Part shown: positions 1 to 64,000 of the stretch, piece after piece
Layout of the letters: each line of letters starts with the position of its first letter
How positions within the stretch are numbered: the stretch's first letter is position 1
Source of the DNA: Paracoccus sp. PAMC 22219
GTDB taxonomy: Bacteria; Pseudomonadota; Alphaproteobacteria; Rhodobacterales; Rhodobacteraceae
DNA: 64,000 nucleotides
Assembly (NCBI RefSeq): GCF_000787695.1
Contig: NZ_BBPH01000021.1
Span: forward strand, 1-64,000
Direction of reading: 5' to 3'
Position numbers and translations under genes: made by a program
Notes under the pieces: model-generated
What the model was told of the DNA's origin: nothing
The model's database searches: none
Seen by the model: the letters and a program-made list of their open reading frames with translations, nothing else

Positions 1-397
1 CCTGCGCCAGCGGCACCAGCGTGTAAAGCAGCAGGAACGACCGCAGGATCGGCAGGCCGATGATCATCGCGAGCACGGCCAGCACCAGCGGCAGCAGCAC
101 CCCGTCGGCAAAGGCCAGCGCCACGTCGAACAGAGAGCTGGCGTTGCCGAAGCCCATCGCAGACACTTCCAGGAACGGAAAGAACACCGCCCCCACCAGC
201 AGCACCATCGAGGTGAAGGCCAGCGCGATCAGCTGTGCGAATGCACCGTCGCGCGGTTTGGCCAGCACCGTGCCGCAGCGGATGCAGCGCGCCGTCTCTC
301 CGGCGTCCAGATCCTCCTGGACGTGCAGGGCGTCGCACAGCGGGCAGGCGATCAGCCCCTCTCCGGTCGACAGGTCGTATGTTTGTTCGCGTTCCAT
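1..397 (-). CDS. Paraquat-inducible protein A (PqiA)-like membrane protein, partial
   Basis: The gene starts at the ATG at 395-397 and runs off the left edge, so only about 132 N-terminal residues are seen. The N-terminus has two Cys pairs (CPLC and CIRC, near residues 18-21 and 37-40) forming a small zinc-ribbon-like module. It is followed by hydrophobic segments such as LIALAFTSMVLLVGAVFF and an FLEVSAMG stretch, which is the layout of the PqiA domain. PqiA proteins are inner-membrane proteins that in enterobacteria work with PqiB (MCE domain) in lipid transport across the envelope. A pqiB-like partner would be expected further left, outside the window. The family call is fairly firm; the function in this organism is inference. 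Confidence 0.8.
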   Translation of the reverse strand, partial: MEREQTYDLSTGEGLIACPLCDALHVQEDLDAGETARCIRCGTVLAKPRDGAFAQLIALAFTSMVLLVGAVFFPFLEVSAMGFGNASSLFDVALAFADGVLLPLVLAVLAMIIGLPILRSFLLLYTLVPLAQ

Positions 398-476
398 GCG
401 CCCGAAGATAAGCCCGCCGGCCCGCGGTGCAAGCATGGCGCGAACAGGGCACGCAGAATTGCACGCAGGCGCGGCG

Positions 477-2267
477 CTAATGCCGCGATCCGGCACGGGC
501 GGCCGATGTCAGGACGACCTGTCTGGGGTTGTTGCCCGCCGCCGAACTGCCCTGACCCAGCCTGAAGGCCAGCGCCAGACGATAGCAGCCGGGCTGGCTG
601 TCGGATGACACGTCGCCCTCCAGCTGCATCGAGAACGCCTCGATCAGCTGGCTGCCCAGACCGGTGCCGCCCGCGGCCTCGTCCGGGCCGGTGGAGTTCA
701 CGACCTCCAGCAGGCCCTGTCCCGGCGTGGGCGAGGTCAGCGACACGCGCACCCACGGATCGCTTCCGTCCGCGGGGGTGCCCGCGTATTTCATGGCGTT
801 GGTAAAGGCTTCGGTCGTCAGCAGGGTCAGCGGCACGGCCTGGTCAGGCAGCATCGTCAGCGGCTGGATGTCGGTCTGCACCTTCAAGTGGCGACCTGCG
901 CTGGCCGATGCGGTGGTCAGCTGGGCGATGATGTCGGTGATCAGCCGGTCGGCATAGACCTGATCCAGCTGCTCGGCCTGGTACAGGTTGCGATAGATCG
1001 TGGCCAGCGCCGCCACACGGTCCTGGACCGAGCGCAGCACGCGCTTGGCGTCGCGGTCATCGATCAGGCGGCTTTGCATGTTGATGATCGAGGCGATCAG
1101 CTGAAGGTTGTTCTTGACCCGGTGATGGACCTCTTTCAGCAGGACGGTCTTTTCGGCGACAGCCTGTTCCATCGCCTCTTCATCGCGGATCAGGATGCGG
1201 GCCATGTTGTGGAACGTCTGGCTGACATCGGCGATTTCCGTCGGCGCGTCCGTCAGGACAGGCGGCGGGCTGTCGCGGTTGCCGATGGCAAAGCGCCGCA
1301 TCTGCCCGCGCAGGACGGTGATGTGGCGCAGGACCAGCCGGAACACCGCAAAATACGCGACCGCCAGCGACACCACCCACAGCGCCACCGGCAGCATGAC
1401 CGCGCCGAACCGTGACAGCTGGAACAGGCCCACGCCGGCGATGCTGGGGCTCCAGCTGCCAAGGGCATAGACCAGGCCGGGGACCACGGGCACGACGGTA
1501 AAGACGCGCATCTCTCCGTTGTTGGCGCGGGTGCGGAAGGTTGCCTCTCCCTGTCCGGGCAGGCTGACCAGGGGCACGTCGCGGGGCAGCAGGTCGGCCG
1601 GATCGTCGCCCTGGGTGGTATCGGCGATCAGCACCCGGCCCGAATTGTTGAAGGTCAGGATGCGCGCGCCTTCGGTCCCGAAATCCATCGCATGGGTCGA
1701 CCGCAGCAGCTCCTGCGTCAGCGACAGGGCGGTCAGGCCCAGGAATTCGCGGTCCCGATACAGGGGCTGCAGCACGACCACGACGGGTTCGTTGCTGACC
1801 GGCCCCTGGGCCATGGCGGTCACGGCGGTCATCGGGTTCTGCATGAAGTCACGCAGCATGTCGCTGTCCGACAGGTCCAGCTGCAGGTCGTCCGGACCGG
1901 CCGAGCTGCAGCCGACGCGACCATCCACCGGCACGAAGGCCGCATGGCGATAGGTGCCGCTGCGCTGGACGAAATTGCGCAGCAGGTCCGAACACATGCC
2001 GGGCTGGCCGGTGCTTTCCAGAATGGCGGGCCCCAAGGCGTCGGCCGCGCCAAGGGCGCTTTGCAGCAGCGCCCGTTCCCCGGCGGCGGCGGAGGCCGTG
2101 CGGCCCAGCAGGGCGATTTCCGCGCTGCGTTCGGCCTCGCGGGACAGGTGCAGGTTCTGGACAAGAGAGATCAGGCCGATCGGCAGGATCGCGATGGACA
2201 ACAGCGCCCCGAGCCGAAACCCGAGACGCCGCGTGAATTCCATCCGTTGGGTGATCCGCCTCAGCAC
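477..2267 (-). CDS. Membrane sensor histidine kinase, HisKA_2 family, of the general stress response
   Basis: A 596-residue kinase. A first membrane segment lies near residues 20-37, a periplasmic sensor region near 38-285 and a second membrane segment near 288-310, followed by a HAMP-like linker. The HisKA_2 dimerisation/phosphoacceptor motif LLKEVHHRVKNNLQLI places the His at 381-382, and a HATPase_c domain with N-box LLTTEAFTNAMKYAG follows. This kinase family typically phosphorylates PhyR in alphaproteobacteria. It begins 10 bases after ecfG, so it probably belongs to the nepR-ecfG operon. The start used is a GTG at 2267; an ATG at 2243 (MEFTRRLGF) is also possible. The signal sensed cannot be told from the sequence. 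Confidence 0.88.
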   Translation of the reverse strand: MLRRITQRMEFTRRLGFRLGALLSIAILPIGLISLVQNLHLSREAERSAEIALLGRTASAAAGERALLQSALGAADALGPAILESTGQPGMCSDLLRNFVQRSGTYRHAAFVPVDGRVGCSSAGPDDLQLDLSDSDMLRDFMQNPMTAVTAMAQGPVSNEPVVVVLQPLYRDREFLGLTALSLTQELLRSTHAMDFGTEGARILTFNNSGRVLIADTTQGDDPADLLPRDVPLVSLPGQGEATFRTRANNGEMRVFTVVPVVPGLVYALGSWSPSIAGVGLFQLSRFGAVMLPVALWVVSLAVAYFAVFRLVLRHITVLRGQMRRFAIGNRDSPPPVLTDAPTEIADVSQTFHNMARILIRDEEAMEQAVAEKTVLLKEVHHRVKNNLQLIASIINMQSRLIDDRDAKRVLRSVQDRVAALATIYRNLYQAEQLDQVYADRLITDIIAQLTTASASAGRHLKVQTDIQPLTMLPDQAVPLTLLTTEAFTNAMKYAGTPADGSDPWVRVSLTSPTPGQGLLEVVNSTGPDEAAGGTGLGSQLIEAFSMQLEGDVSSDSQPGCYRLALAFRLGQGSSAAGNNPRQVVLTSAARAGSRH

Positions 2268-2277
2268 ACCCCCTGCC

Positions 2278-2843
2278 TCAGCGAGAACTGTAGTTGTTTT
2301 GCGCCATGACGGCCAGGGTCGCCTGGTCGGTCATGCTCAACTCCTCGCCCTGTTCCAGGTGCAGCAGTTCGGCCAGCTTGCGGCGCCCGCGATTGGCGCG
2401 AGACTTGACGGTGCCGACCGCGACCTTGGTCATCTCGGCCGCTTCCTCATAGGAGAAACCCGATGCGCCGACCAGGATCAGCGCCTCGCGCTGTTCGTCG
2501 GGCAGCTTGTCGAAGGCCACGCGGAAATCGCGCAGGGCCAGGCGGCCGTCATGGTCGGGCCGCGTCGCCTGACGGGCGGCATGAATGCCGTCGCTGTCGC
2601 TGACTTCGCGTTTCGTCTTGCGACGCGACGAATAGAAGGTGTTGCGCAGGATCGTGAACAGCCAGGCGCGCAGTTGGTGCCTGCCTGAAACTTGTCCATG
2701 TTCGTCCACGCCTTGACGATCGTGTCCTGGACCAGATCGTCGGCGGACGCCCCCTCGCGGGTCAGCGACAGCGCGAAGGCCCGCAGGGCGGGCAGGTGAT
2801 CGACCAGCTGGTCGCGCGGGTGAACCGAGGAAGGATTGGTCAT
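2278..2843 (-). CDS. ecfG: EcfG-type sigma factor of the general stress response (frameshifted as read)
   Basis: ECF sigma factor that directs transcription of stress genes when its anti-sigma factor NepR is titrated by PhyR. Region 2 is read in one frame (ATG at 2843; RAFALSLTREGASADDLVQD) and the remainder in another (LRAWLFTILRNTFYSSRRK, then region 4 with LPDEQREALILVGASGFSYE and VGTVKSRANRGRRKL). The switch is near 2673, where restoring one G on the plus strand (caggttgg instead of cagttgg) gives GTNLRAWLF, the expected sequence. The repaired protein is 188 residues, normal for EcfG. Gene order nepR-ecfG-kinase opposite phyR supports the identity. The break is probably a sequencing error. 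Confidence 0.9.
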
Positions 2844-2898
2844 GGAAATGAAACACCGGTAAGCTTGGGGATCGAGGAACGCCGGGCCGGGAAACGGA

Positions 2899-3045
2899 TC
2901 ATTCCTGTTCCTTCAGCTTCTTCAGCAGTTCAAGAAACCGATCCGGGATCTGGTCCGTTGCGTCCTGTTCATAGACGCGTTTCAGGTTTTCATCGATCTG
3001 CTTTTCCACAGCCGCTCTCCTGCGGTCGTCTCGCTTTGGTGTCAT
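2899..3045 (-). CDS. nepR: NepR anti-sigma factor, 48 residues
   Basis: Small gene from ATG 3043-3045 to TGA 2899-2901. The peptide begins MTPKRDDRRRAAVEKQI and contains the NepR core with NLKRVYEQ (helix 1) and IPDRFLELLKKL (helix 2), closely resembling the family consensus LRxVYDxV...PVPDRFLDLLxxL. NepR binds EcfG in unstressed cells and is captured by the sigma-like domain of phosphorylated PhyR under stress. At 48 residues it is at the short end of the family, which makes it easy to miss. It lies 55 bases upstream of ecfG on the same strand and is preceded by a matching EcfG promoter. Identity is firm from motif and context. Confidence 0.92.
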   Translation of the reverse strand: MTPKRDDRRRAAVEKQIDENLKRVYEQDATDQIPDRFLELLKKLKEQE

Positions 3046-3084
3046 ATTGGTGTCAGTCCCGACAAACTTGTGCGCACAGCATGC

Positions 3085-3110
3085 AACCGATAGGGGGTTC
3101 AGTTGGTTCC
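3085..3110 (-). promoter_or_regulatory. EcfG-dependent promoter of nepR-ecfG
   Basis: On the minus strand GGAAC (3106-3110) is followed after 17 bases by GGTT (3085-3088). This matches the known EcfG-type consensus GGAAC-N16/17-CGTT with one mismatch at the first base of the -10 element. It lies 40-65 bases upstream of the nepR ATG, suggesting positive autoregulation of the stress sigma factor. No comparable site is seen facing phyR. Confidence 0.7.
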
Positions 3111-3140
3111 CTGCAATACGCGATTTAAGAGGACTGTGTA

Positions 3141-3944
3141 ATGACTGTTGCCGATCTGGCCCAATCCATCGGGCGCGAGCTTCCGTTTCTGCGTCGCTAT
3201 GCGCGCGCCCTGACCGGCAGCCAGCGCGCCGGCGACAATTATGCAGCCGCCACGCTGGAGGCGATCCTGACCGATCGCAGCGTTCTGGACGGCGAAGACG
3301 ACCTGCGCATCGCGCTGTTCAAGACGTTCCACGTGATCTGGCAAAGCTCGGGCCAGCCGGTGGATGATGCCGACATGTCCGAACGCGAGCGTCGCGCCCA
3401 AGGCCATCTGCGCGGCCTGACCCCCAACTCGCGCGAGGCGCTGCTGCTGCGCACGATCGAGGAGCTGCGCGCCGACCAGATCGCCCGCGTGATGCAGATC
3501 GACGCCGCCGAGGCCGAAGAGCTGGTCCAGATCGCCCTGAACGAGATGGGCCAGGCCCTGCGCGGCAAGGTCATGGTCATCGAGGACGAGATGATCATCG
3601 CGATGGACCTGAAGGGCATCGTGCAGGCGATGGGCCATGACGTCACCGGCGTCGCCCGCACCCACACCGCCGCGATCGAGCTGGCGGGCAAGCATCGCCC
3701 GGATCTGATCCTGGCCGATATCCAGCTGGCCGACGGATCGTCGGGCGTGGACGCGGTCAACGAGCTGTTGGGCAGCATGGGCGACATTCCGGTGATCTTC
3801 ATCACCGCCTTCCCGGAGCGCTTGCTGACGGGCGACCGTCCTGAGCCGGCCTTCCTGATCTCCAAGCCCTACAGCGAGGAGCAGGTGCGTTCGGCGGTCA
3901 GCCAGGCGATGTTCTTTGCCTCGACCGCAGGGCTCAGCGCCTGA
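3141..3944 (+). CDS. phyR: PhyR, response regulator with sigma-like output domain (anti-anti-sigma factor)
   Basis: A 267-residue protein with a degenerate sigma-factor-like domain at residues 1-140 (sigma2-like LPFLRRYARALTGS; sigma4-like LTPNSREALLLRTIEELRADQI) fused to a receiver domain at 142-265. Receiver residues visible are the acidic pair E148/D149 (VIEDE), phosphoacceptor D193 (LADIQ), T222 (ITAF) and K242 (SKPYS). When phosphorylated, PhyR exposes its sigma-like domain and binds NepR, freeing EcfG. It is divergent from nepR-ecfG-kinase, the classic arrangement. An intrinsic terminator follows directly. Confidence 0.96.
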   Translation: MTVADLAQSIGRELPFLRRYARALTGSQRAGDNYAAATLEAILTDRSVLDGEDDLRIALFKTFHVIWQSSGQPVDDADMSERERRAQGHLRGLTPNSREALLLRTIEELRADQIARVMQIDAAEAEELVQIALNEMGQALRGKVMVIEDEMIIAMDLKGIVQAMGHDVTGVARTHTAAIELAGKHRPDLILADIQLADGSSGVDAVNELLGSMGDIPVIFITAFPERLLTGDRPEPAFLISKPYSEEQVRSAVSQAMFFASTAGLSA

Positions 3945-3955
3945 AGATAAGGACT

Positions 3956-3982
3956 GGGGCGCCCCGACCGGGCGCCCCTTTT
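3956..3982. terminator. Intrinsic terminator between convergent phyR and the BrkB-family gene
   Basis: A perfect 9-bp stem GGGGCGCCC (3956-3964) / GGGCGCCCC (3970-3978) with a 5-base loop is followed by TTTT on the plus strand. It serves phyR; the BrkB-family stop codon overlaps the T run, so the hairpin may act on both strands. Confidence 0.85.
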
Positions 3983-4884
3983 CACTTGGCCTTCTCGGCC
4001 AGCAGCTCGTCAAAGCCGCGCCGCGCCTCGCGTGCCGCACGCATCCGGCGGCGTCGCGCCAGTTCCACGTTGATCAGCGCGCCCAGCAGTACCGAAAACC
4101 CCGCCAGATAGAACCACATCAGCAGCGCCACCACGGTCCCGATCGAGCCATAGATGCGGTTGTAGCTGTTGAAGCTGCCCAGATAGGCCGAAAACGCGAT
4201 CGACCCCGCCGACCACAGCACGGCCGCGAACAGCGCGCCCCAGGTGAAGATCGGCGTCCGCGGCGTCTTGACGTTGGGACCATAGCGATACAGCACGCCG
4301 ATGGTGACGATCACCAGCAGGAACATCCCCGCCCAAGGCAGCACCGTCAGCAGCGATGCCCGCACCGGCGCGAATACCATGAAATTCAGCAGCACCGGCA
4401 CCACCACGATGGTCGCCAGCCCCGCCAGAGAGATCCCCACGATCACCAGTGTCAGGGCATAGGCCAGCACGAAACCGAAGATCGTCGAATGCGCCCGCAC
4501 GCCATAGGCCGCGTTCAGCCCCCGGATCAGCGCGTCCACCCCGGCCCGCGCCGCGATTGTCGCGATCATGAACGAGATGAACGACGTCCAGCCGACCGAT
4601 GTCTGGCCGTTCTGGGTCAGGGTCGTCACCTGGTCGTCAACGATGTCGGACGCACCGTCGGGCAGGAATTCATGCGCCACATCCAGATAGGTCAGGACCA
4701 CCAGCGGATCGAACCACAGGCTCCACAACGCGATGATGGCGGCAAGGCCCGGAAACACCGCGAACATCGCATAGAACGCGACTCCCGCCGCGATCAGCGT
4801 CATGTGGGTCTTGTCCATCCGTTCGAAGATGGCGCCCCAGAACGATCCCAGATCCCGCAGCCAGTCCAGCATCCCGCCCCGCAT
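3982..4884 (-). CDS. YihY/BrkB-family inner-membrane protein
   Basis: A 300-residue integral membrane protein with about six hydrophobic segments, for example MTLIAAGVAFYAMFAVFPGL (near 28-47) and GTVVALLMWFYLAGFSVLLG (near 248-267). Family hallmarks are the early GVAFYAMFAVFPGLAAIIAL stretch and the late SYNRIYGSIGTVVALLMWFY stretch. The C-terminal tail is basic (ELARRRRMRAAREARR). Once annotated as RNase BN, the family is now treated as membrane proteins of uncertain, possibly transport, function. The start may be the ATG at 4884 or the one at 4872 (MLDWLRD). It is convergent with phyR and shows no obvious functional link to it. Confidence 0.85.
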   Translation of the reverse strand: MRGGMLDWLRDLGSFWGAIFERMDKTHMTLIAAGVAFYAMFAVFPGLAAIIALWSLWFDPLVVLTYLDVAHEFLPDGASDIVDDQVTTLTQNGQTSVGWTSFISFMIATIAARAGVDALIRGLNAAYGVRAHSTIFGFVLAYALTLVIVGISLAGLATIVVVPVLLNFMVFAPVRASLLTVLPWAGMFLLVIVTIGVLYRYGPNVKTPRTPIFTWGALFAAVLWSAGSIAFSAYLGSFNSYNRIYGSIGTVVALLMWFYLAGFSVLLGALINVELARRRRMRAAREARRGFDELLAEKAK

Positions 4885-4932
4885 CCCTTTTTGTCAGCAT
4901 GGTCCGCGAAATGCGCCCGCGCAAGACTGCCG

Positions 4933-5640
4933 TCAGGTCGCGGCGAAGCGCGCCCAGACCGCGTCGTCACCCAGCTTGGCGACGAACTGTGCATGGGCCT
5001 GCGCCTCTTCCGGGGTCAGGCGGGACGGCAGGGGGCGGGGACGTGCGGCGCGCGGACGCATCTGGCCATCGGGGCTGCGGTCGGCGTCGTCCTGTGCACC
5101 GGGCTTGTCCAGCACCAGATCGGGCTGGCGGCCGCCGATCAGTTCCAGATAGACCTCGGCCAGCAATTCGCTGTCCAGCAGCGCGCCGTGCAGTTCGCGG
5201 CCCGAATTGTCCACGCCAAAGCGGCGGCACAATGCGTCCAGCGTCGCGGGCGATCCCGGGAATTTCTCGCGCGCCAGCATCAGCGTGTCCAGCGCCCGCG
5301 CCCAAGGCAGCGGCTTGTGCCCGGCGCGTTTCAGTTCGGCGTTCAGGAATTTCATGTCGAAGCTGGCGTTGTGGATCACCAGCTTGGCGTCATCGGCGAT
5401 GAAATCGATGAAATCCTTGACGATTGCCGCGAATTTCGGCTTGTCGCGCAGAAAGTCGTCGCCCAGGCCGTGGACGTCGAACGCCTCTTTCGGCATCGAC
5501 CGTTCGGGGTTGATATAGACGTGGAACGTGCGCCCGGTGGGCAGGTGGTTGATCAGTTCCAGCGCGCCGATCTCGACGATGCGATCGGCGCCTTCGGCGT
5601 CGAATCCGGTGGTTTCGGTGTCCAGGACGATCTCACGCAT
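4933..5640 (-). CDS. dnaQ: DNA polymerase III epsilon subunit (3'-5' proofreading exonuclease)
   Basis: About 235 residues. The DEDD-family exonuclease motifs are visible: ExoI VLDTETTGFD at the N-terminus, ExoII LVIHNASFDMKFLNAEL near 90-105, and ExoIII HGALLDSELLAEVYL near 153-167. The C-terminal tail is Pro/Arg-rich and then helical, as expected of the region that contacts the polymerase alpha subunit. The ATG at 5640 overlaps the end of coaE by 8 bases; an ATG at 5649 would add three residues. The order aroE-coaE-dnaQ is a conserved alphaproteobacterial group, here reading away from the proposed origin. Confidence 0.95.
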   Translation of the reverse strand: MREIVLDTETTGFDAEGADRIVEIGALELINHLPTGRTFHVYINPERSMPKEAFDVHGLGDDFLRDKPKFAAIVKDFIDFIADDAKLVIHNASFDMKFLNAELKRAGHKPLPWARALDTLMLAREKFPGSPATLDALCRRFGVDNSGRELHGALLDSELLAEVYLELIGGRQPDLVLDKPGAQDDADRSPDGQMRPRAARPRPLPSRLTPEEAQAHAQFVAKLGDDAVWARFAAT

Positions 5641-6220
5641 GGGGGGCAACCTCGTTCACGATGCGGGCGACGGCGGCACGGGTGCCGTCCAGGCTGTCGG
5701 TCGGAATGATCCAGTCTGCACGCGTACGCTTGTCCGCATCGGGCATCTGGCGCGTCAGGATCATGGCCAGCGTATCGCCCGTCATCCCCGGACGCGCAAG
5801 CACGCGGGCGGCCTGGGTTTCGGGGTCGGTGGACACCACCGCCACCCCGTCCAGGTCCGGGGGCGACGCGCTTTCGAACAGCAGCGGGATGTCCAGGACG
5901 ACCAGGGGTGCGCCGACATGTCGCGCCAGGAAATCCTGCCGGTCCTGGGCCACCAGGGGGTGGACGATCCCCTCCAGCCGGGCCAGCGCGCCGGGATCGG
6001 CGGCCAGCGCGGTCTTTAGCGCGCCACGGTCGATGCCACCGTCACAGAGCGCAGTCGGAAAGGCCGCGGCGACCGGCGCCACGGCCAACCCGCCGGGGGC
6101 GTACAGGCGATGGACGGCCTGATCGGCGTCCCAGACCGGATGCCCAAGGTCACGAAACATCTGCGCGGTGGTCGATTTGCCCATGCCGATGCTGCCGGTC
6201 AGGCCAAGGCGGAAGGTCAT
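5633..6220 (-). CDS. coaE: Dephospho-CoA kinase
   Basis: 195 residues. It phosphorylates dephospho-CoA at the ribose 3'-hydroxyl, the last step of CoA synthesis. The P-loop GSIGMGKST lies at residues 9-17, followed by the family motif DADQAVHRLY, the conserved HPLVAQ segment and the LDIPLLFE motif. The length is normal. It overlaps aroE by 4 bases upstream and dnaQ by 8 bases downstream, so the three genes are almost certainly cotranscribed and translationally coupled. Confidence 0.95.
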   Translation of the reverse strand: MTFRLGLTGSIGMGKSTTAQMFRDLGHPVWDADQAVHRLYAPGGLAVAPVAAAFPTALCDGGIDRGALKTALAADPGALARLEGIVHPLVAQDRQDFLARHVGAPLVVLDIPLLFESASPPDLDGVAVVSTDPETQAARVLARPGMTGDTLAMILTRQMPDADKRTRADWIIPTDSLDGTRAAVARIVNEVAPHA

Positions 6221-7083
6221 TCCAGCGCGACCCGCCGCGCTTCGTCGTCGACATCGGGGCGTTGGCCGAACCAGCGTTCAAAGCCAGGCGCCGCCTGATG
6301 CAGCAGCATCCCCAAGCCGTCCACGACCCGGCATCCGCGGGCCTGCGCCTCGGTCAGGAAGGGGGTCATCAGGGGGGTATAGACCAGATCGGTGACCAAT
6401 GCGTCGGGTGACAGCGCGTCCAGCGGCACACGCAGCGGCTGCTTGCCCTGCATGCCAAGCGAGGTGGCGTTGACCACGGTCGTGGCGCCTTCCAGCATGT
6501 TGCCGACCTGCGCCCAGTCATAGACGACCAGCCGCGCGCCGAATTCGGCCTTGATCTGTTCCGCCCGCAACCGCGTCCTGTTGGCGATGCGCAGTTCCTT
6601 GACGCCGCTGTCCAGCAAGGACGCGACCACAGCGCGTGCCGCGCCGCCCGCGCCGATCACCGCCGCAGGACCCAGATCGGGCTGCCAGTCGGGTTCGTTC
6701 TGCCGCAGGTTCGCGATGAAGCCATAGCCGTCGGTGTTGTCGGCATGGATCTTGCCGTCGGCCCGAAAGATCAGCGTGTTGGCGGCCCCGATCAGGGCGG
6801 CGCGGTCGGTGACAGTGTCCGCCAGGGTCAGCACGGCCTCCTTGTGCGGAATTGTGACGTTGGCACCGACAAAGCCGGCGCGCGGCAGGATGCGCAGAAC
6901 CTCGGCCAAGTGTTCGGGCATCACCGGGATCGGCACGTAATGGCCGGGCAGGCCATAGCGCGCCAGCCAGTGCCCGTGCAGGCGCGGAGAGCGGGAATGG
7001 GCGATGGGCATGCCGATCACGCCCGCCAGGGGCGCGTGGGTGATCTGGCTGGCAGGCAGGTCGTCTTGCATCGGCTTGATCAT
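6217..7083 (-). CDS. aroE: Shikimate dehydrogenase
   Basis: About 288 residues. It reduces 3-dehydroshikimate to shikimate with NADPH in the aromatic amino acid pathway. The N-terminal substrate domain shows GMPIAHSRSPRLHG and the catalytic-lysine motif NVTIPHKE; NTDGYG follows; the Rossmann motif is VIGAGGAARAV with the downstream NRT. The late DLVYTPLMTPFL and GLGMLLHQAAPGFERWFG segments are also typical. The start is uncertain: GTG at 7086, ATG at 7083 or ATG at 7071 (MQDDLPAS). Its 3' end overlaps coaE. It is the first gene left of the proposed origin and reads away from it. Confidence 0.95.
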   Translation of the reverse strand: MIKPMQDDLPASQITHAPLAGVIGMPIAHSRSPRLHGHWLARYGLPGHYVPIPVMPEHLAEVLRILPRAGFVGANVTIPHKEAVLTLADTVTDRAALIGAANTLIFRADGKIHADNTDGYGFIANLRQNEPDWQPDLGPAAVIGAGGAARAVVASLLDSGVKELRIANRTRLRAEQIKAEFGARLVVYDWAQVGNMLEGATTVVNATSLGMQGKQPLRVPLDALSPDALVTDLVYTPLMTPFLTEAQARGCRVVDGLGMLLHQAAPGFERWFGQRPDVDDEARRVALE

Positions 7084-7184
7084 CACATGGCGTCTTTCGG
7101 GGCAGACTAGGCACAGTCAGGGCGTGGCGAAAGCCCCTGTCGGCATGCCGCGATCTTTCTGTGGTAGCGACGGCGCGGACCCGC

Positions 7185-7550
7185 TGTGGACAAGTCTTCG
7201 GGGGAATCGGCGCCGGGCTTGGTGGCAACTGGCGTCAATCCCCGTCGTGCACTGATTTCGCCCTGGAACAAAGCAAAAACGGCAGAGGCTTTTCCACAGG
7301 GGGACGAATCGGGCGGCTCGATCGGGCGTCCTGTGGAGGAATCAGCGGTCAAATCATTATCCGCAAAGTTATCCACATATGATCGCTTTGTTTACAAACG
7401 ATTTTCAGGTCGCCTTGCCGCTTTCGCACATGCTTGTCCACAACGACCGATTCTGAGGAAATCACGGTGAACAGAGTCCATTTCCTGCTATCCACAGGCC
7501 CTACTTCAACAACATTCCTTTCTTTATCTTTCTTATTTAAGAGAAGACCG
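7185..7550. other. Predicted chromosomal replication origin (oriC)
   Basis: The gene-free stretch 7084-7565 holds a cluster of DnaA boxes (consensus TTATCCACA). One is perfect at 7369-7377. Near-matches with one mismatch lie at 7185-7193 (reverse strand), 7290-7298, 7357-7365, 7434-7442 and 7488-7496. An AT-rich tract at about 7500-7552 (ctttctttatctttcttatt) could be the unwinding element. Five GANTC sites (7204, 7306, 7339, 7449, 7474), the target of the CcrM methyltransferase, occur within 275 bases. Genes diverge on both sides, and parA/parB with parS sites lie 3-7 kb to the right. I found no other coding potential here. Confidence 0.78.
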
Positions 7551-7565
7551 AAGAGAGGTTTCGCG

Positions 7566-8012
7566 ATGTTCGACGGACTGGCGCTGATTTATCCCTACGT
7601 GAAGGCGTTCCACGTCATGGCTGTCATCTCGTGGATGGCGGGGCTGTTCTATCTGCCCAGGCTGTTCGTCTATCACGCCGAACGGCGGGCCGGATCGACA
7701 GAGCCTGTGGCCAGCTTCGTCATCATGGAAGAGAAGCTGCTGCGCGTGATCATGAACCCGGCGATGATCGCCACCTGGATCAGCGGGCTGGCCCTGGTGA
7801 TGACACCGGGCATCGTCAGCTGGGACATGACCTGGCCTTGGGTCAAGGCGGCCTGCGTGATCGCGATGAGCGTGTTCCACATGTGGTGCGCGGGCGAGCG
7901 GCGGCGTCTGTCGGTCGGAACCGCGCGGACAGGGCGGTCATACCGGATGATGAACGAGGTTCCGACCCTGCTGATGGTCGGGATCGTGACCGCGGTGATC
8001 GTCAAGTTCTGA
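7566..8012 (+). CDS. hemJ: HemJ-type protoporphyrinogen IX oxidase
   Basis: 148 residues with four predicted membrane helices. HemJ converts protoporphyrinogen IX to protoporphyrin IX in haem synthesis and is the usual form in alphaproteobacteria lacking HemG/HemY. Family marks include the early His in VKAFHVMAVISWMAGLFYLPRL, the EKLLRVIMNPAMIATW segment, FHMWCAGERRR and the late RMMNEVP motif. The ATG at 7566 is preceded by GAGAGG at a suitable distance. It lies between the proposed origin and rho, a conserved neighbourhood in the order. Confidence 0.92.
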   Translation: MFDGLALIYPYVKAFHVMAVISWMAGLFYLPRLFVYHAERRAGSTEPVASFVIMEEKLLRVIMNPAMIATWISGLALVMTPGIVSWDMTWPWVKAACVIAMSVFHMWCAGERRRLSVGTARTGRSYRMMNEVPTLLMVGIVTAVIVKF

Positions 8013-8021
8013 TCGAAAAGA

Positions 8022-8050
8022 TTGACTCACGACCGACGGGGCCTTATCTG
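8022..8050 (+). promoter_or_regulatory. Sigma70-type promoter of rho
   Basis: TTGACT (8022-8027) and TATCTG (8045-8050) are separated by exactly 17 bases, close to the housekeeping consensus TTGACA-N17-TATAAT. The site lies just after hemJ and leaves a leader of about 85 bases before the rho ATG. Long leaders are common for the autoregulated rho gene. Confidence 0.6.
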
Positions 8051-8140
8051 CGCCCCCAACCCCGGCCGTCCGGTGCGGGATTCCCTTGAACACCTGTCTG
8101 CTCCGTCCGATACGTCGCGCGGCCGAAAGTTTGCATCAGA

Positions 8141-9412
8141 ATGACCGAAGAACGCCTGAATCTGTCCGACCTCAAGGCAAAAAGCCCCGCCGACCTGCTG
8201 TCGATGGCCGAGGAATGGGAGATCGAGAACGCCTCGACCATGCGCAAGGGCGAGATGATGTTCTCGATCCTGAAGGAGCATGCGGAAGAGGGCTGGGAAA
8301 TCGGTGGCGGCGGCGTGCTGGAGGTCGTCCAGGACGGCTTCGGCTTCCTGCGGTCGACCGAGGCGAACTATCTGCCCGGACCGGACGACATCTACGTCAG
8401 CCCTGACATGATCCGGCAGCATTCGCTGCGCACCGGCGACACGGTCGATGGCGTCATCCGCGCACCGGGCGACAACGAGCGCTACTTTGCGCTGACCAAG
8501 GTCGAGACGATCAACTTCGAGGATCCGGAGAAGGCTCGTCACAAGGTTGCATTCGACAACCTGACGCCGCTGTACCCTGACGAGCGCCTGAACATGGAGC
8601 TTGAGGATCCGACGACCAAGGACCGCAGCGCGCGGATCATCGACCTGGTCGCGCCGATCGGCAAGGGCCAGCGGTCGCTGATCGTGGCACCGCCGCGGAC
8701 CGGCAAGACGGTCCTGTTGCAGAACATCGCGCATTCGATCGAGAAGAATCACCCGGAATGCTATCTGATCGTCCTGCTGATCGACGAGCGTCCCGAGGAA
8801 GTCACTGACATGCAGCGCAGCGTGCGCGGCGAGGTTGTGTCGTCAACCTTTGACGAACCGGCCAGCCGTCACGTGGCCGTGTCCGAGATGGTCATCGAAA
8901 AGGCCAAGCGTCTGGTCGAGCACAAACGAGATGTTGTGATTCTTCTGGATTCGATCACAAGACTTGGTAGGGCGTTCAACACTGTTGTCCCAAGCTCGGG
9001 CAAGGTGCTGACCGGCGGCGTCGATGCGAATGCGTTGCAGCGCCCCAAGCGCTTCTTCGGCGCAGCGCGCAATATCGAAGAGGGCGGCAGCCTCACCATC
9101 ATCGCGACAGCGCTGATCGATACCGGGTCGCGCATGGACGAGGTGATCTTCGAGGAGTTCAAGGGCACCGGTAACAGCGAGATCGTGCTGGACCGCAAGG
9201 TTGCCGACAAGCGCGTCTTCCCGGCGATGGACATCCTGAAGTCCGGCACCCGGAAAGAGGAACTTCTGGTCGACAGCAAGGACCTGCAGAAGACCTATCT
9301 GCTGCGTAGGATCCTGAACCCGATGGGCACCACCGATGCGGTGGAATTCCTGATCTCGAAAATGAAACAGACCAAGAGCAACGCCGAGTTCTTCGACTCG
9401 ATGAACGCCTGA
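8141..9412 (+). CDS. rho: Transcription termination factor Rho
   Basis: 423 residues, the usual length. It is a hexameric RNA-dependent ATPase that terminates transcription. Visible are the N-terminal Rho_N region, the cold-shock-like primary RNA-binding site with DGFGFLRS near 65-72, the P-loop APPRTGKT at 183-190, the [16 protein letters not shown] Walker B/R-loop region and the secondary RNA-binding Q-loop region [15 protein letters not shown]. The C-terminal end [15 protein letters not shown] is typical. The ATG follows a leader with its own promoter. Confidence 0.98.
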
Positions 9413-9422
9413 CGAGGCAGCC

Positions 9423-10685
9423 ATGGACCTGATCTTTGCGGAAGCCACCCCGCCGGCGGGGGGGAGTTGCCGTCATTCGTCTGAGCGGCGAAGGTGCGCG
9501 GCATGCCGCTGAGCGCCTTGTCGGGGAAATGCCAACGGCCCGCCACGCGTACTTCCGGACCTTGGCTGATAACGAAGAACCCATCGACCAGGTTCTGGCG
9601 ATGTGGTTTCCCAAGGGACAAAGCTTTACCGGAGAAGAAGTGGCCGAACTGCACCTGCATGGTGCACCCGTCATTGTGCGTCGCGTTGGTTCTGCATTGT
9701 TGAGCATGGGGGCGCGGCCGGCGGAAGCAGGCGAATTCACGCGCCGGGCGTTTCTGAACGGCCGTATGGATCTTGCGGAGATCGAGGGTCTTGGCGATCT
9801 TCTGGCTGCCGAAACGGAAGCGCAGCGCAAGCTGGCGCTGCGTACAACCAGCGGTGAGTTAGCTCGGAAAGCGGAGGCCTGGCGTGGCTGCTGATCGAAG
9901 CAGGAGCATTGGTCGAGGTCAGCGTCGATTTCGCCGATGAGGATGTTCCGCATGACATTCCTGACCGCGTGTTCGATGCCGTTGCGGAGCTGCGGTTGGC
10001 ACTGCAAGCGGAGTTGGATGGGTTTTCGTCTGCGGAACGCATTCGCCTAGGGTTCGAGGTGGCGATCATCGGACCTCCGAACGCCGGAAAATCGAGCCTC
10101 CTGAACAGATTGGCGAAACGCGACGTCGCTATCGTATCTGATCGCGCTGGAACGACACGCGATGTGATCGAATTGCAATATGATCTGAATGGCTTGGCAG
10201 TTAGCTTTCTGGATACGGCGGGTCTTCGAGAGGCAGCTGACGAAATTGAGGAGATCGGCATTGGCCGCGCGTTTGAGCGGGCCAGATGTGCTGATCTTCG
10301 AATTCATTTGTCGGACGATGCGACGGCTGTCAAAGACCTGTGGCAGGATGGCGACATCGTTGTTTCAGGTCATGCTGATCTTGGTCGCGTCGGATCTAGT
10401 CTGGCCATCTCTGCAGTGACCGGGCAGGGTATCGGCGAATTGTTGGACGCGGTCGCGGGCGCTCTGTCACACCGGGTATCATCTGCCGGGCTGATTAGCC
10501 ACGAACGGCAACGGGCGGAACTCATCGATGCAGTGGCGGCATTGGATGGCATTGAAGGTCTGCCCGGAGAGCTTGTCGCCGAAAAGCTAAGGATGGCAAA
10601 CGGATCTTTGGACCGGCTTCTTGGCAGAATCGGCGCGGATGACTATCTTGATCTGATCTTCTCATCCTTTTGCATCGGTAAGTGA
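9423..10685 (+). CDS. mnmE: tRNA modification GTPase MnmE (two frame breaks as read)
   Basis: With MnmG it installs the 5-carboxymethylaminomethyl group on wobble uridines. It starts at ATG 9423 ([11 protein letters not shown]), 10 bases after rho. The N-terminal tetrahydrofolate-binding domain, the G domain (P-loop [12 protein letters not shown], switch DTAGLREA) and the C-terminal FCIGK with its functional Cys are all present. The frame breaks at 9452-9464, in a G-rich run where GRGGVAV is expected, and again at about 9884, where one missing G in gcg(g)tggctg rejoins AEAWR to WLLIEAG. Repaired length is about 420 residues. Both breaks lie at G-rich stretches and are probably sequencing errors. 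It overlaps mnmG by 4 bases. Confidence 0.92.
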
Positions 10686-12556
10686 GGCTGTTTCACGTGA
10701 AACATTATGACGTAGCGGTGATCGGCGCTGGACATGCCGGTCTGGAGGCGGCAACGGCCGCAGCCCGCCTTGGCGCGAGCGTCGCCTTGGTCACCATGCG
10801 TCAGGAGGATATCGGAACACTCTCCTGCAATCCGGCCATTGGTGGGCTTGGTAAGGGCCATCTGGTCCGTGAGATCGACGCAATGGACGGTGTCATGGGC
10901 CGCCTGGCTGACCAAGCCGGTATTCAGTTCAGGCTGCTGAACCGTCGTAAGGGACCTGCCGTGCACGGACCTCGGGCACAGATGGATCGTGGTCTCTATC
11001 GCGCAGCGGCGTGGTCACTGGTATCCAAGTACAAGGGCATTGATATTGTTTTTGGGGAGGTTACTGACCTTCTTGGTGACACACGAAGAGTCAATGGGCT
11101 GCGTTTGGGTGACGGCACGAAGGTTCCTGCTCAGTGCGTGATCCTGACCAGTGGAACCTTTCTGAACGGGACAATACATGTAGGTGATGTTAGCCGGCCA
11201 GCCGGTCGGTGGGGCGATAAAGCTGCGAATCGTCTGGGGGATAGTCTTTCCAAATTCGATCTTCCGCGCGGTCGCCTGAAAACGGGCACGCCACCCAGAT
11301 TGAAAAAGTCCTCAATCGCATGGGAATCCCTAGAGGCGCAGCCAGGTGACGAGGTTCCGGTAACGTTTTCCTATCTTCCGGCAGGCCGACTGGCGCAGCA
11401 GATAGAGTGCAGGATCACCCATACGAACGAAACGACGCACAAGATTATTCGTGACAACATCATGAAATCTGCAATGTATGGAGGGCATATTAGCGGCCGT
11501 GGTCCGCGGTATTGCCCCTCTATCGAGGACAAGGTTATTCGATTTGCGGACAAAAGTTCGCATCAAATCTTCCTCGAACCGGAGGGTGTCGATAGTGATA
11601 TCATATATCCCAACGGAATCTCGACGTCGCTCCCGGAAGCAGTGCAATTGGACTATGTACGGTCCATTCGCGGTTTGGAGAATGCTGAAATCACTCAGCC
11701 TGGCTATGCCGTAGAGTACGACTACATTGATCCTACCGCACTCGATGCAACTTTGGCAGTGAAGTCAGTTTCCGGACTGTTCCTTGCTGGCCAGATTAAT
11801 GGCACGACGGGATACGAAGAAGCGGCTGCTCAGGGATTGGTTGCTGGATTGAACGCCGCCTGTGCAGCGCTTGAAAGACCATCGGTTACCTTTAGCCGAG
11901 CAGAAAGTTACATCGGCGTGATGATCGATGACCTTGTCTCTCGTGGTGTTACAGAACCATATCGGATGTTTACGTCCCGCGCGGAATTCCGACTCTCGCT
12001 CAGAGCAGATAACGCGGACCAGCGACTTACCCCAATTGCAGTGGCATTGGGGTGCGCTTCGAATGAGCGAATAGAGGCATTTGAGTTGCGCCAAACTGCT
12101 TATGCGAAGGCACGCAGCACGACTGAGAAAATTCTTCTTTCGCCTTCGCAGCTTTTGCGTGCTGGGTTCAATGTTACGCAGGACGGACAAAGAAAGTCTG
12201 TCTTCAGTCTTCTCGGTCAAGCCGATATTGATACCAACAAACTTGCTGAGATTGTTACTGAGCTGAAAGATATCTCTTCTGTAACACTTTCTCAGCTGGA
12301 AACCGACGCGCTGTATAGCCAATATACTGAACGCCAAGCTCGTGATGCTGCCGCATTGAAAGATAGTGAGCAAGTGGTACTTGACCCGCACTTGAATTAC
12401 AGAACGCTCGGCGGTCTTTCCACCGAACTAAAGGCCAAGTTGTCGGCTGTTCGTCCGCGCAATGTGGCGGAGGCGGCTAAGATCGAAGGTGTGACCCCTG
12501 CGGCCTTGACGCTTTTGATAGCGGCATCCCGGTCGAAAAAGGTCGACGTTGCATGA
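10682..12556 (+). CDS. mnmG: tRNA uridine-5-carboxymethylaminomethyl modification enzyme MnmG (GidA)
   Basis: 624 residues. FAD-dependent partner of MnmE in wobble-uridine modification. The N-terminal dinucleotide-binding motif is [12 protein letters not shown], followed by [21 protein letters not shown], the catalytic-Cys motif [10 protein letters not shown] and surroundings, [14 protein letters not shown], and [12 protein letters not shown] at the end of the FAD domain. The start GTG at 10682 overlaps the mnmE stop; a GTG at 10694 (MKHYDVAV) is an alternative. A perfect parS site lies inside its first codons. Base composition is clearly more AT-rich than in genes outside 9.6-14 kb. Confidence 0.96.
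10689..10704. promoter_or_regulatory. parS centromere site 1
   Basis: TGTTTCACGTGAAACA is a perfect 16-bp palindrome identical to the consensus ParB-binding site. It lies within the first codons of mnmG and encodes part of LFHVKH. With parA/parB 2.4-4 kb downstream it is very likely a ParB loading site for chromosome segregation. Confidence 0.95.
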
Positions 12557-13143
12557 TGGATGTTTCACGTGAAACACTTGAGAAACTTTCAAGTTACCAA
12601 TCGTTGGTCGAGAAATGGAATACAAAGATAAATCTTGTATCCCCGACAACGATACCTCACTTTGCATCTCGGCACGTTGCTGATAGCGTTCAGATCCTCG
12701 ACCATCTTGACGATTTATCGGGCCACTGGGCTGACCTTGGTAGTGGGGGTGGACTTCCAGGAGTTGTCGTCGCAATCATGGCCGGAGACGAATTGAAGGT
12801 AACTCTGGTCGAAAGTGACCTAAGAAAGTCTGCGTTCTTGCGGACTGTAATACGCGAATTGTCATTGCATAATACGTCCGTGATTTCCGAGCGTATTGAG
12901 CAGCTACAGCCGCTAGAAGCCAACTATATTTCCGCGCGCGCATTAGCGCCACTTTCCGTTCTTTTGTCCATGGTGGACAGGCATATGCTCTCAGATGGCA
13001 CAGCCCTGCTGATGAAAGGACGTGCGTGGGAGAGTGAATGTGCGGACGCTCGAAAACATTGGCAATTTGATCTCCGCAGCTTTCAAAGTAAAACCGACCC
13101 AGAAGCGGCCATTCTGAAAATCAGCGGAGTCTCGCATGCCTGA
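12553..13143 (+). CDS. rsmG: 16S rRNA (guanine527-N7)-methyltransferase RsmG (GidB)
   Basis: 196 residues. SAM-dependent methylation of G527 in 16S rRNA. It begins [12 protein letters not shown] (the VSRET segment is encoded by the parS site), continues WNTKINLVS and HVADSVQIL, and has the SAM-binding motif [16 protein letters not shown] near 79-94 with the following [12 protein letters not shown]. The start ATG overlaps the mnmG stop by 4 bases and its end overlaps parA by 8 bases, forming the conserved mnmE-mnmG-rsmG-parA-parB string. It shares the AT-rich base composition of mnmG. Confidence 0.95.
12561..12576. promoter_or_regulatory. parS centromere site 2
   Basis: A second perfect TGTTTCACGTGAAACA, inside the first codons of rsmG (encoding VSRET) and 1.87 kb from the first site. 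The pair flanks mnmG and lies within 600 bases of parA. Confidence 0.95.
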
Positions 13144-13921
13144 CCAACACATTGTGGCAATCGCAAACCAGAAGGGTGGCGTTGGTAAAACCACGACTGC
13201 TGTAAATCTGGGCGCGGCTTTGGCCGAAGCTGGTTATCCGACTATCCTCATTGATCTGGATCCCCAGGGAAACGCCTCTACAGGGCTGGGAATCACGGCG
13301 GATAAACGCGACTACACAGTCTACGATCTTTTGACTGGCGAGACTGATCTCATGTCGGCGGCTGTGGCGACATCCTTGCCTAATCTCAGGGTTGTTCCAT
13401 CAACGTCGGATCTGGCATCTGCCGATGTGCAGCTGGCCCAAGTTGCAGATCGCACCAAGCTGCTGGAGAAGCAGTTGGCTGCTGCGCCTGCGGGAACGAT
13501 TGTGCTGATCGATTGCCCTCCGGCGCTTGGTCTGCTGACGGTCAATGCCATGGTTGCGGCGTCCAGTGTGCTCGTTCCGTTGCAAGCGGAGTTCTACGCG
13601 TTGGAGGGGTTGTCGCAACTGCTCGGAACGGTCAAACAGGTCAGACAAGGGGCCAACCCAAGGCTCCGGATCAACGGCATTCTGCTGACGATGTCAGATT
13701 ACCGCAATAACCTGTCCCAGCAGGTTGAGGCGGATGCACGCGAAACCCTAGGTGATCTTGTATATCCCACGGTAATTCCCCGGAATGTTCGGGTATCTGA
13801 GGCACCGTCCCATGCGCAGCCCGTACTTGTTTACGATCCTACCTCCAAGGGCAGTATCGCCTACCGTCAATTCGCGGCCGAATTCACGGCACGCCTGAAA
13901 CTGATCCCGGAGATTGCGTGA
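13136..13921 (+). CDS. parA: Chromosome partitioning ATPase ParA
   Basis: 261 residues. Walker-type ATPase that forms a gradient on the nucleoid and moves ParB-parS complexes. The deviant Walker A KGGVGKTT lies at residues 13-20, Walker A' ILIDLDPQGNAS at about 37-48 and Walker B VLIDCPP near 123-129. The VRVSEAPS motif near the C-terminus is typical of chromosomal ParA/Soj. It overlaps rsmG by 8 bases and parB follows immediately. Confidence 0.97.
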   Translation: MPDQHIVAIANQKGGVGKTTTAVNLGAALAEAGYPTILIDLDPQGNASTGLGITADKRDYTVYDLLTGETDLMSAAVATSLPNLRVVPSTSDLASADVQLAQVADRTKLLEKQLAAAPAGTIVLIDCPPALGLLTVNAMVAASSVLVPLQAEFYALEGLSQLLGTVKQVRQGANPRLRINGILLTMSDYRNNLSQQVEADARETLGDLVYPTVIPRNVRVSEAPSHAQPVLVYDPTSKGSIAYRQFAAEFTARLKLIPEIA

Positions 13922-14814
13922 TGTCGGACAACAAGATTGCAAAACGGGGCCTCGGACGAGGTCTTTCGGCATTGATGGCGGACATGGATCTCGGGGACAA
14001 TCCGCCTGCAGCCCCGACACGGGATCGGATGATGATCCCGATCGAGCAAATTACAGCAAACCCCGATCAGCCGCGCCGCAGCTTTGATCCCGATGCCCTG
14101 CAGGAACTTGCCGCGTCACTGCGTCAACGGGGTGTTCTTCAGCCGCTGATCGTTCGTCCGCACCCCCAGGACAAAGAATTGTTTCAGATCGTCGCTGGTG
14201 AGCGGCGCTGGCGCGCCGGTCAGATGGCGCAGTTGCACGAAATGCCGGCCATCATCCGTGAAATGTCGGACACCGAGGTTCTGGAAGTCGCCATCATCGA
14301 AAACATCCAGCGCGCCGACCTCAATGCCATCGAGGAGGCGGCATCGTTTCGCCAACTGATGGATCGGTTCGGCCACACGCAGGAAAAGCTGGCCGAAGCG
14401 TTGAACAAAAGCCGCAGCCATATTGCCAACCTGCTCAGGCTCCTGTCACTCCCCGATTCAGTGCAGGACATGGTCAAGGACGGCAAGCTCAGCGCCGGTC
14501 ATGCCCGGGCGTTGATCACGGCGCCCAATGCGGCACAGCTTGCGCGCCGGGTCAGTGAAAAGGGCCTTTCGGTGCGCGATACCGAAGAGATGGTCCGCAA
14601 GCTCTCGCAGACCGATGGTGAAAAGCCGCGAAAGGGTTCGCGGACCCTTGCCAAGGATGCCGACACCAAGGCTCTGGAAGCTGATTTGGGGGCGCATCTC
14701 AAGATGCGGGTACAGATTTCGCATGCTGGAACGGACGGGGGTCAACTGACGATCACCTATCGTGATCTGGACCAGTTGGACGAGCTTTGTCAGCTTCTGG
14801 GCGGGAACCGATAG
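13921..14814 (+). CDS. parB: Chromosome partitioning CTP-binding protein ParB
   Basis: About 297 residues. The N-terminal RGLGRGLSALMAD box interacts with ParA. The ParB/Srx CTP-binding core carries the conserved motifs GVLQPLIVRP, GERRWRAGQMA and ENIQRADLNAIEEA, followed by the helix-turn-helix QEKLAEALNKSRSHIANLLRLL that reads parS and a C-terminal dimerisation domain. The ATG at 13921 overlaps the parA stop; a GTG at 13918 would add one residue. A short gap follows before the convergent DUF454 gene. Confidence 0.97.
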   Translation: MSDNKIAKRGLGRGLSALMADMDLGDNPPAAPTRDRMMIPIEQITANPDQPRRSFDPDALQELAASLRQRGVLQPLIVRPHPQDKELFQIVAGERRWRAGQMAQLHEMPAIIREMSDTEVLEVAIIENIQRADLNAIEEAASFRQLMDRFGHTQEKLAEALNKSRSHIANLLRLLSLPDSVQDMVKDGKLSAGHARALITAPNAAQLARRVSEKGLSVRDTEEMVRKLSQTDGEKPRKGSRTLAKDADTKALEADLGAHLKMRVQISHAGTDGGQLTITYRDLDQLDELCQLLGGNR

Positions 14815-14856
14815 GCACATCTAGTGCCAACTAGGGTCAGAACCACTATATCTTGG

Positions 14857-15213
14857 TTATCGGCTAGGACGCGTGACCAGAAACACAGCGACCAAACCAC
14901 ACACGCCCGCCTGTGTGCCGACCACCCATAGCGGCATCCCGACCCACCACGATATCCCCACGCCGGATGTCATCGCAGTGATGGCCCAGACCTTCGCCAG
15001 CGGCCCGACAACCCCACGCTCCTGCCAGGCACGCACGGGGGGGCCATAGGTCGGGTGATCCAAGATGCGCCGTTCCAGCGCCGGAGAGGACCGTGCGAAG
15101 GCCCAAGCCGCAACCAGCAGGAAGGGAACGGTCGGCACCACGGGCAAGGCGACGCCGACGATCCCGAACAGGGCGAACAGCCAGCCGATCATCAGCCAGA
15201 TCCTGCGCCGCAT
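14857..15213 (-). CDS. DUF454 (YbaN) family small membrane protein
   Basis: 118 residues with hydrophobic segments IWLMIGWLFALFGIVGVALPVVPTVPFLL at the N-terminus and two more near the C-terminus. The family signature GxxxPxxPTVPFLLxxxxxFxxxSP, here VVPTVPFLLVAAWAFARSSP, is present, followed by the HPTYGPPVRAWQERGVV segment. The function of the family is unknown. It lies 3 bases after hemW and is probably the last gene of the rph-rdgB-ridA-hemW operon. Confidence 0.85.
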   Translation of the reverse strand: MRRRIWLMIGWLFALFGIVGVALPVVPTVPFLLVAAWAFARSSPALERRILDHPTYGPPVRAWQERGVVGPLAKVWAITAMTSGVGISWWVGMPLWVVGTQAGVCGLVAVFLVTRPSR

Positions 15214-15216
15214 CTG

Positions 15217-16383
15217 TCAGGCCGCCAATTCGCGCAAGATCGCGTTCAGCACGGGTCGCCCTTGCCCGGTGGCTCGGATCCGGCCTTCGCTGCGTTCGAT
15301 CATTTCTAGGTCGATCAACGATTTCAGGGTGTCCTCGTCCAAATGCTGGCCAGAAATGCCCGCATAGCGGGCCTCGTCAAGACCCTCGGTCAGGCGCAGG
15401 GACATCAGCAGATACTCGGTCGCCTGTTCCGCGGCGGGAACCATGTCCCGCGGCATCTCCCCTGTTCCAGCCGACTCCACCGCCTGCAACCAAGCACCGG
15501 GCATGTGATGCGCTTCGGTCGCAACGCGACCGCCAGGCAGGGTCAGACGACCATGCGCGCCCGGACCGACGGCTGCCCAGTCCCCTTGGCGCCAATAGAC
15601 CAAGTTGTGGCGACTCTCTGCGCCGGGGCGGGCGTGGTTCGAAATCTCATAGCAGCCCATGCCGGCCGCGTCGCACAGGTCCTGCGTGTCGAAATACATG
15701 TCTGCGGACAGGTCGTCATCGGGCAAGTCGCGCAGCTTTCCGGCCGCAGCCCGCGCGCCAAAGGCCGTGCCCGGCTCGATCGTCAGCTGGTACAGCGACA
15801 GGTGATCCACCGCCATGGACAGCGCCTCGTGCAGCTCTGCCCGCCATGCGGCGCGATCCTGGCCCTGACGGGCATAGATCAGGTCAAAGCTGACCCTGTC
15901 GAACACGCTGCGGGCGACATCAAACGCCGTTCGGGCCTCGGCCACGGAGTGCATGCGGCCAAGCCGGTGCAGGTCGGTGTCGTTCAGCGCCTGGATGCCC
16001 ATCGACAGGCGGTTCACGCCGGCATCGGCAAAGCCGCGGAAGCGCCCCTTTTCGACGCTGGTCGGATTGGCCTCCAACGAGATCTCGATATCGTTGGCAA
16101 AGCCCCACCCGGCCTGTGCCGCGCGGATCACCGCATCGACCGTCTCTGGCAGCATCAGCGACGGCGTGCCGCCGCCAAAGAAGATGCTGCCCAGATGCCG
16201 GTCCGGCGTCTCGGCGGCCAAGCGGGCGATCTCCGACGACAGGGCATCGGCCCATCGGCGCTGATCAACATGGGCCACGACATGGCTGTTGAAATCGCAA
16301 TAGGGGCATTTGGCCGCGCAAAATGGCCAGTGGACGTACAGGCCGAACCCCCCGGCGCGCCAGTCCTCATCCGGAACCGTCAT
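15217..16383 (-). CDS. hemW: HemW-type radical SAM protein (coproporphyrinogen III oxidase-like, haem chaperone)
   Basis: 388 residues. The radical SAM cluster motif CX3CX2C appears as FCAAKCPYCDF near residues 23-33. FFGGGTPSLM, EANPTSVEKGRF and GVNRLSMGIQALND are family motifs. True coproporphyrinogen dehydrogenase (HemN) carries an extra N-terminal Cys in CX3CX2CXC. Here the motif ends CDF, so HemW, a haem-binding protein, is the better call. It overlaps the RidA-like gene by 4 bases. Confidence 0.92.
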   Translation of the reverse strand: MTVPDEDWRAGGFGLYVHWPFCAAKCPYCDFNSHVVAHVDQRRWADALSSEIARLAAETPDRHLGSIFFGGGTPSLMLPETVDAVIRAAQAGWGFANDIEISLEANPTSVEKGRFRGFADAGVNRLSMGIQALNDTDLHRLGRMHSVAEARTAFDVARSVFDRVSFDLIYARQGQDRAAWRAELHEALSMAVDHLSLYQLTIEPGTAFGARAAAGKLRDLPDDDLSADMYFDTQDLCDAAGMGCYEISNHARPGAESRHNLVYWRQGDWAAVGPGAHGRLTLPGGRVATEAHHMPGAWLQAVESAGTGEMPRDMVPAAEQATEYLLMSLRLTEGLDEARYAGISGQHLDEDTLKSLIDLEMIERSEGRIRATGQGRPVLNAILRELAA

Positions 16384-16754
16384 CCGCGAAACGCCGTGAC
16401 TTCGATCTCGACGCGCATTTCCGGGCGGATCAGGCCCGCCACAACCATCGTCGCGGCGGGCCGGATGTTGCCAAGCGCGTCTGACAGGGCAGGGGCTATC
16501 ACGTCGACCAGTGCGGCATCGGTGATCGTGTACTGCACCCGCACGATGTCGGCGGGCGCAAAGGCCGCCTGATCCAGCACGGAGAAGATCGTCGTGAAAC
16601 AGTTGCGCGCCTGCTGGCAGGCGTCGTTCGGCATGGTCATGTCGGCATAGTCATAGCCGGTCACACCCGACACGAAACACCAGTCGCCCTTGACCACGGC
16701 ACGGCTGTAGGCCAGCCGCGCCTCGAAGGGCGATCCGGTGGTCAGCCTATGCAA
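16380..16754 (-). CDS. RidA (YjgF/Rid)-family protein
   Basis: 124 residues of the Rid fold, including FEARLAYSRAVVKGDWCFVSGVTG, QQARNCFTTIFSVLDQAGF-like helices and the C-terminal MVVAGLIRPEMRVEIEVTAF. Archetypal RidA deaminates reactive enamine/imine intermediates using an Arg near position 105. Here RPEMRVEIE supplies Arg in the right region, so activity is plausible but not certain. It lies between rdgB and hemW with overlaps of 8 and 4 bases, so coupled expression is likely. Confidence 0.85.
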   Translation of the reverse strand: MHRLTTGSPFEARLAYSRAVVKGDWCFVSGVTGYDYADMTMPNDACQQARNCFTTIFSVLDQAAFAPADIVRVQYTITDAALVDVIAPALSDALGNIRPAATMVVAGLIRPEMRVEIEVTAFRG

Positions 16755-17355
16755 AGCAGGCCTCGATCATGCGCGCCACGGCGCGGGCGCGGTGGCTGAG
16801 GCTGTTCTTGGTCTTGGCGGGCATCTCACCCATGGTGACCGGGTGTCCGTCGGGCTGGAAGATCGGGTCATAGCCGTGACCCTCGGCACCGCGCGGCGGC
16901 CAGACGACCTGGCCGGGCAGGACGCCTTCGAACACCTCTTCGTGGCCGTCGGGCCACATCAGCACCAGCGTGCAGCGGAACTGCGCACGGCGCGGGGCAG
17001 GGGCGTCCACGGCCTCCAGCTCGCGCCACGTGCGCTCCATGGCCATGGCGAAATCGCGCCCTTGGGGCGTTTCGGCCCAATCCGCGGTCTGCACCCCGGG
17101 CGCACCGCCCAATGCATCGACGCAGATGCCGCTGTCGTCCGACAGGACGGGCAGGCCGGTCGCCTGCATGGCGGCGCGGGCCTTGATGCGGGCATTGCCG
17201 ACAAAGCTGTCCTCGGTCTCCGCAGGTTCGGACAGGCCCATCTGGGCCGCACCGACCACCTCGACGCCATAGGGGGACAGCAGCGCGCGCATCTCGTCCA
17301 GCTTGCCCGCGTTGTGGGTGGCGACCAGCAGGCGCTTGTCGGTGAACTGCCTCAT
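16747..17355 (-). CDS. rdgB: dITP/XTP pyrophosphatase (RdgB/HAM1)
   Basis: 202 residues. It hydrolyses non-canonical purine nucleoside triphosphates (dITP, XTP) to monophosphates, keeping them out of DNA and RNA. Visible motifs are [18 protein letters not shown] at the N-terminus, [33 protein letters not shown] and the C-terminal [11 protein letters not shown] with SHRARA. It overlaps rph by 4 bases; the rph-rdgB-hemW order is widely conserved in alphaproteobacteria. Confidence 0.96.
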
Positions 17356-18065
17356 GCGACGGCGGCCTTCTGGGCTGCGACCAGATCGGCCATCCCGGCC
17401 TCGGCCAGGTCCAGCAGGCGGCCCATCTCGTCACGCGAGAAGGTCGCGCCCTCGGCCGACATCTGCACCTCGATCAGGCGACCCGCGCCGGTCAGCACAA
17501 AATTGCCGTCGGTCCCCGCCTCGCTGTCCTCGGCATAGTCCAGATCCAGCAGCGGCTGGCCTGCATAGATGCCGCAGCTGACCGCGGCCACGTGGTCCAG
17601 GATCGGGTCGCTGGAGATCGCGCCGGCCTTCAGCAGCTTGTTCACGGCCAGCCGCAGCGCGACCCAGCCCCCGGTGATCGACGCGCAGCGGGTGCCGCCA
17701 TCGGCCTGGATCACGTCGCAGTCGATGCTGATCTGGCGTTCGCCAAGCGCGCTGCGGTCGATGCCGGCGCGCAGGCTGCGCCCGATAAGCCGCTGGATTT
17801 CCTGCGTGCGGCCGGATTGCTTGCCCTGTGCGGCCTCGCGGCGGTTGCGCGTGTTCGTCGCGCGTGGCAGCATGCCGTACTCGGCCGTGACCCAGCCTAG
17901 GCCGGTGCCCTTCAGGAACCGCGGCGGATTGTCCTCGATGGTGGCGGTGCACAGGACATGCGTGTCGCCGCACTTGATCAGGCACGACCCCTCGGCGTGG
18001 CGCATCACCCCGGTTTCAATTGAAATCGGACGCATTTGGGCTAGATTCCGGCCGGACGGGCGCAT
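17352..18065 (-). CDS. rph: Ribonuclease PH
   Basis: 237 residues. Phosphate-dependent 3'-5' exoribonuclease that trims tRNA precursors. It begins [19 protein letters not shown]; the phosphate- and RNA-binding motifs [22 protein letters not shown] and [15 protein letters not shown] are intact, as is [18 protein letters not shown]. The ATG at 18063-18065 was chosen because the conserved RPSGR starts there. It is divergent from hrcA with an 86-base gap and heads the rph-rdgB-ridA-hemW operon. Confidence 0.97.
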
Positions 18066-18151
18066 GACTGTTCCTTTTCGTGAAGTTAGGATGCCCATAC
18101 CGCCCGGGGGCACCATCACGCAACCCCACCGGGGGTCACAAGACAGGGCGC

Positions 18152-19207
18152 ATGAGCCAGGAATCACTGCTGCACGAGATGAACGACCGCTCCCGCGAAG
18201 TGTTCCGCCGGGTCGTCGAATCCTATCTGGAAACCGGAGAGCCGGTCGGCTCTCGCACGTTGACGCGCGCGCTGTCGGAAAAGGTCAGCGCCGCGACCAT
18301 CCGCAACGTGATGCAGGACCTGGAATTCATGGGCCTGCTGGACAGCCCGCACGCATCGGCCGGGCGTCTGCCGTCGCAGATGGGCCTGCGCCTGTTCGTG
18401 GACGGCATGATGGAGATCGACGCCGTCAATTCGACCGACCGCGCCGCCATCGACCAGACGCTTGGCAATGACGACCCCGAAACCGGGGTGCTGCTGGACC
18501 GTGTCAGCACCGCGCTGTCGTCGATCACGCGCGGCGCGTCGCTGGTCCTGATGCCCAAGCACGAGGCGCCGATCCGTCATATCGAATTCGTCAGCCTGGG
18601 GCCGGACCGGGCGCTGGTGGTGCTGGTCTTTGCCGACGGGCATGTGGAGAACCGCATCTTCACCCCGCCACCCGGCCAGACCCCGTCCTCGATGCGCGAG
18701 GCCGGGAATTTCCTGAATGCCATGGCCGAGGGCAAGACACTGGCCGAACTGCGCGGCCATCTGTCCCAGCAGATCAACGTCCGCAGGCGCGAACTGGACG
18801 TTCTGGCGGCCGAGCTGGTGGAATCGGGCATCGCGCTGTGGGGGGCCGAGGCCGCCGATCCGCGCCTGATCGTGCGGGGCCGCGCCAACCTGCTGGACCG
18901 CGAGGCCGCCGATCTGGACCGCATCCGCGTGCTGTTCGACGATCTGGAACGCAAGCGCGACATCGTCGAGTTCCTGGAACTGACCGAACGCGGAGAGGGT
19001 GTGCGCATTTTCATCGGCTCCGAGAACAAGCTTTTTTCACTTTCGGGTTCCGCTCTGGTGGTTTCACCCTATATGAATGCCGACCGGAAAATTGTGGGCG
19101 CGGTGGGTGTCATCGGTCCGACCCGGCTGAATTACGGCCGGATCGTGCCGATCGTCGATTATACCGCGCAGCTGGTCGGGCGGGTGCTGTCCGGCCGGAA
19201 AGGATGA
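18152..19207 (+). CDS. hrcA: Heat-inducible transcription repressor HrcA
   Basis: 351 residues. An N-terminal winged helix ([22 protein letters not shown]) is followed by the family motif [24 protein letters not shown], a GAF-like middle and a C-terminal [29 protein letters not shown]. HrcA represses groESL/dnaK-type operons at CIRCE elements. The ATG at 18152 matches the family N-terminus. I looked for a CIRCE (TTAGCACTC-N9-GAGTGCTAA) in the rph-hrcA gap and saw none, so autoregulation through CIRCE at this locus is not supported. Confidence 0.96.
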
Positions 19208-19213
19208 AGTGAA

Positions 19214-19744
19214 ATGACCGAGCAGAATGAACAGCCCATGGACGAATTCATGGACGACCCCTTGGCCGATCCCGATGACGCCCTGGCCCGGCTGACCGCC
19301 GAGCGCGACGAACTGCGCGACAAGTGGATGCGCGCCTTGGCCGATGCCGAGAACTCGCGCAAGCGGGCCGACAAGGACCGCCGCGACGCCGAGAATTACG
19401 GCGGATCGCGCCTGGCACGCGACCTGCTGCCCGTGCATGATGCGCTGACCCGCGCGCTGGACGCCGCGGGCGACGAACAGCGCACCGCCGCCGCAGCCCT
19501 GATCGAGGGTGTCGAGCTGACCCTGCGCGAGCTGTCCAACGTGTTCATCAAGCACGGCGTGACGATCATCCGCCCCGAGGCCGGCGACAAGTTCGACCCC
19601 ACCCACCACGAGGCGATGTTCGAGGCCCCGGTCCCCGGCACCGTCGCGGGTCACATCATCCAGGTGATGGACAACGGCTTCATGCTGCATGACCGGCTGC
19701 TGCGCCCGGCCAAGGTCGGCGTGTCCTCGACCCCCGCCAGCTGA
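19214..19744 (+). CDS. grpE: GrpE, nucleotide exchange factor of DnaK
   Basis: 176 residues. The N-terminus is acidic and the long dimerisation helix includes LTAERDELRDKWMRALADAENSRKRADKDR. The beta domain carries FIKHGVTIIRPEAGDKFDPTHHEAMFEAPVPG and the late VMDNGFMLHDRLLRPAKVGVS. It lies 6 bases after hrcA and is followed by a strong hairpin, so hrcA-grpE forms a closed two-gene operon with dnaK elsewhere. Confidence 0.97.
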   Translation: MTEQNEQPMDEFMDDPLADPDDALARLTAERDELRDKWMRALADAENSRKRADKDRRDAENYGGSRLARDLLPVHDALTRALDAAGDEQRTAAAALIEGVELTLRELSNVFIKHGVTIIRPEAGDKFDPTHHEAMFEAPVPGTVAGHIIQVMDNGFMLHDRLLRPAKVGVSSTPAS

Positions 19745-19751
19745 GTGATTC

Positions 19752-19777
19752 GCAGCCCGGCCGGTGCGCCGGGCTGC
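19752..19777 (+). terminator. Hairpin terminator of hrcA-grpE
   Basis: A 10-bp perfect stem, GCAGCCCGGC (19752-19761) / GCCGGGCTGC (19768-19777), with a 6-base loop, begins 8 bases after the grpE stop. There is no clear T run, so termination efficiency is uncertain. Confidence 0.65.
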
Positions 19778-19852
19778 TACCTTCCGCTGACTTGCTGAAA
19801 GTTCCCGATGGCGTGACGCTTGGTCACATCCGGTCAGCCAGAGGAGGGGATG

Positions 19853-20437
19853 ATGACCAGCACTCAGGGGGTGCATATCCACCCTGCCGTCGATCACGGC
19901 ATCGCGAAAGGCAGTCCGGGTTTCTCGGGCGGAGTCCTGACGTGCCATTGCGCAACAAACCCGGTCAAGGTCCGGGTCAGCGCACAGACCGCCCATAACC
20001 ACGTCTGCGGCTGTACCAAGTGCTGGAAACCGGACGATGCGGTGTTCAGCCAGATCGCCGTCGTGTCGCGCGATTCCGTCGAGGTGCTGGAAGGCGCCGA
20101 CAAGCTGGAGATCGTCGATGCCGGTGCCGCCATCCAGCGCCACCGTTGCCGCGATTGTGGCGTGCACATGTATGGCCGGATCGAGAACAAGGATCATCCG
20201 TTCTACGGACTGGATTTCGTGCATACCGAACTGTCCGGGGAACAGGGCTGGGCGGCGCCGGAATTCGCGGCCTTCGTGAGCTCCGTCATCGAATCGGGGG
20301 TGGAGCCGGGCCGTATGGACGGCATCCGCTCGCGTCTGCGCGAACTGGGGCTGGAGCCCTATGACGCGCTGTCGCCCCCGCTGATGGACGCGATCGCCAC
20401 CAGCGTCGCCAAGCGTTCCGGTGCGCTGCCCGCTTGA
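19853..20437 (+). CDS. gfa: Gfa, glutathione-dependent formaldehyde-activating enzyme (S-(hydroxymethyl)glutathione synthase)
   Basis: 194 residues. It promotes condensation of formaldehyde with glutathione. The zinc-binding Cys residues lie in [24 protein letters not shown] and [19 protein letters not shown]. The protein begins [17 protein letters not shown], very like the Paracoccus denitrificans enzyme. The start could be the ATG at 19850 or 19853; both follow GAGGAGGGG. It stands upstream of the class III alcohol dehydrogenase that uses its product, with a hairpin between them. Confidence 0.95.
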
Positions 20438-20468
20438 CGGGGATGCGCATTAGACGGGAAGAACAGCC

Positions 20469-20492
20469 AAGGGGCCGCTTCGTCGGCCCCTT
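20469..20492 (+). terminator. Hairpin between gfa and the formaldehyde dehydrogenase gene
   Basis: A perfect 9-bp stem, AAGGGGCCG (20469-20477) / CGGCCCCTT (20484-20492), with a 6-base loop lies 31 bases after gfa. There is no T run. It may end gfa transcription or act as a partial attenuator. Confidence 0.55.
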
Positions 20493-20546
20493 CGACCTGA
20501 CTGAAACGCCCGACCGACAAGCCCGTGAGGGAACAGGAGAATTGCC

Positions 20547-21677
<1,131 letters not shown>

Positions 21678-21703
21678 TCCTTCATGGCTGCTTAGGTAAA
21701 AGA

Positions 21704-21729
21704 ACGGCGGGACCTCCGGGCCCCGCCGT
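21704..21729 (+). terminator. Possible terminator hairpin after the formaldehyde dehydrogenase gene
   Basis: An 8-bp stem, ACGGCGGG (21704-21711) / CCCGCCGT (21722-21729), with a 10-base loop lies 26 bases after the stop. There is no T run. It may separate this gene from the clpP-like gene. Confidence 0.45.
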
Positions 21730-21758
21730 CGCCATGAGAGAGAACAAGGAGCAGGCCG

Positions 21759-22390
21759 ATGCGTCACCAGTGGCTGGACGATGACGACGACGAACCGCAA
21801 GAAGACGACCGCCGCCACAAGGAAGAGGGCGGGCTGGGCCTGCCCGAAGGCGACAAGATCGGCAAGCTGTACTTCAAGTCGCGCACGGTGATCGTGGCGG
21901 GCGCCATCAACGACAAGCTGGCGCAGCGCACCGTGGCCCACCTGCTGGCCCTGGCCGAGGAAAGCGACAAGCCGATCAACATGCTGATCTCGTCCCCCGG
22001 CGGGCACGTGGAATCGGGCGACATGATCCACGACGTGATCAAGTTCATCCGCCCCACCGTGCGCACCATCGGGTCGGGCTGGGTCGCCAGCGCCGGCGCG
22101 CTGATCTTCGTCGCGGCGAAGAAGGAAAACCGCTATTGCCTGCCCAACACGCGCTTCCTGATCCACCAGCCTCGGGCGGGATCGGCGGCACGTCGTCGGA
22201 CATGATGATCCAGGCGGAGCAGGTGCGCCTGATGCGTGACCGCCTGAACCAGATCTTCGCCGAGGCGACCGGCCAGAAGGTCGAGCGGATCGAGAAGGAC
22301 ACGCAGCGCGACTTCTGGCTGAACACCAAGGAGGCGCTGGATTACGGCCTTCTGGGCCAGATCATCCGCACCGTGGACGACCTGAAATGA
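21759..22390 (+). CDS. ClpP-family serine protease, orphan (frameshifted as read)
   Basis: Self-compartmentalised Clp protease subunit, about 210 residues after repair. The Ser-His-Asp triad fits SGWVASAGALIF (Ser), NTRFLIHQP (His) and the Asp in TQRDFWLN, with the following EALDYGLLG typical. One base is missing at 22170-22171 (cc for ccc or ccg), after which SGGIGGTSSDMMIQAEQV continues. The N-terminus is unusual: an acidic stretch (DDDDDEPQEDDRRHKEE) replaces the usual short pore loop. No ClpX or ClpA gene is adjacent. It lies between the formaldehyde dehydrogenase and fghA and overlaps the acetyltransferase by 4 bases. Its substrate is unknown. Confidence 0.88.
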
Positions 22391-22907
22391 GCGGGTCTGG
22401 CGGGGTGGTGATCCGCCCCGCCACCCCCGACGACCACGACGCGATCTGGGCCATCCTGGAGCCCGTGTACCGCGCCGGAGAGACCTATTGCATCCCCCGC
22501 GATGTCACCCGGGCCGAGGCGATCGCCGACTGGTTCGCGCCTCCCTTCACGGGGTTCGTCGCGGTCCTGGACGGTCGCATCCTGGGGACCAGCCATGTCG
22601 GCGCGAACCGCCCGGCCGGCGGATCGCATGTCGCCAACGCGTCCTTTGCCACCCATCCCGATGCGCGCGGCCGTGGCGTCGCGCGCGCGCTGGTCGATCA
22701 CGCGAAATCCTGGGCCGCGGCGCAGGGATCACCGCGATGCAGTTCAATTTCGTGGTTTCGACCAACGCCGATGCCGTCCATTTGTGGCAGAAGGCCGGTT
22801 TTGCCATTGTGGGCCGGCTGCCGGGGGCGTTTCGTCATCCCCAGCTTGGGCCGGTCGACGCGCTGGTCATGTTCCACACCCTGAAGGGAGAGCCCGATGA
22901 GCCTTGA
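22387..22907 (+). CDS. GNAT-family N-acetyltransferase (frameshifted as read)
   Basis: About 173 residues after repair. The N-terminus VVIRPATPDDHDAIWAIL and the acetyl-CoA-binding loop ATHPDARGRGVARALVDHAK (R/Q-x-x-G-x-A type) mark the GNAT fold. The second half, AMQFNFVVSTNADAVHLWQK then FAIVGRLPGAFRHP, lies in another frame; adding one G or C at 22725-22728 joins them. It resembles phosphinothricin/L-amino acid acetyltransferases, but the substrate cannot be told. Its start overlaps the clpP-like stop (ATGA) and its end overlaps fghA by 11 bases, so it is translated as part of the same operon. Confidence 0.82.
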
Positions 22908-23729
22908 GACCCTGTCCGAAACCCGCAGCTTCGGCGGCACCCAGGGCGTCTATCGCCACAAGTCGCAGGCGACCGGCACCGACATGACCTTTGCGGTCTA
23001 CCTGCCGGAAATGGCGCTGCACGGGCCCGTGCCGGTGCTTTGGTACCTGTCCGGTCTGACCTGCAACCACGAGAACGCGATGACCAAGGCCGCCGCCCAG
23101 CAATGGTGCGACGAGGCCGGGATCGCCATCATCTTTCCCGACACCTCGCCCCGCGGCGAGGGTGTGGCCAATGACGAGGCCTTTGACCTGGGCCAGGGCG
23201 CGGGCTTTTACGTCAACGCGACGCAGGACCCGTGGAAGCCGCATTTCCAGATGTGGCATTACATCGTCCACGAACTGCCCGAACTGGTGTCCGACAATTT
23301 CGCCATCGACCGCGACGCAATGGGGATCACCGGCCATTCGATGGGCGGGCACGGCGCGCTGACCATCGCGATGACCCATCCCGACCGCTACAAGTCGGTC
23401 TCGGCGTTTTCCCCCATCGCGAACCCGACGGAATCGGACTGGGGCCGCAAACAGTTCACGGCCTATCTGGGCGACGATCGCGACACCTGGCGCGCCCATG
23501 ACGCGACCCTGCTGATGACCGAGAAGGGCTATCCCGGAGAGGTGCTGATCGACCAGGGCGCAACGATCAGTTCCTGGACCTGCTGCGTCCCGAATCGTTG
23601 GCCCATGCGATGATGGCGCGCCGCCAGCCCGGCCAGTTCCGGATGCATCCGGGTTACGACCACAGCTACTTCTTCGTGCAGAGCTTCATGGCCGACCACG
23701 TCTTCTGGCACGCCGAACGGCTGGTCTGA
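22897..23729 (+). CDS. fghA: S-formylglutathione hydrolase (frameshifted as read)
   Basis: 277 residues after repair. It hydrolyses S-formylglutathione to formate and glutathione, completing formaldehyde oxidation. The esterase-D fold carries LSGLTCNHENAMTKA, the nucleophile elbow GHSMGGHGAL (Ser near 148), LIDQGANDQFLDLL with the catalytic Asp and HPGYDHSYFFVQSF with the His. One C is missing at 23561 (gcgcaac for gcgccaac); past it, the correct frame continues to the TGA at 23727-23729. The ATG at 22897 overlaps the acetyltransferase gene by 11 bases. Confidence 0.95.
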
Positions 23730-23752
23730 TCCGATTGCCGAACATTCCCGAT

Positions 23753-23798
23753 GCCCCTGCCATTTTCCCATAAGACTTTAGGGGCAAAGGGCAGGGGC
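23753..23798. repeat. Inverted repeat upstream of xoxF
   Basis: Nine-base arms GCCCCTGCC (23753-23761) and GGCAGGGGC (23790-23798) are separated by 28 bases that include cataagactttagg. It could be the terminator of fghA or a regulatory dyad in the xoxF upstream region. Confidence 0.45.
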
Positions 23799-23831
23799 CG
23801 CGATTGACGCAAGGGGGTGCCCGACCAACAA

Positions 23832-23881
23832 CTTGGATATGGAGCGCCGCGGGGGGAGGAAATCCGCGGCACTTATCCAAG
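23832..23881 (+). promoter_or_regulatory. Two-tier stem-loop in the 5' leader of xoxF
   Basis: Outer arms CTTGGATA (23832-23839) / TATCCAAG (23874-23881) enclose inner arms GCCGCGG (23846-23852) / CCGCGGC (23864-23870) around a purine-rich loop. The 3' outer arm ends directly at the ribosome binding site (GGAGCGGAGGAG, 23882-23893) of xoxF. The placement suggests a regulatory leader or mRNA-stabilising structure; whether it senses anything is unknown. Confidence 0.5.
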
Positions 23882-23899
23882 GGAGCGGAGGAGCACTCG

Positions 23900-25702
23900 A
23901 TGAAACATCTCTTGAACAGCGCGGCTATTGCGCTGCTTCTGACCGGCGCATCGGCTTACGCGAATGAAAGCGTCCTGACCGAAACCGCCGAAGCCGGGCA
24001 GTGGGCGATCCAGACCGGCGATTATGCCAACCAGCGGTATTCGGAACTGGACCAGATCACCCGCGAGAACGTGGGCGACCTGCGCGTCGCCTGGACATTC
24101 TCGACCGGCGTGCTGCGCGGACATGAGGGTGGCCCGCTGGTCGTGGACAACGTGATGTATGTCCACACGCCGTTCCCGAACAACATCTTTGCGCTGGACC
24201 TGAACGACAACGGCAAGATCCTGTGGCGGCACACGCCCCAGCAGGACCCCGAGGTCATCGCGGTCATGTGCTGCGACACCGTCTATCGCGGCCCGGCCTA
24301 TGCCGACGGGATGATCATCAGCCACCAGGCTGACACCACGCTGCTGGCGTTGGACGCCAAGACCGGCGAAGTCAAATGGTCGGTCAAGACCGGCGACCCG
24401 GCCATCGGCGAGACGAACACCGCCACCGTTATGCCCGTGGGCGACAAGGTGATCGTGGGCGTGTCGGGCGGCGAATACGGCGTGCGCGGCCGCATCACGG
24501 CCTATAACCTGGCCGACGGCACCGAGGCGTGGAAAGCCTATTCCACCGGCCCCGACGCAGAAATGCTGGTCGACCCCGAAACCACCATGCATCTGGGCAA
24601 GCCCATCGGTGCCGACAGCTCGCTGAATAGCTGGGAAGGCGATCAGTGGAAGATCGGCGGCGGTTCGACCTGGGGCTGGTATTCCTATGATCCGGACCTG
24701 AACCTGATCTATTACGGCACCGGCAACCCCTCGACCTGGAACCCGTCGCAGCGTCCGGGCGACAACCGCTGGTCCATGACCATCATGGCCCGCGACGCCG
24801 ATACCGGCATGGCCAAGTGGTTCTACCAGAAGACGCCCCATGACGAATGGGACTATGACGGCGTGAACGAGAACATCCTGGTCGACCAGGAGATCGACGG
24901 CCAGATGCGCAAGCTGCTGGTGAACTTCGACCGCAACGGTTTCGGCTATACGCTGGACCGCGAGACGGGCGAACTGCTGGTCGCCGAAAAGTTCGACCCG
25001 GCCGTCAACTGGGCGACCGAAGTCGACATGAACAAGGACTCGGAGACCTATGGTCGTCCGCTGGTCGTGTCGGAATTCTCGACCGCCCAGAACGGCGAGG
25101 ACACGAACACCACCGGCGTCTGCCCCGCGGCCCTTGGCACCAAGGACCAGCAGCCGGCGTCCTATTCGCCCAAGACCGGTCTGTTCTACGTGCCGACGAA
25201 CCACGTCTGCATGGACTATGAGCCCTTCCGTGTCGCCTACACCGCCGGCCAGCCTTATGTCGGCGCGACCCTGTCGATGTACCCGGCCCCCGAAAGCCAC
25301 GGCGGCATGGGCAACTTCATCGCCTGGGACGCCGTCGCGGGCGAGATCAAGTGGTCGCTGCCGGAACAGTTCTCTGTCTGGTCGGGCGCCCTGGCGACCG
25401 CGGGCGATGTGGTCTTCTACGGCACGCTGGAAGGTTACCTGAAGGCCGTCGACGCCGAAACGGGAGAGGAGCTGTACAGCTTCAAGACCCCGTCGGGCAT
25501 CATCGGCAACACGATGACCTACGAGAACAACGGCAAGCAATATGTCGCGGTTCTGTCGGGAGTCGGCGGATGGGCCGGGATCGGTCTGGCCGCGGGCCTG
25601 ACCAACCCCAATGACGGTCTGGGTGCCGTGGGCGGCTATGCGGCCCTCAGCGACTACACCGAACTGGGCGGTCAGCTGACCGTGTTCGAACTGCCGGACT
25701 GA
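23900..25702 (+). CDS. xoxF: XoxF, lanthanide-dependent PQQ methanol dehydrogenase
   Basis: 600 residues including a signal peptide (cleavage likely after GASAYA, near 21). Periplasmic PQQ enzyme oxidising methanol. Vicinal Cys124-Cys125 ([10 protein letters not shown]) forms the disulfide near PQQ. Metal ligands fit Glu192 (GGEYGVRG), Asn276 (GTGNPST) and catalytic Asp318 (DEWDYDGVN). Asp320, two residues on, is the known XoxF lanthanide signature where MxaF has Ala. The propeller's tryptophan-docking repeats (for example [17 protein letters not shown]) are present. The ATG at 23900 was chosen because it yields the signal peptide and follows a strong GGAG site. XoxG and XoxJ follow. The XoxF5 clade is likely but not proven. 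Confidence 0.97.
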
Positions 25703-25766
25703 TCTTTCCGGCCGCGGGGCGTCTCATACTTTCGTTCCGCATACGCAAGCGTGACCTATGACGGCG

Positions 25767-25812
25767 CCGCCCCAGCCTTAGACTGGGGCGGAACCGTCTG
25801 AGGAGACAGACG
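25767..25812 (+). repeat. Tandem hairpins between xoxF and xoxG
   Basis: First hairpin: CCGCCCCAG (25767-25775) / CTGGGGCGG (25783-25791), 7-base loop. Second: CGTCTG (25795-25800) / CAGACG (25807-25812), 6-base loop, ending about 20 bases before the xoxG start. There is no T run, so partial termination or protection of the xoxF mRNA 3' end is more likely than full termination. Confidence 0.6.
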
Positions 25813-25832
25813 ACTTTGGGAGGACTTCCGAC

Positions 25833-26480
25833 ATGAAAGCCATCACCAGCCTCACGGCGCTGGTCCTGGGCGCATCCTTGGCCGGCATGGCCTGGGCGCA
25901 GACCGAAACGACGCCCCCGGCGGATGCGGGCGCTGGTGCGGCCGCCGCCGTGTCGGGCGATACCGCGGCCGAGGCACCGGCCGGCGCTGCCGCCGATCCG
26001 GCGGCCGAACCCACCGATACCGCCGCAGCGGGCGCCCATGTCCTGCCCAATGGCCAGGACATGACCGCCGTGACCGAGGTGGATGGCCGCTGGCGCAACG
26101 CCGAGGATATTCCGACCTTCAAGGTCGAGGACGGCGTCGTCGATTTCGCCACCTTCAATGGTTTCCGCCGTTATCACGCGGAATGCCATGTCTGCCATGG
26201 TCCCGACGGCGAGGGGTCGACCTATGCCCCCGCACTGAAGGAATCGGTGCTGCGCATGGATTACTACGACTTCATGCAGGTCGTGGCGTCCGGTCGGCAG
26301 GGGTCGAATTCCGTGATGCCCGCGTTCGGCACCAACAAGAACGTCTGGTGCTATATCGACGACATCTATGTCTATCTGCTGGCGCATGGCACCGACACGA
26401 TCGGTCGCGGCCGCCCGGCGGAACGCGCCGACAAGTCCGAGGACTATACCGCGCAGGAAGATTCCTGCATGTCCAGTTGA
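25833..26480 (+). CDS. xoxG: XoxG, cytochrome c553i-like electron acceptor of XoxF
   Basis: 215 residues. A signal peptide (MKAITSLTALVLGASLAGMA, cut after AWA) is followed by an Ala/Pro/Glu-rich linker at about 24-68, as known for Paracoccus c553i (CycB). The single haem site is C118-H-V-C121-H122 and the distal ligand is probably Met162 (SVMPAFG). It accepts electrons from XoxF in the periplasm and passes them to the oxidase chain. Two further Cys (VWCYIDD and EDSCMSS) might form a disulfide. GGGAGGA precedes the ATG. Confidence 0.94.
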   Translation: MKAITSLTALVLGASLAGMAWAQTETTPPADAGAGAAAAVSGDTAAEAPAGAAADPAAEPTDTAAAGAHVLPNGQDMTAVTEVDGRWRNAEDIPTFKVEDGVVDFATFNGFRRYHAECHVCHGPDGEGSTYAPALKESVLRMDYYDFMQVVASGRQGSNSVMPAFGTNKNVWCYIDDIYVYLLAHGTDTIGRGRPAERADKSEDYTAQEDSCMSS

Positions 26481-27298
26481 CGGTCCTGGGACGCCTTGCA
26501 GGACTGATGCTGGCTGCGGGGGTGCTGGCCACCCCCGCAGCCGCACAGGTGGCGGACCTGCGGTCCACCACCCAGTTCCGCGTCTGCGCCGACCCTGCCA
26601 ATTCCCCGATGTCCAGCCGCGACGGCAGCGGCTTCGAGAACACGCTGGCCGATTTCTTCGGCCAACAGCTGGGACTGCCGGTCACGTATTACTGGTTTCC
26701 ATCGGGCATGGGGTTCGTCCAGCGCACCTTGCGCGAGGGGAACTGCGACGTGGTGATCGGCTATGCCCAGGGGGACGAGCTGGTCCAGAACACCAACCAT
26801 TATTACACGTCGGTCTATGGCATCGTGACGCGCAAAGACGGGCCGCTGGCGCAGGTGGACCGGCTGACCGACCCGGCGTTAAAGGATCACGGCATCGGCG
26901 TGGTGGCGGGGACGCCGCCTGCCACGCATCTGGCCCGCGCAGGCCTGGCGCCCAACATGCGCGGCGTCGATCTGTTCGTCGACCGCCGGGTCGAGGATCC
27001 GATGGGGGATCTGCTGGACGATGTCCGCAGCGGAGAGACGGGCGCCGCCGTGCTGTGGGGACCGCTGGCCGGGCCGCGCGTCAAGGACGACCCGGACCTG
27101 CAGTTCGTGCCGCTGCTGCACGAAGAGGCCTCGCCGCGGCTGTTCTTCCGCATCACCATGGGCGTGCGCCCCGAGGAGCAGGAATGGAAGCGCGACCTGA
27201 ACAGCATGATCCGGCGCAATCAGGACGGCATCAACCAGATCCTGCACGAGGCCGGCGTCCCGCTGGTCGACGACTATGGCAAGGAAGTGCTGCCGTGA
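26477..27298 (+). CDS. xoxJ: XoxJ, periplasmic binding protein-like factor of the XoxF system
   Basis: 273 residues with the solute-binding-protein type 3 fold: STTQFRVCADPANSPMSS, FENTLADFFGQQLGL, YYWFPSGMGFVQRTL, GNCDVVIGYAQGDE. XoxJ proteins are thought to help activate or mature XoxF. I place the start at the TTG at 26477, overlapping the xoxG stop by 4 bases, because it gives a full signal peptide with a basic n-region (MTVLGRLAGLMLAAGVLA, cut after AAA). The first ATG at 26507 would leave no positive charge. Its stop overlaps the next gene's GTG. Confidence 0.9.
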   Translation: MTVLGRLAGLMLAAGVLATPAAAQVADLRSTTQFRVCADPANSPMSSRDGSGFENTLADFFGQQLGLPVTYYWFPSGMGFVQRTLREGNCDVVIGYAQGDELVQNTNHYYTSVYGIVTRKDGPLAQVDRLTDPALKDHGIGVVAGTPPATHLARAGLAPNMRGVDLFVDRRVEDPMGDLLDDVRSGETGAAVLWGPLAGPRVKDDPDLQFVPLLHEEASPRLFFRITMGVRPEEQEWKRDLNSMIRRNQDGINQILHEAGVPLVDDYGKEVLP

Positions 27299-27825
27299 TC
27301 CGGCTGCTGGTGCTGGCGCTGTTGCTGGCACCCGCAGCGCGGGCCGAAAGCGTGCCCGAACCCGATACCTATCGGGGCGAGCCCTATCGCGGGGCCGTGC
27401 CTGCGACGCTGGCGGGGGCGCAGGTCGTCGACGTGGATCAGGCCATCGCCCTTCAGGGTCAGGCGGCGTTTCTGGACGTTCTGCCGCGGCCCAAGGCCAA
27501 GCCCGCGGGTCTGCCCGAAGGCACGATCTGGAACGAACCCCCGCACCGCTCGATTCCCGGTGCGGTTTGGTTGTGGGACACCGGCTATCAGGCGCTGTCC
27601 CCCGCCGAAGAAACGCGCCTGCGCGACGGTCTGACCCAAGCCAAGGCCGGCGACCCGACCCGGCCCGTGGTGATCTTCTGTCGCGCCGATTGCTGGATGA
27701 GCTGGAATGCCGCGCGGCGGGCGATCGAATGGGGGTTCGACCCGGTGATCTGGTTTCCCGGCGGCACGGATGCCTGGGAACAGGCCGGTCAGCCCCTTGT
27801 CACGGTGGACCCTGTCGCCCCGTAA
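27295..27825 (+). CDS. Rhodanese-like protein of the PQQ-dependent catabolism-associated CXXCW family
   Basis: 176 residues starting at the GTG at 27295, which overlaps the xoxJ stop by 4 bases. A signal peptide (IRLLVLALLLAPAARA) is followed by a rhodanese-like domain with VVIFCRADCWMSWNAARRA. The CRADCW motif, two Cys and a Trp, defines a family that co-occurs with PQQ alcohol dehydrogenases and is suggested to bind a redox cofactor. WFPGGTDAWEQAGQPL near the end is the usual rhodanese close. It probably ends the xoxF-G-J operon and overlaps the convergent beta-propeller gene by 26 bases. Confidence 0.88.
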   Translation: MIRLLVLALLLAPAARAESVPEPDTYRGEPYRGAVPATLAGAQVVDVDQAIALQGQAAFLDVLPRPKAKPAGLPEGTIWNEPPHRSIPGAVWLWDTGYQALSPAEETRLRDGLTQAKAGDPTRPVVIFCRADCWMSWNAARRAIEWGFDPVIWFPGGTDAWEQAGQPLVTVDPVAP

Positions 27826-28726
27826 AGCTGCCGAAGGCGCGCGGGCCTGACGGCATGTCGATCGTGCGTGTCACCGCCAGCGTCGTGGCATCCAGCACCA
27901 CCAATGTGTCTGAATCCCAGTTTGCCACCGCCACCCCGCTGCCGTCGGGCAAGGGCGCGATGCCTTCGGGATAGTCGCCCACCGGAACGGTTGCGACGGG
28001 GGCCAGCGTGGCGGCGTCGAACACGGTGACGGTGCCGTCATACTGGTCGGTGACGAACCCCCGCCCTGCGGCAAAGGCCACGGCATAGGGGTGGCTGCCG
28101 GTCGGAACCTGACCCGTCAGGCGCCCCGCGACCGGATCGATGACCGACACCACGTCGCCCTGCACATCGGCCGAAAACAGCCGCCCGTCATGGAACGTCA
28201 CGCCAAAGGGATGCGCCCCCGCCGTGGCCACGCGATGCAACAGCGCGCCGGTCGCGGCGTCGAAAATACTGACCTGATCCGCATCCCGGTCGGCGGTCGC
28301 AACCAGGCCTTGGCCGTCGATGGCCACGCCTGCGGGCGCGGCCCCGGTCGGCGCGGTCCAGACCGGCTGCAGATCGGCGTCCAGCCGCGTCAGGCGCGCG
28401 CCGTACCAGTCCGTGACGAACACGCCGCCATCGCCTGCGGCCAGCCCGAATGCCCCGGCGCCCAGGTCGCGATGGGTCAAGGGCTGGGCGTCTTCGTCCA
28501 GCACGTGCAGGCGACCGGTATCGGCGGCGATGACATAGACGCGCCCGGCCTGTGGGTCATAGGCCACAGGGGCAGGCGCGTCCGGAATGTCGGCCTCTGC
28601 CACGATGGTTCCGGTTTCCAGATCGACCACCGACAGCGCATCGCCATTCTGCGAGGTCACGAACGCAAGATCCCCGGCCTGGACCGGGGACCCTGTCAGC
28701 AACAGCACCAGAAACGGGCGCAGCAC
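27800..28726 (-). CDS. Secreted YVTN-type beta-propeller protein
   Basis: 308 residues from a GTG at 28726. A signal peptide (MLRPFLVLLLTGSPVQA) precedes repeated blades such as LAFVTSQNGDALSVVDLETG, VYVIAADTGRLHVLDED and GRGFVTDQYDGTVTVFDAAT. Proteins of this type recur around PQQ alcohol dehydrogenases and their transporters; the molecular role is not established. It follows the SRPBCC gene directly with no gap, so the three minus-strand genes (DUF3280, SRPBCC, propeller) form an operon. It is a distant relative of the propeller at 31143. Confidence 0.85.
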   Translation of the reverse strand: MLRPFLVLLLTGSPVQAGDLAFVTSQNGDALSVVDLETGTIVAEADIPDAPAPVAYDPQAGRVYVIAADTGRLHVLDEDAQPLTHRDLGAGAFGLAAGDGGVFVTDWYGARLTRLDADLQPVWTAPTGAAPAGVAIDGQGLVATADRDADQVSIFDAATGALLHRVATAGAHPFGVTFHDGRLFSADVQGDVVSVIDPVAGRLTGQVPTGSHPYAVAFAAGRGFVTDQYDGTVTVFDAATLAPVATVPVGDYPEGIAPLPDGSGVAVANWDSDTLVVLDATTLAVTRTIDMPSGPRAFGSFTGRQGPP

Positions 28727-29284
28727 CTATTCGACGCGGCCGAAACGCTCGGCCAGCGCATCCAGACCGGCCTGATAGACGCCGTCGACGGCGGCGATGG
28801 CTGCGTCGTCGTTCAGTTCCGCCGGGGGTTCATTGTTCGGGAAACCGCGGTAAAATCCGCCCTTCCACAGGACCTCGGCCTTGCCGTCCTTGTCGCTGAC
28901 CTGCAGCGTCGAGGAATAGTTGGTCACCGGCAGGACGGCGGTGTCCACCTCGGTGATCATGTATTTGTAGCTCATCTTGTCGTTGTCGATGGCCATCAGT
29001 TGTTCGGTGATCGTGGGCGCGCCATCGCCGTTCAGCGTCAGCACGCGGGTCGATTCGTCGGGAACATCCGCGGCGGCCCCTTCCGGCGTCATCGCGGTCG
29101 AGGCGATCACCGGGTGCCAGCTCATGTCGTCGAAACGACCGATCACCTCCCATACCTCGGCAGGGGTGGCGTCCAGCGTCACGGTCTGTTCGGTCTTCAG
29201 GCGCGACGGGCCATGCGCCCCCGCCATCCCCGTCAAGGCCAGCACCGCACCAAGCGCGCCAGCCAGAACTGTCGTCGTCCTCAT
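28727..29284 (-). CDS. Secreted SRPBCC-family protein
   Basis: 185 residues. A signal peptide (MRTTTVLAGALGAVLALTGMAGA) precedes a START-like/polyketide-cyclase domain: TVTLDATPAEVWEVIGRFDDMSWHPVIASTAM, LNGDGAPTITEQLM, SYKYMITEVDTAVLPVTNYSSTLQV. SRPBCC proteins bind hydrophobic ligands in a deep cavity. A periplasmic version within a PQQ/lanthanide cluster suggests handling of a small cofactor or metallophore, but this is inference. It overlaps the DUF3280 gene by 4 bases. Confidence 0.82.
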   Translation of the reverse strand: MRTTTVLAGALGAVLALTGMAGAHGPSRLKTEQTVTLDATPAEVWEVIGRFDDMSWHPVIASTAMTPEGAAADVPDESTRVLTLNGDGAPTITEQLMAIDNDKMSYKYMITEVDTAVLPVTNYSSTLQVSDKDGKAEVLWKGGFYRGFPNNEPPAELNDDAAIAAVDGVYQAGLDALAERFGRVE

Positions 29285-29787
29285 TCCTTCCGTTCCTCCC
29301 GAAAGATCACATTTCTCAGCAAATAGCTGTAGCCGCGCCGGAACGCGTCGTCGGTGTTGCCGCGGATCTCGACCGAACCGGCGCGCAGCGTCTCTCCGGT
29401 TTCGGCGTCGCGCAGTTGCAGATTGATCGACTGGATCAGGTTGGACACCTTCTGCACCTCTCCGGCGATGGCATAGTCCGACCCCATGTCGCGGGCGATC
29501 CTGGCATCGGCGCCGTTCGACCGAACGGGGTTCAGGATGCTTGCCACCGCATCAGGCGGGGGTGCGGTCAGGACAAAGCCGCGCTGGGTCAGGTCGTCGG
29601 CGATGAATTCCTCGACCATGGCGATGCGGGCGGTCTCGTCGGCGCGGACGCCGTTGATGTCGCCCTCGGTCGAGGTGTCGATGTAATGCAGGCCGAACCA
29701 GGTCGCCGTCCCGGCGGGCGGTGCCGGCTGGGCAAGGGCGGCCACGGGGGCCAGCAACAGGATCGATATCAGGCCAAAACGGGTCAT
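29281..29787 (-). CDS. Secreted DUF3280-family protein
   Basis: 168 residues. A signal peptide (MTRFGLISILLLAPVAALA) is followed by WFGLHYIDTSTEGDINGVRADE, MVEEFIADDLTQRGFVL and a segment (MGSDYAIAGEVQKVSNLIQSI) that recalls outer-membrane TolB/CsgG-like assembly proteins. The family is of unknown function and tends to accompany PQQ alcohol dehydrogenase clusters. The ATG at 29787 was chosen for the signal peptide. It is the first gene of the minus-strand operon and is divergent from the solute-binding protein gene across a region with a clear dyad. Confidence 0.72.
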   Translation of the reverse strand: MTRFGLISILLLAPVAALAQPAPPAGTATWFGLHYIDTSTEGDINGVRADETARIAMVEEFIADDLTQRGFVLTAPPPDAVASILNPVRSNGADARIARDMGSDYAIAGEVQKVSNLIQSINLQLRDAETGETLRAGSVEIRGNTDDAFRRGYSYLLRNVIFREERKE

Positions 29788-29868
29788 CCCCCGACCATGC
29801 GCCGGGGTCGCCCACGCGTCCATTAAGACAAAAGGTGCAACCGCCCCCGACTTTGGGTTGAGGGAAAA

Positions 29869-29889
29869 GTTCCCGCACGAAACGGGAAC
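29869..29889. promoter_or_regulatory. Inverted repeat in the divergent promoter region, candidate operator
   Basis: GTTCCCG (29869-29875), 7-base spacer, CGGGAAC (29883-29889): a perfect dyad with 21-bp span, centred between the DUF3280 operon and the transporter operon. The geometry suits a dimeric regulator controlling both directions. Confidence 0.6.
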
Positions 29890-29947
29890 AATAACCGGGT
29901 TGCCGCATCCCGAATCGCCCCGCACCATGCCGTCAGGGAGAGACGAA

Positions 29948-31134
29948 ATGTTCAAGGGAATCATAGGACTTTTGGCTGGTGCCGTGGCACTGGCCCAGCC
30001 CGCTGCGGCCCAGGCACCTGAACCGGTGCAGATCCGCGCCGCGGTCCTGCGGGTCGACGACCCCGGTCTGCCGCCGATCTCGCGGCTGGATCTGCCGCCC
30101 GCCGATCTGGGATTCGCGGGCGCCGCCTGGCGATCGAGGACAACGACACGACCGGCCGCTTCATGGGCCAGGACTTCGAGGCCGAGGAGGTGGCCGCCAC
30201 CCCCGAAACCGCGGAGGCCGAGATGGCCCGCCTGCTGGACGACGGGGTGCAGTTCATCGTCCTGTTGGCCGATGACGCGACGACCCTGACGCTGGCCGAT
30301 CAGGCGGGCGACCGGGCGATGGTCTTCAACGCGATGGCGCGCGGCGACAACCTGCGCGGAGCCGATTGCCGGTTCAACACCATCCACGTCGCGCCAAGCC
30401 GCGCCATGATGACCGATGCCCTGACGCAATTCCTGATGTGGAAGAACTGGCCCCGCTGGTTCCTGATTCACGGCAGCCACCCCGAGGACCAGGCCCTGGC
30501 CCAGGCCTGGCGGACCAGCGCCGCCAAGTTCGGCGCCCAGATCGTCGAGGAGCGTGAATACACCGACACCGGCGGCGCACGCCGCACCGACAGCGGCCAT
30601 GTACAGGTCCAGGCGCAGATGCCCGTCTTCACCCAACGCGCCGCCGAACATGACGTCGTCATCACCGCCGACGAGGCCGACGTCTTTGCCGCCTACCTGC
30701 CCTATTTGACTTGGGACGCGCGCCCGGTCGCGGGGTCCGCCGGGCTGGTCCCGCGCAGCTGGCACCCCGCGATGGAGGCCTGGGGCGGCACCCAGTTCCA
30801 GAACCGCTTTGAAAAGCTGGCCGCCCGCCCGATCCGCGAGGAGGACTATCAGACCTGGCTGTCGCTGCGCATCGTCGGAGAGGCGGCGACCCGCACGAAT
30901 TCCGGCGATCCCGCCGCGCTCAAGGACTTCATCCTGTCCCCCGATTTCGACGTGGCGGGATTCAAGGGCCAGGCCCTGACGGTGCGCGACTGGGACCACC
31001 AGGTGCGCCAGCCGATCCTGCTGACCACCGGCGTGCTGACCACCTCGGTCAGTCCGCAGGACCAGTATCTGCACCAGACCAGCCAGCTGGACACGCTGGG
31101 CATCGACCGCCCCGAAACCCAATGTCAATTCTGA
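29948..31134 (+). CDS. ABC transporter substrate-binding protein, PQQ-alcohol-dehydrogenase-associated, LutA-like (frameshifted as read)
   Basis: 395 residues after repair. A signal peptide (MFKGIIGLLAGAVALAQPAAA) is followed by a type 1 periplasmic binding fold: LAIEDNDTTGRFMGQDFEAE, VQFIVLLADDATTLTLAD, FNTIHVAPSRAMMTDALTQF, WPRWFLIHGSHPEDQALA. One C is missing at about 30123 (ggcgccgcc for ggcgcccgcc), joining LGFAGA to RLAIEDN. This binding-protein family occurs with PQQ alcohol dehydrogenases, and its relative LutA is part of the lanthanide uptake system of Methylorubrum. Lanthanide (or lanthanide-chelate) transport is inferred from XoxF next door. Confidence 0.85.
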
Positions 31135-31142
31135 GAGGCCGC

Positions 31143-32114
31143 ATGCGACATCTTCTAAGTGCCACCACCGGGCTTGCCGTCCTGCTTGCCGCCGGACCTG
31201 CCCTTGCCAACCGCGTCTTCGTCACCAACGAGCGCAGCAACGACGTCACCGTCCTGGACGGAGAGACATTCGAGGTCATCGGGACCTATCCCGTCGGCAA
31301 CCGCCCCCGCGGCATCACCATCAGCCCCGACGGGACGGAACTGTATGTCTGCGCGTCCGACGACAACCTGGTGCGCGTGTTCGACCCGAACACCATGGAG
31401 GAGTTGCACACCCTGCCGTCCGGGCCCGACCCGGAACTGTTCGTGCTGCACCCGTCCGGAAACCCGCTGTTCATCGCCAACGAGGACGACAACATCGTCA
31501 CCGTGGTCGACACCCAGACCCACCAGGTCCTGGCAGAAGTCCCCGTGGGCGTCGAACCCGAGGGCATGGGCGTCAGCCCCGATGGTGCCTTTGTCATCAA
31601 CACGTCGGAAACGACGAACATGGCGCATTTCATCGACACATCAACCTATGAGATCGTCGCGAACGTGCTGGTCGACAGCCGTCCCCGCTTTGCCCAGTAC
31701 ACCGCCGACGGGTCCAAGCTGTACGTGACGTCCGAAATCGGCGGCACGGTCAGCGTCATCGACCCCGAGACCCGGACCATCACCAAGAAGATCAGCTTTG
31801 AGATTCCGGGCGTCCTGCCCGAGGCGATCCAGCCGGTGGGCGCGCGTGTCACGTCTGACGGGACCAAGCTGTTCGTGGCGCTGGGGCCGGCCAACCGGGT
31901 CGCGGTGATCGATGCCGCCACCGACGAGGTGATCGACTATCTGCTGGTCGGGCAGCGCGTCTGGCAGCTGGCCTTCAGCCCGGACGAAAAATACCTGTAC
32001 ACCACCAACGGCAATTCCAACGACGTGTCGATCATCGACGTGGCCGCCAACGAGGTCGTCCGCTCGGTTCCCGTGGGGCAGCAGCCCTGGGGTGTCGTCG
32101 TCGCCCCGGACTGA
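31143..32114 (+). CDS. Secreted YVTN beta-propeller protein, PQQ-dependent catabolism-associated (LutD-like)
   Basis: 323 residues. A signal peptide (MRHLLSATTGLAVLLAAGPALA) precedes seven or so blades of the YVTN type, for example VFVTNERSNDVTVLDGETF, PRGITISPDGTELYVCASDD and KYLYTTNGNSNDVSIIDVAA. I prefer the ATG at 31143, which has GAGAGG at a good distance, over the ATG at 31122, which overlaps the previous gene. A similar propeller accompanies lanthanide ABC transporters (LutD). It may be a periplasmic binding or scaffold protein. Confidence 0.88.
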   Translation: MRHLLSATTGLAVLLAAGPALANRVFVTNERSNDVTVLDGETFEVIGTYPVGNRPRGITISPDGTELYVCASDDNLVRVFDPNTMEELHTLPSGPDPELFVLHPSGNPLFIANEDDNIVTVVDTQTHQVLAEVPVGVEPEGMGVSPDGAFVINTSETTNMAHFIDTSTYEIVANVLVDSRPRFAQYTADGSKLYVTSEIGGTVSVIDPETRTITKKISFEIPGVLPEAIQPVGARVTSDGTKLFVALGPANRVAVIDAATDEVIDYLLVGQRVWQLAFSPDEKYLYTTNGNSNDVSIIDVAANEVVRSVPVGQQPWGVVVAPD

Positions 32115-32152
32115 TCCGGCATCCCTGCACATTCCTGAGGAGGAGACTTTCC

Positions 32153-32749
32153 ATGACCACGCTGACGAAACTGATGTCCGGCGCCGCGCTGGCCCTGATC
32201 CTGGCGGTGCCCGCCGTGGCCCAGGACGCCGCCGCCGAACAGGTCCCGGGTGGCGATGCCGTCGTGGGCGAACCGGCCGAGGCAGGCACCCAATCGGGCG
32301 AGGCCGTCGAGGCGGATGACGATGATGACGAGGAGGAGGAGGCCGCAAGCGATGGCGTCTTTGAGGCGTCGGGCATGCACGAATATGGCTTTTCCGGCCT
32401 TCTGGCCCGCGAGAACCGTACTGACCTGGCACCCCTGACCCTGGCATCCGGACAGCCGGTCGCGGGTGGGGAATATACGATCAAGTCGGGCGGCTACTAT
32501 CGCATCAACATCGTGGCTGATGGCAGCCAGGAGCTGGCCCTGTCGGGCGGCGATTTCTTCCGCGCGATCTGGATCAACGAGATCGTCATCGGCGACACCG
32601 AGATCCGGCCAATGGGCGTGCACAGCATCGAATTCGATGCCGACGGCACGGCGGTCCTCAGCTTTGTCGCGGTGCTGCCCGGTCGATATACCTTGTCAGT
32701 GCCAGGCTCTTCGGGCGACAGTCTGCAAGCCGTCTTCAACATCCAGTAG
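32153..32749 (+). CDS. Secreted acidic protein with nine-residue Asp/Glu run and cupredoxin-like C-terminal domain, unknown function
   Basis: 198 residues. A signal peptide (cut after VPAVAQ, near 24) precedes a low-complexity acidic region with D55-D59 and E60-E63 in a row. A beta-rich domain follows at about 75-198 (YTIKSGGYYRINIVADGSQ, FRAIWINEIVIGDTEIRPM, VLPGRYTLSVPG). The C-terminal part resembles cupredoxin-like beta sandwiches, but the protein has no Cys and only two His (76, 157), so a copper site is unlikely. It sits within the transporter operon next to XoxF, so a role in binding lanthanide or calcium ions in the periplasm is a reasonable guess. I cannot name a family. Confidence 0.75.
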   Translation: MTTLTKLMSGAALALILAVPAVAQDAAAEQVPGGDAVVGEPAEAGTQSGEAVEADDDDDEEEEAASDGVFEASGMHEYGFSGLLARENRTDLAPLTLASGQPVAGGEYTIKSGGYYRINIVADGSQELALSGGDFFRAIWINEIVIGDTEIRPMGVHSIEFDADGTAVLSFVAVLPGRYTLSVPGSSGDSLQAVFNIQ

Positions 32750-32755
32750 GGTTCA

Positions 32756-33477
32756 TTGACCGCCGCGTTGCAGATCGACCATGTCAGCCACAATTTCGGT
32801 GCCGTGCAGGCGCTGGACGATGTGTCACTGACGGTGCCGCGCGGCGGGTTCACCGCCCTTCTGGGGGTGAACGGTGCGGGCAAGACCACGCTGTTCTCTC
32901 TGGTCACGCGGCTTTACAACAACCGATCCGGGACGATCCGGGTGGCGGGGCACGACCTGCGGCGCGAACCGTCGCAGGCGCTGGCCCGTCTGGGGGTGGT
33001 GTTCCAAAGCCGTGCGATGGATGCCGACCTGACGGTCCGCCAGAACCTGATCTATCACGCCAGCCTGCACGGGATCCCGGGCCGCCTGGCGCGGCCGCGC
33101 ATCGACCAGGTCCTGGACCAGGTCGATCTGGCCGACAAGGCCGATGCCCGCGTCACCGCCCTGTCCGGCGGCCAGTCCCGACGGGCCGAGATCGCGCGCG
33201 CCTGATCCACAGCCCCGACCTGCTGCTGCTGGACGAGGCGACGGTGGGGCTCGACGTCAAGTCGCGGGCCGAGGTGCTGGCCCTGACCCGCCGCCTGATC
33301 GCCCGGGACGGCGTGTCCGCCCTATGGGCCACCCATATCATGGACGAGATCGACCCCGCAGACGACCTGGTGATCCTGCATAGCGGCCGGGTGCTGCGCG
33401 ACGGTCGCGCCGCCGACATCGCGGGACCGCACGGGCTGACGCGTGCCTTCCTGGACCTGACCGGAGTCGCGCCATGA
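32756..33477 (+). CDS. ABC transporter ATP-binding protein, PQQ-alcohol-dehydrogenase-associated, LutE-like (frameshifted as read)
   Basis: 240 residues after repair, starting at the TTG at 32756. Walker A GVNGAGKTTLFSLV, the Q-loop region GVVFQSRAMDADLTV, signature LSGGQSRRAEIARAL, Walker B LLLLDEATVGLD and the switch His in WATHIMDEID are all visible. One C is missing at 33201-33202 (gcgcctgatc for gcgccctgatc), in the middle of IARALIHSPDLLL. It overlaps the permease by 4 bases. It energises the transporter whose binding protein is encoded at 29948. Confidence 0.92.
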
Positions 33478-34298
33478 CCGCACCCACCGACCGCGCCCGC
33501 GGCTGGCTGACCGCGTTTCTGGGCATCGCCCGGCGAGAAACGCTGCGGTTCGTCAACCAGCGCGGGCGGTTCCTGGCGGCCCTTGTGCGCCCGCTGGTCT
33601 GGCTGTTCATCTTTGCTGCCGGATTCCGCGCCGTGCTGGGCCTGTCGATCACGCCGCCCTATCAGACCTATGTGCTGTACGAGGTCTACGTGACGCCCGG
33701 CCTGGTCGCGATGATCCAGCTGTTCAACGGGATGCAGTCGTCGTTGTCGATGGTCTATGACCGGGAAACCGGGGCGATGCGCACGCTGCTGGTCAGCCCG
33801 TTCCCGCGTTGGTACCTGCTGGGGTCCAAGCTGATCGCGGGGGTGATCGTGTCGATCATCCAGGTCTTCACCTTTCTGGCCATCGCGTATTGGTGGGGCA
33901 TCCGCCCGCCGGGTTGGGGCTATGTCACCGTCATTCCCGCGCTGATCCTGTCGGGGCTGATGCTGGGCGCGATGGGGCTCTTCCTGTCCAGCGCCATACG
34001 CCAGCTGGAGAATTTCGCGGGCGTCATGAACTTCGTGATCTTCCCGATGTTCTTTGCGTCATCCGCGCTGTACCCGCTGTGGCGCATGCGCGAAAGCAGC
34101 CCGCTGCTGCACGACATCTGCGCCTTCAATCCCTTCACCCACGCGGTCGAGCTGATCCGCTTTGCGCTGTACATGCAGGTGAACTGGACGGCGCTGGCGG
34201 TGGTCCTAGGATGTTTGGCGGGGTTCTTTGGCGCGGCGGTCTTCATGTATGATCCACAAAAGGGCCTGTGGGCCCGACGGAAGGGAGGTCCCGCATGA
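33474..34298 (+). CDS. ABC-2-type transporter permease, PQQ-alcohol-dehydrogenase-associated, LutF-like
   Basis: 274 residues with six hydrophobic segments, including LVRPLVWLFIFAAGFRAVLGL, LIAGVIVSIIQVFTFLAIAYW, VIPALILSGLMLGAMGLFLSS and ALAVVLGCLAGFFGAAVFMY. Motifs of the ABC-2 permease fold (SMVYDRETGAMRTLLVSPFPRWYLLGSK; NPFTHAVELIRFALY) are clear. It pairs with the ATPase upstream. ABC-2 permeases are usually exporters, which is odd for a system with a binding protein; the direction of transport is therefore uncertain. Confidence 0.9.
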   Translation: MTAPTDRARGWLTAFLGIARRETLRFVNQRGRFLAALVRPLVWLFIFAAGFRAVLGLSITPPYQTYVLYEVYVTPGLVAMIQLFNGMQSSLSMVYDRETGAMRTLLVSPFPRWYLLGSKLIAGVIVSIIQVFTFLAIAYWWGIRPPGWGYVTVIPALILSGLMLGAMGLFLSSAIRQLENFAGVMNFVIFPMFFASSALYPLWRMRESSPLLHDICAFNPFTHAVELIRFALYMQVNWTALAVVLGCLAGFFGAAVFMYDPQKGLWARRKGGPA

Positions 34299-34885
34299 TC
34301 CGCATCGCCTTGGCCCTGACACTGCTGGCCGGTCCCGCCTTCGGCGCCGCAGGCATCGATCCGGACTGGCCCTGCATCCAGCGCAAGCAGCCGCATCTGT
34401 CGATGGGCCAGGTCTGGACCGGCCCGATCCCCGACGAGGACACGCTGGCCCTGGCCCGCGACCCCGACATCGCCCGCCTGGCCGAACGCCTGGAACAGCG
34501 CCGCCTGCCGGTCGAGGAGGCAGAGGTGGAAATCGCCGAATTCGGCGCCCAGGCCCCCGACACGCATCTGGTGGCGCTGATGCAGGCGATCTTCGACCGC
34601 ATCGACACCGACCGCAGCGCGCTGATCGCGGGCATCGCGCGATACGGCCAGTCGCAACTGGACCTGTCCGAACGGATCGAGGAACGCCGCGCCCGCATGG
34701 CCGAGATGGAGGCCGCCGACAGCCCCGATTTCGACGCCATCGACGCCGAGGAAAAGGCCCTGGACTGGGATCAGCGCATCTTTACCGAACGCCAGCAGTC
34801 GCTGACCTATGTCTGCGAGACGCCGGTGATCCTGGAACAGCGGGTCTTCACCCTGGGCCGCGCCATCGCGGGTCAGCTGGACTAG
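34295..34885 (+). CDS. Secreted helical protein of unknown function, last gene of the PQQ/lut-like transporter operon
   Basis: 196 residues. A signal peptide (MIRIALALTLLAGPAFG) is followed by a mostly alpha-helical, charged protein with WPCIQRKQPHLSMGQVWTGP, an acidic/basic coiled-coil-like stretch (IEERRARMAEMEAADSPDF) and a C-terminal TYVCETPVILEQRVFTLGR. Cys near 27 and 173 could form a disulfide. The ATG overlaps the permease stop. An exported protein at this position also occurs in the Methylorubrum lut operon (lutG), but I cannot claim homology from the sequence alone. Its stop codon shares the palindrome CTAG with the convergent glycosyltransferase gene. Confidence 0.75.
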   Translation: MIRIALALTLLAGPAFGAAGIDPDWPCIQRKQPHLSMGQVWTGPIPDEDTLALARDPDIARLAERLEQRRLPVEEAEVEIAEFGAQAPDTHLVALMQAIFDRIDTDRSALIAGIARYGQSQLDLSERIEERRARMAEMEAADSPDFDAIDAEEKALDWDQRIFTERQQSLTYVCETPVILEQRVFTLGRAIAGQLD

Positions 34886-35867
34886 GGCGCGTCAGACCGC
34901 GACAGGCGCAGGATGTCGTCATGGCTGCGGTCCAGCCGCCCGGCCAGCCCGTCCCGCACCGCCTGATCCAGGATGGTCCTGAACAGCGCGGCATCCGGGC
35001 CGTAATCGCCGCCGTTGCGCCGCCATTTGCGCAGCAGCACCGGCACCAGCGGCCAGAACCACGGTCCCGCCGCGACCCGGTACGCCATCAGCGCATTGCG
35101 GTACATGTAGAACACCTTCCACATCGGGCGCAGCACGACGCCACCCTTTCCCTGCGCGGCGGTGGTGTCGTGATCGAACCGCACCTGCGGCGCAAAGCCG
35201 ATGCGCAGCCCCGCCCGGCGCATCTGCAGCGTGTACAGCTGATCGTCGCCATAGATGAACAGCCGCGGGTCGGGCAGCCCGGCCCGATGCAGCGCCGCGC
35301 GGGACAGGAACAGGCCGACAAAGCTGCTCATGTCCACCGGCACGACCGGCGCGCCGGCGCGATAGTCGTCGTCGCCTAGGTGGAACCCGGCACGGCCGCG
35401 CCCCAGGGGCATCCGCGCCAGCGTCCGCAGGAACGCGCCCGGATTCCAGAACGGGTTGCGATAGGGGCGGTTCATCTCGCAGATGCGGCCGTCGGGGTGA
35501 TGCACCGCCGCGCCGATCGCGTCCCATCCCGACAGATCCATCGCCCGGAACGCGTCGATGCGCCGGGGGCGGGGCGGCCGTCGTCGTCCATGACCACGGT
35601 CCAGTCGGCGTCGGCCACGTCGCGCGCCAGTTGCATGCCGACCGAGAACCCGCCCGCGCCGCCCTGGTTCGTGGCGCTGCGATGTACCCGCAGGCGCGGG
35701 TCGTCCAGCGTGGCAAGCCAGGCCGCCGTCCCGTCGGCCGAGGCGTTGTCGACGACGATCACGTGGTCCACCGGCTGGTCCAGCAGGCGGGCCACGGTGA
35801 CGGTCAGCTTGTCCAGCCGGTCATGCGTGACCACCACGGCGGCGATCGAGGGTCGGGTCTGGGGCAT
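34882..35867 (-). CDS. Family 2 glycosyltransferase, galactofuranosyl/rhamnosyltransferase-like (frameshifted as read)
   Basis: 328 residues after repair, ATG at 35867. GT-A fold: AAVVVTHDRLDKLTVTVARL at the N-terminus, VIVVDNASADGT, NQGGAGGFSVGMQLA and the DXD-like WTVVMDDDGRP; then MDLSGWDAIGAAVHHPDGRI, IYGDDQLYTLQMRRAG and RFDHDTT in the second frame. The break lies at the run of five G at 35565-35569, where one more base restores the reading. It is similar in layout to the transferase at 41013. Together with glf and rml genes it probably adds galactofuranose or rhamnose to a surface glycan. Confidence 0.82.
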
Positions 35868-36039
35868 GCGGTGCCGATCCTGTCATCTGCCGGCAGGCGG
35901 TCGCCGGGTCGGTCAGCGCGATACCACGAAGCGCGTTTCCGCAGCAACCGCCGCCATCCCGGGATTTCCGTGCCGGACGGGGCTGACAAGGCGCGCCGAT
36001 GCCCCTAGACAACCAGAAGAACAACCATCCGAGGCAAAG

Positions 36040-36600
36040 ATGCAGATCGAAACAACCCCGCTGCCCGGAGTGCTGCTGCTGACACCGGCCCGTCATGGCG
36101 ATGCGCGCGGCTTCTTTTCCGAAAGCTGGAACCGCAAGACGCTGGCCGATGCCGGGGTGGTGCTGCCGGAATTCGTGCAGGACAACCATTCCATGTCCGC
36201 GCAGACCGGCACGGTCCGGGGCCTGCACTATCAGGCGCCGCCTTTCGCGCAGGGCAAGCTGGTGCGCTGCGGGCGCGGCCGGCTGTTCGACGTGGCGGTG
36301 GACGTGCGCGTGGGCAGTCCGACCTATGGCCAGTGGTTCGGGGCCGAGCTGAGCTTTGAGAACGGTCGCCAGCTGTGGATCCCGGCGGGGTTCCTGCACG
36401 GCTTCGTCACCCGCGAGCCCGATACAGAGATCGTGTACAAGTGCACGGCGCATTACGACCGCGCCTCGGACGGGGCGGTCGCCTGGGACAGCGTCGGCAT
36501 CGACTGGGACGTCACCGACCCGCTGCTGTCGGACAAGGACCGCGCCGCGCAACGGCTGGCCGACCTGAAATCGCCCTTCACCTATGAGGAACAGGCATGA
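36040..36600 (+). CDS. rmlC: dTDP-4-dehydrorhamnose 3,5-epimerase
   Basis: 186 residues, cupin fold. It converts dTDP-4-keto-6-deoxyglucose to the 4-keto-L-rhamnose form. Motifs [34 protein letters not shown] (His in the active site), [36 protein letters not shown] are standard. The ATG at 36040 follows a GAGG site. It overlaps rmlB by 4 bases and heads the rmlCBDA operon. Confidence 0.96.
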
Positions 36601-37634
36601 AAATCCTGATCACCGGCGGCGCCGGTTTCATCGGCTCGGCCGTCGTGCGCCTGGCCATCGCGCGCGGCCATCATGTCGTGAACCTGGACGTGCTGACCTA
36701 TGCCGCTAACCTGGAGAACGTGGCCGATGCCGCACAGTCCGACCGCTATGCGTTCGAGCATGCCGACATCCGCGACCGCGCCGCGCTGGACCGCATCCTG
36801 GCACAACACCGCCCCGACGCGATCATGCACCTGGCCGCGGAAAGTCATGTGGACCGGTCCATCGACGGCCCCGCGGCGTTCGTGGAGACGAACGTGATCG
36901 GCACTTTCAACATGCTGGAGGCCGCGCGCGCCTATTGGATCGCCCAAGGCAAGCCTGACAGCTTCCGCTTTCACCACATCTCGACCGATGAGGTCTTCGG
37001 CTCGCTGGGCGAGACGGGGCAGTTCACGGAAACCACCCCCTATGACCCGCGCAGCCCCTATTCGGCCAGCAAGGCGGGCTCCGACCACCTGGTCCGCGCC
37101 TGGGCCGAGACTTATGGCCTGCCGGTCGTCCTGACCAACTGTTCCAACAATTACGGCCCCTATCACTTCCCCGAAAAGCTGGTGCCGGTGGTGATCCTCA
37201 AGGCGCTGTCGGGCCAGCCGATCCCGGTCTATGGCGACGGCGGCAACATTCGAGACTGGCTCTATGTCGAGGATCATGCCGACGCGCTGCTGCTGGTCCT
37301 GGAAAAGGGCCAGCTGAACCGCAGCTACAACATCGGCGGAGAGAACGAGGCCACGAACATCGACCTAGTCCGCACCATCTGCGCGCATATGGACGACCTG
37401 CACCCCGCGGGCGCCCCCCATGCCGACCTGATCACCTTCGTCACCGACCGTCCGGGCCATGACCGCCGCTATGCGATCGACCCGACGCGCATCCGCACCG
37501 AACTGGGCTGGCGCCCGTCCGTGACGGTCGAGGAGGGTCTGCGTCGCACCGTCGAATGGTATCTGGCCAATCGCGACTGGTGGCAGCCGCTGCTGGACCG
37601 CGACGGCGTGGGCAAGCGCCTGGGGACCGCGTGA
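36597..37634 (+). CDS. rmlB: dTDP-glucose 4,6-dehydratase
   Basis: 345 residues, extended SDR. Rossmann motif [44 protein letters not shown] (Thr-Asp-Glu of the dehydratase site), the [15 protein letters not shown] Tyr-Lys pair and [17 protein letters not shown]. It makes dTDP-4-keto-6-deoxyglucose from dTDP-glucose. It overlaps rmlC by 4 bases and rmlD by one base. Confidence 0.97.
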
Positions 37635-38494
37635 TGCAGGGATTGCTGGTCTTTGGCAGCACCGGCCAGGTCGCGCGGGAACTGGCCGCGCTGGCCCCGG
37701 AGGCGACCTTTCTGGGCCGTGACCGGGCCGATCTGACCGACCCCGCCGCCTGCGCCGCGGCGATACGCGCGGCGCGTCCCCGCGCGGTGATCAACGCCGC
37801 CGCCTATACCGCCGTGGACCGGGCAGAGACGGATACGGACATCGCCCGTCTGGTCAATGCCGACGCCCCCACCGCGATGGCGCAGCCCTGCGCCGATCTG
37901 GGCATCCCGCTCCTGCACATCTCGACCGATTATGTCTTTGACGGATCGGGCGATCAGCCGCGGGCCGAGGATGCGCCGACCGCGCCCCTGGGCGTTTATG
38001 GCGCCACCAAGCTGGCCGGCGAACAGGGCGTGGCCGCCGCGGGCGGGAACTGGGCTGTCATGCGCACGTCCTGGGTGTTCTCCGCTCACGGGGCGAATTT
38101 CGTCAAAACGATGCTGCGCATTGGGGCGGAACGCGACCGCCTGACGGTGGTGGCGGACCAGATCGGCGGACCGACCCCCGCCGCCGACATCGCAAGCGCC
38201 GCCCTGCGGATGATCCGCGTGATGCGCGACCGTCCCGACACCACGGGCGGGATCTATCACTTCGCAGGCGCCCCCGACGCGTCCTGGGCCGATTTCGCGC
38301 GCGAGATCATGGCGCAGGCGGGTCTGGCCGCCCAGGTTGCCGACATCCCGTCATCCGACTATCCGACGCCTGCCGCGCGGCCGCTGAATTCGCGGTTGGA
38401 TTGCGGGCGCATCGCGCGCGATTTCGGGATCGTGCGCCCCGACTGGCGGGCCGGGCTGGCCCGCGTTCTGGATCAACTGAAGGACAAGGCATGA
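37634..38494 (+). CDS. rmlD: dTDP-4-dehydrorhamnose reductase
   Basis: 286 residues, SDR. Motifs [57 protein letters not shown] (Tyr-Lys), [20 protein letters not shown] and [16 protein letters not shown]. It makes dTDP-L-rhamnose. The ATG at 37634 overlaps the rmlB stop (TGATG) and its end overlaps rmlA by 4 bases. Confidence 0.96.
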
Positions 38495-39363
38495 CACAGC
38501 GCAAGGGCATCATTCTGGCCGGTGGATCGGGCACCCGGCTGTATCCGATCACCATGGGCGTGTCCAAGCAGCTGCTGCCGCTGTACGACAAGCCGATGAT
38601 CTTCTATCCGATCAGCGTGCTGATGCTGGCCGGCATCCGCGAGATCGCGATCATCACCACCCCCGAGGATCAGGACCAGTTCCGCCGCCTGCTGGACGAC
38701 GGCAGCCAGTGGGGCGTCAGCTTCACCTACATCATCCAGCCCAGCCCCGACGGTCTGGCGCAGGCCTATATCCTGGCCGAGGATTTCCTGGCGGGCAGCC
38801 CGTCCGCGATGGTCTTGGGCGACAACATCTTCTTCGGGCACGGCCTGCCGGAACTCTTGGCATCGGCCGATCAGCGCGACAGCGGCGGCACGGTCTTCGG
38901 CTATCGCGTGTCGGACCCGGAACGCTATGGGGTGGTCGATTTCGACGACCAGATGCGCGCCCGCGCCATCGTCGAAAAGCCCACCGTGCCGCCGTCGGAC
39001 TATGCCGTGACGGGACTGTATTTCCTGGACGGCACCGCGCCGGAACGGGCCCGCGCCGTCAAGCCCTCCGACCGCGGAGAGCTGGAGATCACGACCCTGC
39101 TGGAAAGCTATCTGCATGACGGGTCGCTGACCGTCGAACGCATGGGCCGCGGCTTTGCCTGGCTGGACACGGGCACCCATGCCAGCCTGCTGGACGCGGG
39201 CAATTTCGTGCGCACGCTGGAGAACCGCCAAGGCCTGCAGACCGGTTGCCCCGAAGAAATCGCCTTCGAGGCCGGCTGGATCTCGCCTGACCAGTTGCGG
39301 GCGCGTGCGGCAAAGTTTGCCAAGAACGATTATGGGGCCTATCTGCTGCGTCTGATCGACTGA
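38491..39363 (+). CDS. rmlA: Glucose-1-phosphate thymidylyltransferase
   Basis: 290 residues. Nucleotidyltransferase that makes dTDP-glucose. N-terminal [57 protein letters not shown] and [19 protein letters not shown], then [20 protein letters not shown] and [13 protein letters not shown]. It is the last gene of rmlCBDA and may be feedback-inhibited by dTDP-rhamnose, as is known for the family. Confidence 0.97.
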
Positions 39364-39384
39364 CCCTTCTTCCCGACAGACGGA

Positions 39385-41016
39385 TTGACCACGCCCATGT
39401 CCGACCTTGCCTCGCACACGCCCGCAGATCCTGCGCTGGTGGCCGATCTGGCCGCCGGCATTGCCGAGGCCCGCGCGATCTATGAGCTGCTGTTTCCCAC
39501 GCAGCAGCTGTTCTTTGTCCTGTCGCAGGGCAACAACCCGATATGGGCCAACCCCGAGGTGATCGAGGGCCCGCACAATCCGCGGCCCCAGGACCTGGGC
39601 GCGGATTATCTGGGCACGCTGACCCGGCCCGGGGCCTACGACGGCGCGCCGCAGGTGACCATCCGCCTGGCCATCCCGCGTGCGCCCCTGCCCGGAGAGG
39701 TCAAGCAGACCGATGCGCCGTGGAAGCCCATGCGGGGCTTGGGCGCGCTGTTCCGGGCCAGCCCGCTCTGGTACGAACAGCTGCGCTACGGCGCGGAGAT
39801 GGCCCGCAAGCGGCAGGCCGACCGACGCACCGACCAAAGCGCCATGCCCTTGGGCGACGGGTCCGCGCTGTTTCCCGCGCCCATGGCGCCCGACAGCGAC
39901 AAGCGTCCCGCGATCCTGATCGGCATGCATTGGCTGGAGATGGGCGGCGCGGAAAAGCTGGGTTTCGACACCGTGCATTGGGCGCTGGCGGCCGGACTGC
40001 GGGTGTTCGTCGTGGCCTCGGTTCCCGCGATCCAGCGATTGGCGGACAAGCTGCCCGACCACCCCGACCTGACCTTCATCCGGCTCGACCGCTATCTGCC
40101 CCATCATCTGTGGCCGCGCTATGTCCAGCGGCTTGCGATGGCGGAAAACATCCGCGCCGTGCACATCCACCACTGCACGCCGCTGTACGAAAGCCTGACC
40201 ATGCTGTGCATGCATCTGCCTTGGGTGCAGACCATCGACAGCACGCATATCGTCGAATACGCCAATGGCGGCTACCCGCGGATATCGGGCGTCTGGTCCA
40301 ACTATCTGGACATGCAGCACGTCATCAGCGGAGAGCTGGTGCGCTATTTCCGCGATCGGTTCCACGCCCCTGCGGGCAAGGTGGTCCTGGGCCGGATGCT
40401 GGACCGCAAGGATGCCGGTGCGCTGCCGCCGCTGCGGCTGCAGGCGGGGCAGAAGACGCTGCATGCCTGCTTCATCGGGCGCCTGTTCTATCAGAAACGG
40501 CCCGTGGTCGTGGTCGAGACCTTGCGCGCGCTGGATGCTTGGGCCGCGCGGAACGGCGTCACCCTGACCGCGACCATCGTGGGCGAGGGGCCCTATGACG
40601 GCACGCTGACCCGCCTGCTGCGCAAGCACGGGCTGTCGTCCAAAGTCACCCTGCTGCCCGGCAACACCGACATTCCGGCACTTCTGGAACGGTCCGACAT
40701 CCTGCTGCTGCCCTCCAACAACGAAGGGCTGGCGCTGGTCTGCTACGAGGCCGTGGCCCATGGCTGCATCCCCATCTCGACCCGCGTGGGGTCCCAGGAT
40801 GAGGTGCTGCCCGACGGCCTGCTGGTCCCGCTGGCGCCGCGTGCGGCCGTGGCGGGCACCGTGGCCGCCGTCGACGCGATGTGGCGCGACGCAGGGACGC
40901 TGGCACGGCACAAGGACGCCCTGCAGGCCGCCTGGACCCGCCTGACCGCCGATCCCACCGCCGAGGAGGTTCTGATGCCCGTCTATCGCCGCCTGTCGCA
41001 GGGGGATACCGCATGA
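39385..41016 (+). CDS. Family 4-type glycosyltransferase with N-terminal extension
   Basis: About 540 residues. A Glycosyltransferase_1-like domain lies in the C-terminal part: LHACFIGRLFYQKRPVVVVE, TIVGEGPYDGTLTRLLRKHG, VTLLPGNTDIPALLERSDIL, LLPSNNEGLALVCYEAVAHG with the usual EX7E spacing. The region before it starts with ILIGMHWLEMGGAEK, the typical GT4 acceptor loop, preceded by an N-terminal extension of about 170 residues with no clear family. Possible starts are the TTG at 39385 and the ATG at 39397. It follows rmlA by 21 bases and overlaps the next transferase by 4. Confidence 0.85.
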   Translation: MTTPMSDLASHTPADPALVADLAAGIAEARAIYELLFPTQQLFFVLSQGNNPIWANPEVIEGPHNPRPQDLGADYLGTLTRPGAYDGAPQVTIRLAIPRAPLPGEVKQTDAPWKPMRGLGALFRASPLWYEQLRYGAEMARKRQADRRTDQSAMPLGDGSALFPAPMAPDSDKRPAILIGMHWLEMGGAEKLGFDTVHWALAAGLRVFVVASVPAIQRLADKLPDHPDLTFIRLDRYLPHHLWPRYVQRLAMAENIRAVHIHHCTPLYESLTMLCMHLPWVQTIDSTHIVEYANGGYPRISGVWSNYLDMQHVISGELVRYFRDRFHAPAGKVVLGRMLDRKDAGALPPLRLQAGQKTLHACFIGRLFYQKRPVVVVETLRALDAWAARNGVTLTATIVGEGPYDGTLTRLLRKHGLSSKVTLLPGNTDIPALLERSDILLLPSNNEGLALVCYEAVAHGCIPISTRVGSQDEVLPDGLLVPLAPRAAVAGTVAAVDAMWRDAGTLARHKDALQAAWTRLTADPTAEEVLMPVYRRLSQGDTA

Positions 41017-41912
41017 GCGTGCTGAACAAGACGGCGGCGGTCATCGTCACCTTCAACCGGTCGGGCAAGCTGATGGCCGTGCTGGATGCGCTGGCCGCGC
41101 AGACCATGCGCCCCGACATCGTGCTGGTCGTGGACAACGCCTCGACCGATGATACCGCCGCCCTGGTCCAGGCGCGGGCCGAGGCCGACCCGACCATCCG
41201 CCACCTGCGCCTGCCGACCAATATCGGCGGGGCGGGGGGGTTCCATGCCGGGATGAAGGCCGCCTATCAGATGGGCGCGCAGTATTTCTGGGTGTCCGAC
41301 GACGACGCCTATCCCCGGCCCGACGCCATCCAGGCCCTGCACGCCGCCCTGACCGGGTTCCAGGCCGATAACGGCTGGCGCCCCAGCTTTGCCTGTTCGC
41401 GGGTCGAGTGGATCGACGGCTCGCTGTGCGAGATGAACTGTCCGCGCACGGTCTGGGACTGGGCGCGCTTCGTGCGGCCGGGCAGCCCCTGGGCGCTGGT
41501 GGACAGCGCGTCCTTCGTGTCGGTGATGATCCCGCGCTGGGCGGTCAGCGAACACGGCCTGCCGATCCCGGATTATTTCATCTGGTTCGACGACGCCGAA
41601 TACACTCGCCGCATCGCGCGCAGCTATCCGGGCATCTTCGTGCCGGAAAGCGTCGTGGTCCACGACACCCCCGACAACCGGGGTGTCAATTTCGGCCTGG
41701 TCGACGACAAGAGCCTATGGAAGTTCAAGTACGGCGCCCGCAACGAAACCTCATGGCGCCGGCGCGAGATGGGCCTTATGGGCGTCCTCGCCTATGCCTA
41801 CGGCGTGCGGGGGCAGATGCGCCGCGGCGACGTGCCGTCCTCCCTGCGCCGCCAGATCTATGGCGCGATCATCAAGGGCCTTGGGTTCCGCCCGGCCATC
41901 GAACGCGTTTGA
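41013..41912 (+). CDS. Family 2 glycosyltransferase, galactofuranosyl/rhamnosyltransferase-like
   Basis: 299 residues. GT-A motifs: TAAVIVTFNRSGKLMAVLDAL, VLVVDNASTDDTAAL, TNIGGAGGFHAGMKAAY and the metal-binding YFWVSDDDAYPRPDA. The later DYFIWFDDAEYTRRIA segment is typical of GlfT/rhamnosyltransferase relatives. It is the intact counterpart of the gene at 34882. It overlaps the previous gene by 4 bases and is the last of the rml operon series. Confidence 0.9.
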   Translation: MSVLNKTAAVIVTFNRSGKLMAVLDALAAQTMRPDIVLVVDNASTDDTAALVQARAEADPTIRHLRLPTNIGGAGGFHAGMKAAYQMGAQYFWVSDDDAYPRPDAIQALHAALTGFQADNGWRPSFACSRVEWIDGSLCEMNCPRTVWDWARFVRPGSPWALVDSASFVSVMIPRWAVSEHGLPIPDYFIWFDDAEYTRRIARSYPGIFVPESVVVHDTPDNRGVNFGLVDDKSLWKFKYGARNETSWRRREMGLMGVLAYAYGVRGQMRRGDVPSSLRRQIYGAIIKGLGFRPAIERV

Positions 41913-41943
41913 CCAGACCTATACCAGAGAACACGAAAGCATC

Positions 41944-42930
41944 ATGAGCGACCGCAGAACCCTGTTCCTTCATATCGGTGTCCACCGGACAGCAACGACG
42001 GCCATCCAGGCGACGATGTTCAAGAACTGGACGCGGCTGCGCGACGAAGGCTATCTGTACCCGTTGGGCGTCGAACGGCATATCGGCACCTTCAACAACA
42101 TCTTTTTCGGCAACACGACCGCCAAGGATGTCTCAAAGACCCTGCTGGCACGAGCCGAATCGCACCCGGTCAAAATTCACACCCTGATCATGAGCGATGA
42201 AGACGTCAGCATGCGTCGCGACATCAGCGCCCTGCGCGATTTCGCGGACGATTTCGACGTCAAGGTGATCTTCGCGATGCGCCGACAGGACCTGTGGCTG
42301 GAAAGCTGGTGGGCACAGAACGTGAAGGGGCAGTGGGATCGCAGGTACTGTCACATGTCCTGGCCGGACTTCATGCAGAACCGGGCCGATTTCCACTGGA
42401 TCGATTATGACCGTTACATCCGTCACATCGAAGACGTCTTCGGTGAGGGCAGCGTCCGACCCTATGTGTTCGAACGTGAGCAGATGCCTGATGGTGCAAT
42501 CGCGGCGTTCTGCCGACAGTTCGGGTTCACCGATGGGGCAAGCCTGCAGAAGGCGGGCGGAGAGAACATCAGCCTGACACCCGAAGTGTCCGAATTTGTC
42601 CGGCACCTGCCCTTGATCGACGCGCCGATGCCGCTGCGCCTGCGCCTTATCGCGATGGCCGAAGGGGTGGATCGCAAGCTCCGTGCCGAAAACCCAGTGA
42701 CCCTGATGATCCCGCATGAAGAACGCATGGCGATCATGCAGGAATACGCTCCGGGCAACAGTCGGGTCGCCCGGCGTTTCTTTGGTCGCGATGACCTGTT
42801 CCTGGCGCCTCTGCCACAGGCCTCACAGCCGGTGACGACACCGCAATTGCCGCGTTTCTCGGGTCCTGCCATGGAGCGACTTGTTGCGCCGTTCGTGGCC
42901 GAAATGATCAAGCGGTTCAGTAAAGACTGA
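41944..42930 (+). CDS. Sulfotransferase-like protein
   Basis: 328 residues. The N-terminus TLFLHIGVHRTATTAIQATM has the spacing of the PAPS 5'-phosphosulfate loop of sulfotransferases (hIGxxKTGTTxLQ type), followed by FDVKVIFAMRRQDLWLESWW, like the 3'-phosphate-binding RxPxxRxxS region, and DRYIRHIEDVFGEGSVRPYVFE. It probably sulfates a sugar of the surface polysaccharide, but Thr/Arg substitutions in the loop mean that donor binding should not be assumed. It stands alone between the rml series and a convergent gene. Confidence 0.68.
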   Translation: MSDRRTLFLHIGVHRTATTAIQATMFKNWTRLRDEGYLYPLGVERHIGTFNNIFFGNTTAKDVSKTLLARAESHPVKIHTLIMSDEDVSMRRDISALRDFADDFDVKVIFAMRRQDLWLESWWAQNVKGQWDRRYCHMSWPDFMQNRADFHWIDYDRYIRHIEDVFGEGSVRPYVFEREQMPDGAIAAFCRQFGFTDGASLQKAGGENISLTPEVSEFVRHLPLIDAPMPLRLRLIAMAEGVDRKLRAENPVTLMIPHEERMAIMQEYAPGNSRVARRFFGRDDLFLAPLPQASQPVTTPQLPRFSGPAMERLVAPFVAEMIKRFSKD

Positions 42931-42939
42931 CGCCGCCTG

Positions 42940-43883
42940 TCAGGCGTTGCGCATCAGGCGGTCGCGGGCGTCGTCCATCGCACGCAAGGCCAGCACCGGT
43001 TTGCCCTGTGCCGCAAGGGCAAGGGCACGGGTCTCGCTAAGGTCGGAATGCGGAAAACGCACAAGTCCGGCCGCGCAGACACGAAGGCACAGCGACGGAC
43101 GACCGCGCAGCAGGGCCTCGCGCGCCAGCATTCTGTAGTAGCGGATGGTGGTCTTTCGCGACCGGATGGCGGCGGCGAATTCCGGAAGTTGGAATTGACC
43201 CGCGATGACCTGACGGCTGATCCGCTTCATCAGGCCTGTCTGGACAAGCATGGGCGGGACGCCATGGCCCCCGGCAGGAACAGCCACCATGCGTGTGGCC
43301 GGCGCGACGGCGATCATGTCAGCATGCCGCTTGTCGGGACGGTTCAGCGGATCATAGAAGACATAGGCGTTCTTCGCCGCCCTGAGCCCTGTGGCCGCAT
43401 CCCCGTAGGGCAAAGACCAATCCTGATCCAGACCTTCGGCGAATCGGCGTTCCCACGGAACGCGAGCGCGGTCCAGCGTTGCCTGAGGCTGAGCGACAGC
43501 ACCGTGCACCCCGGCGCAAGCGGTGCAAATGCAGCGGCGCCGAAAGCCCCCATCGAGCTGCCGGCAAACACCACGTTTTCGAACTGTCGGAAAAATCCCG
43601 ATCCGGACAGATCTTCCAGCGCGGTGATCAGATGGCGGCAGCGGAACCAGTCGTTCGTCGCCGCGATTACACCCAGCAGTGAGTGGCCTTCCTCGCGGTA
43701 GAATTTTTCACCCCAGATCGTGCGACCTTGGAATGGGGTATTCTTGGCCCGTGCCGCGTTGTCAAAAGACACGATCAGCGTGTCACTGCCCTTCAGGAAC
43801 TGCAGGCGGTGGCCGGGTGTCGTGGTGGTGAAATCCTTGGCGGCGGTACCCACCGATGGGCGGGATGACGACTTTCCGAACAT
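42940..43883 (-). CDS. Alpha/beta-hydrolase-like protein with helical C-terminal extension (frameshifted as read)
   Basis: 314 residues after repair, ATG at 43883. LQFLKGSDTLIVSFDNAA begins the hydrolase-like fold and VVFAGSSMGAFGAAAFAP has a GxSxG-like nucleophile elbow. One C is missing at about 43488 (agcctcag for agccctcag), joining TVLSLS to PQATLDRARVPWERRF. AVPAGGHGVPPML may provide the His. The last 100 residues are helical with an Ala-rich TPR-like end (ETRALALAAQGKPVLALRAM). Hydrolase-like proteins of this sort occur in polysaccharide loci; the function is unknown. It ends the minus-strand series epimerase-glf-this gene. Confidence 0.7.
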
Positions 43884-43893
43884 GATACGCCTC

Positions 43894-45122
<1,229 letters not shown>

Positions 45123-46058
45123 CTAGGCGACGGCCGAAACCCGCTGCTGCTGGGATATCCAGTCCCAACTGTCCCGCATGCCCTGTTCCAGCGTGATGGT
45201 GGGGTTCCATCCGACGGCCTTGCGAATCCTGGCGATGTCCAGAATGATCCTGGGCACGTCGAAGCCGCGGCCCGGCCGATAGAGGGGTGACAGGTCCCGG
45301 CCAGTGATCTCCGCCGTCAGCTCGACGATGCGCTTGACCGAAGCACCTTCACCCGAACCGGCGTTGAAACAGCCGTTGATCGGCGCTTCCAAGGCAATCG
45401 CCGACAGGTTTGCAAGGTCGCGCACATCAATGAAGTCCCGGATGATGCTGCCGTCGCCCCAGACCTCGATCTGCTCGCCTTGTGCAATCTTCCAAAGGTA
45501 CGTGCCAATGATGCCCTGCAGGCCGGCATTGCCCTGACGTGGGCCGTAGGGGTTCGACGCACGTAACGCGACGAAGTCCAGGCCATGAAGCTTGCGCTCC
45601 ATGTGCAGATAGTTCTCGATCGCGACCTTGACGATGCCGTACGAGCTGATCGGAACCAGCGGGTGGCTTTCGGGAACCTCCTCGCACTGGGGCACGCCAT
45701 AGACGGTCCCGCCGGATGACAGAAACACCAGCTTCTTGATGTTCCGGGTGCGCATCGCGTGCAACAGCCGGACAGTTGCGATCAGGTTGCCTTCGATGTC
45801 GGCGCAGGGGTTCATGTTCGACGTCGCAGGCACCGTTGTGCTGGCACTGTGGATAACCGAATCGACGTCGCGCAGGGCGACCTTCAGAACGTCCTCGGAT
45901 GAAAAGCTGCCCCTGACGTACTCAACCCCCGGCAGAGGAGGGCGAAAGGCCTCGGGCTTCATATCCAGCACGCGCACGCGGTGTCCGTGGGCGATAAGCG
46001 CGTCGACGATATGGGATCCGATGAAGCCGCAGCCGCCAATTACTAGGGTTCGAGTCAT
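45123..46058 (-). CDS. NAD-dependent sugar epimerase/dehydratase (UDP-glucose 4-epimerase-like)
   Basis: 311 residues, extended SDR. VIGGCGFIGSHIVDALIAHG (Rossmann), VIHSASTTVPATSNMNP, LVFLSSGGTVYGVPQCEEVPE, SSYGIVKVAIENYL (Tyr-Lys pair), ASNPYGPRQGNAGLQGIIGT and VWGDGSIIRDFIDVRDLA. It most resembles UDP-glucose/UDP-N-acetylglucosamine 4-epimerases. A UDP-glucose 4-epimerase would supply UDP-galactose for glf just downstream, so that activity is the best guess. The ATG at 46058 fits the conserved MTRTLVIGG start. Confidence 0.88.
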   Translation of the reverse strand: MTRTLVIGGCGFIGSHIVDALIAHGHRVRVLDMKPEAFRPPLPGVEYVRGSFSSEDVLKVALRDVDSVIHSASTTVPATSNMNPCADIEGNLIATVRLLHAMRTRNIKKLVFLSSGGTVYGVPQCEEVPESHPLVPISSYGIVKVAIENYLHMERKLHGLDFVALRASNPYGPRQGNAGLQGIIGTYLWKIAQGEQIEVWGDGSIIRDFIDVRDLANLSAIALEAPINGCFNAGSGEGASVKRIVELTAEITGRDLSPLYRPGRGFDVPRIILDIARIRKAVGWNPTITLEQGMRDSWDWISQQQRVSAVA

Positions 46059-46273
46059 GATAAGGTATCCGTTTTTTCGCGGTGTTCCGTCGTAACGCAG
46101 ACTGATCGTGACTGACATGCGCGGCGCAACCTGGCCTCGGCGAGATCACCCATACCGGAAACATGCTGCATTGCAAACAACTGCAGGGCTGGCCATAAGC
46201 CCCCTGCGGTCGCCGCAATCCGGGTCTTTGGGCAGCACCGCATTGCGGAACAGGCCGACTGGAAGGAGCAGGC

Positions 46274-46747
46274 ATGGTAGTGATTTTACATGCAAAAGCA
46301 GATCAGCCAGTACAATTGCTGTCTGCTGAGCTTTTGAAAGAAAACGATTTCATCGTGCTGGCGGGTCCGGTGGGGGCATTCGATGCAAGCGGCTGGGACA
46401 CTGCGCCGGGCGAGGTCGGCGGCGCGGTTCTGCGTGTCTCCCACCTGACCCCCAGACATTCCGCCTTCGAAGTGTTGGCCGAATGCTTGTGCCTCTGTCA
46501 GCGGCTTCTTGCCGAACATTTATGCGAATTGCGCTATTATCAACCTCAGGACGAACAGGACGCCTTACATGATGACACTCCTGTCGCATGGTCGGCCCTG
46601 CCGGACGGAAGCGTGACAGCATTTCGCTTGGCCCCGATGGTCGCCAGCAGCCCGCTGCTGGCAACGGTATCACGCGATCTTGCTGGGCGGACGATGACTG
46701 ACGACCGGCGCTTTACCTTTCTTGCCGCCGCCTTTGCAGGAGCCTGA
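46274..46747 (+). CDS. Hypothetical protein, 157 residues, of the polysaccharide locus
   Basis: I do not recognise a family. The protein begins MVVILHAKADQPVQLLSAEL and has LKENDFIVLAGPVGAFDASG, a Cys-containing helix (LAECLCLCQRLLAEHLC) and a C-terminal RRFTFLAAAFAGA. There is no signal peptide or clear membrane segment. GGAAGGAG precedes the ATG, which supports translation. The large glycosyltransferase/RgpF protein starts immediately after its stop, so the two are probably expressed together and may interact. Confidence 0.6.
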   Translation: MVVILHAKADQPVQLLSAELLKENDFIVLAGPVGAFDASGWDTAPGEVGGAVLRVSHLTPRHSAFEVLAECLCLCQRLLAEHLCELRYYQPQDEQDALHDDTPVAWSALPDGSVTAFRLAPMVASSPLLATVSRDLAGRTMTDDRRFTFLAAAFAGA

Positions 46748-49321
46748 ATGCCTTATCCCAACGACATCTGGACGACGCTTGCCGGCCGAGCGGGGATCGT
46801 CGACCAACGACCCGATTTCCGTTTCGATTCCGAATTCTACGCGCGCACCTATCCAGAGCTTGGACGCGACGATGCAACATTGCTGCATCACTATACCGAT
46901 CATGGACGGTCCGAGGGACGCCATGGCACCTATTACAGCCTGCTGCGCAGGCAGGCGCCCCATATTGATGCTGCGCTGGACAAGCTGATCACCCACCCCG
47001 ATATCCGGACGTTGATTGACGCCCGGCATCCCGATGCCCTGCATCTGGCATTCGAGGCGATCCAGTTGGGCGCACCCGTCGATTCGGACATCTCGGATTT
47101 CTCGATGCAGGCATATCTGGAGTGGTATCCGGACATCGAGGCAGCGGGCATGAACCCGCTGATGCACTATCTGCGCTTTGGATCGATGGAAGGCGGTCGC
47201 CGCACGCTGGCGGACCTGCGCAAGGGGTTTCACTCGGGACGCCAGGTGTTTCGCCCCGAACTGCCGACCGTTCTGATCTGCGTTCACGAGATGTCGCGCA
47301 CCGGCGCACCCGTCGTTGGCCGCGATCTGGTCCGTGAGGCAAGCCGCACCCATAACGTTGTGGTGGCCGCCCTGCGCGGCGGCGATCTGCTGGACCAGTT
47401 CCTGCCGCATTGCTGCGGTGCCCTGGTCACCGATAACCCGCTGCGCGAGATGCCCTATGTGAACGCGGACGTGTTCCGCGGGATCGACCACGCCATCCTC
47501 AACTCGGTCGAATGCGCGCCATTCATCCATCCGCTGGTCGCCCAGGATATCCCCTTTGCGGCCTATATCCACGAATATGCCGACTATACGTTCCCGTCGT
47601 GGAAATCGCTGTACATGGCCGCCTTTGCGGACCTTCTTATATTCTCGTCCGAGCATGTCCGCGACAGCTGGCAGGGGCGTCTGGCGGATGTCGATTTTGA
47701 TACCGCAAATGACAGCACCATCATTCCCCAGCATCCGCTGATCGACGGCCGGGTCACCGAACAGCGCCTCGTCGAGGCACGGCAAAGGATTTCCTCCGCT
47801 CTGGGCCGCGATCTGGCGGACGCGCGCATCGTCTGCGGCGCGGGCCATGTCCAGTGGCGCAAGGGTACCGACATCTTTGTGCAGGCCGCACAGATCTGCG
47901 CCGACACCGACCCGGATACCGTCTTCGTGTGGATCGGCGACGGCCAGAACCATCAGGACATGGGATTCGGGGTCTGGTTCGACTATCACCTTCGCCAGGT
48001 TGGTGCGAACCGGCCGGATGGCAACCTGTTCATGCTGCCGGCGGGCCCGCTGTATCTGGACCTCATGGACGCCGCTGATTCGATGTTCCTGTCGTCGCGC
48101 CTGGACCCTTTGCCGAACGTGGTGTTCGACGCGGTGCGGCGCGGTCAGACGATGGTCTGTTTCGACGGCGCGACAGGCTTTGCCGACGACCGGTATCGCG
48201 GGTCCGATCGGATCACGCGCACGCCCTATGCCGATCCGGCGGCGGCGGTTCGGGCCCTGCTGACGCTGCCCCGCAAGACGGGCACTCCCGATCAGGACGC
48301 GACCACCGCCCGAAACGATGGGCCGCTGCTGTTCGATCGCATGCGCGGCGCCCTGCAGGACCGGCTGGCGCGGCAGCGCAACTTTGTCCTCGGCGAAAGC
48401 CGGATCGACATTCCGCTGCTGTTCTCCAAATCAACGGCCGATCGCCCCCTGCGCCAGCGAGAGCGCGAGAAGCTGTTCCGCTATGACCGCCGCCTGCTGT
48501 GGCGCGACGTGGATGACGCGCGCACGACCATCGCCGCATCGGACAACTGGGTGCACCGCAGCCTGCGCCTGGAGGAGTACCGCGCCATCGCGCCTGATGA
48601 CGCCGGGGTGGGCGACTTTGCGATCCACGTCCACGCGTTCTACATCGACGATCTGGACGACGCCCTGCGCGACCAGGCGGCCTTTGCGCGCGCCTCGCGC
48701 ATCGTCGTGACCACCGATACCGAGCTCAAGGCCGCGCAGATCCGCCAGATGGGTGCCGACCGCGGCCTGACCATCCAGACGCAGCTGGTGCCGAACCAGG
48801 GCCGGGACATCCTGCCTTTTCTGCGACTGTTCGGCCGCGACGGGCTGGCGGGCGACGACCTGATCTGGTGCCACCTGCACCAGAAGAAATCGGTCCAGAC
48901 GACGTCGCATGGCGACGTCTGGCGCCGCTTCCTTCATCGCATCCTGCTGGGCGATCAGGACATGCTGTCGTCGGCCATCAGCCGGATCGCCGAACCCGGC
49001 GTGGGGCTGGTCGCCCCGTTCGAACCGCATTTCGTCCCCTGGGACGATTCGCGGCGTCTGCTGCCGGGCATCGCCGACCGCTTTCCGGGGCCGATGCCGC
49101 GGAATCCGTTGTTGTTCCCGGTGGGCAACATGTTCTGGACCCGCGCCGATGTCGCCCGGCAGATGCTGGACCTGTTCGGAGAGGACCACGCCTGGCCCAA
49201 CGAGCCCATCCCGACCGACGGCACCGAGTATCACCTGATCGAGCGCCTGTGGCCCGCCATCGCCGCGCGCATGGGGCTGGAGTCGGTATTTCTGCACAAG
49301 GACGATGAGGAGCGGGTCTGA
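46748..49321 (+). CDS. Large glycosyltransferase with C-terminal rhamnan-synthesis (RgpF-like) domain
   Basis: 857 residues. The N-terminal 150 residues contain two copies of a motif like FDSEFYARTYPELGRDDATLLHHY / MQAYLEWYPDIEAAGMNPLMHY, typical of GT proteins in surface polysaccharide loci. Residues about 175-530 form a GT4-like domain (VLICVHEMSRTGAPVVGRDL; GAGHVQWRKGTDIFVQAAQI; MFLSSRLDPLPNVVFDAVRRG). The last 270 residues match rhamnan synthesis protein F: FAIHVHAFYIDDLDDAL, PNQGRDILPFLRLFGRD, WCHLHQKKS, FPVGNMFWTRADVARQML. It probably builds the rhamnose-containing backbone. Adjacent to the stop of the 157-residue protein. Confidence 0.88.
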   Translation: MPYPNDIWTTLAGRAGIVDQRPDFRFDSEFYARTYPELGRDDATLLHHYTDHGRSEGRHGTYYSLLRRQAPHIDAALDKLITHPDIRTLIDARHPDALHLAFEAIQLGAPVDSDISDFSMQAYLEWYPDIEAAGMNPLMHYLRFGSMEGGRRTLADLRKGFHSGRQVFRPELPTVLICVHEMSRTGAPVVGRDLVREASRTHNVVVAALRGGDLLDQFLPHCCGALVTDNPLREMPYVNADVFRGIDHAILNSVECAPFIHPLVAQDIPFAAYIHEYADYTFPSWKSLYMAAFADLLIFSSEHVRDSWQGRLADVDFDTANDSTIIPQHPLIDGRVTEQRLVEARQRISSALGRDLADARIVCGAGHVQWRKGTDIFVQAAQICADTDPDTVFVWIGDGQNHQDMGFGVWFDYHLRQVGANRPDGNLFMLPAGPLYLDLMDAADSMFLSSRLDPLPNVVFDAVRRGQTMVCFDGATGFADDRYRGSDRITRTPYADPAAAVRALLTLPRKTGTPDQDATTARNDGPLLFDRMRGALQDRLARQRNFVLGESRIDIPLLFSKSTADRPLRQREREKLFRYDRRLLWRDVDDARTTIAASDNWVHRSLRLEEYRAIAPDDAGVGDFAIHVHAFYIDDLDDALRDQAAFARASRIVVTTDTELKAAQIRQMGADRGLTIQTQLVPNQGRDILPFLRLFGRDGLAGDDLIWCHLHQKKSVQTTSHGDVWRRFLHRILLGDQDMLSSAISRIAEPGVGLVAPFEPHFVPWDDSRRLLPGIADRFPGPMPRNPLLFPVGNMFWTRADVARQMLDLFGEDHAWPNEPIPTDGTEYHLIERLWPAIAARMGLESVFLHKDDEERV

Positions 49322-49342
49322 AATAGGCCCGGATGCAACGCA

Positions 49343-50587
49343 ATGGTTCATGCAATTCGAATTACCCGACACGGTACCGACGTCTTTCTGGACAAGCCCA
49401 AGTCCGGACTTTTCCGGGATCTTGATGCGCTTGCCTTTTCGGGTTGGGCCGTCCCTTCGGTAACCGAGGTGCAGATAGAGTTTCCGACCCATCGCGTCGC
49501 TGTTTCGAAAACGCTGATGCGGCCCGACGTGACTGCCCATTTGGGACGTATCGGCGTCGAGACCTCTGACGACTGCCACGGTTTCGCCGTTCTGACCGAG
49601 GCGCAGCCGTTCCAGGTCTATGCGCTGTTCCAGGATGGCACCCGCAAGCTGCAACTTGCCGGAGAGGTCGAGGCGCCGGACAACGTCATGCTGGGTGCCA
49701 ACGGCTGGCTGTTTCTCAGTTCATCGAACGGAATTCTCGAGCAGGCTGCGGGGACTTTCAATCCCGCGCCCGGCCTGAAGGTCTGGGACGACTATCTCGA
49801 ACGGTTCGACATGCTTGCTCAGGAAATGCAGATCCAGTGGCGCTTTTGCATTGCGCCGTCCAAGGAGCTTATCGTTCCAGAGCTTGCACCCTTTCCAGTG
49901 TCGGATAATAATTTTCTTGCTGTATTTTTACGTCGATCGCGGTTTGCGGAGTTTATGTCGTGCCCAATTGATCAGTTCAAACGATACTCAAATATATCGT
50001 ACTGGCCCTCGGACAGTCACTGGAGCGATGTAGGCGCAGCAATTGCTGCTAAGGACGTTCTTCACAGATTCGGCAGGACCAATACAGTCGTGCCGAATAT
50101 AGGTGTAGAATTCTCGATCGGCATCGGTGATTTGAGTGATAAGCTCTTGGGACAGCATGATGCGGCTTTTCCCGGTATTTCGTTGCAAAATGAAAACGTT
50201 AATTTGAATTTTGACAACTATGCCGTACTGGGCGGCAATACTGGCAGATTTATGATCTGGGAGTCGGATGATGCTGGCGCTGAAGGCACGCTGTTTATCA
50301 GCGGCGGCTCTTCGTTTCACTGGATGAGCAAATTTCTGACGCCGTCTTTTAAACGCACCGTATTCCTGCATGGAACAGGTCGCATAGACGTTTCACTATT
50401 GAAGGAGGTGGCGCCGACCCATGTTCTTCTTCAAAACAACTCGCGTTTCATGAGCGTTCATCCCGATGAAGGGAATTTCTCGAACCTTTCCGAAATGCTC
50501 AATCCGGCTCAGATGAACGCGAACTGGCGGTCTGGCTATTCCTACTACGATAGGATCGCCGCAGACGTCTTGGGCCATTCCTCATGA
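49343..50587 (+). CDS. AlgX/AlgJ-like SGNH hydrolase-fold protein, polysaccharide O-acetylation
   Basis: 414 residues. Family motifs: MLGANGWLFLSSSNGIL, WRFCIAPSKELIVPE and YWPSDSHWSDVGA (the DxHxxxxG signature of AlgX/AlgJ catalytic sites), then TLFISGGSSFHWMSKFL with a candidate serine. These proteins transfer acetyl groups onto exopolysaccharides. The N-terminal 120 residues form an unassigned beta-rich domain. The base composition changes within the gene: before about 49,870 it is GC-rich like the neighbours; after it, clearly AT-rich. No signal peptide is visible, unlike true AlgX/AlgJ. Confidence 0.78.
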   Translation: MVHAIRITRHGTDVFLDKPKSGLFRDLDALAFSGWAVPSVTEVQIEFPTHRVAVSKTLMRPDVTAHLGRIGVETSDDCHGFAVLTEAQPFQVYALFQDGTRKLQLAGEVEAPDNVMLGANGWLFLSSSNGILEQAAGTFNPAPGLKVWDDYLERFDMLAQEMQIQWRFCIAPSKELIVPELAPFPVSDNNFLAVFLRRSRFAEFMSCPIDQFKRYSNISYWPSDSHWSDVGAAIAAKDVLHRFGRTNTVVPNIGVEFSIGIGDLSDKLLGQHDAAFPGISLQNENVNLNFDNYAVLGGNTGRFMIWESDDAGAEGTLFISGGSSFHWMSKFLTPSFKRTVFLHGTGRIDVSLLKEVAPTHVLLQNNSRFMSVHPDEGNFSNLSEMLNPAQMNANWRSGYSYYDRIAADVLGHSS

Positions 50588-50749
50588 GGGGTACGGCGCG
50601 CCGGACATCTTTCGCTTGAAACCACGGCAACCATTTGTCATGCCAGCAGAACATCAGGCAGACCGCCGGCAGTGCCATTCAGAATGGCTGACCGGCAACC
50701 CTTGGGAGGAAGGGCGCGCTGACCCTGACCCCGACCGGAGACGCATCAG

Positions 50750-52201
50750 ATGACCTCGACCCGTCCGCAGACCGACCTGACCGTTTCACCGGTCAGAACC
50801 GCCCTGATCGTGCTGGGGATGCACAGGTCCGGCACTTCGGCGCTGGCCGGCGTGCTGGGGCATCTGGGTGCGGCGCTGCCGCAGGACCTGATGGCGCCCT
50901 CGGACATGAACGCCAAGGGGTTCTTTGAATCCAACCGCATCACCGGGCTGAACGACCGCCTGCTGGCGCAGGCCGGGTTCACCTGGTGGGACCCCCGCCG
51001 CTTCCCAGCCACCTGGTTCGGCACCCCCGAGGCGGACGCCTTGCTGGACGAGGCGGTGGAGGTGCTGAGGGCGGATTACGGCGATGCGCGGCTGTTCGTC
51101 ATGAAGGACCCCAGGATCTGTCGCCTGCTGCCGTTCTGGATCGCCGCACTGGACCGCTTTGGCGCCCGGGTGCGGATCGTCCACACCCACCGCGCCGCGT
51201 GGGACGTTGCCGCATCCCTGTCGCGTTGGGCGGAATACGAGCCGGAATTCGGCCTGGTCCTGTGGGCGCGGCACGTCCTTGACGCCGAGGCCGACAGCCG
51301 CGCGCTGCCGCGCTGCTTTACCAGCTTCGAGGCGCTGATGGACGATTGGCGCACGGTCGCGCGACACGTCGCGCAGGCGCTCGGCCTGGAGTGGCCACAG
51401 GCGCCCGATCAGGCCGGACCGGCGGTGGACGACTTTCTCAGCCGCGACCTCCAGCATTTTCGAGGGGCATCGGCGACCGGGCCCGACGGGCAGCCCCTGC
51501 CGCCGGTGGTGGCCGAACTGCAGGATGTTCTGGGCGCATGGGTGCATGATGCGGGATCCGCGCAGGATCAGGGCCGTCTGGATGAACTGCGTTCGGCCCT
51601 GGACGCCAGCGGCCCGCTGTTCGACGGGCTTGCGCTGCGCACGGTGCATCGTGCGCGCGAGGTGGCGCATCTGTCGGGCCGCGTCGAAAGCCTGAGGGCA
51701 GAGGTCGCGCAGGTGCGTCAGGACCTGACCCGTGCCGGGCTTGAAGCGGGCCGCCGCGACGCCGAGATCGCAGATCAGGCGCAGCGCCTGGTGGCGACGG
51801 ATCGTCGACAGCACGTCGCCTCTGTCCAGCTGCGCCAGCTGACCGAACAGCGCGCCCGCGAGATGCATGAACGCCTGCGCCTGGCCATCGCGCTGGACGA
51901 CCCGGATGCGATGGCGGACAGACTGGACGAACTGGCCGATCGCGTGGAACGGGCCACCGCCGAACATCACAAGGAACGCGACTGCCTGCAGGCCGAAGCC
52001 GAGGCGATGGCCACCGAGGGGGCGCGCCTGCGGGACGATCTGGCAAAGGCTCTGCACTCCTTGGCGGAAGCGCGGGCCGAACGCGATTCCGCACAGCACT
52101 GGGGCACCGCCCGCGAGGCGGAACTGATGGCCAGCACTTCCTGGCGCGTGACGGCGCCGTTGCGGGCGGTCTCGCGCGCAGCACGCCGGTTGCGGCCCTA
52201 G
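50750..52201 (+). CDS. Sulfotransferase-family protein with C-terminal coiled coil
   Basis: 483 residues. The PAPS-binding loop VLGMHRSGTSALAGVLGHLG is textbook; KGFFESNRITGLNDRLL, FVMKDPRICRLLPFW and VRIVHTHRAAWDVAASLSRW follow. From about residue 280 to 450 the protein is a long, charged coiled coil (VAHLSGRVESLRAEVAQVRQ; REMHERLRLAIAL; LHSLAEARAERDSAQ) and it ends with LMASTSWRVTAPLRAVSRAA, a tail often seen at the C-terminus of surface-polysaccharide glycosyltransferases. The coiled coil may tether the enzyme to the synthesis machinery. Its stop shares CTAG with the convergent phosphatase gene. Confidence 0.85.
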   Translation: MTSTRPQTDLTVSPVRTALIVLGMHRSGTSALAGVLGHLGAALPQDLMAPSDMNAKGFFESNRITGLNDRLLAQAGFTWWDPRRFPATWFGTPEADALLDEAVEVLRADYGDARLFVMKDPRICRLLPFWIAALDRFGARVRIVHTHRAAWDVAASLSRWAEYEPEFGLVLWARHVLDAEADSRALPRCFTSFEALMDDWRTVARHVAQALGLEWPQAPDQAGPAVDDFLSRDLQHFRGASATGPDGQPLPPVVAELQDVLGAWVHDAGSAQDQGRLDELRSALDASGPLFDGLALRTVHRAREVAHLSGRVESLRAEVAQVRQDLTRAGLEAGRRDAEIADQAQRLVATDRRQHVASVQLRQLTEQRAREMHERLRLAIALDDPDAMADRLDELADRVERATAEHHKERDCLQAEAEAMATEGARLRDDLAKALHSLAEARAERDSAQHWGTAREAELMASTSWRVTAPLRAVSRAARRLRP

Positions 52202-52870
52202 GCGCGCTGCCAGGGGCGCAGCTCGGCCTCCATCCAGGTGCCGTGGGCGGCGTTGGGGAAGACGATCCAGTCCTGACCAAAGCGGTCGGCGTGGTCGTCT
52301 GTCAGGCGGTGCTGATCCTCCAGCGCGGCGCCGGCGAACGCGCCATGGAAATCGTGCAGCGTGTCGCCAAGCTGCAGGACGATCCGGTGGCCGCTTTCAA
52401 CCTGCGCGCGGCGCGCGCCTTGGGCGGCCCGAACAGCAGCACCTGTTCGGCGCAGACCTGCGGCAGGCCGAGGCGCGACAGGGTCGCGATGGTGGCCAGC
52501 TTGTTCTCCTCGAACCGGTCCGAGACGTAGAAGATCGTGACCCCCAGGCTGTCAGCCAAGGCAAAGAACTCGGCGGCGCCGGGGATCAGGTGGGGGTTGC
52601 CCTCGCGCTCCCACAGCAGCCAGGTGTCCAGGTTCTGGAACATCCCTTCGTTGTGCATGGCGGCGGCCATGACGGCGCTGTTGTCCAGGATCGTCTCGTC
52701 GATGTCGCTGAGGATCGCCAGACCGGCGCCACCTCCGGCCTGATCCACGGCGGCCCGCAGGCGCAGGGTGGCCAGCGCATAGCATTGCCGCTGCAGGGCG
52801 CGCACCTCGGCCGAGCCTGCTGATAGCGGACGGCGATGGCGTGGTCGTGAGGCGTGCGGGTGGGCTGCAT
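52198..52870 (-). CDS. HAD-superfamily acid phosphatase, e(P4)/class B-like (two frame breaks as read)
   Basis: 224 residues after two repairs. The N-terminus MQPTRTPHDHAIAVRYQQ is joined to SAEVRALQRQCYALAT by one G at 52816-52817 and the C-terminus by one C at 52403-52418. The catalytic DDDD-type motif LAILSDIDETILDNS, then GMFQNLDTWLLWEREGNPHL, FYVSDRFEENKLATIATL, LLFGPPKAR and LQLGDTLHDFHGAF, is that of the 5'-nucleotidase lipoprotein e(P4) family. Known members are outer-membrane lipoproteins or secreted; here no signal peptide is seen at the chosen ATG, so localisation is unclear. Confidence 0.82.
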
Positions 52871-52949
52871 GATCTGTCCTTTGGTCGCGCGCAGCATTGC
52901 TAGGCCGCGCGCGCCGCCGGGTCAAATGACGGTCTGGTGGCAGGAGGCG

Positions 52950-54191
52950 TCACACGGCGGGGACGGGCATGCGGTACGGCGCCTCGCGGACGGGCAGGTG
53001 GATCAGGGCGCTGAAGGCCCCGATGCCCACGCCGATCCACCAGACCAGGAAATAGTCGCCCGACGCGTCATACAGCTTGCCGCCCAGCCAGACCCCCATG
53101 AACGAGCCCAGTTGATGGGACAGGAACACGAACCCGTAGAGCGTCCCCATGTAGCGCAGCCCATAGATATAGGCGACCAAACCCGAGGTCAGCGGCACCG
53201 TGGCCAGCCACAGCCCCCCCATGACCAGAGAGAACAGGACCACCGTGCCGGGCGTCATCGGCGTCAAGATAAAGGCCGCGGCGGCGATGGTGCGCAGGGT
53301 ATAGATGCCCGCCAGCAGGTATTTCTTGGTATAGCGCTTGCCCAGATACCCCGCCAGGATCGCCCCGCCGATATTGGCCAGCCCGATCAGGGAGATGGCG
53401 ATCGCCCCAAGCGCCGATGTCGTGGTGATGCCCAGGCCCGCCAGCATGCCGGCCGGGTCGATGGGGCCGCACATCTCGGTGATCATGGCGGGGAAATGCG
53501 CGGTGATGAAGCCCAGCTGATAGCCGCAGGAGAAGAACCCCGCAAAGATCATCATGAAGGACGGGTCGCGGAAGGCGCGCATCAGTACGGTGCCCATGCT
53601 GTCTTCCAGCTGCGACCGGGTTGCGGGCTTGCCGTCGCCCAGCATCGGCAGGAACAGCATCGTGGCCAGCACGATGACCCCGAAGATGATGAAGACCGTC
53701 TGCCAGGGATAAAAGGCCAGCAGCCCCTCTGCCAAGGGGGCGCCAAACACCTGGCCCGCAGATCCGGCGGCGGTGGCGATGCCCAGGGCCAGGCTGCGGT
53801 TGTCGTCGCTGGCGGCGCGGCCGACCACGGCCAGGATCACGCCGAACCCGGTGCCTGCGATGCCGAAACCCACGATGATCTCCAGCAGCTGGATGCTTGC
53901 CGGGGTGGTGGCAAAGGCGGTCAGGATCAGGCCCGCGCTGTACAGGATCGCGCCGACGATGATCGCCCACCGGTCGCCCCACCGTTCCGCCATCGCCCCG
54001 AAGATCGGTTGGCCGATGCCCCAGGCCAGATTCTGGATCGCGATGGCCAGCGAAAACTCCGCCCGCGGCCAGCCGAAATCCTCGGCGATGGGAATCTGGA
54101 ACACGCCGAAACTGGCGCGCAGCGCAAAGTTGATCAGCAGGATCAGTGATCCGCCGATCAGCACGGGTGTCAGGATGCGGGAATGAGGCAT
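52950..54191 (-). CDS. MFS transporter
   Basis: 413 residues with 12 predicted membrane helices. The N-terminus is ILTPVLIGGSLILLINFALRASFGVFQIP, then the loop MAERWGDRWAIIVGA between helices 2 and 3 (the MFS G-x-x-x-D/E-R motif), VGFGIAGTGFGVILAVVGRAA in helix 5 and LGKRYTKKYLLAGI in the central repeat. It resembles the oxalate/formate-antiporter and monocarboxylate-type branch, but the substrate cannot be assigned. I use the ATG at 54191 (MPHSRILTP); a start at 54236 is possible. It is a single-gene unit. Confidence 0.88.
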   Translation of the reverse strand: MPHSRILTPVLIGGSLILLINFALRASFGVFQIPIAEDFGWPRAEFSLAIAIQNLAWGIGQPIFGAMAERWGDRWAIIVGAILYSAGLILTAFATTPASIQLLEIIVGFGIAGTGFGVILAVVGRAASDDNRSLALGIATAAGSAGQVFGAPLAEGLLAFYPWQTVFIIFGVIVLATMLFLPMLGDGKPATRSQLEDSMGTVLMRAFRDPSFMMIFAGFFSCGYQLGFITAHFPAMITEMCGPIDPAGMLAGLGITTTSALGAIAISLIGLANIGGAILAGYLGKRYTKKYLLAGIYTLRTIAAAAFILTPMTPGTVVLFSLVMGGLWLATVPLTSGLVAYIYGLRYMGTLYGFVFLSHQLGSFMGVWLGGKLYDASGDYFLVWWIGVGIGAFSALIHLPVREAPYRMPVPAV

Positions 54192-54279
54192 GGCTGCGGC
54201 CTTGGATAGGATCGGCCGCAGCGTTGCCCCCGACATGGGGGTACGTCAATCACGCAATTGTCAGGATGCAATCACGCCG

Positions 54280-54870
54280 TCAGCGGCGCCCCATCTCCGA
54301 CTGGATCGAGAACTGCGACGACGGGATAGAGCCGCCCTTGGACATCTCTCCCAGGATCACGGTGGTCTTTTGGCCGGTATCGTCGGTGACGACCCACTGG
54401 CGCAGTTCGGTCGGCGCGGTGAACACCATCTGGATGGTGCCGTTCTGGGGCCGCTGCGGGTCCTGCGCGGTCACGATGGTGCCGTTGTTCTGTTCGCTGT
54501 GACCGGTGACCATGCCCTGACGGCCAAGGTTCACGTTGGCGTCCAGGATGATCGACAGCGGGGTCTGCGACAGCGGATACTGCTGCGGGCCGCCGTTCGA
54601 CTTGCCGTCGAAGATCGCCACGTTGCCGCCCGATGCCAGCACCAGCGTCGGGTCGTTGTCGTATTCGAACCGTACCCGGCCGGGACGCTGGATATAGACC
54701 GTTCCCGTCGACACCGTGCCGTCCGGGTTGATCTGCGTGAACTCGGACGTAACCGTGGTCAGGCTGTTGAGATAGCGCGAGATCTCGTTCAACGGGATGC
54801 GTTCGGCCAGGGCCGGAAAGGCCATGGCGGCAAGAAGGGCGGGCGCAAGGGCGAGGGTGCGTATGTTCAT
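54280..54870 (-). CDS. lolA: Outer-membrane lipoprotein carrier protein LolA
   Basis: 196 residues. A signal peptide (MNIRTLALAPALLAAMAFPALA) precedes the LolA fold: EISRYLNSLTTVTSEFTQIN, STGTVYIQRPGRVRFEYDND, VASGGNVAIFDGKSN and PLSQTPLSIIL. LolA carries lipoproteins from the LolCDE transporter to the outer membrane. The FEYDNDPTLVLASG and QYPLSQTPL segments are alphaproteobacterial variants. The start was taken at the ATG 54870 rather than 54882. It stands 81 bases from the divergently placed neighbours and shows no link to them. Confidence 0.92.
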   Translation of the reverse strand: MNIRTLALAPALLAAMAFPALAERIPLNEISRYLNSLTTVTSEFTQINPDGTVSTGTVYIQRPGRVRFEYDNDPTLVLASGGNVAIFDGKSNGGPQQYPLSQTPLSIILDANVNLGRQGMVTGHSEQNNGTIVTAQDPQRPQNGTIQMVFTAPTELRQWVVTDDTGQKTTVILGEMSKGGSIPSSQFSIQSEMGRR

Positions 54871-55021
54871 GGTCCCGATCATATCCTTTCGCTGTTGCGA
54901 TGCACATCACGTCTGGCGGATGAACGCGGTGCCAACCATCGCGCGTCCGTGACGGTTCCGCATCATTTGTTTCATCCGCGACGCCTTGCGAAGAACGCAT
55001 GGGGAACATATCTTTCCCGAC

Positions 55022-56254
55022 ATGGCACAGCGCACCTTGCAGGACAAGCTGGCGATCCTGTCGGACGCCGCGAAATACGACGCATCCTGTGCGTCCAGCG
55101 GAACGACGCGACGCGATTCGCGATCGGGGGGCATCGGCTCGGGCGGGGGCACGGGGATCTGCCATGCCTATACGCCGGACGGGCGATGCATCAGTCTGCT
55201 GAAGATTCTGATGACGAACTTCTGCATCTATGATTGCGCCTATTGCATCAACCGCGTCAGCAGCAACGTGGAACGCGCCCGGTTTTCGCCCGAGGAGGTT
55301 GTCCGGCTGACGCTGGAATTCTATCGGCGCAACATGATCGAGGGGCTGTTCCTGTCGTCGGGCATCATCCGCAGCCCGGACCAGACGATGGGCGATATGG
55401 TCCGCATCGCGCGGATGCTGCGGATCGAACACGGGTTCAAGGGGTACATCCACCTCAAGACCATCCCCGACGCCTCGCCCGATCTGGTGGCGCAGGCGGG
55501 GCTGTTCGCGGACCGCCTGTCGGTGAATGTCGAACTGCCCCAGGATGCTAGTTTGCGCCACCTTGCCCCCGAAAAGCGCCCCGAGACGATCCGCGCCACC
55601 ATGGCCGACGTCCGTCTTGGCCGCGAGGCCGCCAAGGATCGCAGCCATACCGGCAAGCGCCCGCCGCGCTTTGCCCCCGCCGGGCAGTCCACGCAGATGA
55701 TCGTGGGCGCGGATCAGGCAACGGACGTGGACATCCTGAACACCTCGGCCAATCTCTATTCGGGGTATCAGCTGAAGCGGGTCTATTACTCTGCCTTCAG
55801 CCCGATCCCCGACGCGTCCGCCATGCTGCCGCTGATCAAGCCGCCCTTGATGCGCGAACACCGCCTGTATCAGGCCGACTGGCTGATGCGGTTCTATGGC
55901 TTTGACGCGACAGAGATCGGCTCGGCGCATCCGTCGGGCAACCTGGATCTGGCGATCGACCCCAAGCTGGCTTGGGCGCTGGCCAACCGCGCGCAGTTCC
56001 CGGTCGATGTCGCCCGCGCCCCGCGCGAGATGCTGCTGCGGGTGCCGGGTTTCGGCACCAAGACCGTGGGCCGCATCCTGACCGCGCGCCGAAACGGCGT
56101 GCTGCGCTATGCGGACCTGCTGCGCATGGGCGCGATTATGTCCAAGGCGCAGCCCTTCGTCACGCTGCCCGACTGGACGCCCGGCGCACTGACCGACAGC
56201 GCGGGCCTGCGCGCACGGTTTGCGCCGCCGCCCGAACAGCTGTCGCTGTTCTGA
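55022..56254 (+). CDS. Radical SAM protein of the putative DNA modification/repair family, linked to UdgX
   Basis: 410 residues. The cluster motif CX3CX2C is NFCIYDCAYCINRVSSN, after the conserved SGGIGSGGGTGICHAYTPDGRC. FLSSGIIRSPDQTMGDMVRI, KGYIHLKTIPDASPDLVAQAG, SVNVELPQDASLRHL and QMIVGADQATDVDIL follow. A helix-hairpin-helix-like C-terminus (MLLRVPGFGTKTVGRILTAR) suggests DNA contact. This family is almost always next to a uracil-DNA glycosylase-type gene, and here its stop overlaps the UdgX start. The reaction is unknown. The ATG at 55022 gives MAQRTLQDKLAIL, typical of the family. Confidence 0.9.
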   Translation: MAQRTLQDKLAILSDAAKYDASCASSGTTRRDSRSGGIGSGGGTGICHAYTPDGRCISLLKILMTNFCIYDCAYCINRVSSNVERARFSPEEVVRLTLEFYRRNMIEGLFLSSGIIRSPDQTMGDMVRIARMLRIEHGFKGYIHLKTIPDASPDLVAQAGLFADRLSVNVELPQDASLRHLAPEKRPETIRATMADVRLGREAAKDRSHTGKRPPRFAPAGQSTQMIVGADQATDVDILNTSANLYSGYQLKRVYYSAFSPIPDASAMLPLIKPPLMREHRLYQADWLMRFYGFDATEIGSAHPSGNLDLAIDPKLAWALANRAQFPVDVARAPREMLLRVPGFGTKTVGRILTARRNGVLRYADLLRMGAIMSKAQPFVTLPDWTPGALTDSAGLRARFAPPPEQLSLF

Positions 56255-57675
56255 TGATCCGGGTCACGCTGCCGCGGTTCGGACGCTTTGACGCCTGGCG
56301 CGCGGCGGCCCGCGATCTGGCCAGCGCGCGCGTCGCGATGGAGGACGTGACCTGGGCTGACCCCGACACGCCTCCCGATCTGTTCGGCGCCGACCCGGCC
56401 CCGCCGCCGCGCAATCATCCGGTGGTCGCCACGCAGGAGTTCCTGCAGCTGGCCCGCCAAGTCGCCAGCCATTCCGACCCGGAACGCTGGTCGCTGCTGT
56501 ACGGCGCGCTGATGCGGGCACAGGACGACCGGCGCTTTCTGTCGAACCCGGCCGATCCGATGCTGGACCGCCTGTCGCGGATGGCGAAATCGGTGCGCCG
56601 CGACATCCACAAGATGCACGCCTTTGTCCGGTTTCACGAACTGCCGTCCGACGGGCCGCGCCGGGCCTTTGGTGCCTGGTTCGAACCCGAACACCCCATC
56701 CTGGAGGCCGGGACGCCTTTCTTCGCCAAGCGCTTCGCCGACATGGACTGGCTGATCGCGACGCCCGAAGGCACCGCCCGGTTCGACGGCGATGCCATCG
56801 CCTATGACGATCCGGCGCCGCGCCCCGATCTGCCCGACGATGCCAGCCACGGGCTGTGGCAGACCTATTTCGCCAACATCTTCAACCCGGCGCGCATCAA
56901 GACCAATGCGATGCGGTCGGAAATGCCCAAGAAATACTGGAAGAACCTGCCCGAGACCCGCCTGATCCCCGATATGCTGGCCGATGCGCCGCGCCGGGTT
57001 CAGGCCATGCGCGACGCGGGCGCGTCCGATGCGCCGGCCTTTGCGCCCAAGATCACCGCCCGCTTGCGCCAGCAGCCCGACGACAGCATTCCCGACACGC
57101 TGGCGCAGGCCGCGTCTCAGGCCGCCCGCTGCACCCGGTGTGAGCTGTGTCATGCGGCGACCCAGACCGTCTGGGGGCAGGGCGATCCCGCCGCCCGCCT
57201 GATGCTGGTCGGAGAGGCGCCGGGCGATCAGGAGGATCTGGCCGGCCTGCCCTTTGTCGGCCCCGCGGGCCAGTTGCTGCACCGCACCATGGCCGAGGCG
57301 GGTCTGGCCCCCGACCGGGCTTGGCTGACCAACGCGGTCAAGCATTTCCGCTTTACCGCGCGCGGCAAGCGACGCCTGCACCAGACGCCCGACCGCGACC
57401 ATGTGGACCAATGCCGCTGGTGGCTGGACCTGGAACGCCGGATGGTCGCGCCGCGTCTGACCGTGGCCTTGGGGGCGACGGCGGCTTTCGCGCTGACCGG
57501 CAACCGCAAGCCGCTGACCCCGCGGCGCGGCCTGGTCGAGCCTGCGCGCGACGGCGGCCCCGTCCTGATCACTTGGCACCCCAGTCTGATCCTGCGCCTG
57601 CCACCCGATCGCGCCCCCGCGGCGCTGTCAGAGCTGCGCGCCGATCTGGCGCAGGCCGTGCAGATGGTCGCCTGA
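56254..57675 (+). CDS. udgX: UdgX-family uracil-DNA binding protein with N-terminal DUF4130-like domain
   Basis: 473 residues. Residues 1-250 form the DNA-metabolism domain usually found beside this radical SAM family. Residues 285-473 are a family 4-like uracil-DNA glycosylase domain: Cys cluster CTRCELC (293-299), motif A GEAPGDQEDLAG (320-331), LPFVGPAGQLLHR, and TWHPSLILRLP near the end. The loop KRRLH at 372-376 is the UdgX signature; its His (376) is the residue that in Mycobacterium UdgX forms a covalent bond with the sugar at uracil sites. The ATG overlaps the radical SAM stop (TGATG), so the two are coupled. Confidence 0.92.
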   Translation: MIRVTLPRFGRFDAWRAAARDLASARVAMEDVTWADPDTPPDLFGADPAPPPRNHPVVATQEFLQLARQVASHSDPERWSLLYGALMRAQDDRRFLSNPADPMLDRLSRMAKSVRRDIHKMHAFVRFHELPSDGPRRAFGAWFEPEHPILEAGTPFFAKRFADMDWLIATPEGTARFDGDAIAYDDPAPRPDLPDDASHGLWQTYFANIFNPARIKTNAMRSEMPKKYWKNLPETRLIPDMLADAPRRVQAMRDAGASDAPAFAPKITARLRQQPDDSIPDTLAQAASQAARCTRCELCHAATQTVWGQGDPAARLMLVGEAPGDQEDLAGLPFVGPAGQLLHRTMAEAGLAPDRAWLTNAVKHFRFTARGKRRLHQTPDRDHVDQCRWWLDLERRMVAPRLTVALGATAAFALTGNRKPLTPRRGLVEPARDGGPVLITWHPSLILRLPPDRAPAALSELRADLAQAVQMVA

Positions 57676-57679
57676 AGCG

Positions 57680-58591
57680 TCAGCCGAAGACCGACCAGCC
57701 CGTGAACTCGGCCAGTTTTTCGGCGGCCAGCGTGCCCATCTGGGAATTGCCCCAGCCATCCAGCCCCGGCGACCAGATCGCGATGGAGGCCTTGCCCGGC
57801 GCGATGACCAGCAGCCCGCCGCCCACGCCCGATTTCGCGGGCATGCCCACGCGGAACGCGAAATTGCCCGACCCGTCATACTGGCCGCAGGTCATCATCA
57901 GCGCATTGATCCGCCGCTGTTTCACCGGGGCCAGCAGGGACGGCGCACAGTCCAGCCCGGCGATCACCCGACCTGCGCGGGCCAGCTGAATGCAGGACAT
58001 CTCGATCGCGCATTGGTGGACATAGGTGCCGATGACATGGTCCGGCGGATTGCGCAGGTTGCCAAAGCTGCGCAGGTAATGCGCCAGGGCGGCGTTGCGG
58101 TATCCGGTGCGGGCCTCGGACCGGGCGACGGCCTTGTCGATGTGGATGTCGTCATCCTCGGCCGCCGCGCGCACGAAGCCCAGGATCTCGGCCAAGGTCA
58201 GCTGGGGGCTGCGGCCGCGCAGCAGCTCGTCGGTGACGACGATGGCGCCCGCGTTGATGAAGGGGTTGCGGGGGCGGCCCTTTTCCTGCTCCAGCAGCAG
58301 GATCGAATCGAACCGGTCGCCCGACGGCTCGCGCCCCACGCGCAACCAAAGCTGTTCGCCGATCCGGCCCAGCACGCAGGCCAAGGCAAAGACCTTACTG
58401 ACCGACTGGATCGAAAACCCCTGGTCGGCCTGTCCCGCCCTCAGCACCTGCCCGTCGGCCAGCGCCACCGCGATGCCGAACTGATCCGGCGCGACGCCGC
58501 CCAGTTCCGGGATGTAATCCGCGACCTTGCCCCAATCGGCGGCCTTGCGGATGTCGCGGTCCAGATCCTGCAGAAAGCGGTCAAGTGTCAT
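57680..58591 (-). CDS. glsA: Glutaminase A
   Basis: 303 residues. It hydrolyses glutamine to glutamate and ammonia. The serine beta-lactamase-like SxxK motif is S63-V-S-K66 (SIQSVSKVF); the [15 protein letters not shown] motif follows, then the conserved Tyr region [18 protein letters not shown] and [31 protein letters not shown]. The ATG at 58591 was chosen since the family begins a few residues before this motif. It is convergent with the UdgX gene with only 4 bases between the stops. Confidence 0.95.
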
Positions 58592-58646
58592 GGCGTCCCC
58601 CGGTGCTGCGCGCAGCCTATGGCGCGAAACGGCGTGCCGGGGAAGG

Positions 58647-59870
58647 TTAAAGCGCCTGACCCGCCAGCATCCGCGGCATCGGCGACACGGCCAGCCCCGC
58701 CGCCTGCCGCATGAAGCCCCGCCGCAGCCCGGGCAGCGCATCGACCGCGCCCATGCCCGCACCGCGCAGCCCGGCCACCGCCGGGTTGTCGGTCGCGAAC
58801 AGCCGGTTCACCCCGTCCATGCCCAAGGCCAGTGTTGTAGCATCGGGCCTGCGCCAGGCCTGATACCGCTCCAGCACCAGCGGGCTGCCGAAATCCTCGC
58901 CGCGGCGGGCGGCGTCGACCAGCACCTCGGCCAGAGCGGCCACGTCGCGCAGACCCAGGTTCAGGCCCTGACCCGCGATCGGATGCACCCCATGCGCCGC
59001 GTCCCCAACCAGCGCCACACGCGGGGCGGCATAGTCGCGCGCCAGCGACAGCGACAGCGGATAGCTGAACCGCGGCCCGGCCAGTGACAGTGCGCCCAGG
59101 AAATCGCCAAAGCGCGGGCGCAGGACCGTCAGGAAGTCGTCGTCGTCCAGCGCGGCGATGGCTGCGGCATTCGTGGCGGTTTCCGACCAGACGATGTTGC
59201 TGCGGTTGCCGGGCAAAGGCAGGATCGCCAGCGGCCCGGTCGCCATGAAATACTGATGCGCGATGCCGTGATGCGGCAGCGCGTGGTCGATGGCCGCGAC
59301 CAGCGCGGTCTGGCCATAGTCCCATCCCTGCCGCTTGATGCCCGCACGCGTGGCCACGCCCGACCCGCGCCCGTCCGCGCCGACCAGCAGGCGTGCGGTC
59401 AGGCGCTGTCCATCGGACAGGATCGCGGTGACATTCGCCGGTCCGACCTCCTGTCCGGTCACGGACAGGCCGGGCAGGGTGGTCACCGCCCCCGCCATCG
59501 CGTCGACCAGAGCTGCGTGCAGGAAGCGGTCCTCCAGCATGTGGCCGACGGGGCCCTCGCCCAGTTCGGCACTGTCGAAATGCAGGAAGAAATGGCCCGC
59601 GCCCTCTCCGGGTTGGCCTTGGGACGCCTTGATCTGGTGGATGGGCTGGGCATCGGCGGCCAGCCGGTCCCACAGGCCAAGCGCCCGCAGCACCCGGACC
59701 GAGGCGATGGCCAGCGAATAGGCCCGCCCGTCGAACCCCGCGCCCGCCCGTGCCCGCGCGGGCTGCGGGTCGACCACGGCCACGCGCAGACCCACCTGCG
59801 CCAGGGCCAGCGCCAGCGTCGGGCCGTTCAGCCCGCCCCCGGCAATCACGATGTCGAAATCCTGTGTCAT
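58647..59870 (-). CDS. FAD-dependent UbiH/COQ6-type monooxygenase (ubiquinone biosynthesis hydroxylase)
   Basis: 407 residues. FAD-binding motif [20 protein letters not shown], the second FAD/NAD motif [20 protein letters not shown] and third [30 protein letters not shown] define the UbiH/UbiF/VisC/COQ6 family. Members hydroxylate the ubiquinone ring. Which position (UbiH, UbiF, UbiI or UbiL) cannot be settled from sequence inspection alone, so I give no symbol. The ATG at 59870 gives the conserved [13 protein letters not shown]. It is followed on the same strand, 55 bases on, by glsA; the SDR gene lies 49 bases upstream. Confidence 0.92.
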
Positions 59871-59919
59871 GCCCAGCAGAATGCACGGGCCGGGGGCAAA
59901 GGCAATGCGGCGCGCAGCC

Positions 59920-60770
59920 TCACGCGCCCTGCGCCAGCAGCGCGGCCAGCCCGCTGCGATAGTCAGGATAGCGTAGCGTGACGCCAAGGTCGCGCTTGAT
60001 GCGATCGTTCCGCACCCGCTTGCTGTCGCCATAGAACGACCGCGCCATGGGGGTCATGTCGGCCTGATCGAAGGGCACGGCGGGCGGCAGCGGCAGGCCC
60101 AGCAGGGTCGCGGCATGCGCGATCACGTCCTGGGGCGGGGCCGGGTCGTCGTCGCAGACGTTGTAGATGCCGATCGGCGCGGGCGCGTCGATGGAGGCCA
60201 TCAGGACCTGGGCGATATCCTCGACATGGATGCGCGAAAAGACCTGGCCGGGCTTGATGATGCGGCGCGCGGTGCCGTCGCGGACCTTCTGGAACGGGCC
60301 GCGGCCGGGACCATAGATCCCGGCCAGCCGAAAGATGTGCAGCGGCAGGTCATGGGTGCGGGCCAGGTCCTGCCAGTCGGCCTCGGCGGCGATGCGGGCC
60401 TGGCCGCGCACGCCCGATCCGTCCAGAACCGAATCCTCGTCGACCCAGCCTCCGTCGCGGTCGCCATAGACACCGGTGGTGGACAGATAGCCCAGCCAAC
60501 GGGGGCGGGCGCGGGCCAGATCGTCCCGGAACGCTGTCAGCACGGGGTCGCCGTCCCGGCCGGCGCGGCGCTGACCAGGATCGCGTCGGCTTGGGGGATG
60601 GCTGTACGCAACGCGTCCTCGGACCCCGGCCACAACAAGGGCTCCGCCCCCGCGGCTGCGACGCGGTCGGGGTCGTCGCGCGTGGTACCGGTGACCTGCC
60701 AGCCGCGGGCGGTCAGCAGGGGTGTCAGAAAGCCGGCGCTGTAGCCGTGACCGAAAACGAGCATCTTCAT
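59920..60770 (-). CDS. SDR-family NAD(P)-binding protein (atypical extended type; frameshifted as read)
   Basis: 283 residues after repair. MKMLVFGHGYSAGFLTPLL is the Rossmann start; DAILVSAAPAG is joined to DGDPVLTAFRDDLA by one G missing at 60554-60556. YLSTTGVYGDRDGGWVDEDS, FRLAGIYGPGRGPFQKVRDG, FSRIHVEDIAQVLMASI and IYNVCDDDPAPPQDVI are typical of extended/atypical SDRs related to YeeZ. The YxxxK pair of catalytic SDRs is not evident, which fits an atypical, perhaps regulatory, member. No substrate is suggested. Confidence 0.82.
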
Positions 60771-60864
60771 GACGGCACCGTAACGGCGCGCGCGCGGCTG
60801 CGCCAGACGCTTGCCTGCCGCCCGCGCCGCTGGCAGGGTCGGCGCAACAAGAAGGACAGATCCG

Positions 60865-62349
60865 ATGACGACAGACGCCCGCTTTCTGCCGGTCCAGACC
60901 CCCGACGCCGCGGCACCCCGCGATTTCACCGATGCTGCCGCCGCCGTGGCCCATCTGCGTGCGCTGTACGACCAGGCGACCGGCTTTCTGCTGGGCCATT
61001 TCACCGCCATCCTGGAAGGCGCGTCCCCCGTCGCGCGGTATCGCGCCTTCTACCCCGAGGTGCGGCTGATCGTCCCGACCCACGGCAAGATCGACAGCCG
61101 CCTGTCGTTCGGTCATGTCGTCGCACCCGGCGTCTATGCGGCGACGGTGACGCGTCCGGACCTGTTTCAGCACTACCTGACCGAACAGCTGGGCCTGCTG
61201 ATCAAGAATCACGAGGTACCGGTCAGCATCGGCCTGTCGGACACGCCGATGCCGGTGCATTTCGCGGTCGCCGCCCAAAGCGACCTGGCCGTCCCGCAGG
61301 AGGGCGTGCTGGATTTCAGCCTGCGCGACGTCTTCGACGTGCCGGACCTGAACACCATGAACGATGACATCGTGAACGGCGTCGCGGGCGCATTGCCCGA
61401 CGGCAGCCAGCATCTGGCAGCCTTTACCGCGCAGCGGGTCGATTATTCGCTGGCGCGCCTGGCCCATTACACCGCCACCGCGCCCGAGCATTTCCAGAAC
61501 TTCGTGCTGTTCACCAACTATCAGTTCTATGTCGACGAGTTCGAGGCCTTTGCCCGCCGCGTCCTGTCGGACCCGGACAGCGGCTATACCGCCTTTGTCG
61601 CGCCCGGAAACCAGCAGATCACCGACGGGCACGACACCATCGTGCCGCTGTCCAAGCTGCCGCAGATGCCGACCTATCACCTGAAGCGCGCCAACGGGCA
61701 GGGGATCACGCTGGTCAATATCGGCGTGGGCCCGTCCAACGCCAAGACCGCGACCGACCACATCGCCGTGCTGCGCCCGCATGTCTGGCTGATGGTCGGC
61801 CATTGCGCGGGCCTCAGGAACAGTCAGTCGCTGGGCGATTTCGTCCTGGCCCATGCATACCTGCGCGAGGATCACGTCCTGGACGACGACCTGCCCGTCT
61901 GGGTGCCCATCCCGGCCCTGGCCGAGGTCCAGGTCGCCCTGCAGGAGGCCGTGGCCGAGGTCACGCAGCTGGACGGGTACGAGCTGAAGCGCATCATGCG
62001 CACCGGCACCGTCGCCACCATCGACAACCGCAACTGGGAGCTGCGCGACCAGTCCGGACCGGTCCACCGCCTGTCGCTGTCGCGCGCGGTGGCGCTGGAC
62101 ATGGAAAGCGCCACGATCGCCGCGAACGGGTTCCGGTTCCGGGTCCCCTACGGCACGCTGCTGTGCGTCAGCGACAAGCCGCTGCACGGAGAGCTGAAGC
62201 TGCCGGGGATGGCCACCGACTTCTATCGCACGCAGGTCGCCAACCACCTGCTGATCGGCATCCGCGCGATGGAGAAGCTGCGCGACATGCCCCTGGAACG
62301 CATCCATTCGCGCAAGCTGCGGTCCTTCAGCGAGACGGCGTTCCTGTAG
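60865..62349 (+). CDS. amn: AMP nucleosidase
   Basis: 494 residues. It splits AMP into adenine and ribose 5-phosphate and so regulates the adenylate pool. The N-terminal AMP-nucleosidase regulatory domain (ALYDQATGFLLGHFTAILEG, YRAFYPEVRLIVPTHGKIDS) precedes a PNP/UDP-phosphorylase-like catalytic domain (LVNIGVGPSNAKTATDHIAV, WLMVGHCAGLRNSQSLGDFV, SRAVALDMESATIAANGFRF). The length matches the E. coli protein. The ATG at 60865 follows AGAAGGAC. No hint of regulation is seen locally. Confidence 0.96.
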   Translation: MTTDARFLPVQTPDAAAPRDFTDAAAAVAHLRALYDQATGFLLGHFTAILEGASPVARYRAFYPEVRLIVPTHGKIDSRLSFGHVVAPGVYAATVTRPDLFQHYLTEQLGLLIKNHEVPVSIGLSDTPMPVHFAVAAQSDLAVPQEGVLDFSLRDVFDVPDLNTMNDDIVNGVAGALPDGSQHLAAFTAQRVDYSLARLAHYTATAPEHFQNFVLFTNYQFYVDEFEAFARRVLSDPDSGYTAFVAPGNQQITDGHDTIVPLSKLPQMPTYHLKRANGQGITLVNIGVGPSNAKTATDHIAVLRPHVWLMVGHCAGLRNSQSLGDFVLAHAYLREDHVLDDDLPVWVPIPALAEVQVALQEAVAEVTQLDGYELKRIMRTGTVATIDNRNWELRDQSGPVHRLSLSRAVALDMESATIAANGFRFRVPYGTLLCVSDKPLHGELKLPGMATDFYRTQVANHLLIGIRAMEKLRDMPLERIHSRKLRSFSETAFL

Positions 62350-62496
62350 CGCGGCGACAAAACAGCAGCAAACGCGGGTTTTCGCGCGTCGGGCGAAAAA
62401 GGCTTGATCTGCCCGTCAAAACCGTGTGTAGCAGGCGATATGCCGCAAAAGGCGCAATTTGTGGGCCCGGTGCAACAGGGCAAGAGGAGACGGACC

Positions 62497-62796
62497 ATGG
62501 CTACGGCTGCTGCAAAACCGATGACCAAGACCCAACTGGTGGCGACGATCGCCGAGGAAATGGGCTCGGACAAGAAATCCGCTTCGGCCGCTCTGGACGC
62601 GATCGTGGCGATCGTGACCCGCGAAGTCGCCGGCGGCGGCGCGGTGACCCTGCCGGGCATCGGCAAGATCGCTTGCCGTGCACGCCCCGAGCGTCAGGTC
62701 CGCAACCCGCAGACCCAGGAAATGATGACCAAGCCCGCCGACAAGCAGGTCAAGGTCACCATCGCGAAGGCCCTGAAGGACAGCGTCAACAGCTGA
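62497..62796 (+). CDS. hup: HU-family DNA-binding protein
   Basis: 99 residues. Small nucleoid-associated protein. KPMTKTQLVATIAEEMG begins the N-terminal helical part, then ALDAIVAIVTREVAGGGAVT and the beta-arm GIGKIACRARPERQVRNPQT with MTKPADKQVKVTIAKALKDS. The family Pro that intercalates into DNA lies in ERQVRNPQT. The ATG at 62497 is preceded by AAGAGGAGA. It is followed by a strong terminator. Alphaproteobacterial variants with an extended N-terminus exist, but this one is standard. Confidence 0.95.
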   Translation: MATAAAKPMTKTQLVATIAEEMGSDKKSASAALDAIVAIVTREVAGGGAVTLPGIGKIACRARPERQVRNPQTQEMMTKPADKQVKVTIAKALKDSVNS

Positions 62797-62821
62797 TCCG
62801 CAGAACCTGCGATGACGGATC

Positions 62822-62855
62822 GGGGTCGTGCCATCGGGCACGGCCCCTTTTCTTT
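62822..62855 (+). terminator. Intrinsic terminator of hup
   Basis: GGGGTCGTGCC (62822-62832) pairs with GGCACGGCCCC (62837-62847), with one G-T wobble, and is followed by TTTTCTTT (62848-62855). It is a classical rho-independent terminator 26 bases after the stop. Confidence 0.9.
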
Positions 62856-62920
62856 ATGGCTTCACCCCGCGGCGGCGCTCTGTTAGCCGTTTTGCATCAC
62901 CTGCAAGAAAGGCCTGGTCC

Positions 62921-63811
62921 ATGGATCTCCGCGCGTTGCTGATGGGTCTGGCCTTCGCGGTGATGTGGGCATCGGCCTTCACCTCGACCCGGATGATCGT
63001 GACCGAGGCGCCGCCGCTGATGGCGCTGGCGCTGCGCTTTGCGCTGTCGGGCGTGATCGGCGTGCTGATCGCGCTGGCCATCGGGCAGACCTGGCGCACC
63101 CTGACGCGGGTGCAATGGCGCGCGGTGCTGATCCTGGGCCTGTGCCAGAACGCGCTGTACCTGGGCCTGAACTGGACCGCGATGCAGTGGATCGAGGCCG
63201 GGCTGGCATCGATCATCGCCGCGACCATGCCGTTGCTGGTGGCCTTTTTGGGCTGGACCCTGATGGGCGAACGCCTGCGCCCGATGGGCGTGGCGGGGCT
63301 GGTTCTGGGCGTCGCGGGCGTGGCGATCATCATGGGCGCGCGGCTGCAGGGCGGCAGCGACCTGACCGGGATCGTCATGTGCTTTGTCGCGGCGCTGGCG
63401 CTGGCCGTGGCCACGCTGACGGTGCGGGGCGCCAGTTCGGGCGGCAACGTCATGATGATCGTGGGCCTGCAGATGCTGGTCGGTGCCGTCACCCTGGGCC
63501 TGATCGCGCCGTGGTTCGAGACCTGGGACGTCACCTATACCCCGCGCCTGGTCGTGGCGTTCCTTTATACGGTGATCGTGCCGGGGCTGGTCGCGACCTG
63601 GGTGTGGTTCATGCTGGTCGGCCGCATCGGCGCGGTTCGGGCGGCGACGTTCCACTTCCTGACGCCCTTCTTCGGCGTGGCCACCGCCGCCCTGTTCCTG
63701 GGAGAGGCCTTGGGCGCGGGCGACGTGATCGGCGTCGCGGTCATCATGGCCGGCATCCTGGCGGTGCAGCTGTCTAAGGCGCCCCCGGTCAAGCGTCCGC
63801 CACCAAGCTGA
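62921..63811 (+). CDS. EamA/DMT-family transporter
   Basis: 296 residues with ten predicted membrane helices in two EamA repeats. First repeat MGLAFAVMWASAFTSTRMIV through WIEAGLASIIAATMPLLVAFLGWTLMGERL; second repeat LTGIVMCFVAALALAVATLTV through AATFHFLTPFFGVATAALFLGEAL, each ending with the family-typical GE. Substrates in this family are metabolites such as amino acids, so none can be named here. The start at ATG 62921 is chosen for the first helix; it stands alone after the hup terminator. Confidence 0.9.
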   Translation: MDLRALLMGLAFAVMWASAFTSTRMIVTEAPPLMALALRFALSGVIGVLIALAIGQTWRTLTRVQWRAVLILGLCQNALYLGLNWTAMQWIEAGLASIIAATMPLLVAFLGWTLMGERLRPMGVAGLVLGVAGVAIIMGARLQGGSDLTGIVMCFVAALALAVATLTVRGASSGGNVMMIVGLQMLVGAVTLGLIAPWFETWDVTYTPRLVVAFLYTVIVPGLVATWVWFMLVGRIGAVRAATFHFLTPFFGVATAALFLGEALGAGDVIGVAVIMAGILAVQLSKAPPVKRPPPS

Positions 63812-63870
63812 CGGACCCCTGCGGCCATCGGCGGCGTTGAACCCGCGTGAACCCTTGTCATGATGGTGCC

Positions 63871-64000
63871 ATGCGTCCCGACCAGATCCTGCACCCGACC
63901 GAGGCCGGGCTGTACTGCCCCCCCGGCGATTTCTACATCGACCCGGTCCGTCCGGTGCCCCGCGCGATGATCACCCACGGCCATGGCGACCACGCCCGGT
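63871..64000 (+). CDS. Ligase-associated DNA exonuclease, metallo-beta-lactamase fold, partial
   Basis: The gene starts at ATG 63871 and runs off the right edge after 43 codons. The peptide reads MRPDQILHPTEAGLYCPPGD and then FYIDPVRPVPRAMITHGHGDHAR, with the metal-binding HxHxDH motif (HGHGDH). This N-terminus matches the exonuclease that accompanies an ATP-dependent DNA ligase and a DEXH helicase in a DNA damage response cluster of many bacteria. Those partners would be expected immediately to the right of the window. Confidence 0.85.
   Translation, partial: MRPDQILHPTEAGLYCPPGDFYIDPVRPVPRAMITHGHGDHAR

Follow-up and report, generated by a model that had tools for sequence, protein, structure and literature searches.

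A LutC counterpart with a cupredoxin fold, a lost copper site and an acidic tail in the lut/xox locus of a Paracoccus genome

What is the function of a small exported protein with nine consecutive acidic residues that is encoded between a beta-propeller and an ABC ATPase, in a locus that also encodes a XoxF-type dehydrogenase? This question is raised by the first 64,000 nucleotides of contig NZ_BBPH01000021.1 of Paracoccus sp. PAMC 22219, a stretch referred to here as the window. A preliminary description of the gene, made from the letters alone, saw in the acidic run a possible periplasmic carrier of lanthanides or calcium. Here, we describe a comparative and structural analysis of this protein, its relatives and the genes that surround them.

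The cluster includes, on the plus strand, xoxF (23804..25702), identified by NCBIfam and by alignment, which carries the lanthanide-type motif WDYD and whose open reading frame may start too far upstream. It is followed by genes for a xoxG-like cytochrome (25833..26480, +; TIGR03874) and a xoxJ-like binding protein (26480..27298, +), the latter named by position and giving a weak, below cut-off match to SBP_bac_3. Divergent from its surroundings, a segment within the cluster (27800-29284, -) encodes a second YVTN propeller and an MxaD-like SRPBCC protein, both of which recur in several of the loci assigned below to group I. The lut genes comprise homologues of lutA (substrate-binding protein, TIGR03863; 30163..31134, +), lutB (YVTN beta-propeller, TIGR03866; 31122..32114, +), lutE (ABC ATPase, TIGR03864; 32756..33473, +) and lutF (ABC-2 type permease, TIGR03861 and Pfam; 33474..34298, +), and a gene for a lutG-like exported protein (34295..34885, +) with 35-40% identity to the gene that follows lutF in four Methylobacterium-like loci (L081, L106, L107, L108). 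The NCBIfam names in the locus include methanol/ethanol PQQ dehydrogenase, methanol-related cytochrome and PQQ-ABC substrate-binding protein. The target gene lies between lutB and lutE, so that its placement between propeller and ATPase in a XoxF/lut locus, as first described, is confirmed by TIGR03866 upstream and TIGR03864 downstream.

Two genes of the operon have broken frames. That of lutE breaks near 33200, with the remainder in another frame, whereas five near relatives are open over 240-244 codons; the break is either a sequencing error or real, and because of it the TIGR03864 match is partial and below cut-off. In the lutA region (29858-31134, +) the signal-peptide-like N-terminal part apparently precedes 30163 in a different frame, and TIGR03863 matches from profile position 31 onwards. 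That one operon has two such breaks points to a draft prone to errors. LutF belongs to the exporter-like ABC-2 type (PF01061), with DrrB one of its NCBIfam matches, yet the system has been described as an importer.

The target gene (32153..32749, +), preceded by a purine-rich, Shine-Dalgarno-like stretch read from the sequence (32137..32146, +), translates into 198 amino acids with no internal stop. Its N-terminus, judged by eye, is a Sec-type signal peptide, MTTLTKLMSGAALALILAVPAVAQ (residues 1-24; 32153..32224, +), with the cut placed, also by eye, after AVAQ, in agreement with the export predicted earlier. Residues 25-75 (32225..32377, +) form an acidic tail with 18 Asp or Glu, no Lys or Arg and no Cys. 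Within it lies the run DDDDDEEEE (D55-E63; 32315..32341, +), present just as the preliminary description had it and the sole Asp/Glu run of three or more in the protein. A search of the 4.01 Mb genome on both strands for the corresponding nine-codon pattern (GAN repeated) gave the target itself as its only match, and the pattern read backwards gave none. Of 60 LutC relatives, 10 have a run of at least five acidic residues in the 45 positions that follow the cut, as against 0 of 632 other predicted secreted proteins from 100 loci, a count that uses a crude secretion rule, leaves out the window copy and includes relatives that are not independent. Such a tail is thus no general habit of secreted proteins in these neighbourhoods. 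The target has no Pfam match at E <= 1, to PepSY or any other domain, nor has it a D.[DN].[DN]G loop, which upholds the earlier remark that EF-hands are missing. Neither the target nor the lutG-like gene product belongs to a Pfam or NCBIfam family.

The remainder of the protein, residues 76-198 (32378..32746, +), is a cupredoxin-fold core with no Cys, two His and one Met. From residue 91 on, an AlphaFold model built with 21 sequences reached block mean pLDDT values of 85-96; in the tail, which is modelled as disordered, they were 41-55. Foldseek and VIA-align matched the model in the PDB to copper nitrite reductases, laccases and AcoP with Z about 10, the best match having a Z of 10.8 and an rmsd of 2.9 over 108 residues; a PDB search with the target sequence found nothing. 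The cupredoxin-like domain suspected earlier is thus supported. The link to copper proteins is also visible in sequence profiles: the most distant profile matches, L075-L077, retain the His, Cys-His-Met pattern of copper cupredoxins, hhalign scored these ligand-bearing cupredoxins against the LutC profile at 97%, and the Pfam cupredoxin cut-off is passed by one of the three and by one distant LutC-like protein. In the alignment that includes them (A4), the first copper His corresponds to L128 of the target, the Cys to a two-residue gap, the second His to S186 and the Met to L191. The His-Cys-His-Met ligands are thus absent, and neither the mature part (residues 25-198) nor the signal peptide contains a Cys, so the statement that this cannot be a normal copper protein stands. 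Two Methylobacterium-like LutCs in the same alignment keep only the Met. We considered a soft-to-hard ligand switch in which the invariant Glu127 replaces the first copper His, and dropped it when A4 placed the His at L128. A number of LutCs without an acidic tail (L084, L086, L133, L146 and others) have two Cys in a short stretch preceding the core, as in APLCDDLGFAGLLAACNRG of L084, where a disulfide is possible.

The family of the protein, for which the preliminary description had proposed a profile search and structure prediction, emerged from both: it is a LutC counterpart of cupredoxin fold that has no Pfam or NCBIfam name. In four of four Methylobacterium-like loci the order is lutB, cupredoxin, small exported protein, lutE, lutF, lutG; lutA lies just upstream of the propeller gene in three of the four genomes, with no match in L108, and a lanM-like gene adjoins the cluster in two of them. 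The genus of these genomes is very likely Methylobacterium. Their cupredoxin-type proteins have 141-145 residues and the small exported proteins 80-94; two of the cupredoxins share 30 and 34% identity with the target, and a profile of the target's family (A1) finds all four at E values from 1e-22 to 4e-25. For Methylorubrum extorquens AM1, the accessible portions of published work name the YVTN propeller LutB (PMC9291206), the lanthanide-binding protein p1781 LutD and p1782 LutE (PMC7391723, PMC9260416; naming also in PMC10848612). Gene order and this naming together make the Methylobacterium-like cupredoxin LutC and the small protein LutD; the tag of AM1 LutC, META1p1780, was deduced from those of its neighbours. 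By order and sequence, then, the target is the counterpart of LutC, the link to AM1 being transferred from related genomes, and it is no novel stand-alone protein. An AM1 lutC mutant is reported, in the text available, to have a 9 h lag and a growth rate of 0.11 per hour, a small growth defect with lanthanum (PMC7391723). The PedA1A2BC system of Pseudomonas putida is described in the available part of its report as four genes, LutC not among them (PMC6839425). Together with the five LutB-bearing genomes without LutC noted below, this indicates that LutC is not essential to such systems.

The distribution of LutC follows that of the propeller. Among 149 genomes of the family, 41 match the LutC profile at E <= 0.01, and 39 of these matches are strong; the two weak matches (G065 and G017, E about 0.007-0.008), both from genomes without LutB, were dropped. 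TIGR03866 scores above its cut-off in 44 of the 149. All 39 genomes with a strong LutC have LutB and none of the 105 without LutB has a strong LutC (Fisher p 9e-31, kinship not corrected), leaving five of the 44 LutB genomes without LutC (G006, G042, G111, G113, G117). The genome collection supplied 21 named loci with relatives, and a search at the level of the class found a profile match in 26 of 385 genomes. Profile A1 was made from 39 loci chosen out of 51; L033, which has no start codon, was excluded from A1 and A2 and is included in the tail, tree and slot counts. LutC adjoins LutB, LutE or LutF in most loci, and in L122 it stands apart from LutA/LutB together with LutE/LutF. Homologues outside lanthanide/PQQ loci, which the preliminary description had named as evidence against its idea, are accordingly rare, and the association with such loci holds apart from a few copies located at a distance from lut genes (L044, L094, L110). 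The PQQ-associated family PF23509 matches one of 39 LutC members, with a best E of 0.049. A LutH search of the window genome, run with no positive control, was empty. In the openly accessible literature, for the most part listings, we found no statement on the fold or function of LutC, its acidic tail or the pattern of genes that follow it.

Identity among the relatives spans residues from about 76 on, and the tail is not common to most of them. A run of at least four acidic residues is present in 27 of 70 distinct LutC sequences, the window copy included, and missing from the other 43. The other part of the earlier test, homologues that lack the run, thus went against the idea that the run is what the protein is for: with so many such homologues, the run cannot account for what the LutC family does in common. 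Loci were divided by the identity of their LutB to that of the window into group I (over 60%) and group II (under 60%), with seven of the 70 ungrouped because no LutB lay in the stretch; L143 was counted in group II, although its LutC looks like that of group I and its LutB lies about 6 kb away. The tailed sequences occupy two main parts of the tree, with nine group I rows from Paracoccus and the window's genus and 17 of the 28 in group II, to which L044 is added, while the remaining 26 group I sequences have no run of four. Paracoccus itself includes untailed members, namely the MAG L039 and Paracoccus alcaliphilus (L187). The longest runs in the 27 tailed sequences vary from 4 to 12 residues, and the tails vary freely in sequence and length.

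The tail does not follow the metal type of the neighbouring dehydrogenase. The window enzyme aligns best with the lanthanide enzyme 6OC5 (XoxF), and its WDYD falls at the place of Asp318 and Asp320, the ligands given for solved XoxF1 in the accessible text of PMC11845868. The lanthanide-type D-x-D was found in 52 of 52 dehydrogenases from 50 stretches with LutB or LutC (36 with a close LutC, 4 with a distant one, 10 with LutB only). It was also found in all 17 genomes picked because they hold a group II cluster only, each of which gave a single match at E <= 1e-60. In these 17 (G005, G031, G038 and 14 others) the dehydrogenase has 34-38% identity to the window XoxF. A pairing of the group II clusters, with their acidic LutCs, with calcium-type dehydrogenases was entertained and rejected, as it rested on ARDADTG being taken for the D-x-D. 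Counting from the metal-ligand Asn, together with the XoxF1 ligands and the 6OC5 alignment, fixes the motif as WD[YF]D instead. Since the D-x-D occurs beside both groups, the tail tracks lineage within lanthanide loci and not a division between lanthanide and calcium enzymes.

The tail was also compared with the slot between lutC and lutE. We scanned 75 loci, of which 54 have LutE downstream; the other 21, with no LutE within 1.8 kb, were set aside. Among the 54, a small exported protein follows LutC in 0 of 24 tailed and 13 of 30 untailed loci (Fisher p 2e-4), and the gap before LutE in the tailed loci is at most 100 bases, so that all 24 slots are empty. Of the 13 slot proteins, nine are PepSY-like (net charge -8 to -20) and four are of the LutD type (net 0 to -2), the first 20 residues being left out of the charges; the Methylobacterium-like LutD, which is not net acidic, and the PepSY-like protein have no recognisable kinship, and both points weigh against a common role in the slot. 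In P. alcaliphilus, whose LutC is untailed, the protein between LutC and the ATPase is annotated as having a PepSY domain. Pfam PepSY_2 scored above its cut-off for one of seven PepSY-like proteins, below it for five, and did not match one. In 17 of the 30 loci with an untailed LutC the slot gene is missing as well, so neither tail nor slot protein can be required. The 21 loci set aside include eight with a homologue of the small protein, all untailed, and 13 without, three of them tailed.

The same relationship is seen across whole genomes. Strong PepSY-like matches occur in 12 of the 149 family genomes, all with LutC: 12 of the 22 whose LutC is untailed have one, against 0 of the 17 whose LutC is tailed (Fisher p 2e-4, kinship uncorrected). 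G139, with one copy of each kind, was counted as tailed. Weak PepSY matches in G078, G083 and G101 were not counted as strong; that of the tailed G078 (E 2e-10) lies elsewhere in its genome. When the tree was taken into account, only four supported independent pairs differed in the tail and the slot gene differed in a median of one of these, in the sense opposite to the tail, which is not significant; the mutual exclusion of tail and slot gene therefore depends on few lineages, too few for this test to confirm it. The window genome has no PepSY-like protein and no LutD at E <= 0.01 in searches that detected LutD in four of four and PepSY in three of three positive genomes, all of them sources of the query rows or near kin. 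In G088 the PepSY-like gene precedes LutC rather than trailing it. In G071 (L110, 8895-9601) a lutC-PepSY pair is found by itself, with lutB about 106 kb away, an arrangement that suggests joint working of the two proteins.

These observations lead us to favour, with about even confidence, an explanation in which the target is LutC, a periplasmic accessory that has lost its copper site, and in which an added tail gathers lanthanides and replaces the LutD or PepSY-like slot protein. LutC would serve the LutA/LutB/LutE/LutF system that feeds the XoxF-type dehydrogenase, and its former copper core would now most likely bind to LutB, LutA or the permease. The tail, an added disordered acidic stretch seen in Paracoccus and in a second group made up mostly of Rhodobacteraceae, would most likely gather cations in the periplasm; in this reading it hands lanthanide ions on, taking over what elsewhere falls to LutD or to the PepSY-like protein, whose gene sits between lutC and lutE. 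Lanthanide binding by LutC, replacement of the slot protein by the tail and docking of the core on LutB or LutA are the parts of this scheme that we infer. Because the tail is present where the slot protein is missing, it may still be a metal-binding add-on in a family that has no conserved acidic run. P. putida, according to the available part of its description, manages with PedA1A2BC (PMC6839425), which would make LutC a modulator of the system rather than its central component. A stronger form of the proposal makes the tail a grafted lanthanide-binding module that on two or more occasions replaced a separate binder, with LutC docking whichever binder its lineage has; this seems to us somewhat doubtful.

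The alternative that survives best holds that the tail is an unspecific acidic extension, acting in solubility, spacing or electrostatic steering, and that only the cupredoxin core matters. We consider this a genuine possibility that falls short of being probable. The free variation of the tail in sequence and length, its modelled disorder and the 43 of 70 sequences without a run of four are what such an extension would produce, as is the tree, on which the tail label changes 11 times, at least four of the changes being forced by the starred branches. However, an unspecific extension sits poorly with the absence of runs of five or more from the 632 other predicted secreted neighbours, and no tailed LutC was found beside a slot gene.

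A metal site might instead lie in the core, which would bind a hard cation through the conserved carboxylates E127, E150, E160 and D162, the tail being secondary. All four are invariant in a 39-row alignment and E150 is nearly so in the wider A4; E127, however, adjoins the first copper His position and does not occupy it, and we regard a carboxylate site read from these alignments as unlikely. The idea of the preliminary description, a stand-alone lanthanide or calcium carrier with the acidic run as binding site and main function, draws on the lanthanide locus and on a run that occurs once in this genome, but it has become improbable now that most relatives in equivalent loci are found to consist of a conserved cupredoxin core without the run. 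NosDFY/NosL is a mechanochemical metal-insertion machine for nitrous oxide reductase. By analogy, LutA-LutB-LutC-LutE-LutF could be an insertion machine for XoxF instead of an importer, with LutC as periplasmic chaperone, as the exporter-like ABC-2 type of LutF (PF01061, DrrB) would allow, but this is very unlikely given the growth defects of lutE/lutF and pedA1A2BC mutants, which the accessible parts of the reports present as loss of import (PMC7391723, PMC6839425).

Returning to the explanation that we favour, an accessory LutC with a metal-gathering tail, its closest known parallel is LutC of M. extorquens AM1, which likewise has its place after the LutB propeller and ahead of the LutE ATPase and, judged from Methylobacterium-like genomes, would be exported and have a homologous cupredoxin-type core. 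The Methylobacterium-like LutC differs in that it has no acidic run and is followed by LutD, whereas the window copy has the run. Type 1 cupredoxins (PF13473; AcoP and the domains of CuNIR and laccase) share the fold at Z about 10 but keep the copper ligands, where the target has L128, a gap at the Cys, S186 and L191. The fold and the lost copper site thus give LutC a shape, and the comparison of slots gives it a testable role. The PepSY-like slot protein of Rhodobacteraceae lut loci (for example WP_090610568.1 of Paracoccus alcaliphilus) is comparable in being small, secreted, very acidic and encoded in the same operon; it differs in being a distinct protein without homology to the tail and found only beside run-less LutC in the loci examined. 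The published LanPepSY, a possible relative of the slot protein, belongs to the same comparison. Should the tail bind lanthanides, nature would have supplied a rare-earth-binding peptide that is very short and simple to make, and an exchange of tail and slot protein would bear on how metal passes from a periplasmic binder to the ABC transporter and XoxF, an open question of lanthanide biology. Lanmodulin, finally, is likewise periplasmic, acidic and part of a lanthanide locus, but it binds through EF-hand loops, of which the target has none, and no Pfam domain relates the two. If the reading of the tail as a grafted module were true, a plain run of Asp and Glu would be a further periplasmic solution to handling lanthanides, beside EF-hands and PepSY domains.
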